A stretch of 64,000 nt of DNA, taken from positions 12,002,501 to 12,066,500 of the forward strand of contig JAXDDX010000003.1 of assembly GCA_034670405.1 (NCBI GenBank), given 5' to 3'. Under the pieces are notes generated by a model. That model searched no databases. It had not been told where the DNA came from and worked only from the letters and a program-made list of their open reading frames with translations. Below are positions 1-64,000 of the stretch, piece after piece; position 1 is the first letter of the stretch; each line of letters begins with the position of its first letter. Both the position numbers and the translations under genes were made by a program. The DNA is from Hoplostethus atlanticus (taxonomy: Eukaryota > Chordata > Actinopteri > Trachichthyiformes > Trachichthyidae).

Positions 1-63
1 CATGCCACCAAGAGTTGATGGATGGAGTGGATGGATGGATGAGGTGTGTGATGGTGTGTCTGT

Positions 64-96
<33 letters not shown>

Positions 97-273
97 ATGG
101 TGTGTGTGTGTGTGTGTGTGTGTGCGCCTGTGTGTATCGCCATGATGCTGACACAGGCCCCAGCCTGTACCAGGGAGAGAAAGAGATGAGGAGTGGCTCA
201 AAGCCAAAGATGGAATGAAAGAGAAAGAGGAGCACTGTGTTACCAATAAGACCTATTCATCAGCCCCAGAGAG

Positions 274-316
<43 letters not shown>

Positions 317-680
317 CAGAGATATAGAGATACAGAGAGAGAAAGGGAGAAAGTCAAAAAAGTCCTTCAATTTCTTGAAAATAATCATATAATCACTCAA
401 ATTGTGAAAAGGCAAAGAAAAGCAGAGGACTCATCCCTCTGAACTTCTTCATTCCTTCACAAACCCATTGACAATAATAGATATAATTTTTAAAATAATG
501 AAATAATTTTGATATGTAGGCCTTTTACTTTGAAAGTCTGGGGCATCACTTGTCCTGATAAATGTGCTGTGGAAAGCCATCCTTGTGTGTGGATATGTGC
601 ATGTGTTAACGTATATGTCCATCAGTTGGTCAATAACACACTCCCACTGAGCTCCCTCCACACAGCCATGATACAGTGGC

Positions 681-720
<40 letters not shown>

Positions 721-840
721 CTATCAGTCAAACAGACTGGCCTGGTCTCACCACTCTCACGCTGAGGGATCCGTGACAAGAGAGAGGGGAATCCAACAGC
801 AAGCTTTATCGATCCAGACTGGAAACCCCCCTCGGGCAGT

Positions 841-875
<35 letters not shown>

Positions 876-1115
876 ACAGCTGGGCTGGATCAATGAGTGC
901 TCCCTGCGTGAAGGACAGAGCCATACAGAGAGGCGCACACACACACACACACACCTATATGTACACACACACACAATTGAGAGAGATGAAAGAGGTTCAG
1001 AGTATCAGAGGGTGAGATAAGGGGCGGGGGAGCGATACGTATCATCTGACCTAAACAGTCTCATCTGACACCCTGCAATTTGCCACTGTTCCACAGAGCA
1101 AATGTTAACACCACA

Positions 1116-1149
<34 letters not shown>

Positions 1150-1976
1150 TGCACAGTGCAGCACAGACACCAATGCATAGACATAGGGTGCAGCACACGG
1201 TGAAGAAAGCTCACTGTCAGACAAATAACACAATTGTTACCCAGTTAAACGTCAATATTGGGGAGAGAAGAACTTGAACAGCGCATCAGACGAAGAGCTG
1301 TGATGCTGCAGAGAGAATAGCTCCAGACAGAGAGGCACAACAAAGCCCTAGAGGTGTGGCTGCTCTCTTTTGGGTGACAGTGATCAGCAGATAAACAGAT
1401 CTATCACTCATCAAGTTAGAACCCCCCACACACACACACACACACACACACACAGCACATGTCTGCAAATGCCTGATTTATCCCCGTAACATCGCTATTA
1501 ACCACAGCAGTGTCAGTTAGAGAGTGAGGAGCCAGGGATGTGCCAGGCAAAGGCCATTTCATCAGACTTCATTTTGAATAATTGGACCATTTTTTACCTT
1601 CTCTCACTGACAAAATGGGAGATGCCAGTGACACCACAAAACAGATTAGTGTTGATTAACAGGTGGTGCTCAGCGGTCCAAACTATCACAAACATGAAAA
1701 AAAGAGGGGGAGATATTCACTACAATAAGGTTTAAGGGAATTAATGAATGAATCACAAATCGTCCAAATATTGAAACAACTGTTTGTTCAGCGTAGAAAT
1801 CATGATCTCTAAGGGTGCATTTTCATATTGTCATATTGGGATCACATTTTCTTTTCCAGCACCGCCTGATCACACAATACGAGCACACAAAAATAAATCA
1901 CACAGCCAGCCACACAGGGCAGACACAGGTCAGGTCTGTCTGCTTTGATTAGTTTGAGGTCGGCTGAGTTTCCTAC
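1..1976. other. dscaml1 intron 3 (part), microsatellite-rich
   Basis: No exon was recognised. The stretch is dominated by simple repeats: GT tracts at about 66-125, GA at about 270-313, and CA at about 685-718, 842-873, 935-953, 1116-1147 and 1428-1454. Open frames here are artefacts of these repeats. Confidence 0.8.
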
Positions 1977-2123
1977 CTGGGACGATGGAGACGGTGTCTT
2001 TCTCCCAGGACACGACGCTGACGTACTCCTGGACAGCCGAGGGGATGAGGCACTTGAACACGGCGACATTACCCCGCATGGAGCGCTGGTCGGCCACACG
2101 CACTGTGTAGGGCTCCCTGAACA
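1977..2123 (-). CDS. dscaml1: dscaml1 exon 3: first half of Ig domain 2
   Basis: This is a 147-base exon, phase 1 to phase 1, with acceptor CAACACAG before 2123 and donor GTAGGA after 1977. It reads [18 protein letters not shown], then the first Ig cysteine in VAVFKCLIP and the core tryptophan in VSWEKDT. The partner cysteine must be in the next exon, outside the window. Confidence 0.95.
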
Positions 2124-5100
2124 CTGTGTTGGTGGAGAGAAGAGCTGGAGTTAGGCGATGCTAGAGGGATGTTGGTGGTGAGGTAAGCTTCAATCTGCGG
2201 TTTATACTATTGGTAGTATTGGGCTCATCAAGCCTCCATCTTTAGTATTGACCTAAGATTAGAAATAGGGTTGTAGAAGTGAAATCACTACCATACATCT
2301 GCTTTTTGGACTGGTTAGAATTTATTTTGTGATAGAAAAAAATATAAAGCACTTTGTAAACAAGATTATACATCGGCAATAGCACAATATGACCAGGAAC
2401 ACCATAAAAGATAGCTCTCTTTGCAGTACTACACTTGGTGACACGCTAGAGCCGACATCTTCCTGTCCTGTTCAACCCCCATAGACAAAGCAGAGGGAAA
2501 AATCCAGTACGCAAGCTAGTCTGGTGTTCTGCTCAACCACATCAAGTCACTGATTCTCTCTTTAGTCCTACATTCGGAGCCACACTATGATTGTAAGGGG
2601 GGCTGACTTGGAGCTGCGTTGAAGGGGATGCAGAGTGAATGGCCCTTGCCCTTTTAAAGAACCACCCTACAGATGCTATGAGACGGCGAGGAGTGGAAGG
2701 TCGCTCACGGCCGATGGAACTGTCACATACAGGCGCCAGGCGTCAAAAACACACCCCCTGCACGTGGCATGCAGAGCACTAGGCTGTGAAACTGTGCCAG
2801 TGCACAGAGGGGATGGTGGTGATGAGGACAGGCTTAATGATGAAAACACTAGCCTGTAGCTAACCAAATTATCTCTCCAGTTAACTCTGTCACATTCAGA
2901 TCAGTGAGAAATGTGAAATGCTGAATCACAAGCATGATTATTCATTAAAGAAATGAAGTAAAATTAAATTAAATGAATGGATTTTTTTTTGGTGGGGAGG
3001 AGGGACGGGTAGTCCAAGGGCACGCCGGCTTGATTGAATGAAAAGGGAATCGTGTTTTCATTGGGCTTATCCACCATCCTATTTTTATTGATCTGATTTG
3101 TAAAAAGCTGTTTTGCCAACTTTTTTTTTCTAGTAAGTGTGACGTGAGACAAAAGTGAGAGCATCTGACGTGAGTGAGATGGGAAAACGTGATTACAGAA
3201 ATCAAATGTGGCCCCAGAAAAGGCTGAGGCTGGGGAGGGGTCTTTCTGGCAGGACAATCTAACACAATCTATCACGGCTATTCAACCAGGCTTCCCTTAG
3301 AAATGAGGACAGTAATGGCTTAACAATGTAAAACACACACACACACACACACACTGAGTGGCCCCACCCTCCCGTGTGTTCCCCTCTCTCCCCCAGCTCT
3401 CCAGTGATATAATTAACGCCTAGCCTGAAGGCCAGTTTCCTTGGTCATTAATAATGCTTTATGCCAGCCGCCACTGTCACTGGAACCCAGTGGAACCAAA
3501 GCCAATGTCCTTGTCCAAATGGTGGGGAGTCTTTCACCTTAAAGTCCTAGGTTTAATCTCCAAAGTCTTTCTCTGATTCCGTCCATTGCTTCCACGTTGT
3601 TCTACTTTTTCATAACTGGTTGAACCTTGGACCCTTCTTTCTTCTCTGTTGGTTTGTGAAGGAGATAACAGTAGAGTATACGTGGGATTATTGAGGGGAG
3701 ACTGGTGAAATGTATCCTTCATGATGAGGTTTACCTTTGGATTGCCAAACCATCGGCTGGTAGTTGTGATGTTACCTACTGTATGTCCTTCGGAAAAAAA
3801 TATAATGATTTCAGTAAGATGACTTACTGTAAGATCACTTTGGTCAGCTGACACAGAGGCCACTAATGTGAGGTGAAGCCTAAACAAATCGAAGCTAAAG
3901 GACAAATAATTCCAATCGGGTCTTCATTTCAATTCTTCATTTAAACAGCCCGTGCTTCTCATTGCTGCAGACTACCTGCAGATCAATAGCCGGGATCGAT
4001 TGAGTAGCCTCGGCTGTTGTGGCCCAGCCAATTCTTTCAATCATTTATTTACTCTCTGATTGACCCTGCTGCCACTCGTCAATGGCAGGGAAAATCCCCA
4101 ACGCCCATTGAGCCTCTCGGAGAGTGTTTAAAAATCAGCTTGACAGCATGTGGATGTTTGGTGCAGTGGTGACACTCCCCACTTGTCAATGCACGATACC
4201 TCCTCACAGTGGAGGTTCAAATCCAGTCAAGGTCACCTCAGGTTTTCACTTCCTGCGCTTTGAGCCCACCTTGCCCATCTCTCTCTCTAACGCTGTTCAT
4301 CTCCAGTAAAGTGTTGATTAATCTCTAAAAAACAAGCCCTGTGCTGCGAGCTGCTCTTGTACACAACCATGTTAACAGCTTTAATAAGAGGTAACTGTTG
4401 TGACAGCGTGGTCATTTAACACACGCTCCTATTCCAAGATATGAAAGGAACAGAGAAAAAAATACATTACATATTCATTCTCTTAAGCCTTGTGACAGGA
4501 TGCAAATGGTAGCCCAACTGATTTGTGTGTAAATTGCACTCCCCCTCATCGCATGCGCAGCACAATCATTAGGATGTTACTGATGCCTGACTATATGCAG
4601 CCTGGTTGCCTAGAAACGAGCTAAAACATGGGTCTGGTGTGCTGGGCGCACTGGGAGGCAAGTCCTGTATCACTGTCGCTTCAATAATTAACGACGGGGA
4701 AACCAAATACTGCATTTACTTATTCATAAAGCGAGCAGCAAAAACACAGAGAAGGGGAAAGATAGAGAAGGATAAAATATAATGAAATAAAGGATAAATG
4801 AATGGATGGGCTATGCGGGTCTCGTTATTGAATGGACTAGGACTAGGAAAGCGGTCGTTGTGTATCGGGTTCCTGGGCCTCACGTATTAGAAAAGAAAAG
4901 TCAGAGAGGAGATGAAGAGGGCAGATGGAGGAAAGGGAACGAAGCACCTGCTCTCTTGGCTCAGGCCTGCGCAGGTTTATATGTGTTTTGGTTGGGACAA
5001 AGGGGAGGCGAGGTCAACTCATTGAACACGTGTCCCGAGTTCACTTCAAGTTTGTATAAGAAAGTGGCACATGAAAATAACATGAAACCCCCTTGGCCTC

Positions 5101-6673
5101 ACGCAGAACAAAGACATACTTGGCTAGCCATGGCCTCAGCACCGGTGAATAGAGAGGGGCGCTTTCACACGATGGTTTGAAGCCTTTAGTGTAAACTGCC
5201 ACATCTGCCATAGTGACCTTGAACTTTTTTTATGAAAAGTGTAAGTGGTTTCTATGTTCTGAAAGAGAGAAATTGTAAAAGCATGTGAGGAGAGGAGAGG
5301 AGAGGAGAGGAGAGGAGAGGAGAGGAGAGGAGAGAGGAGGAGAGGAGATTCTTGAAAATGCAGGAAGGCCTTATTACTGAGGTTACAATACCAACAGCAG
5401 CCAAACTGCTAGATGTGCTTGTTACAAAAACACAACATAAACAGTTTACTCCAGAGGCTGAGGTCCAAAAAATGGCTTTTCAATGAAGCTTTCCTTTTTC
5501 CTTTAGGCTTCTTTGTTTGATAATACTGATTTAGGTTTGAGAGCTGTTTCCTTGCAGAAAGAAGAGGAGGTGGAGATGACGTGTTAACTAAGGTACGATT
5601 TGAATGGATCATATTCCTATATATCAAGCCCAATAGTAAATTGATATATTTCAAAACTCATATTGGATACACAATGAAATCTAGAAAAGCCAGTCTCCGT
5701 GGAAAATGCTACAATGCACAAGTGTACACAGGTGAAATTCACTGATTCAACAAGCACTAAAATGAACAGAAGTGATTTGGGATGAACAGTTTTAGGCTAA
5801 GTGCAGGCAAGTGAGAGATAGATAATCAGATAATAGATCAGAGCAGGTATTTTGAAAAACCAAGTGAGTAACTTAGCCGGGGGATCAAAGTTCAGCCATC
5901 AAATAACTATGGGAGGCTAGAGAAGAACAGTGAGCAGATATATCCTGGGAATGAAACAAGTGATATGGGGGGGGGGAAATAAAGTAAAATCTTCCTGCAT
6001 TCCTTTCAGAACCAAAAAGGATGCTAAACCACGGTAATTACAGATTGAGAAAGATGCTGTGAAAGAAGCTTGGGTAAAAAAAACAAAACTCGATTTGTGA
6101 CAATGAGAAAGGGGGGAAAAAAAAGCATGCAGGAAAACAAGCAGCCCACATAGCGATTTTCATAAATGTAGAGCTATCCAGACAGGTGCCAGTGCTATTA
6201 TTGGACCACAATCAGCATGCATAGGAGAGGGTGAGAAAGAGGGGGAGGGGGAGAGATAGATGTGAAGATGAAGGGAGGGGGGCGGTGGGGGTGTCACACT
6301 GCGAGCTGTCAGCTGTCATCATTCTCCTGCACCACCTGAGACAGGACGTGCCACACCCTAACGCTCACACCTCTGTCGCCCATGGCAACTGCAGTATTGT
6401 GGGTATGTGCATGCGCGTGCACGTCCTCATGTCACCGAGCGTGTGTGTGTGTGTGTTTGTGTTGTGTAGGACTCTGGAGGTAATGAGGTGCACACAGGCA
6501 CACGTGCACGTGAGTCCTGGTTATGGGGCTGTGGAGTTGTGGTTGCCTCAGCATTTAATTGATTAATTGTTGTAATTATTTGGGAGGGAAGGTCATCCCA
6601 ACACTGAGGCTGGCTGGAAGGTCACTGTCACGCTGGAGGGACCGTCCTCCTCTAGGGACCATGCAGGCCATAT

Positions 6674-6729
<56 letters not shown>

Positions 6730-7077
6730 TGGTTGGGAAGAGACTCTGGCACCATTTTGGAGAATGACTTTGGTCCTATGAGTGAGTGTGGGAGTGGACC
6801 GCTGACTGTCTATTTACGCTGCATTGATAAACTCAGTCAATCTATAGCTATGTCCTCCTCAACAAGATTGTCAGCATGTCTCCCACAAAAAAAATCTCAA
6901 AAACCACCTGAAAATCCACTTTTTTACAAGATTCGGTTCACATCTTCCCATGTCTGTAGCTGACTATCCAAAATCCTTCCTGCCAAACACCCTGACAAAG
7001 AGCTGGCAACTAAACACCAAGAGCCAGCTTGACGAAAATGTCTCTGTGTGTGTGCATGTGTGTGTATATGTGTGTGT

Positions 7078-7119
<42 letters not shown>

Positions 7120-10100
7120 TTAGGGGACTTTCCAGTCCATGGACAGATGGAGAGACTGGGAGACAGGAGGCTTGCTGGCATGAGCTAAGCACAGGCTGGT
7201 GTGCATGTAAGTGTGTGTCTGTGTGTATATGTGTGTCTGCATGTATGTGTGTACGTGTCTGTGCATGTGCATGCCTGGTATCTGTTGTACACTTGTATCC
7301 AATGTGTGTCAATATGTGTATATTAGGTCACATGCATGTGTTTTCCATGTGTTTATGTGTGTGTGTGTGTGAGAGAGAGCGGCGCTACCTTCCTTCAAGC
7401 ATGTTCAGCACCACTCTCCAGCAGTGACCTTGGCAAGGAGCGCAGGGGGGTCACCACACCAACTGTCTGCGTGGCTGTGTGTCTGTCTTCTAGTGGATTT
7501 ATAATGTGCAGGGTCAAGATGCAGCGCTTTGAGACACTTCACCCCTACTGAGAGGCGTTGTCGGTTTAAGATGCCAATATGACTGCTGTTTGCGTTGCCG
7601 TAGTTACAGATGCTTACGGTGTAGCCTGGTGTTGTCGATGCAACCGTTTCATTGTGTGGATTCTGGTGCCAAAGTAAACTGCTCCCAGCTGGGAATTCAG
7701 AGTAGTTTTCAGAAAAAAATTTAGGATTCACTAGAAGGTAAGGGGGTGTCATTTTAAGCACAACCATAGTTTAAAGGTGCGCCAATCAAAAAATGCTTGA
7801 ATAGGTTGGGTGGAGTATCTGTTGCTGTCCTATTCTTTTTGTTGTAACATGACTTAGCTGTGGGGCAAGTTTGCCTATCCTCTGTCCACCCTCACCTGCT
7901 TTGACGTGGATGCTGGGGCTTCGGATCTTGCCGGCCTGGTTCTCAGCAGTACAGAAGTACTCGTTGTCGTGGATGATGCTGTTATAGGCGGAGGGGGAGA
8001 AAGGGTAGAGCTGGAGGGTGCCGTTGGCATGCACGTGGCGGATATGGGGCACGTCGTAAATGTCGTCTCCGGCGGCCAGGTACCAGCGCAGGACGGCATG
8101 GGGGGCGCCGCCCGCAGGGCAGGGCAGGGACACCCCCACCGAGCTGGAGAAGGTCACCCGCTGCAGGGAGGCGTTCACAAAATACAGCCGCGTAGAGACA
8201 ACATCCTCGCTGTTGACTGGAGAAAGAAAGAGACAGAGGGGGTTAGTTGAGGCAACATCCTCACAGGAGACGGGGAGGCAGAGAGGTGTGCTGAGAGAGA
8301 CAGGAAGCCAAAGTGCAGCAGATAACATGATCACCATCTGAACTGATAACGGCTCTCTGCTCAGAGGACATTGACAATGAGATGAATTGCACAAAAGATT
8401 ATCAGAACATGGAAAAATGTGGGGGAAAAAATGGAAATACTTTACAATGACTTTATTGCAGTATAAAAGTATTTTAAGTAATTACACGTTAATAGTTACA
8501 GGCTCATTTAGCTTTACAGAAGGCAATTTCTGCATTTTTATCGACAGTATTTTTGACTTTTTCTCACTGATTAGTCATTCACACAAATAATAATTTTCAA
8601 CCTCTGTTAAGTAATATACGATTTTAGTGTAGTGTGTACTTACAATACTTTCCCATAGGTGAATTCACAGGTTAATGTAGTGGAATACGACTATTGTAAA
8701 GACTTACATGATCTAATGCACAAACTCATTCCCTTTTGTGCTTTCACACACAATATACAAACGGGGTCTATGGGTGTCCAGGTCACCTCAACCCAAACAA
8801 GTCCCTAGCTGTGTGCAGAGCTGCAGCCATCCATCCCATCATGCATCATTCTAATATCGCTATTCTAATATATGTGTCCATAGAGCCCTTTGGAAATGTG
8901 CCTCTCAATAGGAGGGAAAATGGGTCATATAACTTGACCCCCGCCGGGTCCCCCTTCCTGTTGATGTCTTCAGGTTGTTAGAAAAGTACCAGCTGCACAG
9001 TTCAGCCCTGGTCAAGTCTATGATCGCTGCGAAGACCTACAACCATACAAGCCTGAGGAGGCTACCACAGATGTTTGCTCTCAGACAATGCTGCTGTTGC
9101 GCCACAGATAAAGAGCTGTTGTCTGATAAGTTGTCTTAGGGGCGATAGACCCACATATATCCTCTTAAAACCCCCCAGTCTGGAGTAGGGTAGAGATGTC
9201 TTTTAAGTTCTATGCATGTGTGTACGTGTGTGTGTGTGTGTGTGTGTGTGTGTTGGGGGGGGGGGGTAAAGAAGTGCTGAGCTCAGCTTGGCTGGAGGCC
9301 AGGCAAGACACGGTGCCCCCAAGCCTGAAAATGTTCTTCTCAGACAATGATACTTAATGAATCCCTTTTCCTGGATTGTGTCAACAGTGCCTGGATTAGC
9401 CCCATCGCTTTAATCCTCACTGTGCTGCTCCGGCACATCAAGGAAGATATAAAGACACTATCAGACACCATTTAGATGCTAGCTCCTACAGCTCTTCTAG
9501 ATCAATAGGTATCAGGTAATAAACAACATTAATGAACCAGCTCTAAAATGGAAGACAAAAGTCCAACGGCCATTTTTTTTTTTTTTTTCCAATTTTGGCG
9601 ATTGAGCCCTTAAAACATGGGCAAGAACACTGAATGAATGGTTGATGCAAGAGAGCATCCATATATCTGTTCTGCCTGGTATAAACAGTAACAAGCAGTG
9701 ACATAATAACATTAACAGAATGGCATGAACAGGATAAACAAAATGAGAGAAGACAGAAAAGTAAAAGGCTGAAGCTCACACTGTCCCTTCATACATCTAT
9801 CTCCATCCGTCTATCTTATCTTTCTGCGAGTCTCTCTCCTACTCTTTCTGTCACCCATCTGCCACCATTCTCTCACCCTTCCCTGATACCCCCCCACCCA
9901 CCCTCCCGCACCAAACACACACAAACACTTTCTCTTTCTTTTTCTGCAGCACGAGGGAGGACAGGCTATGTATGTGGAATTTGTATGCCAGACGCAGAGA
10001 GTTAAATCCACATAATCTCTTTTCACATTTAACACACACACAGTCTATCCACTCAGTAATCGCACCGCCGTGGGCGGCCGATCTCCCACTCCCCTGGTTT

Positions 10101-12204
10101 GCATGCGTGTGTTTTGTTAGTTTTTTGTTTTCTTTATTGAGGGTGGGGGGGGGGGGGGGGCGGGGGGGGTGGACAGGAGAGGACAGTAGACAGGAGTCTG
10201 AGATTGTAGACAGGTGATGGGTGGCTTGTTGGGGTAAGGTGTTCAGTCGCAAAGGTGTTTGGATGCAACCGTGTGTGTGTGTGTGTGTGTGTGTTCACAG
10301 GTGTGTATTTTCTCTGTAAAATGTGGTAAGGCCAAAGGGACAGTTGGGTTAAGGTTAAAAAGCTGGATCCGCTCTTGGGTTCACTAATAAAACTAATAGC
10401 AAAGGCTGAGGTGGGGGGTAATGCAAAACAAATGTGTGATCACTGCATGGGCAGGGCATGTGATTGTGTGTGCATGCATGTATGTATGCGAGCAAGATGA
10501 GAGGGATAGAGAGAGAGAGTCATTGTTCCCCTGCCTACCAACTCAAATTGGAGCAGATCCTCTGTGTTCAAAAATCTGAATTCAGGTCAAGTTCAATCCA
10601 TCCTGCCATTCGGATCCATGTCAATCACTCTCACTGGCTGCTAATCTGACTGATCTACACTTTCAGCACCAAGGATAGCGCCATAATGTATTTCCAGGGT
10701 GAGGAACAGATTGAACATGTAAGGAAGAGACTAATGCCAGATAGTGATCTGCTACTCTCTGAGGACAAATGCTATTTTTAGAGAAAGAATACTATGACGA
10801 AACAAAAAGTTGTGGATAGAAAATCTTTCGAAAAATACAAAATATGACCATACAAGCCAAAACTATTATCATCTCTCAACATGGTTACCCAGTAATTGTA
10901 TCCTGTTATCTAAAAGAAAAACAAAACATGCTCTGAAACAAAATAATCTGTTCAAAAGTAAACAACCCAAAAACCTTCCTGTGATGTCATCAAAATGGCC
11001 TCAAACTAAATCAAACAGCTTGGATGTAACAGCTCAAAGTCAGTGGGAAAAGCTCTAAAAAGCAACGGCTTCTGATGCGATGGCTAATCGCTTTGTCCTA
11101 TGTTATGAATTCAGGTCACTGAATTCACATACACACACACACACACACACACACAGAGAGAGACACACACAGAAGCAAGCCCCAGTCTATACAGCACAGA
11201 TTACGGCCTCCAGCAGAAAAGACCATCATAAAGATCCTGGCCATATGTAAAATATCACAGAAAAGGATTAGAGGGTGGCAAACAGCAAAAGAAGGGAGGA
11301 AGGGCAAGTAGGAGTGTTTTAGTGTGGGAAAGAGAAGTTGAGAAGGTGGAGCATCTCCAAAAACTAAAAACCATCAAAATTTGTCACTTGGCATTAGGAG
11401 TTTCCAGGCTACAGCTGAGACTGCCTGGAGCCCTGACCTCCTTAGGATGTCTGGCAGTTCAGATGTGTTCGTGGGACAGCAGTTGGAGGGAGCTTTTAGA
11501 TGAGCACCTGAAAATGATGAACTATTGAACCACTGAATCAAGTATGGCGATTGAGGGGACAAATGGTTAGTCCAAATCAGACCTGTGATGAGTAAAGAAA
11601 TGAAAACAAGAGGTGATCAAAGGGACACTAAGGAAACATCACTATGCACTATCCCATGCAAGGCAACATATAAAAACATGGTGTACAATAACCCAGTTTT
11701 TTCTTCTTTGTTTGGGAGACATCTAACCTCAGATGGTTAACAGAGTCCTTTCATAGCCTCGGGCTCCCATTCCACCCTTTCCCCGGCAGAGCAGGAAAGG
11801 AGCGAAGGAGCAGCACTCATCCGTACATGAACTGTATTTTGATTCCATTCTTCAAGCCTGGATGCATTGATTACAATGAAGAAGGTCAAAGTGATTTAGG
11901 TGAAATACCCCGAAACATCATTCCTGCCGGGTGAACCCTTCGCACTCTTTTTCTATTTTGCCCTTTTTCCTCTTTTCCTCCTCTCTTCCTTTCACTTTCC
12001 TCTTCCCTCCGTTTCCTTTTCTGTGTTCCTTTTTACTTGGATGTTTCTTTGCACTACACTCAAACGCATTTGCACTTTTCTTCCCGTTTTTGCAGTGGGT
12101 ATGAAAATGGAGTATGAATATGTATGCTGGAGAAGCAAGGATATTGCCTATGGTGAACCGCTATGCATAATGCAGCTTTTTGTGTCTCATCTACATTCAT
12201 TCAG

Positions 12205-12241
<37 letters not shown>

Positions 12242-14004
12242 TACACACACACAGATTCATACCATCACGTGCATAGAAAAACAAGGCTATAAATCCCTCT
12301 CTTTCTCTTTCTCTCTAGCTCTCTCTCTCTCCCTCAAACACACACACACATGCACACACACACACAAGTACATTTGAGATTGCACATATACATTCATAGG
12401 GACAAGTAGATTTGTATGTGCTTAACCATATAGCACTACAGATAACAGTGCAAAAAGCACATCCAGGCCAAATAAGTCAGAACATTGAAGTCAGTGGCAA
12501 TGCAATCTTTGTAATGATGCTACAAAAAATGAAAATGGCACAGCATAAAAGGCAAAAGCTATGATCATGTTTGATAGCGGGTGCTACTCATTTACTATAC
12601 AATGACTCCAGAGAGAGATGTGCATTAGCTTGGCACGACAATATGCCTCTATTTTTGTGCACAGTCAGAAAGGAAATAATTTCTAACATGATGTCGTCTC
12701 ATTTGCGGAAATACTATAGTTAAGAAACGTCTGCACACAAGCAAATATACACGCGCGCGCGCACCCGCACACACTCACACACACGCACACACACGCATAC
12801 CTACACACACTGAGAGTAAACAACCCCTATACCCAGTTTATGCAGTGTCAGTAGAATATTAGGCAGCCATTTCAGCATTTGAAAATTCACACTCTCACAC
12901 ACTTCAAAGGGATGATTTCCGCTGTTGAAGTGAGTGTCAGATTTGTAGTGATGTGTTTTTTTCCTATTCTCCCTCAGAGACAGGGCCATAAATTGTTTGA
13001 TAGTAAGCAGAACAGGAGAGAGAGAGGCGGAGTGAAAGAGAGAGTTGATTGTGTGATGCTGAAGTGTGATTGTTTTGTTGGCTTGCTGGTTTTGGCGTCA
13101 TTCAAGGCATGTCCATCAATCTTTTTTTCTGTGCGTAATGGAGAGGACGGCGAGCTACTGGACACCACGGCTGTGCGTAATACCTGTTGAGGGAACGGTC
13201 AAAATCCACTACCCTTTGTAGCAGCATTACGGCTGAATGAGACATTTGAACTGGCAGGGTTAGGGACGTTAGGGGCGCGTCACACCTGAAGAGGATCACT
13301 GCAAAAATAGATCCCTCTTGACAAATCATTTAATCTATTGTTGGGTTTTTAAATCTTATTTTTCTTAAAACAAGTACAAAATTCTATCAACGTGTTTCAA
13401 AAATTTCTGGAATCAAGTGCCATTGTATTGATACTACTGGGAGAGCTCTGTCTGGTATCCCCCCTTGTTTCAAGATATTGACACTTTCTGGAAAAAAAAA
13501 GCGAAATCCCATTCAATTTAAACGATCTCATCCACTTGTTTTCAAGACACATGAGCTTTTCAGACTGGAAATGAGACTAAATGACTACTTAAGATGGGCG
13601 TTTTCGCACTGCACTATTCACCTGCCAAACGCAGGCACGGCGCAAACACTTGACAATGAAAACAGGCTTTGCTCGCCGGAGCACAACGAGGGAGGCGAGT
13701 TAACCTGAGAGTGACATGTAGCTATTATACTGTGGCGCTGTCTCTCCAAGAAAACTGACAAGTTGTGCAGGCACGGTGAGCCAGGGGAATAATACGGAGG
13801 ATAATGCTGAGAGGGGGGGGGGCTGGATTTTGAATGGTTTCTTACTTTTGATGACTACGCCGATTGTACATTATTTCCAAATCAAATAATTAATCTCAAT
13901 ATGGTTTGAATGTACTGAAGGAACTGTTGTTTGTTTACATGTTTTTATTTTACGTTTTATACTGTTTTGTATTCTGACAAAATAGTTTGCTAAACAAATA
14001 GAGA

Positions 14005-14059
<55 letters not shown>

Positions 14060-14132
14060 TCATCGGACTTGCAACTTCAATCAACTACTAAGACTCACTT
14101 GTCCAATCCAAAACGCAACACCTCTGAGTGTA

Positions 14133-14172
<40 letters not shown>

Positions 14173-15691
14173 CCTAGTAGCCACCAGAGTCTGACTCATA
14201 CCGCAATTAGTAGTCACCCCTTCCAACCCACTTTTCCTCTAACAGTCTGCATCTCTTTTGATTCCAAATTTACACACCGCCCATGGTCTGCTGTACCGCT
14301 GATCGTGGGCTCAGGCCCGTCTCAAGACTACACGTTGCAGGGAGGAAAAGCTCCCTTGTACCGGCCGAATGAGGATGAGAAATGAGAAAATGAGGAATTG
14401 AGTAACTATAAGTGTTGCTGTAATGTAAAGAAGCCACCCTTCACACTACACAATCTATTTGAAAGGGTCTGTCACGGAAACATCATTCAGACGTGAAATC
14501 GTATCATTGACAATATTTAATCATATCCTATTATATATTCCTCCCCACACAAACACACACAGACACACGCGCACACACACAACGGGTCTAAATTTAAAAG
14601 GTCTATCAAATGTCCAAATCAAAACAAAATGCACGGATAATGCAGACGTGTACATGTGTCGTTTACTCCATGCACTCTGCAGGATCACCCGTTAGTTGCC
14701 ATGTACAAAATATAGTCAATAATCAGTTTAATGTCGAGTGTTCAGCTATGTGTTGCAGTAGGCCTGTCGACCGAAACTGGATAAAACCGGAATCGGATTA
14801 ATTGATGAAATAATTATAGCATCTCTCTCATAGAGCCCTCACTCTATCTCAATCATTCATAGCATTTTTCTTTGAAATCTGTGTAATTGGTGATTCGATC
14901 TCCTCAAAATCCACGATAAAATGATGATCCTTATTTTATAATTGAATTAAAATATATTAAGTGCAATAATTAATGAAATCTGTATCAGTTGTACAGGCCC
15001 CATGCTCTGGCCTTACAGGCCTAAAGCCACATATTCCCACCCAGTCCCCAGCTGATTTTTGTCTCGTTACATTTCCATAAAATGACAAGCAACCTCCCAG
15101 AGCATGACAAAGAAGGATGAGTGTATTCCTCCTCCCTCCTCTCCGTCTATCCGTCTATGCACCCCCCCCCACCCCGCCTCCCCCTCCCCCGCCTCACCCC
15201 CTTTCCCCCAGTCATCGGTGCAGGTGTGCTGGTATGCAGCCAAACTCAAGAAATACATGATCAACAATAATCGAATAAATGTCGAATTAATGAAAGAAAA
15301 AAAAAGAAAAAATCCTATCTTTAAAATATATACGACTTCAAATTATATTTATCATATTCGTTTAAAAATAAGCAGAGAATTGTGTGCCATGCTCCGAGGC
15401 GCGGCCGAGCCAGGAAAATACGCAGTACTAATTCATATGCATGTATGATAATTGGCCTACCTTTCCCCCTTAAAAATAACTTTATTAACAACGATACACG
15501 TCTAAAATACACCACAGCCACATAACACAATGAAACACAATTGATTAAAACAAAATGGATGAAATATAGCTTTAAAAAAAACGGAAAATGGAAGTTTGTT
15601 TTCCACTGCGTTATCTACATCTCTCCCATCTCAAGCACTCTTTCCGCTCCAGTGGCTGCTTGCAACCCCCAACCCTCCCTCCCCTCACCAT

Positions 15692-15740
<49 letters not shown>

Positions 15741-17284
15741 AGTACATCTCGTTCAGTCACGGGACAGGGCGATGTGCAGTGTGTATAATCGAAAAGGACC
15801 CTGTAATCCAATTACATACAACAAAAACAGCACAAAAGTCCTAGCCGCAGCGCATGGCAGAGGGCACTGCCAAGGCCAAGGATGGAGACCAGGTCGTTTA
15901 ACTACACGCTCTGTCCGCAATAATAAACAAGTAATAAAGATTATTCCAATAACGCTATCAAATACGGTTTGTAATGGGGCATAAGTGGGGCTCCGTGTGG
16001 GGAAAAAATAGAAAAATGATGTGCAACATTAATATCGTGTTTGTCACAATTTGAATGTTGATGGCAATTGATATAAAAAAAGGACAGAACATTTTATATT
16101 GAAAAGCACATTGAATCATTCTCTCCCATCTGCAGTATTTATAGCGAAGCCAATCAGTAGAATCTGGTGCCACAGAAAATGGTGGATGAATAATTAGACT
16201 AGGGATGATAACAACTGAGTCTGCATACACTGACATTCTCCTGTTAAAAAAAACTATGATATATGGCCTCGTCTTTGTCGCTTTGGGAAAGAGGTAAAAT
16301 ATCCAACAGGGGACACATTATCTATAAATAAAAGGCCACTACCCCTGGCATCAGCTCACACGTACGTCTCTCATAAAATGTATTGACCCTTGTTGCCACA
16401 CACGCACACATTCACAGTCCCACACACGCGCGCGCACACACACACACAGACATGTTAATCCAGGCAATGTAATATTTTAGTGCCCCTCCAAAAAATGAGG
16501 ATAGAAGGGTACTTCTATACCCCCCATAACCATCACCACCTCTACCTACACACACACACACACATTTCCTCTGCCACACGCAATAACACGTTATATCTGT
16601 GATGGGACAGGAAAGAACTTGGCAAATACATTAAAAGTCCTCTACCCCTTTGGACTTTTCCAAGTAAACACTCTACAGCTGTGGCCAGCATCACTGCTCG
16701 AGGTCGACCGTCTACCCGTCTGTGCGCCTGCAGATCCTTATCAGCCTCTCCTATTCACCAGCCTCCATATTCACGACACCTCCACATATTCATCATGCAA
16801 AATGCAAATCGCGTTATCTTTTTCATCTTGGCGGACACAGATTGCATTTTAGCGGACATTGTGGTTCTCAATGCTCATCCAAATAAAGTAGACACTGATT
16901 TTATGCTAATACAATTGATTCATTTTTGTTATTATTATCAGCTAATCTAAATAAGACATTGGGAGAGCGTGAGCAGAATCCAGACACCCATTCAGGAGGA
17001 AATTTGAGGCTGAGCAGTAAAACATCCTTTCAAAACACCAATAAAAAGTTATCAATCTTCCTCCAAATGTCATTTAGATATAGATTTGATATATCTGCCC
17101 CTATTTTTCAAATGAAAGCAATTCAATCCAACACCATTAATCAAACTGATAAGCTAATAAACATGCACAGCCAACTTCAGCATTGCACTGGAGAGCAGAA
17201 CGCAGTAAGCAACACTTGGAAGAGACGCATACCCAACGTACCTTCTTGCAAAGAATACAGCAGAAGTAAAGTTACAAGCCACAT
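1977..17284 (-). CDS. dscaml1: dscaml1, 5' part: coding exons 1-3 (gene continues off the left edge)
   Basis: Down syndrome cell adhesion molecule-like 1 is a single-pass neuronal receptor of Ig and fibronectin III domains that mediates homophilic adhesion and self-avoidance. Three coding exons are visible on the minus strand: 17284-17242 (start codon and signal peptide), 8216-7896 (Ig domain 1) and 2123-1977 (start of Ig domain 2). All junctions are phase 1 with AG/GT borders, so about 170 residues can be read. The N-terminus [14 protein letters not shown] and segments such as [20 protein letters not shown] and FREPYTVRV match my memory of vertebrate DSCAML1 rather than DSCAM. Introns 1 and 2 are about 9.0 and 5.8 kb. 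The next exon is not in the 1.98 kb to the left, so most of the gene lies outside the window. Confidence 0.95.
4160..4310 (+). repeat. tRNA-like SINE candidate
   Basis: The segment contains a B-box-like motif, GAGGTTCAAATCC, near 4211-4223, preceded by an A-box-like stretch around GTGCAGTGGTGACAC and followed by a C/T-rich tail. That layout fits a tRNA-derived SINE. The family was not identified. Confidence 0.35.
5287..5348 (+). repeat. (GGAGA)n purine tract
   Basis: About a dozen near-perfect copies of a five-base unit lie in an intron of dscaml1. The homopurine strand could form triplex DNA. A matching tract lies near 60371-60411. Confidence 0.9.
6676..6728 (+). repeat. (GT)n microsatellite
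   Basis: About 26 uninterrupted GT units, one of the longest simple dinucleotide runs in the window, inside dscaml1 intron 2. Confidence 0.95.
7896..8216 (-). CDS. dscaml1: dscaml1 exon 2: Ig domain 1
   Basis: This is a 321-base exon, phase 1 to phase 1, with acceptor CTCCAG before 8216 and donor GTGAGG after 7896. It encodes the first Ig-like domain. The two core cysteines are in SLPCPAG and YFCTAEN, and the core tryptophan is in [10 protein letters not shown]. It contains N-glycosylation sequons NAS and NGT. The longer open frame to about 8394 runs into intron 1 and is not coding. Confidence 0.96.
13297..13612. mobile_element. MITE-like element with CACTGCAAAAA-type ends
   Basis: The left end CACTGCAAAAATAGATCC and the right end GATGGGCGTTTTCGCACTGC are imperfect inverted repeats. 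The interior is A/T-rich with TCTTAAAACAAG- and CTTGTTTTCAAG-like motifs. It appears related to the element at 17671-17956. No transposase is encoded. Ends are approximate. Confidence 0.6.
13999..14170 (+). repeat. (GA)n followed by (GT)n microsatellites
   Basis: A GA tract runs to about 14054 and, after about 80 bases, a GT tract covers about 14135-14170. Both lie in dscaml1 intron 1. Confidence 0.9.
15691..15736 (+). repeat. (CA)n microsatellite
   Basis: About 22 CA units in dscaml1 intron 1. Confidence 0.9.
17242..17284 (-). CDS. dscaml1: dscaml1 coding exon 1: start codon and signal peptide
   Basis: This short coding exon has 43 coding bases. The start codon is at 17284-17282 and it reads [14 protein letters not shown] before a GTACGT donor at 17241. 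It ends in phase 1, and the G joins TC of exon 2 to give Val. The hydrophobic run [11 protein letters not shown] is the signal peptide core and matches the start of mammalian DSCAML1. It was found by searching the minus strand for a phase-1 donor after a hydrophobic leader. Another ATG lies five bases upstream, out of frame. Confidence 0.88.
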
Positions 17285-17670
17285 GCCATTAATAGCAGGT
17301 ATATTTCACAGGAATGTTGTGCAGTCCCGAAGAAGAGTGCACGGCGCAGCGGTCGGCCAGGCGAGGCTCCGTGCTGGACTGGTGCTGCTGATGCTCCCCG
17401 GCGGTCTCCAGCCCTGGTCCCACACTCTCCAGCGCCGAGAAGCGAGCCACGGAGAAGGTACCGCCTCCCCTCCCCGTTCCCTCCTCCCCTTACCGGGACA
17501 GGCTGCTGTGGCCCCACCCCCGGTATCCTAATGATGCGCCGTCATGGAGAGGTGAGCCATTGCACTAGAACAGGGGACCAAACGGAAACCACCGGGACCT
17601 CCGTTTAGGGGGGACAATTACGCGCACTGGATAGACACTTTTTAAGCGGAGAGACTGGGCTGGGTAACGG
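17285..17670 (-). promoter_or_regulatory. dscaml1 5' UTR and proximal promoter candidate
   Basis: This stretch upstream of the dscaml1 start codon is more GC- and CpG-rich than its surroundings, especially at about 17330-17540, as expected around a vertebrate transcription start. The start site cannot be placed from sequence. It includes upstream ATGs, one opening an 81-codon frame (17517-17272) that overlaps the dscaml1 start codon out of frame. It ends at a MITE. Confidence 0.4.
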
Positions 17671-17956
17671 CGCACTGCAAAAACGTCCATCATACAAGGC
17701 ATTTCATCGCATACTCAGTCTGAAAATGTTGTTTTTCTTAAAATAAGTGAACAACTGCCAACGGGACGAGATCATTTTGCGTATTTCCCATGTAAATCAA
17801 CTTGCTCGACTTGCACGAACCAAGTGTCATTTTTCACACTAGTGGTGCTTGGAAAAAGTGAAATTATCTCACTCCACTCACTCCTAACTTTTTTTTGTTA
17901 AGGAAAACTCAATGATAGCTATAAATGACTTGCTGAGATGGACATTTCGCAGTGCG
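17671..17956. mobile_element. MITE, about 286 bp, upstream of dscaml1
   Basis: The left end reads CGCACTGCAAAAACGTCCAT. The right end, read on the other strand, is CGCACTGCGAAATGTCCAT. These are inverted repeats of about 20 bp with few mismatches. The interior has the TTTTTCTTAAAATAAGTGAAC-like motif common to fish non-autonomous DNA elements and no coding capacity. It begins 387 bases upstream of the dscaml1 start codon. Confidence 0.75.
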
Positions 17957-18512
17957 AGGTCCAGGTAAATGAAGGAACGATTAAAAGCTGCAGCTTCTCT
18001 CTCAGCTTCTCATTCAACGGGAGGGAATGTGCGCCGAAACCCTGCCAGCGGCTGTTCTTTATTCTTATATAGCTTTATAAGTGGGGAGCTATCAATCAAC
18101 AGAAAACACTAAATAACTTCCTCTCTTTCTGCCCCCCCCCTTTCTCTCACGCGCGCACAGGTCCTTAGACACTGTTCCGCCCCTTCCAAACACACACACA
18201 CATTTCAAAGATGCACTGCATAATCGGGGTCGAGCTCCCTTCGCCGTGTTGCGCCACAGACAGAATGAGGGAATGACGTGAGAAAACGATCGATGTATAT
18301 GTGGTTTCAGTCTGTTTCTGAATATGACTTCCAGTAAGCCCATTTACACATGACACTGGAATCCCAAGGAAGAAGAAACGATGTGATGGGACTCCATGCC
18401 ACATTGAAACAGATGTGTGAAGATGTGAAGTCCAGGTTTTCCAAACCACCTGCATAGAAGGTTGTGGAATGATACTTGTCCTTTAGGTGTATTTACACTG
18501 GATTTAAATGCA

Positions 18513-18641
18513 GCTCATGCTTTCATTTCAACCAAAGACTACAGCAGGTGATTTCACTGATTAGTCCCTCCTCTCTTGAAGGTGTGTTAATCAGTGAAAT
18601 CACCTGGTGTAGTGTTTGGTTGGAGTGAAAACCTGCATACT
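18513..18641. repeat. Hairpin (inverted-repeat) interspersed element
   Basis: A perfect 19-bp inverted repeat at 18545-18563 and 18588-18606 (CAGGTGATTTCACTGATTA and its complement) is separated by 24 bases. Imperfect complementarity extends the arms to about 50 bp. The downstream tail resembles short interspersed repeats of teleosts. The family was not determined. Confidence 0.7.
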
Positions 18642-21600
18642 CTCGGCCCTCCATGGCACATGGTTGAATAGCCCTGCCCTACACCCTGGCAATGTTAGTG
18701 CCACTCTCTACCGACTGGGCTACAAAGAACCATGGATTTAATGGCAAGCGGCTCATATGTACAGTATGTATATATGTATACATATGTTGAAGAGACAAAT
18801 AGAAAAGAACGCACACCACAACTATAATAAATCCTTTGCAAACCTAGTTATATGCCACTCATAGTCTGCTCTAAATCAATTATTAGAGAAAACATACAAC
18901 TCCCTCTGGAGATGGGTTAGCACCATGTGGTCTCTGAGGTTTCATGACTGCATGAGTTCAAAGTCTGTCTCATTCTATTCTGTCGTTCTTTTCTCTCCTC
19001 TTCCCTGTCATTTAGTTCGCCAGCTGCATGATAAACTCATACAATACCACAGGACTGCTGACTGTTGGCCCTCCTTTTCAGACGACCAAAGTTCTACACT
19101 TCTGTCCACTCCGACCCGCCCTCTATCTGGCTTATAACACCTACTACTTGACATGCACTCCCTTCTGACCTCCTCTCTCTCTCTTCATCCCTCTCATTGC
19201 TGTGGTATAATGTGGCGTTCAAGAGGGAGGAGTGCAGTAACCAAAAGGAGTCCTAGTTGGAGAATTGAGCTGAAACTGAGGCAAGCTGTGGTCTCTCACT
19301 GCCACTGAAGAGCCCCTGTGGTGTGGCAGGCAAGGCAGCACACACTGCATCTTCTCTCTATTATGTAACAGGTGGGCACACACACTCACACACGCGATCA
19401 CCACACAATGAACACGACAAGGACACATACATAGTGCATGCACATAAACTTCCATATATGTGACACATATACTTCCAGATGTGCACTTTTTCTTTGACAG
19501 ATGCACACACTTGCAGCATTGTGTGTTGGCCAACCAAAGCTCATTCCTCTCTTTCTCCTCTCCCCATGACAAAACTGTTTCCGCAACAGGATCTAGAAAG
19601 CCTCTCGGACACAGAAGCTCCACCCACCGAGTGAAGCCCCGTATGGTAACACATAGTCCCTGTCAGGACATCAGAAGGCAGCGTGGCAAGCTGGTTAAGG
19701 GGGGGTGATGTGAGTCGTCCTGACAGCACCAAGCAGGTTGTACTGTATGTCAGCCAGTGATCATCATGGGGGCTGACAGGCCGAGTCTGGCCAGTCAGGC
19801 CGGAGAAAAGGCAAACAACTCCCAGACAGCTATAGGGACTGTCACTGTAGACAGGACCCAGGACAGACTGCCACCACCACCATCACACCGCTAAAAACCA
19901 CAGCACCATGTGACTCATCTCCATCACTCTGCCCATCACTCTCCTCCGTTGTTGCCTGGAGATAGGAAAAGAGAAAGGAAGGGAGGGGAGGGAGAGGAAG
20001 AGAGTTTGTTTATTAAGGAAGAAAGAGGGTGAGGGCTGGAAAAGGGGAGAGAGAGAGGAGAGAGATAGAGAGAGAGAAGAGAGAATAACAGAAAGCAGAG
20101 GGAGGGGTGGGGCAGACAGAGAGAGTGATGAGGCGGGTAAGTTAATGTGGATGTTAATGTTAATGCTCAGACAATCAGCTCTCCCCTCAGGCCTTGACTA
20201 CATGCTAGGATCATATTAGCGCTAATGTATGAAGTATTAATGCACAGCCCCCAGCCCACTGAAACCTCAGCAAGGTCAGAATTAGGAGGGGGAGAGGTGC
20301 TCAGTTCTTTGCAAGGTTACAGCAATCTAAATGAGGATGGGGATTGAGCTACAGGAATAGGCATGATGGTGGTGGTGGTGGGGTACGGGGTCGGGTGGGA
20401 AGGCATGGGATGGGATGGTGGTTGGAGGAGGTGGAGGGGGTGAAAAGGAGGCACATTACACACTAAAGGGTCGGGTGGTTCTGTAGGACTTCTGTAGCAC
20501 GGCATTGACAATGGACATTCAAGGCCTCCACACACCCAAAGCCCCATTGCCATGTTCGTGTCAGTCGTAGCCGTGGTCGAAACTCTTGCTGCAGCGCCCC
20601 TTTTCGTGAGCGGGGCTCAGTGGGGCCGACTAGCTGGCTCTGCATGCTGAGTATGGAGGAGCCTTATCTGCATTAGGCTAATATGAATCACACAGCACTG
20701 TGCTGCAGTACATTAAGAGCAAGGCGCCGACCAATGGTGTGTGTTGCAACCAAGCCTGCGTGAGCGTTGTGGCAGATGTGTGAGTGTATCAGCACATCAG
20801 AGGATGTGTACATGAGTGCATGTGTTTACATGGCAGAAAAGCGCAGGACAAATATTTCTGGCTGCTCTGCTACCCTACAGCCAAGCCTACGTGTACATGT
20901 ATTTGTGTGTGTGTGTCTGTGTGTTTGTGTGAGTGTGTCTTTGCATGTGTGAGTATGTGTGCGCGTGCGCACAAGACATCAAGGGGTGTTAATTTATTCA
21001 AATGAGCTGGGGAGGATAACGAGAGGATGGGGGTGAGGGGCGGAGGAGGGGCGTGGGGGGGGTACCTTCCTCTGCTGGATGTTCATCTCTCCATTTCTCT
21101 TTCCTTTACCTCCACTCGTTTTTTTTTACATTTGCAAATGAGAGAATCTGCATGGCTGGGAAGGAGGGAGGCAAGGGAGATGGGGGAGAAAGACAATGAG
21201 ACTGAAAAGGAAACAGGGAAAAAAAAAACAAGAGATGGGGAATGATGCAAATCTGAAGCAGACAGAATGCCCGCAGACAAAAACATAGTGTGCCAGGGCG
21301 ATACCACCACTTCCAAGATGGCTGCTGCTAAAGGCATCCTCTAGAGACCCGTCGCTCTACCTCCGCAGTGGGTGACACACAAACACACTTTCTGACAACT
21401 ATGTCCCTCTATCATTAATAAGAGAGTGGATTTAAAAACAACTCAGTACAGTGTTAATATTAATAATTTGAATTTGAATATGGTAAAGATTGAGTCTGAG
21501 AATTATGGTTATGGCTTGTACAGAGATATTGATCAGAGATATCTAGTGACACCCAGTGGTCACAATTAAAGATGTTATCATTATAAGATCACAGCACAGC

Positions 21601-22024
21601 CTTAGTTTGAAACTGTGCTGAACTTTCAGAAGAGCAAGGTCAAGCTACAGTTGGTGACTCCTGCTCCAGATCTTAAGACTAAATCATATCAGGTCTTTTG
21701 ACAAGACTGTAAGACTGCGACTGTATATAAATATTTTACTGCAACCGGCTGTTGAATTTTATCCCTTGGCCCTCAACGACAAACTGTTTTATGTGATATC
21801 ACGCTGTACTAATCCCCAGGTCATTTAAGATAATATAGTTTATAAATAAGGGACAAATAAATAGTAATGAGCTTCTATTTACACTCAAATCCTCCCCGTT
21901 CTGGTCTGTTACATTAGGTGAAGTCAACTATAAACCAAGCGTTATCTCTATTGTGACATCACAAACAAGGCTTCTTCATGCCTCTAACTTTTACCCGTCT
22001 ATGATTTGAATGTTTGTGTAACAG

Positions 22025-22027
<3 letters not shown>

Positions 22028-22089
<62 letters not shown>

Positions 22090-22098
22090 GAGAGAGGG
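22028..22098 (+). repeat. (GA)n microsatellite
   Basis: A purine dinucleotide tract of about 70 bases with minor interruptions near 22079. Intergenic. Confidence 0.92.
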
Positions 22099-23290
22099 AC
22101 AGCAGGTGTGAAAGAACATAGAGCTTTGCTGAGAGTGGACTTTCCATCTTGGCCCCTTGTGCTTTGATCTTATCACTTTCCCACGCTGTAACACTCCTGT
22201 TTTACCCCTGTTCTACTGGTTAACCTGCTCCATCCCATGTATGCACACACACACACACACAGAGTCAAAACAGTGAATAACAAGTTTTATTGTGTTGACA
22301 TATTGTCTGCCCTCAGCGTTTAACCGACATTAGAGAGGGAAATATTTACTTTCCATCACTCTGCATGTTCTGCTGTCTGTCTTCATGCTGATTTTACTTT
22401 GTGGATCTACTGTGGCCTGCAGGCTATGTTTGCCTATGTGAAAATTACACAGAAAAATAACCTAAAGATGTTTGAAAGTAACACACACGCCAGGAAAACA
22501 CATTCCACCCTCTATTCATACGTTTCTTTGCCTCATTTGGTGTCTTTTTTCCTGTTAGTCACCAGTAGGTTGTTACCTTCCTCCTTGGCTATGGGAACAG
22601 TAACTGATCAGCCCTCTCACACCTGCCCAGCATTGTTATCAGGGCCAGGGAAATGTGTGATAAATGGCTTCTCATGCTTACCTCAACTGAAGCCCTCATG
22701 CAAAGCAGCTGATCTGGGCCCTCAGGGATCCAACAGGCCAAACAGCCCGCCTCACCAACCACACTGATCAGCTAGGGGGCTTGGCTGCAAGCTATGTTAA
22801 CTTTTACAGCACAGTCCTTCACTTTTCCGCAAATTCAGGTAAAAGAATTAGAGAGAGAGAGCGAGAGAGAGAGAGAGAGAGAGAGTGAGGGAGAGAGAGA
22901 GAGAGCAGGGGGTCCTTGGGACTTACCCAGTTGACAGCTCCTGTCTCTGCCTGTAACGACTTATTTATTCAGGGATAATTAATCAGGCGCAGTTTTCTGG
23001 CGGTATGATTAATGCGCTTTGTCATCCTGCTGCAGCGGTGAAAATACAGTAGCCTGCGATGCCACTCCTCGGGCAGCACGTGATGTCCTAGCCGAGGCAG
23101 TCACGGTCTTCACATGCAAAACGAAAACTTTCTTTTTTTCTTGTGACACGATGCTGAAAGTTTAGCCTGATATATCACTGTAATGTTCCTTACAATATTC
23201 CTCTATTGATTAATACCATGTCTGTTGTACTCCATAGTGAGTTTTTAGTGAGCCTGTCCTACCTTTAGGGTATTTATATCTCCTGTTGTA

Positions 23291-23940
23291 GCCCTAGAAT
23301 ATTCCTAGGGACTCAGTGTCTGTGGTAGGCAATAGTACATTTATAGTGATTTTAAAGTACTTAATGGTATTTCTATCACCCATTCTTATAGGAATATTAT
23401 AGGATTATTATAGCTCTTTTGTAAAGTGTCCCTCACATAAAGGTTAGCCTTGTTCTTCTTCAACTTTGGTATCAGCTGATTTCCACAATGGACATTTTCT
23501 ACAGTACAGCTTGCACTTCTTTCTGAACAGATAGTTCACAGACTACAGGCGGAAGTTTGCCATTGCGGCACTTCCTGTGGACAAGCTGGTCTTATGATGC
23601 CACCTTGTGTTCTTGTTGATTACTACACCTACAGGGAAAATCAGCGCTTTGCACAAATGATCATTGTTTATATTTACAAAAGCATGGCGTTTTTACTGTT
23701 ATAATGAAATTAATCTAACTGGCTCATATATACTTTACACAGATGTGATTACATTGCTAAAAACTAAAGCCAGGTTATCATGCAAATATCACAGCAAAAC
23801 GATGTTTCCCTGAAGGAATATTATATAGATAATATAGTGATACCGCAGGAGATGGAAATATCATAAAGTACCATAAGACCACTATAAATTCACTATTGTC
23901 TTCCACAGACACACTCTAAGTCCCTACAGGAATGGTAGAG
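23291..23940. mobile_element. Foldback element with inverted arms of about 120 bp
   Basis: The arms 23291-23412 and 23815-23940 are imperfect reverse complements. Shared blocks include CTGTGG..G.CAATAGT, ATTTATAGTG and GGTATTTCTAT or its diverged form. They flank about 400 bases with no transposase similarity that I can read. This looks like a non-autonomous DNA transposon or a decayed long-TIR element. Confidence 0.6.
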
Positions 23941-24293
23941 TGATTCTTTATTAGGGTGGAGTGTAGCACCATCTGTTGTTCAAAGGCCGCCACTACAGCG
24001 TGCAGGATTTGAGGTCATGCTTGATGGATTGATTTTTTTGTCAGAAGTCTACCTCCAATAATGGAATGAAGGTAACACGACAGGTAATCAAGTTGATTGT
24101 TATTATGGTGTAATGGAAAGGTTGCAAGGAGATTACTTTCCATCAGGAAGCCCAAGCCTTCTGTAATCGTTCCAAACTGAACCAACAATGCTGTTAGCCA
24201 ACACTACTCTGAAACCCAGGTGGGCCAGCCAGGCTATAAGATCAAATAAGCATACAGAACACCATAGTCACATTGCGGGTCCTTAGTCTACAC

Positions 24294-24299
24294 TTTATT
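24294..24299 (-). terminator. Polyadenylation signal of fxyd2
   Basis: AATAAA on the minus strand lies 85 bases past the fxyd2 stop codon (24387-24385), the usual arrangement for a short 3' UTR. Confidence 0.6.
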
Positions 24300-24384
24300 A
24301 AAACAAAAGCGTTGCATTCTGACACACATTACAGTCGATAACATCATAGCACTCAGTTTAGTCTCCCGGGATGTTCTGCTCAGT

Positions 24385-25086
24385 TTACTTCTCTTCTACA
24401 TTTCTTGGCTGAAGAAAAAAAGAAAAAACAGAAAGGGGTTATCACTTTCATCCGGGAATTATAGCTCTGGATCATTTTTCGTTTTGTCTCATTTTGGCAT
24501 CAACTGTAAAAGAATAACATGATAGGGGTTTTACCACGTGGTAAAACTGGTACGTGTCATGTGGAAGTTGGAGCCATCATTTTGACCTTTTTGAACCGTT
24601 TTATAAGTGTATGTCCCATGACAGCCAGCAGATGTCACTAAAGTCATGTTTCAATTCCTATTGGCAAACCACTGTAGGAAATGGTAGCTTCTACATTGAT
24701 ATCCCCATTTCAGTTCAGCTGATTGATATAGGCTCCCTCACCTTGGATCTGACACAGTTGAACATCTTGTTGCCTTTAGAGGAAAAAGAGACGGAGTGAT
24801 TAGTGCTATTCTATATCCACTCAACACGTCGGTCCTGATAATGTCAGCCGTTGAAAGGGAGGTGTGAGATGGGAGCAAGAGATACCTTTCAGTCCGCTCG
24901 ACTCAATGGAAATGTTTTTTATCATGATTACCATTATTCACATGCACCTTCAACCAGTCTGTCCTACAACATAATGGTAGAGGCTCGACCACATGCTTCA
25001 CATGCACACAACCTCATACACCTCTGCTGTTTTGTTCCTCCCAGCCTCTCTGTCTCTGTTGCTGTTTCTCACACTGACTCTTCAAA

Positions 25087-25136
<50 letters not shown>

Positions 25137-26991
25137 ACAGCCATGCAGGATGTGTCTGTGGACTTACCAGCCAGCAGGATGACAGACAGGAACACGATGA
25201 CCCCAGCGAAGACCAAACCTCCAACACGCAGTGTGTAGTAGTCTGCAGGTTACACACACAGGACTTACCCACCACACCACCACTGTCACCCATGGCAACT
25301 GTATTCTCTCTCTCTCTCCATCCCTCTCTCTCGCTCACTTTTCCTTACTCATTTATTCTCTCTCTCTCTAGTTTTCTCTCTCCTTGTCTCCCTCACTTTT
25401 TTCTTTCTATGATTTGGCTCTTATTAGTCCTCTAGTCCACAGACCGACTACACAAAGACTATAATCATCGTCTCACTCTTTCTCTCTGCACCTCCCCACC
25501 CTCTTTGCCCTTCTAACTTTTAGCTGTGCTGGCCTGTCTGTCTTTCTTCTGTACACCTCTTTGTATTTTTGTATATCTATTTCTTCGATTGGCACTTTCT
25601 ATATAATTTTCCTTTCTGAGCATTGATAGAGGTGAAATTAAAGTTAAACTACTCCATTCAAGCAGTTGCACTTCTAAGTTGTAGTCACTTACCATATACA
25701 AAGTCTGCGTCAAGGTCAGTATTACCTGGGGAGAAACACAGGAGAGAGAGGTGGAAACCAGAAAACCTCAGCTTTAAAAATGAAAGTTTAGGAGACATCT
25801 ACAAAAATTAAAGATCTCAGACTTCTATGGTGCAGATGTCTGATATTTACAGACGTTTTTTTATTGTTGAAATACAGTATGTACTAATGTATTTACTGCT
25901 AAAACTGGGCAAAACACAGCCAATAATATCCGGGGCAAGTATAGACGCAATGTTTAAAAGACATCTAGAGCAGTCTCAGGTCAGCTCACACTCACAGGAG
26001 GTAGGTACTCATGGAGACCATAATGGCTAAGATGTCACCGTTTACACCAACAAACAGTGTTTTAGTTTAGTTTTAAGTGCGGCACCTATATTCTTTGTGG
26101 TCTTCTTTTGTGATTTCACCTCTGTTCCTGTTTCCAGAGTTCAGTCTCCTTGTGTTCTCATTCCACATTGCAATTCATTGATCCCAATTCACGAATCCTA
26201 CTTTTCTCCAAGACTCTTTGAACTATTATTGCACTATGCACCATTTAAATGCACCCACCATGCTTACCCTGCTTAAACGATCTGACTGAATGATTCCCTT
26301 TCTAAGTCTGTGGAAGTTAAGAAAGTAGGTCATAATCAATGCTGGCTGAATCCCTAGATGTGCTTCACCCAGGCCGCATGCTATTTCAGGGAGGCTTTGC
26401 GAGAACGGTGGCAGGTTGGTCATCAGATTTACAATTATAAGGCAAAGCAGAAGTTATGATTACACTTTGATAATTTAATACCATCTTGATCCTCCATGAA
26501 ACTCTCTTCTCGCTTTCCTACCGCCACAGGAGGACTTGAACTCAGCATTCTCAAATCACCAGGCAGTCTCCCTATTCACTATGCCCGCCTGCTGCCAAAC
26601 AGCAGCATATATAGTCAAGATAATACCTAGCAATACATCCAGTGAACATGCTAGGCTGTGGTATAATGCTGAAAATACGGGTGGGAGCACTGAGAGGCTC
26701 CATGACCCCCCGTGGTTTTTGCCCTTTCTCCAGCTAACAGAGGACACTCGACATGGCCTACATTAAGCCACATGTTGCTGTTCATCATTGCCTGGCAATG
26801 CTGCCTAAGGTACTCTCAGCCAACCTTGCTTTAACCTGGCGCATGATTTCCATTGTGTTGTTCTGTTATTCTGAGTGAATATACTAATGTTCAGTGAAAT
26901 ATTACATCAATCAAATAGTTTCATGTTAAAACTGCTCTTCCATTCTCCTGTTTGTAGATAGTTAGAAAGACTTACCTCCAGCAGAAGACAT
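24385..26991 (-). CDS. fxyd2: FXYD-family Na,K-ATPase regulator, best read as fxyd2 (gamma subunit)
   Basis: FXYD proteins are small single-pass proteins that bind the Na,K-ATPase alpha subunit and tune its ion affinity. Five coding exons: 26991-26976, 25725-25693, 25242-25168, 24773-24742 and 24408-24385. They total 180 bases and encode 59 residues. Residues 14-17 are FVYD, followed by the family's YYTLRVGGLVFAG and a membrane segment at about 26-42, then a basic tail ending PRNVEEK. There is no signal peptide: the protein starts MSSAGGNTDLDADF, as in mammalian FXYD2. The family assignment is firm. The choice of FXYD2 rests on the missing leader, short length (mammalian about 66) and position between dscaml1 and fxyd6. 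Another teleost FXYD paralogue is possible. An AATAAA follows at 24299-24294, and a noncoding first exon is likely at 28262. Confidence 0.85.
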
Positions 26992-28261
26992 GTTGCCTCG
27001 TCTGTTTGTGCGTGTGTGTTCAGATGACAAAACTGGAGGGAAATGAATAACAGAATTAAACCAGAGGTGAACAGCAACAGCGGCTTCCAGTTGGTGATCC
27101 ATCTACACTGCTGCTTTGTTTTTCTTGGGCAGGCGCTTCCTGTTTACATCAGTGATATAACAATAAGAAAAGTATTCGCCAGTATCCACTGGCGTCTGAA
27201 AAGCATTGTTGGCTGGGTAAAAGATTTGCGTGGATTTGGTTTCAATAATCTCTCCATTTTAATAAAGTAGGAGACTTGTTTGAATTGGCTTATTCAGTTT
27301 AGATGAGAGGTAGTTGAAAGGCTAGGAAACTTTATATGTCCTGACAAATTGCTTCATTGGTTTCCCCACCGCAGCCTTAATAGCAAACTGATTGCCTTGA
27401 TCTTCACTGAGAACTTTTAGAGGCTAATGGCGGTATTGATCCTCTTTCCCCCACCCGTCTCTCTCCCTCTTTTACACACCTACACACACACAAATACACA
27501 CACACACACACACGTACGTACAAACACATATGCTTTCACAAGCTTCTCTTCTGATCTAAATCTCCTGACCTATAATCATTAACCATCGCAGATTAACAGA
27601 CTAAAAATGTTCCTGTATCCATTTTGTTCAGGCATGTCAGTGTGAGTCGTGGCGCTATGTGCTCTCATCCATTATGTGTCTGGACTTTTACAATGCACCA
27701 CTGAGCATAAAGGCTTGCCAGAGAGAAAAGACAGTTACTCATTAATGTATTACAACTTCAATATTCATTAACCTTGAACGTACTGTAGTCCGATATCGGG
27801 TATAGATCGGGCCAGAGTACCTGTGATGAAGCCGGCCTAATAGCGTGGAACACCTCGCCAGATTTAACCATACGGCCCCAGAACTGCAACACCTTACCAT
27901 TATTAGATTTGGGATGACAATTAATTTGAACTTGGCAACAGGGCGCACCATGCCCTCTAAACCCACATTAGTTGGGCCCCTTGTGTTTTGTATTTTTTTC
28001 CTTAATAAATAGTGGCGCAACCTGATTAGAAAAAGTATTGTTTTTTATTATCAGAATAGCAACGATTAATCTTGGAGACAGAACGAAGAATTCTATGTAC
28101 TCTGTACTCTGTACTGTAATATGCATTAACATTGTATTGAACTCAGTCCTGCAGTAACTGTAAAAGTGAGTTGTGAAGCATCTGAAGGGTTAACCAGTGA
28201 TTGGTTACCATGATTGACCTGTTTATTTAATGTTGGTTTAGGAAATCAAGGCGTAACTCAC
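24409..28261. other. fxyd2 introns
   Basis: Introns separate the five tiny exons. They contain a (CA)n tract at about 25096-25139, CT-rich sequence at about 25306-25460, and a tRNA-like SINE in minus orientation at about 26515-26600. No other gene was recognised. Confidence 0.7.
26515..26605 (-). repeat. tRNA-derived SINE fragment
   Basis: Read on the minus strand the segment has a tRNA-like fold region ending in the B-box-type motif GAGTTCAAGTCCTCCTG, with the acceptor-like end TGTGGCGG. Upstream GGGCATAGTGAATAGGGAG can serve as an A-box region. It is probably a SINE head rather than a working tRNA gene, because no proper anticodon arm can be assigned. Confidence 0.45.
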
Positions 28262-28305
28262 CTGAGCTGCTGGAGACTCTCTGTTGTCGGTCCTCTCAGG
28301 TGAGT
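28262..28305 (-). other. Candidate noncoding first exon of fxyd2
   Basis: A strong donor, CTCAG followed by GTGAGTTACG, lies at 28262/28261 on the minus strand, 1.27 kb upstream of the fxyd2 start-codon exon. That exon is itself preceded by a possible acceptor (ACAAACAG at about 27005). No reading frame is implied. The upstream edge is arbitrary. Confidence 0.4.
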
Positions 28306-28955
28306 GTGTGTTTGTGTGTGGCCCTGTCTGCGTCAGGGGAAGGTGCAGACCAGACTCCTACTCCAAACTCCTACCCCCACAGATCCACCCCCTTCATTTC
28401 CTCATCTTTCTGTTCACCCTATCTCCTCCCGCCTTTTCATTTTGCAACTCCCAATAGCCATATCAAACAATTCAGACAAAAGAGTTAATCAGTAGCCGGG
28501 GCTAGGTAGGCTGACATCCCCTCACAAATGGGGACTAGTGTCATTGGAGGAGGAGGAGGGTGGCTAAAACAACAGGGTGCTAATAGGAAGGGCTGGTAAC
28601 TGTGGCATGCCTAGCCACTGGCTAGCCCTGTGATCAGCTCACTGTGGGTGACCTGACACACATACACAGACAGGTTAGTCAGACAGAGCATACCATACCC
28701 CCTATTACTTTCTCTGCTACTGCCAGAGTAGCAATGACTTGTTCTACGTAAACATGCTTTTGAAATGTTCACCGCCTGCAGCTCCCTTGACTAGTTCTTC
28801 AGGTGTGACTAACGTACCTGAGGTTATGCCGACTGAGATGTTGTCATGGAAAATTCAGAAAAGTCAAGGAGACATTGTCCTCCTATTGACCAATCAGTCG
28901 GTTCTATCAAAGACGTTAGATTAAACTTGCCTCCAATGTTTGTAGCCTATGTCTT

Positions 28956-28998
<43 letters not shown>

Positions 28999-29610
28999 CA
29001 CTTCTCCACCCCCAACAGTCATATTTCAGTCCACTCACTTATGTACTCCTCCTACATTTATGGTCCCATAAAATTTGAAAGAGTAGATTTAGTAACCTTT
29101 GGAATCATTGAGGAAAGGAGAGCATATTATTGGCGGTTGTGCCTACTGAGGAACCCATTTTCTGACATACTTTTATAGTCCCAAGTAGCAGCGTACAACC
29201 TTGATTGACATTGAATTCGAAATTAGTAGATTAATGTTGGAAGGTTCCCTGTGAAATCTGATTGTCTAGGCCCACAAGAGAACACCTCTAGAAAACCCTG
29301 CCATGAGATTTACACAAAAAGAAAAATGGTATTCATCTGAAAGAACACAATGCACACATTCCACTCTGTGTTTCAGACATACTTTTATTTCTTATGCCAA
29401 AAGCACAAACTGTCGCTACACAACAAAGCCTCATGCGTAGAATGAACACAGCATTTACTTACAGAAGTTATCTTTAAAACAGTGATACTCAGAATTAGAC
29501 TGAATGCCTGACCTGACATACGATTCACAAGAAAGCCTGTTCATCTCTATGATTTGGCTTATATTAGGCTACTATTATTGTAGTCTGGCACATAAAAACT
29601 CTGAATTTGA

Positions 29611-29641
<31 letters not shown>

Positions 29642-30721
29642 TCCCTCTCAAACCCAACACACACACATACTCTTAAATTTACTGCATGCACGGCCATTCA
29701 AAGTAACTCAACACCAATGGCTGAATGACTGAATAAAGCAATAGGCTACTTAATAAAAATAACAGAAAGTAAAAAGAGACAGATTTGTGGCACTAGTGTG
29801 TGGGAATGGGGACGCCAATCAAAGTCTGCTGGAGTCCAGTGGATCCCAGTGGATCCAGTTACAGAGCAGATTGCTAGTGTCGGGGTGGAGGACAAGGCAG
29901 TGAGACAGCTGATGCAGGAGCTCCCCCAACTGAAGTTAGTAATACACAGTGGTGGGGGAGCTCCTACAGATACCTGCGAACCATTCCTGTGCTCGGTCAG
30001 TGAAGTGTGGCAGTTGAGATTGTCTTATATAAGGCCCATCGCAGTTACATGTAAACACACCCCGCACACATGATGACACTCATACACATACAGGACATGC
30101 ACACACATGCATACACTCACATAATGTGCGCACATATACGCATGCACTCTCACACACACACACACACAAGCAGCCATTCCGACATAGACCTAAATGCAGG
30201 ATATTTAGCTATATTCTTCATGTGTAAGCTATCTATACTACTATATGCAGGTATACATACAAACGAAAACAGCTGTATGACAAATCCTAAAGCCTAAAGG
30301 CAATAGAAGTACGAGACAAAGCACAGCGGACCACACGACATTGAAAATTCTCCTAGGAAAATTGGTCTTCAAAGACAATCTTGTGTAGAAGGTGCTACCG
30401 GCTAAGACAAAGTACTGGAGAGAGACAGACTGTCACAGAAAGGCACAGGAACAGAACGGACAAGAGCACTGGGAGACTGGCACGGTCACAACGGAGCAAC
30501 AACAGGCTAGGGGTTTATCTTCAGGTCTATGTACATATTACACCTCTTCCCGACGTCCAGCCAGTCAATCATAATAATCATTCAATTCTGTCCCGCGGAA
30601 CATCATCATCACCATTAGTGTAACAACATCATATTTATCAGCGATCTTCAGCATGTAGTGGTATATTATCAAATAGGATTGATCATCGTTTTAGGAGGCA
30701 GTCCAGTCCAGAGGAATTGCT
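28306..30721. other. Intergenic region between fxyd2 and fxyd6
   Basis: No gene was recognised. It contains copy A of the duplicated repeat (28392-28899), CA tracts (about 28958-28995 and 30150-30168) and a CT/CA tract (about 29612-29640). Confidence 0.7.
28392..28899 (+). repeat. Duplicated segment, copy A
   Basis: This segment is closely similar, in the same orientation, to 46231-46899 in tmprss13 intron 1. Long shared blocks include the stretch from GAGTTAATCAGTAGCCGGGG to the ACAGAGCATACCATACCCCC block. By eye about nine bases in ten agree outside indels. Copy A lacks a pyrimidine-rich insertion of about 130 bp found in copy B. Both copies end beside a (CA)n tract. It is either a local duplication or two members of an interspersed family. 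Confidence 0.9.
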
Positions 30722-32717
30722 TCAGTTCTCAGCTGGAGTCTCTTTGGCAGCCACCGCAGCTGAAAGAAGTCAAGGACGGGGTGGTTTAGTTGAAGTCCAT
30801 TTCTTTCAAACACATTAAGCATGCCTACTCTTTACATCCGGTCACTCACTACCCCATGCACACGGAGAGAATCAAACCCCCACTCCCCTGCAGTAGGGGT
30901 ACTCCTATGGGTAACTCAATTATGGATGTATGTCGGGGTGAGCCGAAGGTAAGACTGAGCACTGAGGAGAGTTAAAACATGCATCTCACCCTTGGAGACA
31001 ATCAGGTTCTCCTCCTGTGCCTCCTTGTCTCCGGGGGCCCTGGAGAGAGAATCCACAGGTTGTCATGGTGACCAAATAATGTACAGAGACAAAAAAAGCC
31101 CTTACACAACCCAGCCATCTGCCAATCAGAGAGAGACGCTGACATACCTGGGCTTCTGGTTGATAGTGCAGCGGCATCGCCGACCTGGAAACAATACAAA
31201 TCATTAGTCGTATTGACTAGATGTCTGATTGATTAGCTGTATTGTCTCTATCAGAATCAGAATCAGAATCAGTTTTATTGCCAAGTATGTTTTCACATAC
31301 AAGGAATTTGACTTGGTGTTTTGGTGCATAACAATGAACATAGAATAAAAAAAACAAGAATAAAAGTAAGTACTGTAAAAGGCCAAGAATACAATAGAAA
31401 TAGAAAATGTCACACTAAAATGTATGAAAAGATATTATCAGAGATAAGAAAAATAATAATAACAATAAAATAAAAAGAATATGTGCCATATGTGTGTGCA
31501 AGGGTGTGTGCAAAACTTCACTGTGTGGTTTAAATAATGTGCATTGTACAAAAAAAACATTGTGCGTTAATGTAACGCATTGAGACAGATGTGAAGGCTT
31601 TACGTTAAAGATGGTGTAATAACATAGTGTATGAATTACACAATGATTCATTATTTAATGATTCATTGTTTTTAATAGAATTGGAACATCCAATTACAAC
31701 GCATGCATGTACACATAATAAAATGATACACAAACACACACACAGACACACATGTGCATGCACACACACACACACACACACACACATAGGTTAACTTACT
31801 GAGGATGAGAAGAATGCCCACTGTGAACAGCACCACCGCAAATGCCAGTCCTCCAATCCTGAGGCTCTCATAGTCTAAAGAAGGGGTTGGTAAGAGAATG
31901 GTCATTTACGGCCACTACCTTCTGAAGATGGTGAAACACCTTCTGACAGAAAATGCATTGATTTTTCCAGACTTACCGTAGACAAATGGATTTTCAGAAA
32001 CTTTCTCCTTGCCGTCTATAAACACATAGTGGGAAGCATGCAATGAGAACCAGTGTGTTCAGCACATACATGAAATGCTAAAATCTAAAATACAGCATTG
32101 TTCTGCACTCTCTCCTAACCACCACTCTCACCTCTATAGTATGGATCTCACTATACACAACCCCTTTCTGTTCCAAACAGAGTTGGGAATCCTTGGACTT
32201 AATCCATACATGTTCACTGTAGTGAGGAAATCCATTAGGCTCTGACCTGATCTGGAAACCAATAGACCCATCTATTTGGCTGTTAGGACTGAGTGACTAT
32301 GATGCCATTACGGGTTACATCAAGGGTACTCACCCTGCGCACTGGTGTCTGCTACAGCTGAGAGACAGGGAGGGAGGGAAATGGTTTAAGTCAGAGGGTG
32401 ACAGGAAGTGAGAGAGGAGTAGAAGACAGGGATACCAGGAAGGAGAGCAAGGGAGAGAAACAGTCAATCACACTAATGTTGAAATCATATGGAGTTCCTC
32501 TGAACAATCTTCTCTACGTGCTCTGATATTTGTGAGTATGGTTTAACTCAGATTGTACATACACACAAACGAACACACACACACACTTCCCCATAATCTT
32601 TCTGTTTTTCTAACATCAGCTCCGCCAAGTGTCAGTTGTAACTATCTCATCACCATTGCACAGCACCCCACCCTGTTTCAGGTATATGTGTGTCTGTGTG
32701 TGGTTGCATGTGTGTGT

Positions 32718-32749
<32 letters not shown>

Positions 32750-32943
32750 CTTACATTTAATCATATAAACAGACCTCACACACACTCATTCCACCCAGTG
32801 AGTCTGTCAAGCCCACACAGAAAGACCTCAGGGCAGTAATTGATGTTTATCTAGAAGCACAACCAGTGCTTTTCATATAACGTCACTACCTGCCCCTATA
32901 CTGCCTCCCTATGGACTGGTAGTGTATGTGCGTGTGTGTGTGC

Positions 32944-32974
<31 letters not shown>

Positions 32975-33089
32975 CGTGTGTGTGTGAGAATGCGCGCAAG
33001 CACGTGTGTGTGTGTGTTTAGTGAGTACGGGGGCACTTACCAGCCACACAAACCAGGAGCGAAGAGAGGAAGAGCAAAATAGTTTCCAT
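30722..33089 (-). CDS. fxyd6: fxyd6 (phosphohippolin), Na,K-ATPase regulator
   Basis: This FXYD-family regulator of Na,K-ATPase is a type I single-pass membrane protein. Seven coding exons: 33089-33041, 32357-32334, 32015-31977, 31874-31800, 31184-31148, 31039-30990 and 30759-30722. They total 312 bases and give 103 residues, against about 95 in mammals. A cleavable signal peptide ([16 protein letters not shown]) is followed by a short acidic ectodomain. The PFVYD signature is at 34-38, split by an exon junction, then [13 protein letters not shown] and a membrane helix at about 47-63. The cytoplasmic part begins [20 protein letters not shown], closely matching mammalian FXYD6, and ends ETPAEN. 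All junction phases are consistent. The start-codon exon has an acceptor just upstream (TTTCAACAG at about 33095), so the promoter lies further right. Confidence 0.95.
31249..31620. mobile_element. LINE 3'-end-like fragment in an fxyd6 intron
   Basis: The sequence begins with tandem TCAGAA and continues CAGTTTTATTGCCAAGTATG and ACATACAAGGAATTTGACTT. This pattern is widely repeated in fish genomes as a LINE 3' tail. It lies between fxyd6 exons 4 and 5. No reverse transcriptase remnant is visible. The right boundary is uncertain. Confidence 0.55.
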
Positions 33090-33094
33090 GGCAA

Positions 33095-36000
33095 CTGTTG
33101 AAATAGAGAGTTAGAAAGAGGGAGGGTGAGAGAGAACGAAAGAAAGAAGGAAATAGAGCGAGCGAGATTTGTATTAGTAAGCTACAGTACTCCCGCACAC
33201 ACATGCCACTTCAATTTGGACCAAACACATTTTTGAGGATGACAATTAATCCCCCCCCCCCCTCCCCCCCTGCCTCCTCCCCCTCCCCCTCCCCCACACC
33301 CACACACACACAAGACACAGCTAACAGGTGCATCACATCACAAACCTGGCTCCATGCAATCCCCTGGTGTTCAATCGTTGTAAAAGGCCTGAGGATGTAG
33401 TCTCCTCCTTACGTAACTATCCATGTTTAGAGCCGGCATGCATGTTCTCTATTTCTGACAGAGATTGCTCCTGTCTCCCTATGGACGCCACACAACCTTG
33501 GCCTATTTCCACACGCATGCTCTCTCTCACACACACAGATGGAAACACACAGACACAGACACAGACACAGACACAGACAATCTACAAGAAAGATCCCATT
33601 TGCTCTGAAAAGTCCTGGTAAAGCCACATTTTGTTCTGTTTTGTGACTTCTCTATACCAATGTGCAGACATAGCTGTGTAGGTAGAATCAATAAATGTCT
33701 ACGTTCACCATTAAAAAACTCTCACCTCTCACTCTCAAGTCAATCCTGAAAGGTTGGGTAATCTGCTGCTTTCTCTTTCTGATATTGTTATGAAATAATG
33801 GCCAGAGTTTATACATGCAGACCCATTGGCAACAGGTCATGAATCAATATCTATGATCAGTCTAATTCCCCATCAAATTCTTCAGTGCCACCAAAGCATC
33901 TGGTAATGGCAATGCATTATACATCAAGCATCAGGCACCATCAAACAAGCCAACGGGGAGTAATGAGAACAGTAGTTCAACAGTACAAACAAGAACAGTA
34001 TTGGGGGCAAGTGTTGTCTCTAGCAGGTGAATCAGTCTGGCTGGACATTAAAAATGAACGCCCTAAAGGCAAGACTTAAGATGAAGAGAGCCAAACTTCC
34101 ACATTGAAAAACAAAACAAATATGACAGTCCAGCGCTTCTCTCCTCCACCACTTGAATGCAACAACATCAAGTGTCACTCAGGGTTTGTCTAAGAGTGTT
34201 GCCTGGCTGTCTATCTGAGTCCATCCGACTGACTCGCTCATTGATTGACTGTATGTCCACTTAATAATGTATACAAGATTGAAATTGAGTATGGCAAATG
34301 GTATCCATTAGACTAATGGCATGGCACGCCCACTCTAAATCAGAATGCACGTTACTCCTGTGACGGATAAATAAATATTTAGTTGGATTAGTTTGGATGT
34401 GCTTTTTTCCATGTCACTCAAAGATTTGCAAACACATCTTTCCCAAACCTATAATCTAGAGACAAGAGCTTCTACACTGACAGTGTGTGGGAGGCCGGTA
34501 TGTGTTTGATCTTTTAGACCCAAATAAACTTCATGTCCTACTGGCACTTACAATTAATCAGAAAATGCACCCACATTAGACCTGGGAACTGTGATAATAA
34601 TCATGTTTACGTGCACACCAGTATCCTGTTATTATTCACAATACTAAAATGGTGCGTGTAACGGGGAGCTATATGAATTGGCTATAATTTAATATAATTG
34701 AATATAATATAAACTATATTCAATTATAGCCCTGAATACCCTTAAACACACTATCCTTTTTACTGTTGGTTTTCAAGAATATTAGTGAATGAGGTATGAA
34801 AAAGCTCATCTTAAATAAGACCTTAGCCCCAATATGAGCTGTTGTCTGACACACTGTATATATGTTAACACACACAGTGTCCAATAAAAACACACATGAC
34901 AGTTTCCTATTAACACAACTGTGAAGTATATTTTCAAGGGCTTTTTAACCCTCACAGTGTATGTGTTACTATGACTGCAGTGCACTGCAGGTGACATTTT
35001 TGCAGCCTAGTTAAGTCAATAAACAGAGATGAGAAAGATGAGAAATGAAGATATAATCTTTGAAGGCATGTCTGTCACCACCTTCACATCTTGAAAGAGG
35101 CATCTATTTTTCACTTCAGAGATTGATGGCTTGCCCCAAACTGGAATACCACCCAGGGTAAGGCAGGTTTCCCCTTCAAAACCCAACTCTACACTACAAA
35201 AGAATATCCATTTTAAGTCATTTAATCTAGTAATGAAAACATTTGAAACAAATATGAAGATAACTTGACCTTTTTCACCCACCACTTCCCCTGTTGAAGC
35301 GGGAGGACTGGAATTTGTCTTTGACAGAGTATTCAATACAGTAGGAACATCAAGTTTGATCAAATTGATATAGACGATCTGTTTTCACACACACACTACA
35401 CACTAGAATGTGTACTGAGTGCCAATATTTTTACTGACAGGCTGATTCACTGTCATTGCCAATTTGACACTTAAATCTTGATATCATTGCTTGCAATTAG
35501 CTGTGACAGTTTTCACAAAACAAAAACCAAAGCTGAGACATCTAATAGTAGACACAGGGCTTTGCGCGTCCGTGCTTTGTATCCGAGACAGTCGCCTCTT
35601 TTCACACACAGATAAATTATTTTCTAGATTATAAAGGGTTAATCTAGTGGGGTTATAGAGGCTTAGCCCTGACTAAAACCACAGGGAAGAGTTTGCTACC
35701 ATATCCTCTCACTCTTCCATAGCAACCTCTACCTTTACCTCTACTTCTACCTCCCTCTTCCTCATTCAGTTATCGCATGCTGCCCATCTGGTGTGAAAAC
35801 CTCTATTTATCTGAGTGGGTGTGGGATAAATATAGAGAGGCGGGTGGAGGAATGAAATGATAGAGGTATGGAAGAAAAGTGGGATGAATGGTGGATGGAG
35901 GGGGGTGTAGTAAACAGGGTGTGTCTCTTCCCTAGCATACTGGTTAATGGAGTAGATATGACAGTGAGTGTTCGGGGTTAAGTGACACCTTGCACGACCT

Positions 36001-38969
36001 CCGCTCTGGAAGAAACAAGAATAATGTGGTGTCGGAGGCCCAGCAATTAGTCAGACTCAAAATACTGAATGTCCATTCACACAATGCTTTACCCTTTTTC
36101 AAGGACATCAAAGAAGCAGGCACTGATTCTTGACAGTAATTATTGGACTTCCTTTTTCTTAGAATAATTATCGCAATGGACTTCGTGACACATTGCCTAG
36201 TGGGATAAAAGCCTGGATGAAGAGCAGAAGGAATAGGCTGGACGGTGACACATTGTACATGAACGCCAGACATCTAGAGGAACAATATTTACAATGAATT
36301 CAAACATACGAGAGCATCTAATTTTTTGGGCCACAAAATACTTTACCATTGAGACCTCACCGCATGCCCCCACTCAGTTACATGCTTATCTGGTTTTCAA
36401 GAGTTGAGTGGGCTATTCATCTTGTTTTGACATATTTGTGACCCGTATAAATAACCTGAATGAGACAAGGAATAGAGTGGAGTGATGGGATCGCAGCAAA
36501 TAATAGAAGTTTTGTTAGGGTGTTATTTGAATCCCTGTTGGAGAACGGTATGGTTAACAGTTAGCCGGGCAGTGTCCCATTTGTCCCATGAGAACCCTGC
36601 AGGTTGTCTGGCAGCGTGGCACTGTCCAATGTAAAAGGCAGCGAATCAGTGCCAACCTTTCTCTCCCTAGGAACTGATATGTGCCACCCTCCTTAACCCA
36701 CTTTATCTCTGCTATTGTTTGGCAATATCAAGTTTCAGACCCTTGGCACTGTCTGCCTCCCCTTTGTCTGAGGAAGAGGATAAGGAAAGGGTAGGCAGGG
36801 AGGCTGTGTCTGTATGGAGAGGCCATGGAAAGGGCAAGTAGGAAGGCTGTGTCTGTATGGAGAGGGTATGGAAAGAGCAGGTAGGGAGGCTGTGTCTGTA
36901 TGGAGAGGGTATGGAAAGAGCAGGTAGGGAGGCTGTGTCTGTATGGAGAGAGCAAGGAAAGAGCAGGCAGGGGGAGACATTGTCTGAAGGGAGAGGACAG
37001 GGGAAGGGCATGCAGAGGAGACACGATGTCTGAGGGGAGAGGACGGGGAGTTGTATGACAGTGGCATTTTCTATAGCCATGGTATAAAAGGGAAAGGTCA
37101 GAAGATGTGGTAAGGCAAATGTAGTGCAGAGGGAGAGGAAGAAACAGGAATGCGATCAAAGAGACAACGAATGAGTCAGAGGCAATGGGAGCAGCAGGGC
37201 GATGAATGCCAGGGCAGTAGAGTGCTCAACAATCACTGAGACATGAAACAAAATGTTTGAATCTGTGACATCAAATTATTTGCCACATGTGCCTTGCTGC
37301 ATGAGTCTAAGACGAGCTTAAGAGTCAGGCACTTCTGCAACATACACATCTAAAAAAGCAGTATAGTTCTATCAAACAGCTGACTGATAAATTACGGACA
37401 TGGATATGGCAGACAAGGTCATGAAACAAAAACAATCTACTATGAACGCCTATGTATGTCTACAGTACTTCTAGGTGACATGTTTGTGTGTTTTCACACA
37501 AACCGCACCCCAATCCACTCTGTGTGTGTGCGTGTGTGTGCGTGTGTTTGTCTGAGCATGTGCACCTGTGTGGTTGCAATTTGTGTGATTGTATGTGTGT
37601 ATGCCTGTTTGTATAGTGGCTTGGAGTAGAAGGTTAATTGGCAATCTTAGTACTAAATCTTCCCGTTTCACTCCTTATTGTGGCTGTGCAGGTATTTGTA
37701 CCCTCAGACATCTTGCTTATAAAACAAGCCAAATACCAAAAATGTCAATTTAAATGACATTTTCCATATTTCAACACCAACACAAATATAGGACAGCTAA
37801 ATAGGCCATAGCACAGGTCACCACAACCTTTGTGAAAAAGACCTTGGGCCTCCCTCATAATTATGTTGCATCACCATGACAACAACGTGCGTCGTTCCAT
37901 AGTATCCAGTAATCTCCATGGTAACTGTTTCCAACTATTCAGGGTAGTTTACCAAATTACGGGTTAAGATGATGGGCTCATATCGTGAAAACACAACAAC
38001 GACGAGAGTCCACTCGAACAGACGAGGCAAGGGGTGTGGCACACAGCTTTAAGAGAAGTTATCCAATGGAACAAAAGAATCACGAGGCATTTATACACGA
38101 ATCTGTCAAATATAGACGAGATGTAGCCTACAAACGACTGTACAATTGGTTTGCCTTAGCTGATGAGTTGTGCGCCTGATACCATGCTCAGCGCACTGTA
38201 TGCCTCGATGTAAACGCATAAATGGCGCTGCCGGGTTTACGCTAAACATTTGGAGTAATACACACTTAGAATAAACGACTGGCACATTATATTCCAACAT
38301 GCAACCCGCGACGTCTGCGCATTTAGCCACTTTTGCGTACCTCAACCTGTGGATCTTCTGACTGAATGGAAAAGCGAACCCACTACCGTCAGTCGCTGGT
38401 ATTTGCCCTTTCACTTGAAGCAAATAATGAACCGTTTAACAATGATGGTAACGGCAATGACATCATACACGGCATCTGATGTTCACGAACACATTTTTGA
38501 TCCAATTGTGATCCAAGATTTAGGAAGACAATTGTGTCAGAGAAAGTGCATTGATTGTCCGCATATCGAGAGTTTGATCCATGTTTGCAAATAATAAGCT
38601 ATTTTGCCGCGCGCCCAGTTAAGGTTATGGTGATCAAATGATCAGTAGACACACCCTCATGGTATAAGAGCATTGATTAGAAACAAACAGCGTTGCAAAC
38701 GACACGTTAATAAGATCATGTGTAGGCGAGATGTAAATATTGCAAAAAATGTTTTAGGTGAATTAGACTTTAGGTGATTCATTGGATAGGCTACTAACTG
38801 TATGATTTGTTTAGATTGGACTCTGCATTGAAAATACAACTGAAAAAAAAGTGCTGAGAAAAATCTACCCATCCATCTTTCCTGACCAGTAACAGCTCTA
38901 CTGACTCTCAACGATATTTCTGATTAAATACTATTAATACCAATTGAGACATCAAATATGCGCGCTTAC
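33095..38969. other. fxyd6 upstream region / putative intron 1
   Basis: No coding exon was recognised. Contents: poly-C stretch (about 33249-33268), (CAGACA)n-type short repeat (about 33550-33580), an AT-rich palindrome (about 34679-34730), and the 43-bp minisatellite (about 36757-37050). Confidence 0.65.
36757..37050. repeat. 43-bp minisatellite
   Basis: GGCTGTGTCTGTATGGAGAG starts at 36802, 36845, 36888 and 36931, an exact 43-base period, and more diverged copies continue on both sides to about 37050. Because 43 is not a multiple of three, the open frames on the minus strand cycle through the same peptides in all three frames. This explains the overlapping 110-143-codon frames here without a gene. 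Confidence 0.9.
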
Positions 38970-39080
38970 CAACTATGTCTCTTGATTCTCCAGCCGATCG
39001 TTGAGGCAAACAAACTGATATCCACCAGTAACAATCAATCACCAGCTCGTCTCACAAGGCGTTTGTTCCAAATACTATCA
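38970..39080 (-). other. Candidate noncoding first exon of fxyd6
   Basis: The minus strand carries a good donor, ATAGTTG followed by GTAAGCGCG, at 38970/38969. It lies about 5.9 kb upstream of the acceptor in front of the fxyd6 start codon. The right edge is a guess. A microsatellite (CT on the plus strand) follows at about 39189-39244. Confidence 0.35.
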
Positions 39081-39188
39081 TCTGTCAATACTCTGTGCTC
39101 ACTGCTCACATCCAGTTGTCCTGCAAAATAGATGTGGTGGATAACAATGTGACTCTTGGAGTGACTGCTTATTCAGTCCCTTCTGAAA

Positions 39189-39204
39189 CCCCTCTCTCTC
39201 TCTC

Positions 39205-39244
<40 letters not shown>
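39189..39244 (+). repeat. (CT)n microsatellite
   Basis: A pyrimidine dinucleotide tract of about 56 bases with one CG interruption near 39215. Confidence 0.92.
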
Positions 39245-40403
39245 ATTCACACATCCACACACCCACCGTCGACCCTTTAGCATTATGCGCCGTCGCCAGT
39301 GCCCACCCCGTGACTGATTGACAGCTTATGGTGCCATTGTTGTGGCCAGGCTTTATTTCTATATTCATTCAGCGACTTCATAATGAGGTTATGAAAGACA
39401 GATCTTTCACTTTGTCAGTTTGTTCGACTTGTTTATTGATAAAGCTCAATGATCCCATACATAATAGAGTTGGACAAATAAACGGTTCTGTTAGAGAACA
39501 AAGCCATATACATAAATAACAGACATACAGGACGCAAAATTACATGAATGTGAGAAGAACAATTGATTTCACAGTGTGAGCATAAAAGGAGGTTGTGCTA
39601 CAGATACAGAACAACAGTTCAATAAGATAAAAATAAGCAAGGGCAACATTATTCTTTTCCAAAATGGAAATGACAGTTTCTTCTTTGTCTTACACTTTCA
39701 GATGGTTAGCGACAGTCACCACCGACAATGTACCCTGAGATGTGTCCCTGAGAATAACACACCTCTACAAGTTTAGATGTAGATAATTTGTCAAGGAGCC
39801 TCACTTTCAAACCAATGCTGAAACAAAATTAAGGAGATCACAAAAGAGTGGATTGCGTTGCATCAGCACATAAGAGAAGGACCAGCCATCTTTAAAGGGA
39901 GCTTTAAAGATGGCTGGTCCTTCTCTACACTTATAGGTAAACGTAATAAATGTACTGTGGAAGCATAAAGTGATTCAAGAATGTAACACTGAGGTCAGTG
40001 CACAGATTAATGTGTAATAAACAGGTTCAGATAATACACACAACAGTGTGTGGAAAAAGTAAACACACAGCATTTAATGTGATTACAATAGAATAAAGAC
40101 AATGGTGGAACACCAGGACAGCGGTCCTGTGTTTAAGTGCATTGTGTCTTCCTGCTACTCCCCCAAGCCAGCATTCAACCTTTTGTCCATCTGTCTTTCT
40201 CTCTATCTCTTCATCAATTCATCCGTCTGTCTGTAAATCCATCCATCCCTCTAAGTCGACTTCATAGTGCAGGGTTCATGAGGGACGGGGGAGAGCCGGC
40301 CGATGTGCTGATGCCACGGGAGAAGATATGACATCACAGGTTCTCTTGCTGTAGAAAGCACAGGAAGTTTTAAGATGGTGAAAACAAAACAAAATTGCTA
40401 TGA
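39245..40403. other. Interval between fxyd6 (5' side) and the tmprss13 stop codon; probably includes the tmprss13 3' UTR
   Basis: No coding exon was recognised. Minus-strand candidates for polyadenylation are ATTAAA at 40078-40073 and AATAAA at 39437-39432. The perfect hairpin at 39873-39926 is the main structured element. Confidence 0.55.
39873..39926. repeat. Perfect 25-bp inverted repeat (hairpin)
   Basis: The arms 39873-39897 and 39902-39926 are exact reverse complements, for example GACCAGCCATCTTTAAAG against CTTTAAAGATGGCTGGTC, around a 4-base loop. It lies about 480 bases past the tmprss13 stop codon, so it may be in the 3' UTR. A minus-strand AATAAA lies beyond it at 39437-39432. Confidence 0.95.
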
Positions 40404-48639
<8,236 letters not shown>

Positions 48640-49208
48640 TGGACTCAGGAGGGCACAGAGAGGAGAGCGGAGGTGAGAGCAGGTGGGAGGAGTTTTTCAC
48701 TTCCAGGTATTTATTCAGTCACGGAGCAGTGGTTCGAGCATGCTGACATCACGCGAAACCCTCTCCTCTTTCCTTCTCTTTTCCTTTCCTCCCTACCTCT
48801 GTATTTTTCCCCTGACCTTCATCCAAGCCCTCACAGGTAGGTCTGCACCCCCCCCCCCCCCCCTCTCCTCCTTTCTCCTCCCTCCTTAACACCTCCTGCC
48901 CCCAACATCCATCGTTCTCTCAATCTCTCATTCTTTTCCCTACCGAGACGGGCGTGTACATTGCAACTAGTTTTCCACCTGCCAGACCAGTTTCATGGAA
49001 GCACTCAGGGCCCTGAACCAAAATGGCTTCCTCTTCACAGAGACTGACAATCTTTCACATATTGAATGATTTTCACACTCAATGAAATTCTACCATAATT
49101 CAGCTCAGGTGTGAAGTTTGGCCAATTTAAATTGTTAATATTGTCAGTCTAATGAACTGTATTACATATGTAAACTACAGGGCAATAACAATAGATACAT
49201 TACACTGG

Positions 49209-49251
<43 letters not shown>

Positions 49252-49311
49252 AGTTCAATAAGACAAAGAACACACTGTCATTGAAGTCCTTGTAGTGGGG
49301 ACAATGACTTA

Positions 49312-49345
<34 letters not shown>

Positions 49346-50574
49346 GGTGGGGGGTGTGTGTGGGGGTGTGTAGGACAGACCAGTGTAATGTATCTATTAT
49401 TATTACACACACACACAGAAAGTAAATACACAGATACACAACACCATATACATTACACAGACCTATATACATGTACTACACATTTTCACTTCATAATGAG
49501 ATTTGACTGTGAAAATCTTTAACTCTCATTGGGCCTCAAAGCAAAGCGCAAGCACTCAGCATCTGGACTGATGATGAAATACAGCGTAATATTAGCGTGC
49601 TGAAACACAGGTCTGAACTGCAAGGCCTTTGATGCTCATATGAGTGAAGAAAGAGACATCTCCTTTCTGTCAGCCTATCCAAACAGTATCTGGAGCAGCG
49701 CTGCGATATCAAATGATGTATTTGTGACGAACATCACAAGATAATCCAAGTAAAGATGTCTGACCCTTTTAGCACCACTAGAGGGTGATATTGTATACTG
49801 CCTCTTACTTCCATGTATGTATGGCACTAGGCACGTAACTCCTGTGAAACCCGCAAGCCGCCCCCCCCCCTCCCCCATATGGGCCTCTCACAGTTTCGTC
49901 TATCCATCTGCAGAAGAGGAACCAAAAGGGCCACGATCAGAGAGACATGAGGTCTGTATGCTCTTGTCCTGTGATTTAGTGAGTTTGCTATAACCAGGAA
50001 CTAAAACTGTGGAGACACGGTGAGACTCAGAGAAAGAGAAAAGGGGATGCAGCGGTGAGGCATTCTGCTAAAGGCAGACTTAACTGCTTTCAAAATCAAA
50101 AATATAAAAATGCAAGGACATAAAATGTATTGATTGGTGATGCACCCTTCTGCAAAAAAAATACCTGACTTTCCATCAAAACCCCAGCAGATAAACTTCC
50201 CTGTTTGGATAACGGAACATCCTGAATTATTCTTGACCCGTCTGACAATGTGTGCAATGAGAGGTGTAATGTGTGTGTGTATAAACTGTACATGCAGCTG
50301 CAGTAAAGCTAAAACATTCAACATTACAAGTGCAAGCAGTGATTAGTCTGGTCAGGAGGGAACAAGTGATCTTTTGAGCAACTTGGATTTCTTTTTTTAT
50401 GAAGCAACAACTACAACACCAAACAGCAGCTTCAACAAATACCTTCTAACAGGAAGCCTCAGCAGAAACATCTCCATCCTCTTTGAAGTAAAGGAGCAGA
50501 GCATGTTTTTAATGATTAACCCACAAATTGCTAAAGGTTAAAATTAGTTCAAAAGCACCGTAATTCAAGGCTTC

Positions 50575-50685
50575 AAGGTTTCCAGGACCAGGTGTGTCTG
50601 AGTAGAGCTGGAGGTAAAACCTGCAGGACAAAGGGGTACTTGAGGGCCAGATCGGGGCCAATCAGCTGGGTCTTTTTTTGATTGG
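50575..50685. repeat. Possible interspersed repeat fragment
   Basis: The motif CCAGGACCAGGTGTGTCTGAG, split here as CCAGGACCAGG and TGTGTCTGAG, followed by AAAACCTGCAGGACA and TTGAGGGCCAGAT, resembles short repeats common in fish, with some likeness to the tail of the hairpin element at 18.5 kb. Boundaries are uncertain. Confidence 0.35.
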
Positions 50686-52069
50686 TAGAAATCAGTTGTC
50701 ACTCCTACTTTGCCTTGTAAACCAATGATTTACTCACAAGGCTTGTTAGAAAATGTTGATTTTGCTCTCACTCTGCTTATATCTCTGAGAACCACATTGA
50801 GTCCAGTGGATGGACGGTCGATTTGGTCACTGGGTCATGGAAAGGCAGATGGCTGTAACTGAAAAGGAAGGGAAGCGACAAGTGAGTTAGTAAAGGTAGA
50901 CTGCCAAATAACAGTTGGTTCAACTGTACACCTGCTGCTCTGCTCTACTTTCTAGGGCAGATGCATTGTAAAGACATCATTTATTATGACTGAGCAGAGT
51001 ATCCAGAACTAAATGTTTTTTCTCTCTGTTGAACTACATTTTTGCCAGTGTTGTAGGCCTTGTACTCTACGCCTGAGTTGTACCATGGAAACACCTTCAC
51101 AGCCTACTAATGATTAAGTACTATATTGCCAACCACTCAGTATAACTGGAAGTTGGTGCTTGAATTGACGTATGCATCACCTACTTTGTCAAATTTCCTA
51201 TGACTAACTTTTCTAATAATTTACTATTACGGTATCAGATGTTATTATAGTAGTATAGTTATTATAGAAGAAGTAGTACAGTAGCAATAGTAATATTTGC
51301 TCCATTTTGTACTATATTAAAGAAATAAATGTTATAACTACATCCTGAATGAAATGGAAAAAAACAAACTGCGTTTTCTGAAATATGTTCACAAAACATT
51401 CAGCATAGTTCCATTCATGGAAATGTGATGGCTATCAAACTGTCGTGGTGTGCAAGCTTATGTCTTTGATTGAGATGAGGTATGGAGATGTGGTATGTAT
51501 CTCTATAGGCACAGATATTTCCTTTAGCTCACTCTGTTGACTCAGAAGCAGGATGTCCACAAATGTGCTTATCACGTTTTGAACTATACCACAGTGGTGG
51601 CATTGTGGTTTTTGCATTTCTGGTTCTGTCTCATGTAGGCCTGAGCAATAGAGTATATTGAACATAATATGAAGGACACTTTGAATGTATTAGCTGAGTG
51701 TTGTATTGTACAATGTATTTTTGGGTGGTGTTTTTATCAGCTGCAGCTGCTGTCCTGTGTCCACTACAAGGATATATCAGTTTGACCTATCAGATTAGAT
51801 CATGACTGAATTAGAAATTGAAGATAAAAGAAAGATAAATGAAACACACGCCATTGATAAGTATGAACCGGATGTGGCAGCTGAGCATGAGTTTGAATAC
51901 ACATTTTAAAAAGCAGCCATTTCTATTGCTGCTCTTTGCAAAAAACCACCTGCAGACAGTAGGCAACCACAACATCAGTTTTTATAGACATAGACTATTA
52001 CAGGAAAAGACAGACCTGCACCCAAACAGCAATCAGGCGGCAAACTTCTCTAAGGGACCAATGATCAAA

Positions 52070-52150
52070 TTGTTTATATTTCTTATTGGCTAGGATGTAT
52101 CATCAGAGGAGGTAGCGTTTTCACAGAAAGCGAAAGGGGAATTCTTAGAT
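52070..52150 (+). promoter_or_regulatory. Candidate il10ra promoter elements (inverted CCAAT, ISRE-like and kappaB-like sites)
   Basis: A CCAAT box in reverse (ATTGGCT, about 52085) is followed by AGAAAGCGAAAGG at 52125-52137, which contains the IRF/ISRE core GAAANNGAAA. It overlaps GGGGAATTCT at 52136-52145, one base from the NF-kappaB consensus. The cluster is about 600 bases upstream of the il10ra start codon. The function is inferred. Confidence 0.4.
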
Positions 52151-52740
52151 TCTTCCCTATCTTGTCTCTCAGCTTTGTGCAATCCTACGGTTTGTGTGTC
52201 AGCCCTGTACGTCATTAACCTTCGAAAGAGATGGAAAGGGGAAAAGAAATGGCAAAAGTGGAAGGAACCAATCTGTTCGACGAGGAGTGAGAAAGCGCAA
52301 GCAGAGAGGGCAGCGTCACTGATAGAGTCAGAGCAGAAAACACATCAGCTGAGAGGGGAGGAGAGTTGAGCAAGAGAGGAAGACACCGGGGAGAAGTGTG
52401 TAAATAATGTTACAAGTGGGGAAAGTCTGCTGCCTGTTCTCATTTCCTCTCCAGATGAACAGCGGCCACAGTGTCAGAGAGAGAACATCGGCTTGCCTCT
52501 GTCAGTACTTCTCAGCACTTTGATGCCATTCAGTACTATTACACAGACATAAGACCTACAATTAGCATCTATGAACTACTCCAATTTTGGATTAAGATGA
52601 AATGCCTTGCTGGCACCTGGATTAAGGGCTCGCTGAAGTGATGAACGATGGACATCTTGAACGCTAAAACAATACTGCTGGCTAGTGTGTGGATTATGAC
52701 ACTCTGACTGAACGAGGATCTCTTTCTCCGGATAATAGAA

Positions 52741-55700
52741 ATGGATAGCTACAAGATGCCCATTCTTGTCTTCCTGATTGTCTGTACAAACTGTGTGTCA
52801 GGTAAAGAACAGCTTTAATCATATCCTTGGTCTGATGTTTTTCTATTCTCGTTACAGTTCAGATTATCAATCTCTACCAATGTAATGCTAAAGCACTGTA
52901 AAGAAGCAGGTGTTTATTTTCATATTTATTTATTTGTTTATTTTTGTTTTGTCTTCACAATAAGCAAAGATATTTACACCTTGGTAACCCTCACTCTAGA
53001 GAGTGTTTTCGCTGATAGTGAATGTTCTCAACATAATGGAATTGTTGTGCTCATCGCTTCATGTAAAATACTTCCTTTTGGCAAATTCTGGTAAATTACC
53101 TGACATGCCGAGATCAAATGTAATTTTTCCAACATGTTAGTTTTCCAACATAATAACTGAAAAAAAAAATTCCATGTGTGATTTTCTGAGAATTCCCATG
53201 TTGCAATATATGTTTCATTCTGGTGAACTTGCTGGGGTAATTTGTGTTCCCTTAAATGATTTGCAACTCAAACAAGACAAGTCTCTTTTGAACGAGACTA
53301 CTTCGCTTCCTGACCACATCCCCTGCAAAACATTTCTATGAAAATATACAATAACAATCTGAATATTACAGCACAAATAACTGCTCCTTTAACAATGAAC
53401 TGCAAGAATTGCATTTCATTTGGGGAAATTTCAGTGCTTTTGTGACTGAGATGTATAAAACAGTTCCTTTATTTTTCTTTTGCAGGATTGGACATCCCTA
53501 ATCCTGACAACCTGGTGGTGAATATTTGGGATGCAGAGGTGATAACAGTCTGGGACCCTCCTATGGATGCCCCATCAAAGTCTCAATACAATGTCCAGTT
53601 GGGAAAGTACGCATCACTTCACAGTCCTTAAGCCTGTCATGAAAGCTGCTGTAGAATATTTATCTCAATATCTCATTCTCAAATTAATATTGATAGCATA
53701 GTATAATGGCTTTAAAAAAGTGACACCATAGCCAAGAAAATTGGTTTATTCTATGCATTGCTATCTATATTTTTCTGTGAATTGTGCAGGATTAATTTAG
53801 TACCTCAACCAAGACAGGAAGAGGACTGCATCACTTTGAATAAACAGTGTGAAGCTGTTTGAAATGGCAGATGGTGGAACCATCCGAGCTGCTTTCATGA
53901 TAACCTGTTCACGTCCTTTTCTGTATATTGATTTATGGCATAAAAAAAAACATCCATCTGCATTTTATTTACAAATTCAAAATAGAAAGACTTCTGATCT
54001 GCAGAGAGATAACAAATATGTATACAGAATATGAAAGAAAAAGATCATGAAACTGTTATAATGTACCTGGAATAATATTATTTTCTGTGTATTCATTCAC
54101 ATACAAACAAGTAGAGCAATCCTCAGCTTTGGGTGTCGTAGCTATAGGTCCCACCATCTGCCATTGTGAGTAGCTTCATGCTGTTCATCCAAAGTGAGGC
54201 AGCCTTCTTCGTGTTTTGTTTGAGGCACTTCCTCCTGAGCTGTATGTCATCTTGATGTGACGAACACTGCCGTTAAGGAAACCAAATTTCAAATTCTACT
54301 GGTAACATTTTTAAATAGCACTGATTATAGCACTGTGAGTTACAGTGTCCGGTTCATCTCTAAGCTAGCCTTTCCAGTATTCTCTATTTTTCCTTTTCCT
54401 CTGATCTGTATAACTCTGTTTCCCTCTTTCCTACGCAGTTCTGGTCCACTGGTGCAAATTATTAACCAAGAGTAATTGATAGCTGTTAATAAATAGCCAT
54501 GCCATGTCACTTTGTACCATCCTTTGAGTGGGTAATAAGTTTATCTTCTCTCCTCAGGTATGGTCTGGACTGGGCCAACGTGGCCAGCTGCACGAGGATC
54601 ACGGTCACCTACTGTGACCTCACCAACCTCATCTCTGACTACAGCTTTGCCTACAAGGTCAGAGTTCAGCTGGTCGCAGGAGAGGACGTGTCACGGTGGA
54701 CAATCATCAGGAGGTTTTACCCAAACCAGAGTAAGCACACCTGGATTGCACTTTGGTATACAATCAATGTGGCATGATTAAAATGACATCTTTTCATTGG
54801 TTATTATATGGTTTCGCTGTTCACACAATGAAGTATAAACTCAAGAACAAGAGCACAGATACGTGGTAGTGTCGTGTACTTAGGTTCATGGCATTGTTAC
54901 ATCTTCTCATGACTTCTTTCTGTTCCTGTAGGTAATCTGCAGCCCCCTTCCTTCACTCTGTTGGCTACGTCCAGCACTCTGACAGTCAAGGTTCACAAAA
55001 AGCCCATTTTGGGAAAGGTCTTTCCCTATGGGCTGACCTACACTATCTATCTGGAGGAAAGAGGGCACGCTAATAAGGTGGGCATCAGAATGGTCCGAAT
55101 TAGGTTAAAATGGTTCGGTACAAACCTTTTTATTACATTTTGTTAAATCAAACCTATCTTCCTGAATTGATATTCTGTGGCCTATACTGTGAAATGCACT
55201 AACTTCAATGCAATTTTGATTTTTGCCCTGCAGACTACCACAGCATACCTGAAAGATGGAGAGAAGGAAGATCAGGCGACTCAGACATTTGACTCCCTCC
55301 GCTGGGGGAGAGAGTACTGTATCAGCCTCAGCGTAGAGGGCATTGGAACTCTCTCCAAAAGCAATGTGTCCCCCAAACAGTGTCTGCTGCTACCCGAGCA
55401 AGGTGAGCGCAACATGAAATATGATGACTGACAGTGGGAATTGAGAGAAGCCGCCCAGCAATCAGAGGGTTACACGTTCAAATCTAACACTTTGGGGAAA
55501 GCCTTCCATCGCCTATACGGACATCATATTAGCCCCTGGTGAACTGTTTCCTGTTTTATGCTCCTTCCAGAGTGGTACATAGTCGCTGTCTCATCCCTGT
55601 CAACCCTGAGTGTGATGGCCGTCATTGCTGTGCTGCTCATCATCCTCTGCTGTTTCCTGAGGCGTCCAGAGAATACACCCCCTGCTTTAGTAAGTATTGA

Positions 55701-56967
55701 ATTGCAACAAATGGGGAACAAAAACAGTTATGAAACCATGCGCTCTCTACTATTTCAAAAAACACAAAAAGGAATGATAAAAAAAAATAGATGAATAAAG
55801 TAAAAATAAAAAAGGAGACAAGCAGTTGCTTCATCATTTTCAGCCTGGTTCTCATTTCATAACACGGATAGAGAACACACAGGGGTCAGTAAGTACCCTG
55901 TGCTCATGATACAAAGCTTGTTGTAGCCTTACTGACATGTTCCCTGTGTAGATCATAACTTCCTGTTATGAGAAACAAGTTGACTAATAAGTCCTCTCTT
56001 TGCTCTTTTCTTACCACAGAAATCCCCCAGAAGTGGTTGGTACCCACTTAGCGTTGGAGACGGCCCTATGGAGGTTGTCACAGACAAAGGCTGGTACCTG
56101 ATCTCCAAAACAGAAGTTAAAAACTGTGTTGCCAAAGAGCCAGTGACACCTCAAGCTACGGTAAAAAAGGAAGTGCGGGAGGACAGGAGCAGCATGGACA
56201 GTGGTGTGAGCACAGGGTCAAATTCTGCTACAAAGGACAGAGGAAATACCCCAATGAGGCAAGAAGACAGCGGCTGTGGAAGCATGGGAGGATCAGAGAC
56301 CTCGGCCAGCTGCAGGAGTAGTGCAGGAGGGCACCCCATGCAAGAAGGGAGGCTTAATATCAACACAGCCAGGAAGAGGGAGGATAGTGGGGTGGGGCTG
56401 GGCTGCCAGCTGGATTGTTCCGTGAGTCTGGATGGACAAGACAGTGGACCTGAAAAGGAACCTGCTGCTGGGGATGATTATCGCAGCCAGAGCCCCTCAG
56501 CTGTGCAGATCCATGTTTGTGATGGTGACGAGACTTTAAAACAGATAATTATACACCCAGACACAGTGTTGGCCGATGTGGTCACAGGTTACAGGGCCGG
56601 GCATCAGTCATGTATCTGCTCGGGAGCAGGTCAGTGTGCTTGGTGCCATAAAACAGGACAGTATGGAACTGAAGAGATCAGACAATACAGGGCTACATGT
56701 ATTGAAAATGGACTGCTGAACAGCAAAAATCATTTTGATCACGGGGAACATACATTGCCAAGTTACTGGAAAACACATCTTCATATGGAGACCGTTGTCA
56801 GCATGGATGACTTCGAGACATCACTCATCCTGCCTCATATACAACTGGAAGAGACTTTCCCTCTGCTAACAGCTCTTTCATCGCTGAGCCAAGTGGAGGG
56901 AGAACAGAACTGTAGTATGACCAACATGTCCCTGTCTCTGTGTGACGTAGAATTGAAAACTGACTGA
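52741..56967 (+). CDS. il10ra: il10ra, interleukin-10 receptor alpha chain
   Basis: IL-10 receptor 1 is the ligand-binding class II cytokine receptor that signals through JAK1 and STAT3. Seven coding exons: 52741-52801, 53486-53606, 54558-54730, 54932-55077, 55234-55402, 55571-55689 and 56020-56967. They sum to 1737 bases and 578 residues, the same length as I recall for human. The signal peptide is about residues 1-20. Two fibronectin III-like domains (about 21-223) carry VITVWDPP, KYGLDWANVASC, YCDLTNLI, REYCISLSVEG and a conserved late cysteine. The membrane helix is about 226-253, followed by RR. The cytoplasmic tail (254-578) begins with a box-1-like proline stretch, ENTPPALKSPRSGWYPL, and has DSG motifs, DSGCGS at 346-351 and one YxxQ (YRSQ, 417-420). 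The start at 52741 is the first in frame; Met6 is an alternative. The position beside tmprss13 supports the call. Confidence 0.93.
52802..53485. other. il10ra intron 1
   Basis: An A/T-rich intron of 684 bases with no recognised feature. Confidence 0.8.
53486..55402 (+). CDS. il10ra: il10ra exons 2-5: extracellular ligand-binding domains
   Basis: Four exons with alternating phases (1-2, 2-1, 1-0, 0-1) match the usual two-exons-per-fibronectin-domain layout of class II cytokine receptors. Domain 1 includes WDAEVITVWDPPMDAP and the cysteines of VASC and TYCDL. Domain 2 includes GLTYTIYLEE, SLRWGREYCISL and SPKQCLLLPEQ. A sequon NVS is in exon 5. Open frames extending past the donors are intron read-through. 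Confidence 0.92.
53607..54557. other. il10ra intron 2
   Basis: The 951-base intron is A/T-rich. A short open frame near 53849-54034 has no family motif. ATGGCAGATGGTGG at 53863-53876 recurs in reverse at about 54153-54166, so the ends of an inverted-repeat element may lie here. Confidence 0.6.
56020..56967 (+). CDS. il10ra: il10ra exon 7: cytoplasmic signalling tail
   Basis: One large terminal exon of 316 codons including the stop. The tail is rich in Ser, Gly and acidic residues with repeated DSG motifs (MDSGVS, EDSGCGS, EDSGVG, QDSGPE). DSGCGS fits the DSGxxS phosphodegron read by beta-TrCP, which has been reported in mammalian IL10RA. YRSQ at 417-420 is the only YxxQ STAT3-type motif I see. 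The C-terminus, ending SLCDVELKTD, is hydrophobic and serine-rich. Confidence 0.92.
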   Translation, partial: KSPRSGWYPLSVGDGPMEVVTDKGWYLISKTEVKNCVAKEPVTPQATVKKEVREDRSSMDSGVSTGSNSATKDRGNTPMRQEDSGCGSMGGSETSASCRSSAGGHPMQEGRLNINTARKREDSGVGLGCQLDCSVSLDGQDSGPEKEPAAGDDYRSQSPSAVQIHVCDGDETLKQIIIHPDTVLADVVTGYRAGHQSCICSGAGQCAWCHKTGQYGTEEIRQYRATCIENGLLNSKNHFDHGEHTLPSYWKTHLHMETVVSMDDFETSLILPHIQLEETFPLLTALSSLSQVEGEQNCSMTNMSLSLCDVELKTD

Positions 56968-59860
56968 CACGGCCACTATTAATGGACAGTAATGCTTGCT
57001 GCATTGTGGAATGCAACAAGGCCATTCATATCGACATTGTTGTTTTTAAATGTCTGACTGTTATTATGCTGTTTCTTGCCTCATCACAGGTTTTTCAGCT
57101 CAAGACCTTTGGAGTTATTAAATAGAAGCTATTTAGTATTTTCTCTGAGGGAAATGAAGCAGAACAGGCAGTTATTTAATTAAAGAAGTAAAGAGAGGTT
57201 GAAGATCTCTGAAAAGCAGCTGCTGCCTGGTAACTGTTAGTGTCTCAGGGGGTCTATAAAGTCTATTACATTACAGTCATTTAGCAGACGCTTTTGTCCA
57301 AAGCGACTTACAAAGGCGATAGTTGACACTATGTGGGGATCAAGCCCACACCCCTGAGAGTCTCATGCTCTAATGACTAAGCTGGCCTAAAGTCTGTAAA
57401 ATGAAAGTCCCCATTCTGCCCTGCAACACTGGTCCGTAGTTACAACTGACTAAAATGCACAATGCCGGAAGTGAAACTAATGTGGGGAGAAAAGTAAAGA
57501 AGCAGTTGAGACAAGTTTAATGGATAGAAACATGTTTTGATGACCTTGCCCTTTCTATTCCATGAAAATGATTATGCAGCGCTAGCTATTAGTTCAATAT
57601 GAGTCAAAGTAAATGGCCTGTGAGACATTTTGTGTGTTCATGCAACAGACAGACATTAGTCTTTGTCACACATTTTAGCCTAATCTCCTTTGAAATATGT
57701 GACAGTTTTTACATGTTGTCATTATTGTTTACTGACAAAAGCAACTGACCTTTCTCTATGAGAGCCCGAACGTCACCCGTCCTGCCTACTTACCAATCCT
57801 GGTAATTTATTAGATGTTGTTCAATAAGTATTACTGTAAAGAAATGATTCACTTTGTCACTCAGTGATTAAAATACATTTCCTCCCTGACATGTTTTGTA
57901 CATTTTACACAAACTATAACACAAACAGGAAAAACAAACAGGCGTTTCTATTTCATGTGGGTTTAATACATAGAGAAACCATGACTCAAAGAAATGCGAA
58001 AAAGCAAGGAATACCCCGATACAAAAAGGGACACCTATTGAAAAATACACATTACATCTGACTTACTGTAACAGGGATCCCCATATGTAAATTCAAAGAA
58101 AAGGAACTTCTGAGCAGCATTGTGTTTCCTCTTTAAGACTCCTCCTTGGTTTCTCTTAATCATGGGGAAAAGTCCCACTTTAAAATGAACCAAATATTAT
58201 CAATATGGCTGAAGATCCAATATTTCTTTCATTAAAATGAAAAACAAAAATCAGCATCAATAAATAATACAGTGCTTTGTATTATAACATTGTATTATAA
58301 CTCACATAGTTATTAATGGCTGTTTTGGGAAAGATGTTTGCAAAGGATAGTGAAGGATAGTGTTTTGGTAGCTAGCTTGACTCATGGGCCTTTCTTGTCA
58401 AGCTCTGGGATACTCCCTCTTGAGTGAGAAACTGAAAAGTACAGCATATACCATGCCAGATTATCGTTTGTGGTGCCAACACCTTGCTGCAGATTATTTT
58501 GAGGAGGTGGTGAATTCTGGTAACCAAAACGACAATGTGGTTATGTCAATCTTATTTCCTGTGGCTTTATAACTCTATAAGGTTCGGGGGCCTGGCAGCG
58601 TCCTACAGTTTATCAGCGACCATCAGTTACTAAATTACTAGCACATATTCTGTACAGTCCTGACATTTTGGTATTTCCAATCATACACATTGAAAGGAAA
58701 CCAAAGGAGAGTTTTACTCAGATGATGACATGAGTATTTGTTTCTGAATACAGGAAGTTGTGGGAATTTTGTGAGAATTTGCAGATAAGGTTAATAGGTA
58801 ACGTTACATTTTTACAATAATAAAACTTAAGTTAATTCTATTAGATACTGCTCACTAAAGGACAGACATACTTTGTAAAAATATATATATATATTTACCC
58901 AAGTGATTTAAAGGGTGATGAAGTTTGACAGAGGATAGAGGTATAGAGGAGTAAAGTGACTGATTTGAACTTCCCTCATCATCGCACTGTGGCAACAAAC
59001 CCTTGATAACCCTTTTCAGTGATTGTGTGGCATAGAAATGATTCAACTGTTGATCTCTGATGTTTATATAAAGGAAGAGATGCAGGGAAAAGATTGAACC
59101 ATTACAGCACAATGAGTGGATCACTTGCTATTTAGACTAATGTGACTAATGTGTCAATTACAGACAAAACACATAAATACATTTATTTGCTTATTTCTCC
59201 AGTTGTGAAAAAGATTTGCATCTCCATTTCCTTTTTTTTTGTCTGTTGTGTGTTCCATGCCCCTTAGACTTATGTAACCCCTTCAATCAAAACTCATTGT
59301 GTTTTCATTCAGAGCTTAATCTAGTTTTTGACTGAAGAGAAAAGTTTACTTTTTTCCTCCTCATATCAGAGAAACATAGAGATGGAGGAACAGGCGCTGG
59401 TTTTGTCAAACATAACAATATGAGACATCAAAGGACTTCAAACTCAGCCAGCCGTCGAGAGTATCAAACGGGTAGTCGATATGTGAATTTGGAGGGAAGT
59501 CACCTGCAGCTTACAAGAAAACAGACATATGCTGTGGTGCTGTGGTTGAGCTGTTGACATTCCGCCTTCGTCCAAAAGGTTCCACCTATCAGCAGCACAG
59601 CAGTGTGTGTGCTTACTCAAATATGTACCTCGAGAAACCCCATTTCTTGACACCATATGATAAAGTGTGACAGTTAGGTGACATAGCGGCTGATTTAAGG
59701 ATATAGGTTTAATGCAGACTCTGCCCACTGTCTGTGGAGGCGATTGTGACTCAGTGCTTGGGAAAGTGATAGAGACGGCAAATGTCTCTATCACAGTTGT
59801 GGTTGTTTCCAGGGTCCTGTCTGATTGAATTAGTTTCATTTCATGATGCTGCTGACGGAG
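56968..59860. other. Tail-to-tail interval between il10ra and the small membrane-protein gene
   Basis: This includes the il10ra 3' UTR, whose end is not fixed: ATTAAA at about 57116 and at about 57868, and AATAAA near 58259, are candidates. A SINE-like repeat lies at 57266-57392. No coding exon was recognised in the rest. Confidence 0.6.
57266..57392. repeat. Widespread teleost SINE-like repeat
   Basis: It contains TCATTTAGCAGACGCTTTTG, then TCCAAAGCGACTTACAA and a tRNA-like tail near ATGCTCTAATGACTAAGCTGG. This arrangement recurs throughout fish genomes. It lies about 300 bases past the il10ra stop, probably in the 3' UTR. Confidence 0.75.
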
Positions 59861-59871
59861 AAGGGAGGAGG

Positions 59872-59961
59872 AGGCTTCTTTAGGCCCACCTTGCTGTGGA
59901 TAGAAAGATCAAACACGTCAACCTTACCCGCGCAACCTGACAAGCAACTGCAGAGAAGTAG
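59872..59961 (-). CDS. Possible 3' exons of the small membrane-protein gene
   Basis: If the GTAAGTG donor at 60001 is used, a 20-base microexon bounded by TTCTCTGCAG and GTAAGG (about 59932-59951) and a last exon after CTATCCACAG (about 59893) would extend the frame by about a dozen residues, ending ARWA and a stop. The phases fit, but the exons are tiny and unsupported otherwise. Treat as a hypothesis. Confidence 0.2.
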
Positions 59962-60001
59962 ACGTTTTCATTTGAAAGTACTTGACAGAGAAAACACTTA
60001 C

Positions 60002-61357
60002 GTGAGCACTTTGTCTTTCAATGAGGGCTCTGCAGAGAAATAGAGTAGTAAAAAGAGAAAACGAAAGAGAGAAGAAGAGACAGAGATATGAGTTTGTAAT
60101 TATCCGTAGCATGACAAAATGACCAGCCACTATACTCATCATGTTGGGTGATGTTGTCCTGTGTCGAGCATGTAAGCAGGTGCATGCTAGTTCCTCAAGC
60201 TCCACTCACCTTTCTTCTTGCAGGAGTCTTTGCACTTCTTGCAGCAGTCTTTGCACGTCTTGCATTTGTACTTGCAGCAGAATTGTACAATGGCAATGGT
60301 GAAGAGGATACCCAGGATCCCAAAGCCCACAGCGATCCCCACTGCCACTGAGTTCACCGTGCTCCCTGTAAAGGAGAGGAGAGGAGAGGAGAGGAGAGGA
60401 GAGGAGAGGAGAAATCGATCATAGTCATAGCTTAACACATTTTCACAGATTTATGAGCATTTGAAGAGCAATAAACAAGTTGAATAATAAAAAGGTATTT
60501 TTTATACTCGATGGGGCAGACATGGTCATGTTCCTTACATCATGGTTGTAAATTGAAATAGCAGTCTGCCAGGCTACGTGGGCATCTGTCACATTGACTG
60601 ACTATTTACTCTCTGATGAAGAGAAATCGATCCCTGGGAATGATACTGGCCTGGCTTCATCAGCATTCTTTGGAGAGACACTAAAATGATTAGTATGGAG
60701 GGGATTTAAGAGACCAGAATACAGCCAGCAGCTGGCACATGAAGCAAACAGGTGAGGTATTAACCACACTGTCGTCCCATTGTCTCTTAACAATGCATAG
60801 ACATCAGCAGCACCAGATGGAGAAGGGCACTTTATAACTTTACTTTTTCAACTTTGTTAACTCACAGTAATTTACCAGCATGCGCCTAATAGCAACTATA
60901 CTAGACAATAACCAACCAAGATATTATATTAATATAGTGGAGTTGCTTGCAATGCGTCATGACAGGATACAGGCAAATCACAGAGCTGCGTGAATTGTAG
61001 CACTAACAACAAAGTAAAGCATTAAAAGAATTCAAAGGAAGCGCAGTAAAAATAAATAGATAAATGAACTTATTTTTTCATCTGAATCGGATGCCAATGA
61101 TTTAGTTCCCTGACAAAAAAGGTATATGACGTATAAGGTATAAAGGTACATGGATGTGAATAAATTGGTTGAAATGCACATAAGATTCAACACCAAGGTT
61201 GTGAAAGTAAAATGTAAGAAGAGCATTACTGCGTTGATACATTACTGTGCAGCACAATTTTCAGTTTTTCTGCATTATTTTGCATCTTGATAAATAAATA
61301 AATGGTAAATAATATTGTAACACATCTCAGTTGAAAACTCTTACCACTGTTCCCCAT
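60002..61357 (-). CDS. Small Cys/Lys-rich single-pass membrane protein (positional candidate: smim35)
   Basis: Exon 1 (61357-61345) reads MGNS then a split Gly codon before GTAAGAG. Exon 2 (60365-60210) reads GSTVNSVAVGIAVGFG, a helix through about residue 33, and then a tail with nine cysteines and many lysines (CCKYKCKTCKDCC, KKCKDSCKKK). A third exon at 60029-60002 adds EPSLKDKVL and is followed either by the in-frame TAA at 60000-59998 or by the strong donor GTAAGTG, which overlaps that stop. Phases agree (1-1, 1-1). I do not recognise the family. Human SMIM35 occupies this place and orientation next to IL10RA, but I cannot confirm homology from memory. MGNSGS fits the N-myristoylation rule (Gly2, Ser6), and the membrane-proximal cysteines could be palmitoylated. 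Function unknown. Confidence 0.65.
60371..60411 (+). repeat. (GGAGA)n tract beside the acceptor of exon 2
   Basis: About eight copies of a GGAGA/GAGGA unit. On the minus strand it is a TCTCC-type pyrimidine tract ending four bases before the TTTACAG acceptor (60366), so it effectively serves as the polypyrimidine tract of that intron. Confidence 0.85.
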
Positions 61358-64000
61358 AGTTGATTAGCCAGGAGTGACTGATATAACCCCCTTTCTTTCT
61401 TTTCCTCTCCTTCCTCTCCTTTCGGTGTTGGCTTGTGTCAATCGTTTATCCAATAATTAGTCTCAACTGTTTAGCACCAAAACAGTGCTTGCGCTCTCTT
61501 CCTCATTGTAACTTTTTCCACGTCTTTCTTTCCATGTCCCCATACCTGGCATTCCTTTAAAACTGGTCCATCTTCTTCCTCTCTCCCGCCCATCTTTATC
61601 AGTGACTCTGACAAACATGGGCTGTCTTGATTGTCCTTACTTTAACTCAGTGACACTGTAAATATATTTTTTGTCGAGGCATTGTGCCTTTTGTGTGACT
61701 TTCTCACTGTTGTCGCACTCTCACTGAAATTTTCACCAGGGATTCAACATTCTAGTCTCGTCAAGTCTCAGGACAACCAACATAAAACTACAGCTACATG
61801 TTATAACGCTAAGTGCCTTTCGCTGATGAAATATGTCCCAGCTGTATCTCATTCTTTCCTCTATTACAAATAACTGGCAGACAGGTAATTACACCTGACT
61901 CAGGTGGTGCTGGTGTCTCCTGGTGGATGATTTATTTAATACACCTCTTGATCTACACCTAGAGGTTCCGACATAAGGTACTATTTCATTCATTATAGAC
62001 GATGTTTCAGCTGTATTAATTGATAAGGGAATTTTGTGAATTTCAGTCAGTTTCGATGTTTTATAATATATGATTGATGTCTATTTTCTATTTTTACAGT
62101 ATTATGGAGTGGTAACATAATTATTAAAGCTGCACTAGGCAAGATTTTTATGTAAAAATTGTAATGAGGGCCAGAGGCTAGGACCCAATAGTAGAAGCAC
62201 ATGGGGGCAGGCAATTGAAGGGAAAAAAGACTTTACACTAGAAAACTCAAAAATCCAACGTTCATTGAATGCAACAAAAAACAAGCAGACAAAAGCTAGA
62301 CAAAAAAACTCACTAAAAAAACTCACTAACAAAAACCTACCAGACATAAACTGGGAAAACTAGACTAACTAAACTCTTTGCCTTTTGGAGCTGCCAACAT
62401 GTGAAGTTGCCTAGCGCAGCTTTAAATATAGGTGTTGTCAATTAAACCATGGAGCACATTTTAAAAGAAAAACTGTATAAAAACATTTATTGACAATATA
62501 TCTAGCATTCCTGGGTCCATTGTGTCTTTTTCTTGTGGATAAGTGGCCAAATGTAGACAACATGACATTACATCAAGATATTTGTTGGATACAAATTCTC
62601 AACAATCTAAAACATCCACGTAAACATCAGGGTTCGTTGTCAGGCCCTCAGACTCAAACAGCAAGGGCTTCTTTCTCTCGTTTTTCAACAATCATACAGG
62701 GAGAAATCCATCATAGAAGAGGAAGAGATACTCATTTCTCAACTGACAGTAGCCTGCAATGCAGTGACAAGAGATGTTATATTACATGTAAAACCAGAGT
62801 TAAGTTAAGTTTCCTCTGTATAAACACACATTCAAATTTCAACTCATGACTTGGAGGTCACATAAGAAAAATATTTTCTCAAATATATAATAAAACAGTT
62901 GTTCTTTAAAGCTAACTTTACTCCGGTCACATACACACTCACTCCGGTCAGAGCTAAATGAACAACTTCACACCTGTCCTCTGGGGATGTCCAAAGGCAT
63001 TCTGGAAATGTAGGAAATAGAAGTACAAGAGGCAGGTTCAGGGGAATGTCGGTACAATGAAAATATAAACAGTGTAAAATAATGGGTGGAATTTTCCTGT
63101 AAATAAAAACGTAGCCGCAGGTATTTACCAGTTGGGTTTTGAAATGACAAGGAAATTTAGTCTGATCTTCCTGTTATCTTCCTGTAATATTACTGGAACT
63201 TCCTAAAGTTTTGTGCACAATCAAATTTGGATCAATACAGGCTACATGATGATGGTGCAATCCAAACTCAATACTGTGGATGACACGTCCGCCTGTGATC
63301 ACCAACAGGTGGACAAAGGAAAGATCCAGGAAATATCTTGTGATTTCTTGGTAATACGGAAGCTGCTAGGAAAGAAGTTCTTCCTTCACTGACAACCTCT
63401 TTACACAATGACAATCGTAGCTTACGTAGCCTTCTATAGAATCATCCTGTGATGGTATCAAATTTCACTATGTTATAATACGTATTTTCATTTCTCAGCA
63501 AATGGAAATTCTTCCTTGTACTTCCTTTTATCTATTACCTTCAGTCAGGTGCAGTGGGTGGTGACTAACCCAATAAAGATAAAGAAGCATTGTGTGTTCC
63601 CACAGGGTAGTGACACACACACTCTAAATCAGGATGTGTGATTTTTAAACATAACTGTGTCTAGTCAGGGACACAACATATTTGGTGTCAATATATGTTG
63701 ACTGAATGTTGAATGATGATACGTCATCATTCCTTAATACACAGGACAAGATGTTACTATCCCTTGTGCCATAATCCAAGGCAAACACTTGCAGAAGTCC
63801 AATTCAGTTGAAAATGACGAATGAATTCATGAATCTAGGTCACGTTATCTCAAATGTGGAATTAGACTTACAGTCTTACATGTGAACTGTTTCTTTTTGT
63901 TCAATTTCATTCTGAGTTTTTCCTCTTCTTTCTTTTGTACTCAAAGATACATCAGGAGTTGTCATTCACATTCTCTAATTTCTTATTTTATCAGAGTGCA
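61358..64000. other. Right-hand end: no gene recognised
   Basis: Apart from the MITE at 62124-62425 I see only A/T-rich unique-looking sequence. No exon of tmprss4 or the sodium-channel beta genes, the next genes in the human order, could be recognised. Confidence 0.6.
62124..62425. mobile_element. MITE with TTAA flanks, about 302 bp including TTAA
   Basis: The left end TTAAAGCTGCACTAGGCAA and the right end TTGCCTAGCGCAGCTTTAA are inverted repeats of 19 bp with a single mismatch. TTAA at both edges matches the target duplication of the piggyBac superfamily, although the ends do not start with the usual CCC. The interior is A-rich and noncoding. Confidence 0.75.

Follow-up and report, generated by a model that had tools for sequence, protein, structure and literature searches.

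Does the Cys/Lys-rich reading frame near one end of the window (the whole 64,000-nucleotide stretch of Hoplostethus atlanticus DNA that was analysed) belong to a genuine gene and, if it does, which gene is it and how might its product sit in the membrane? The locus has been compared with human SMIM35, a gene that seems to have been little studied and for which we found no function in the literature. In a search made mostly without subscription journals, neither SMIM35 nor TMPRSS4-AS1 (which we take to be the earlier name of human SMIM35) occurred in any title or abstract found, and no paper was found that joins SMIM35 with IL10RA. A full gene model from a fish, together with an unusual heptad Cys/Lys tail, gives work on SMIM35 a concrete starting point. 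Should the tail be acylated and the C-terminus be a Homer ligand, both properties are open to direct tests; otherwise the result is an ordinary orthologue annotation.

The best overall explanation, and one that we hold to be reasonably likely, is that the locus encodes the fish SMIM35 orthologue, an 84-amino acid single-pass membrane protein with an S-acylated cytosolic Cys tail. The gene is very probably real and is completed here by a fourth exon; its function can only be inferred.

Gene structure and predicted product

Four exons on the minus strand, all bounded by GT-AG introns and joined in matching phases (intron phases 1, 1 and 2), continue one another into a complete frame with a stop. 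Coding exon 1 (61345..61357, minus strand, 13 nt) begins with an ATG at 61357, encodes MGNS and is followed by the donor GTAAGA after 61345; two sense codons separate this ATG from an in-frame TAA on its 5' side. Intron 1 (60366..61344, minus strand, phase 1) leads to coding exon 2 (60210..60365, minus strand, 156 nt), which contributes the transmembrane helix and the Cys/Lys tail. Coding exon 3 (60002..60029, minus strand, 28 nt) ends at the donor GTAAGT; if that donor is left unused, the frame stops immediately and the product is a 66-amino acid isoform. Coding exon 4 (59836..59893, minus strand, 58 nt including the TGA stop) encodes the KKPPPPFSVSSIMK end with its PPxxF motif, and a possible poly(A) signal, ATTAAA (59708..59713, minus strand), starts 123 nt past the stop. 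The full product comprises 84 amino acids, including eight cysteines and 16 lysines.

An earlier note on this DNA had placed exon 1, exon 2 and the junction 60210/60029 exactly right, in phase and with GT-AG borders, and the MGNSGS N-terminus, Gly-containing hydrophobic helix and Cys/Lys tail that it described are all present in the product. The third exon that it anticipated was found at 60002-60029, but the range that it assigned to the gene (60002..61357) omits exon 4 at 59836-59893.

The acceptors of the gene's three introns contain 14, 12 and 11 pyrimidines, respectively, in 15 positions. Near the 3' end of intron 1 lies a pentanucleotide microsatellite (60372-60412; AGGAG repeated 8.2 times on the plus strand), which makes up the greater part of the polypyrimidine tract in front of exon 2. 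A changed length of this microsatellite could affect splicing of the gene.

Genomic position

The strongest argument for the gene is its position. The gene order across the region is FXYD (minus strand), FXYD (minus), a trypsin-type protease (minus), a class II cytokine receptor (plus), the candidate gene (minus) and an SRCR-trypsin protease (plus). The trypsin-domain exons of the first protease lie at 40.4-43.1 kb (minus strand), where all three pieces scored above the Pfam cut-off and a fourth, LDLa-like piece scored below it; the adjacent stretch at window positions 41344-41607 gave no Pfam match. Class II cytokine receptor domains were recognized by Pfam at 53.4-55.4 kb (plus strand), with one of the five receptor pieces tested at 53.4-57.0 kb above the cut-off, two below it and two without a match. 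Past the end of the window, among the flank frames listed, SRCR and trypsin domains were found above the Pfam cut-off at 71.7-72.2 and 74.9-75.1 kb (plus strand, extended coordinates), with an LDLa match just below the cut-off within 71.7-75.1 kb (plus strand, extended coordinates). By domain and order, this protease gene beyond the window appears to be TMPRSS4-type; domains and gene order are likewise the basis on which the neighbours are named TMPRSS13, IL10RA and TMPRSS4.

We take the human order at 11q23.3 to be FXYD2, FXYD6, TMPRSS13, IL10RA, SMIM35 and TMPRSS4, with SMIM35 presumably lying between IL10RA and TMPRSS4 on the strand opposite TMPRSS4. The fish order matches this one, and we therefore call the gene fish SMIM35 by synteny; judged by its position alone, it is probably the fish orthologue of SMIM35. 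The position and orientation that had been proposed for it agree with this human map, a TMPRSS4-type gene having now been found past the window. Like human SMIM35, the candidate is small, has one membrane helix (84 amino acids; mean hydropathy 2.61) and occupies the same neighbourhood in the same orientation, flanked by the receptor gene and the TMPRSS4-type gene and on the strand opposite the latter.

Published coordinates for the locus include an SMIM35 intron variant at 11:117,886,314 (assembly unstated in the excerpt) from PMC11666716, and a TMPRSS4-AS1 intron variant at hg19 11:117,947,268 from PMC5704019. An interval in pig, as given in part of PMC12205944, holds TMPRSS13, JAML, TMPRSS4, CD3E and SMIM35 together, without IL10RA in that part of the text.

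From 71.7 to 96.3 kb (extended coordinates), the frames listed show the TMPRSS4-type gene followed by MRE11 (minus strand) and then by a guanylate cyclase (HNOBA) gene. The order downstream of TMPRSS4 is unlike what we take to be the human one, which suggests a rearrangement there.

Membrane topology and the Cys/Lys tail

A single hydrophobic helix spans roughly residues 11-33 of the protein (the 19-residue Kyte-Doolittle mean peaks at 2.61, for residues 13-31), with Cys34 and Cys35 at its end. Residues 1-10 have a net charge of 0, against +12 for residues 34-84. According to the positive-inside rule the positively charged flank of such a helix stays cytosolic, so that this charge distribution predicts an N-out, C-in topology, with the N-terminus outside and the tail in the cytosol. 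An N-out topology would leave Gly2 outside the cytosol; the predicted orientation favours palmitoylation of the cysteines and disfavours N-myristoylation.

The tail's cysteines are found at residues 34, 35, 39, 42, 45, 46, 49 and 53, giving eight in place of the nine previously claimed. The CxxC-like rhythm that had been attributed to them is present to the extent that there are several CxxC pairs, but the underlying pattern is really a 21-bp tandem repeat of three units (60214..60276, minus strand) that encodes a seven-residue unit (CKYKCKT-CKDCCKK-CKDSCKK). Repeat units 2 and 3 are identical at 20 of 21 bases, and unit 1 agrees with either of them at 15 of 21. Six of the eight cysteines (35, 39, 42, 46, 49 and 53) fall on a single heptad stripe, which is in register with two glycines of the membrane helix, Gly14 and Gly18. 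That many on one stripe occurred in 0.8% of 100000 permutations of the 23 tail residues; since the heptad stripe arises from tandem duplication, however, such regularity cannot be counted separately as a sign of selection. If the tail is helical, the seven-residue unit would set these six cysteines on one face.

We propose that the helix would insert as a reverse signal-anchor, placing the N-terminus outside and the tail in the cytosol, and that the juxtamembrane stretch could carry on as an amphipathic helix with the six stripe cysteines on one face. At the inner face of the membrane, zDHHC enzymes would then S-acylate these cysteines, and their acylation might pin the helix to the membrane and set the protein's membrane residence or choice of partner, as in small palmitoylated regulators like phospholemman; the proline-rich C-terminus would be the likely partner-binding part. 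We put the chances that the cytosolic tail is palmitoylated at about even. According to PMC7395175, phospholemman is palmitoylated, and an amphipathic helix next to the membrane determines the palmitoylation of NCX1, with the same suggested by analogy for zDHHC5. The same paper records that C245 of zDHHC5, though nearby, is not acylated, and that the EGFR sites for zDHHC20 sit in an unstructured tail.

The earlier note had left a choice between a lipid-modified protein of the inner face and a metal-binding tail. What stands of that description is a small single-pass protein with a Cys/Lys tail adjoining its helix, for which we infer palmitoylation to be the better option; N-myristoylation is not supported. 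A metal site, in which the eight cysteines would bind zinc or copper just under the membrane, seems unlikely. Eight cysteines within 20 residues, several of them in CxxC pairs, would be compatible with such a site, but the protein lacks histidine and matches no Pfam family at E ≤ 10, and the 4-3-4-3-4 spacing of its cysteines follows from the 21-bp repeat, a heptad being a simpler account of it than a metal-site pattern.

It is also rather improbable that the protein is a lipidated N-in anchor of the inner face, with Gly2 N-myristoylated, the cysteines palmitoylated and the hydrophobic segment failing to translocate the N-terminus. The N-terminus does fit the motif of N-myristoyltransferase substrates, as had been pointed out, in the sense that MGNSGST matches the PROSITE myristoylation pattern; that pattern is short, and chance matches to it are frequent. 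Set against this match are the strongly hydrophobic segment that begins only about 10 residues into the protein, and the location of all of the net positive charge after the helix, from which N-out insertion is expected and Gly2 is predicted to lie outside the cytosol.

A possible Homer ligand at the C-terminus

For the S-acylated, N-out protein that we favour, the C-terminus offers one further lead. Exon 4 encodes PPPPF, a literal match to PPxxF, which is the consensus for the Homer EVH1 domain in PMC11237882; there, the canonical PPxxF site of FAT1 is described as binding Homer1 weakly. The candidate resembles Homer EVH1 ligands in having PPPPF in its last exon, and differs in that the match is short (five residues, noticed post hoc) and also arises by shuffling, PPxxF being present in 605 of 50000 shuffles of the 84-amino acid protein. 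PPPPF is therefore a possible Homer EVH1 ligand, and a lead only.

A more elaborate model, which we regard as a long shot, is that the heptad Cys ladder of fish SMIM35, grown by 21-bp duplication, would make the protein an acylation-tunable adaptor, in which the number of palmitoylated rungs would set the lie of the juxtamembrane helix and PPPPF would present a Homer EVH1 ligand at the membrane. If true, this would tie SMIM35 to Homer signalling scaffolds. In section 21 of PMC13090377, a human fetal nasal atlas, SMIM35 stands beside GNRH1 in a list of GnRH-cell markers.

Coding evidence and searches for relatives

In favour of a real gene, when the 900 bases that follow exon 2 were put through 500 dinucleotide shuffles, 20 of these gave a comparable chain of two introns with strong sites that ended in a stop in frame. 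The acceptor threshold was set at 11 of 15 pyrimidines, the value of the weakest real acceptor, and the resulting 4% is approximate. The test covers the chain downstream of exon 2. Donors of the form GTRAGW occur on the minus strand at 1.1 per kb. GC content at codon positions 1, 2 and 3 of the exon 2 coding frame is 0.33, 0.41 and 0.75, compared with a third-position value of only 0.48 in the neighbouring receptor tail; a second reading frame of exon 2 is likewise free of stops.

In 124 kb there are 1040 segments that extend from stop to stop over 50 amino acids or more. Five of these, the SMIM35 candidate among them, combine a helix with a mean of 2.5 or higher with six or more cysteines after it. 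In the other four, runs of CVCV look like translated TG/GT microsatellites, and FXYD helices are also present in two of the four. At least eight cysteines within 23 residues were found in 33 of the 1040 segments, again including the candidate, so that Cys density alone is not rare. The open 156-nt exon by itself is weak evidence; combined, the evidence is fair, and moderately more than chance would give.

Pfam gave no family for the 84-amino acid protein at E ≤ 10, and exon 2 alone gave only TraL (0.26) and PetM (5.4), both below the cut-off. Two NCBIfam matches fell far below the cut-off, and among solved structures there were two weak matches, to sc-CC-5-24 (E 0.19; presumably a designed coiled coil, judging by its name) and to a cytosolic nucleotidase (0.9). 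Within the same genome no second significant locus was found among three candidates scored, which were exon 2 itself, exon 4 with adjoining intron, and a third at E 2.92. We took the third as noise; one filter gave no frame for it. When the 51-residue exon 2 query was run against prokaryote and viral contigs, the 435 and 44 pattern matches, respectively, included none that passed tblastn, a result with no bearing on fishes.

We are confident that the locus is a real protein-coding gene. It is improbable that it represents a non-coding antisense transcript or a chance frame, in which case the Cys/Lys tail would be a translated minisatellite. The coincidence of the tail with the 21-bp repeat would suit such an origin, as would the lack of a relative in the Pfam, same-genome, prokaryote and viral contig searches, the appearance of the downstream chain in shuffled sequence and the number of equally Cys-dense segments; the human locus, moreover, is still annotated as the non-coding RNA TMPRSS4-AS1 in a 2017 paper (PMC5704019). 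A chance or non-coding origin is opposed by a frame that runs complete from ATG to stop over four exons and includes a membrane helix, by the base bias of exon 2 and by a position syntenic with that of a named small membrane protein.

Comparison with the FXYD family

Proteins of the FXYD family are small, cross the membrane once and have a cytosolic tail that is short, basic and contains Cys. Two FXYD helix exons are present on the minus strand at window positions 25085-25249 and 31675-31905; both reach the cut-off of the family profile, with matches to PF02038 at 3e-06 and 4.7e-11, and served as positive controls. The candidate shares with phospholemman and its relatives a small single-pass design and a basic Cys-containing tail, and differs from them in its PF02038 result, its N-terminus and its exon layout.

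Descent as a diverged tandem copy of these Na,K-ATPase regulators, which lie about 28 and 35 kb off in the same cluster and are proteins of the same type (a helix, then a basic Cys-containing tail), is very improbable: neither the whole protein nor exon 2 matches PF02038 at E ≤ 10, F-x-Y-D is absent from the spliced protein, also before the helix (residues 1-10 are MGNSGSTVNS), and the exon layout is different, with helix and tail sharing exon 2 in the candidate but the FXYD helix exons apparently closing with a GTAAG donor where the helix ends. Membership of the FXYD family was rejected on the lack of a PF02038 match where both FXYD exons of the same window do match. An uninterrupted F-x-Y-D scan of the minus strand at 15-40 kb missed the real FXYD genes too, their helix exons beginning at or inside the motif. 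The FXYD pair shares its cluster with the trypsin-type protease and the cytokine receptor.
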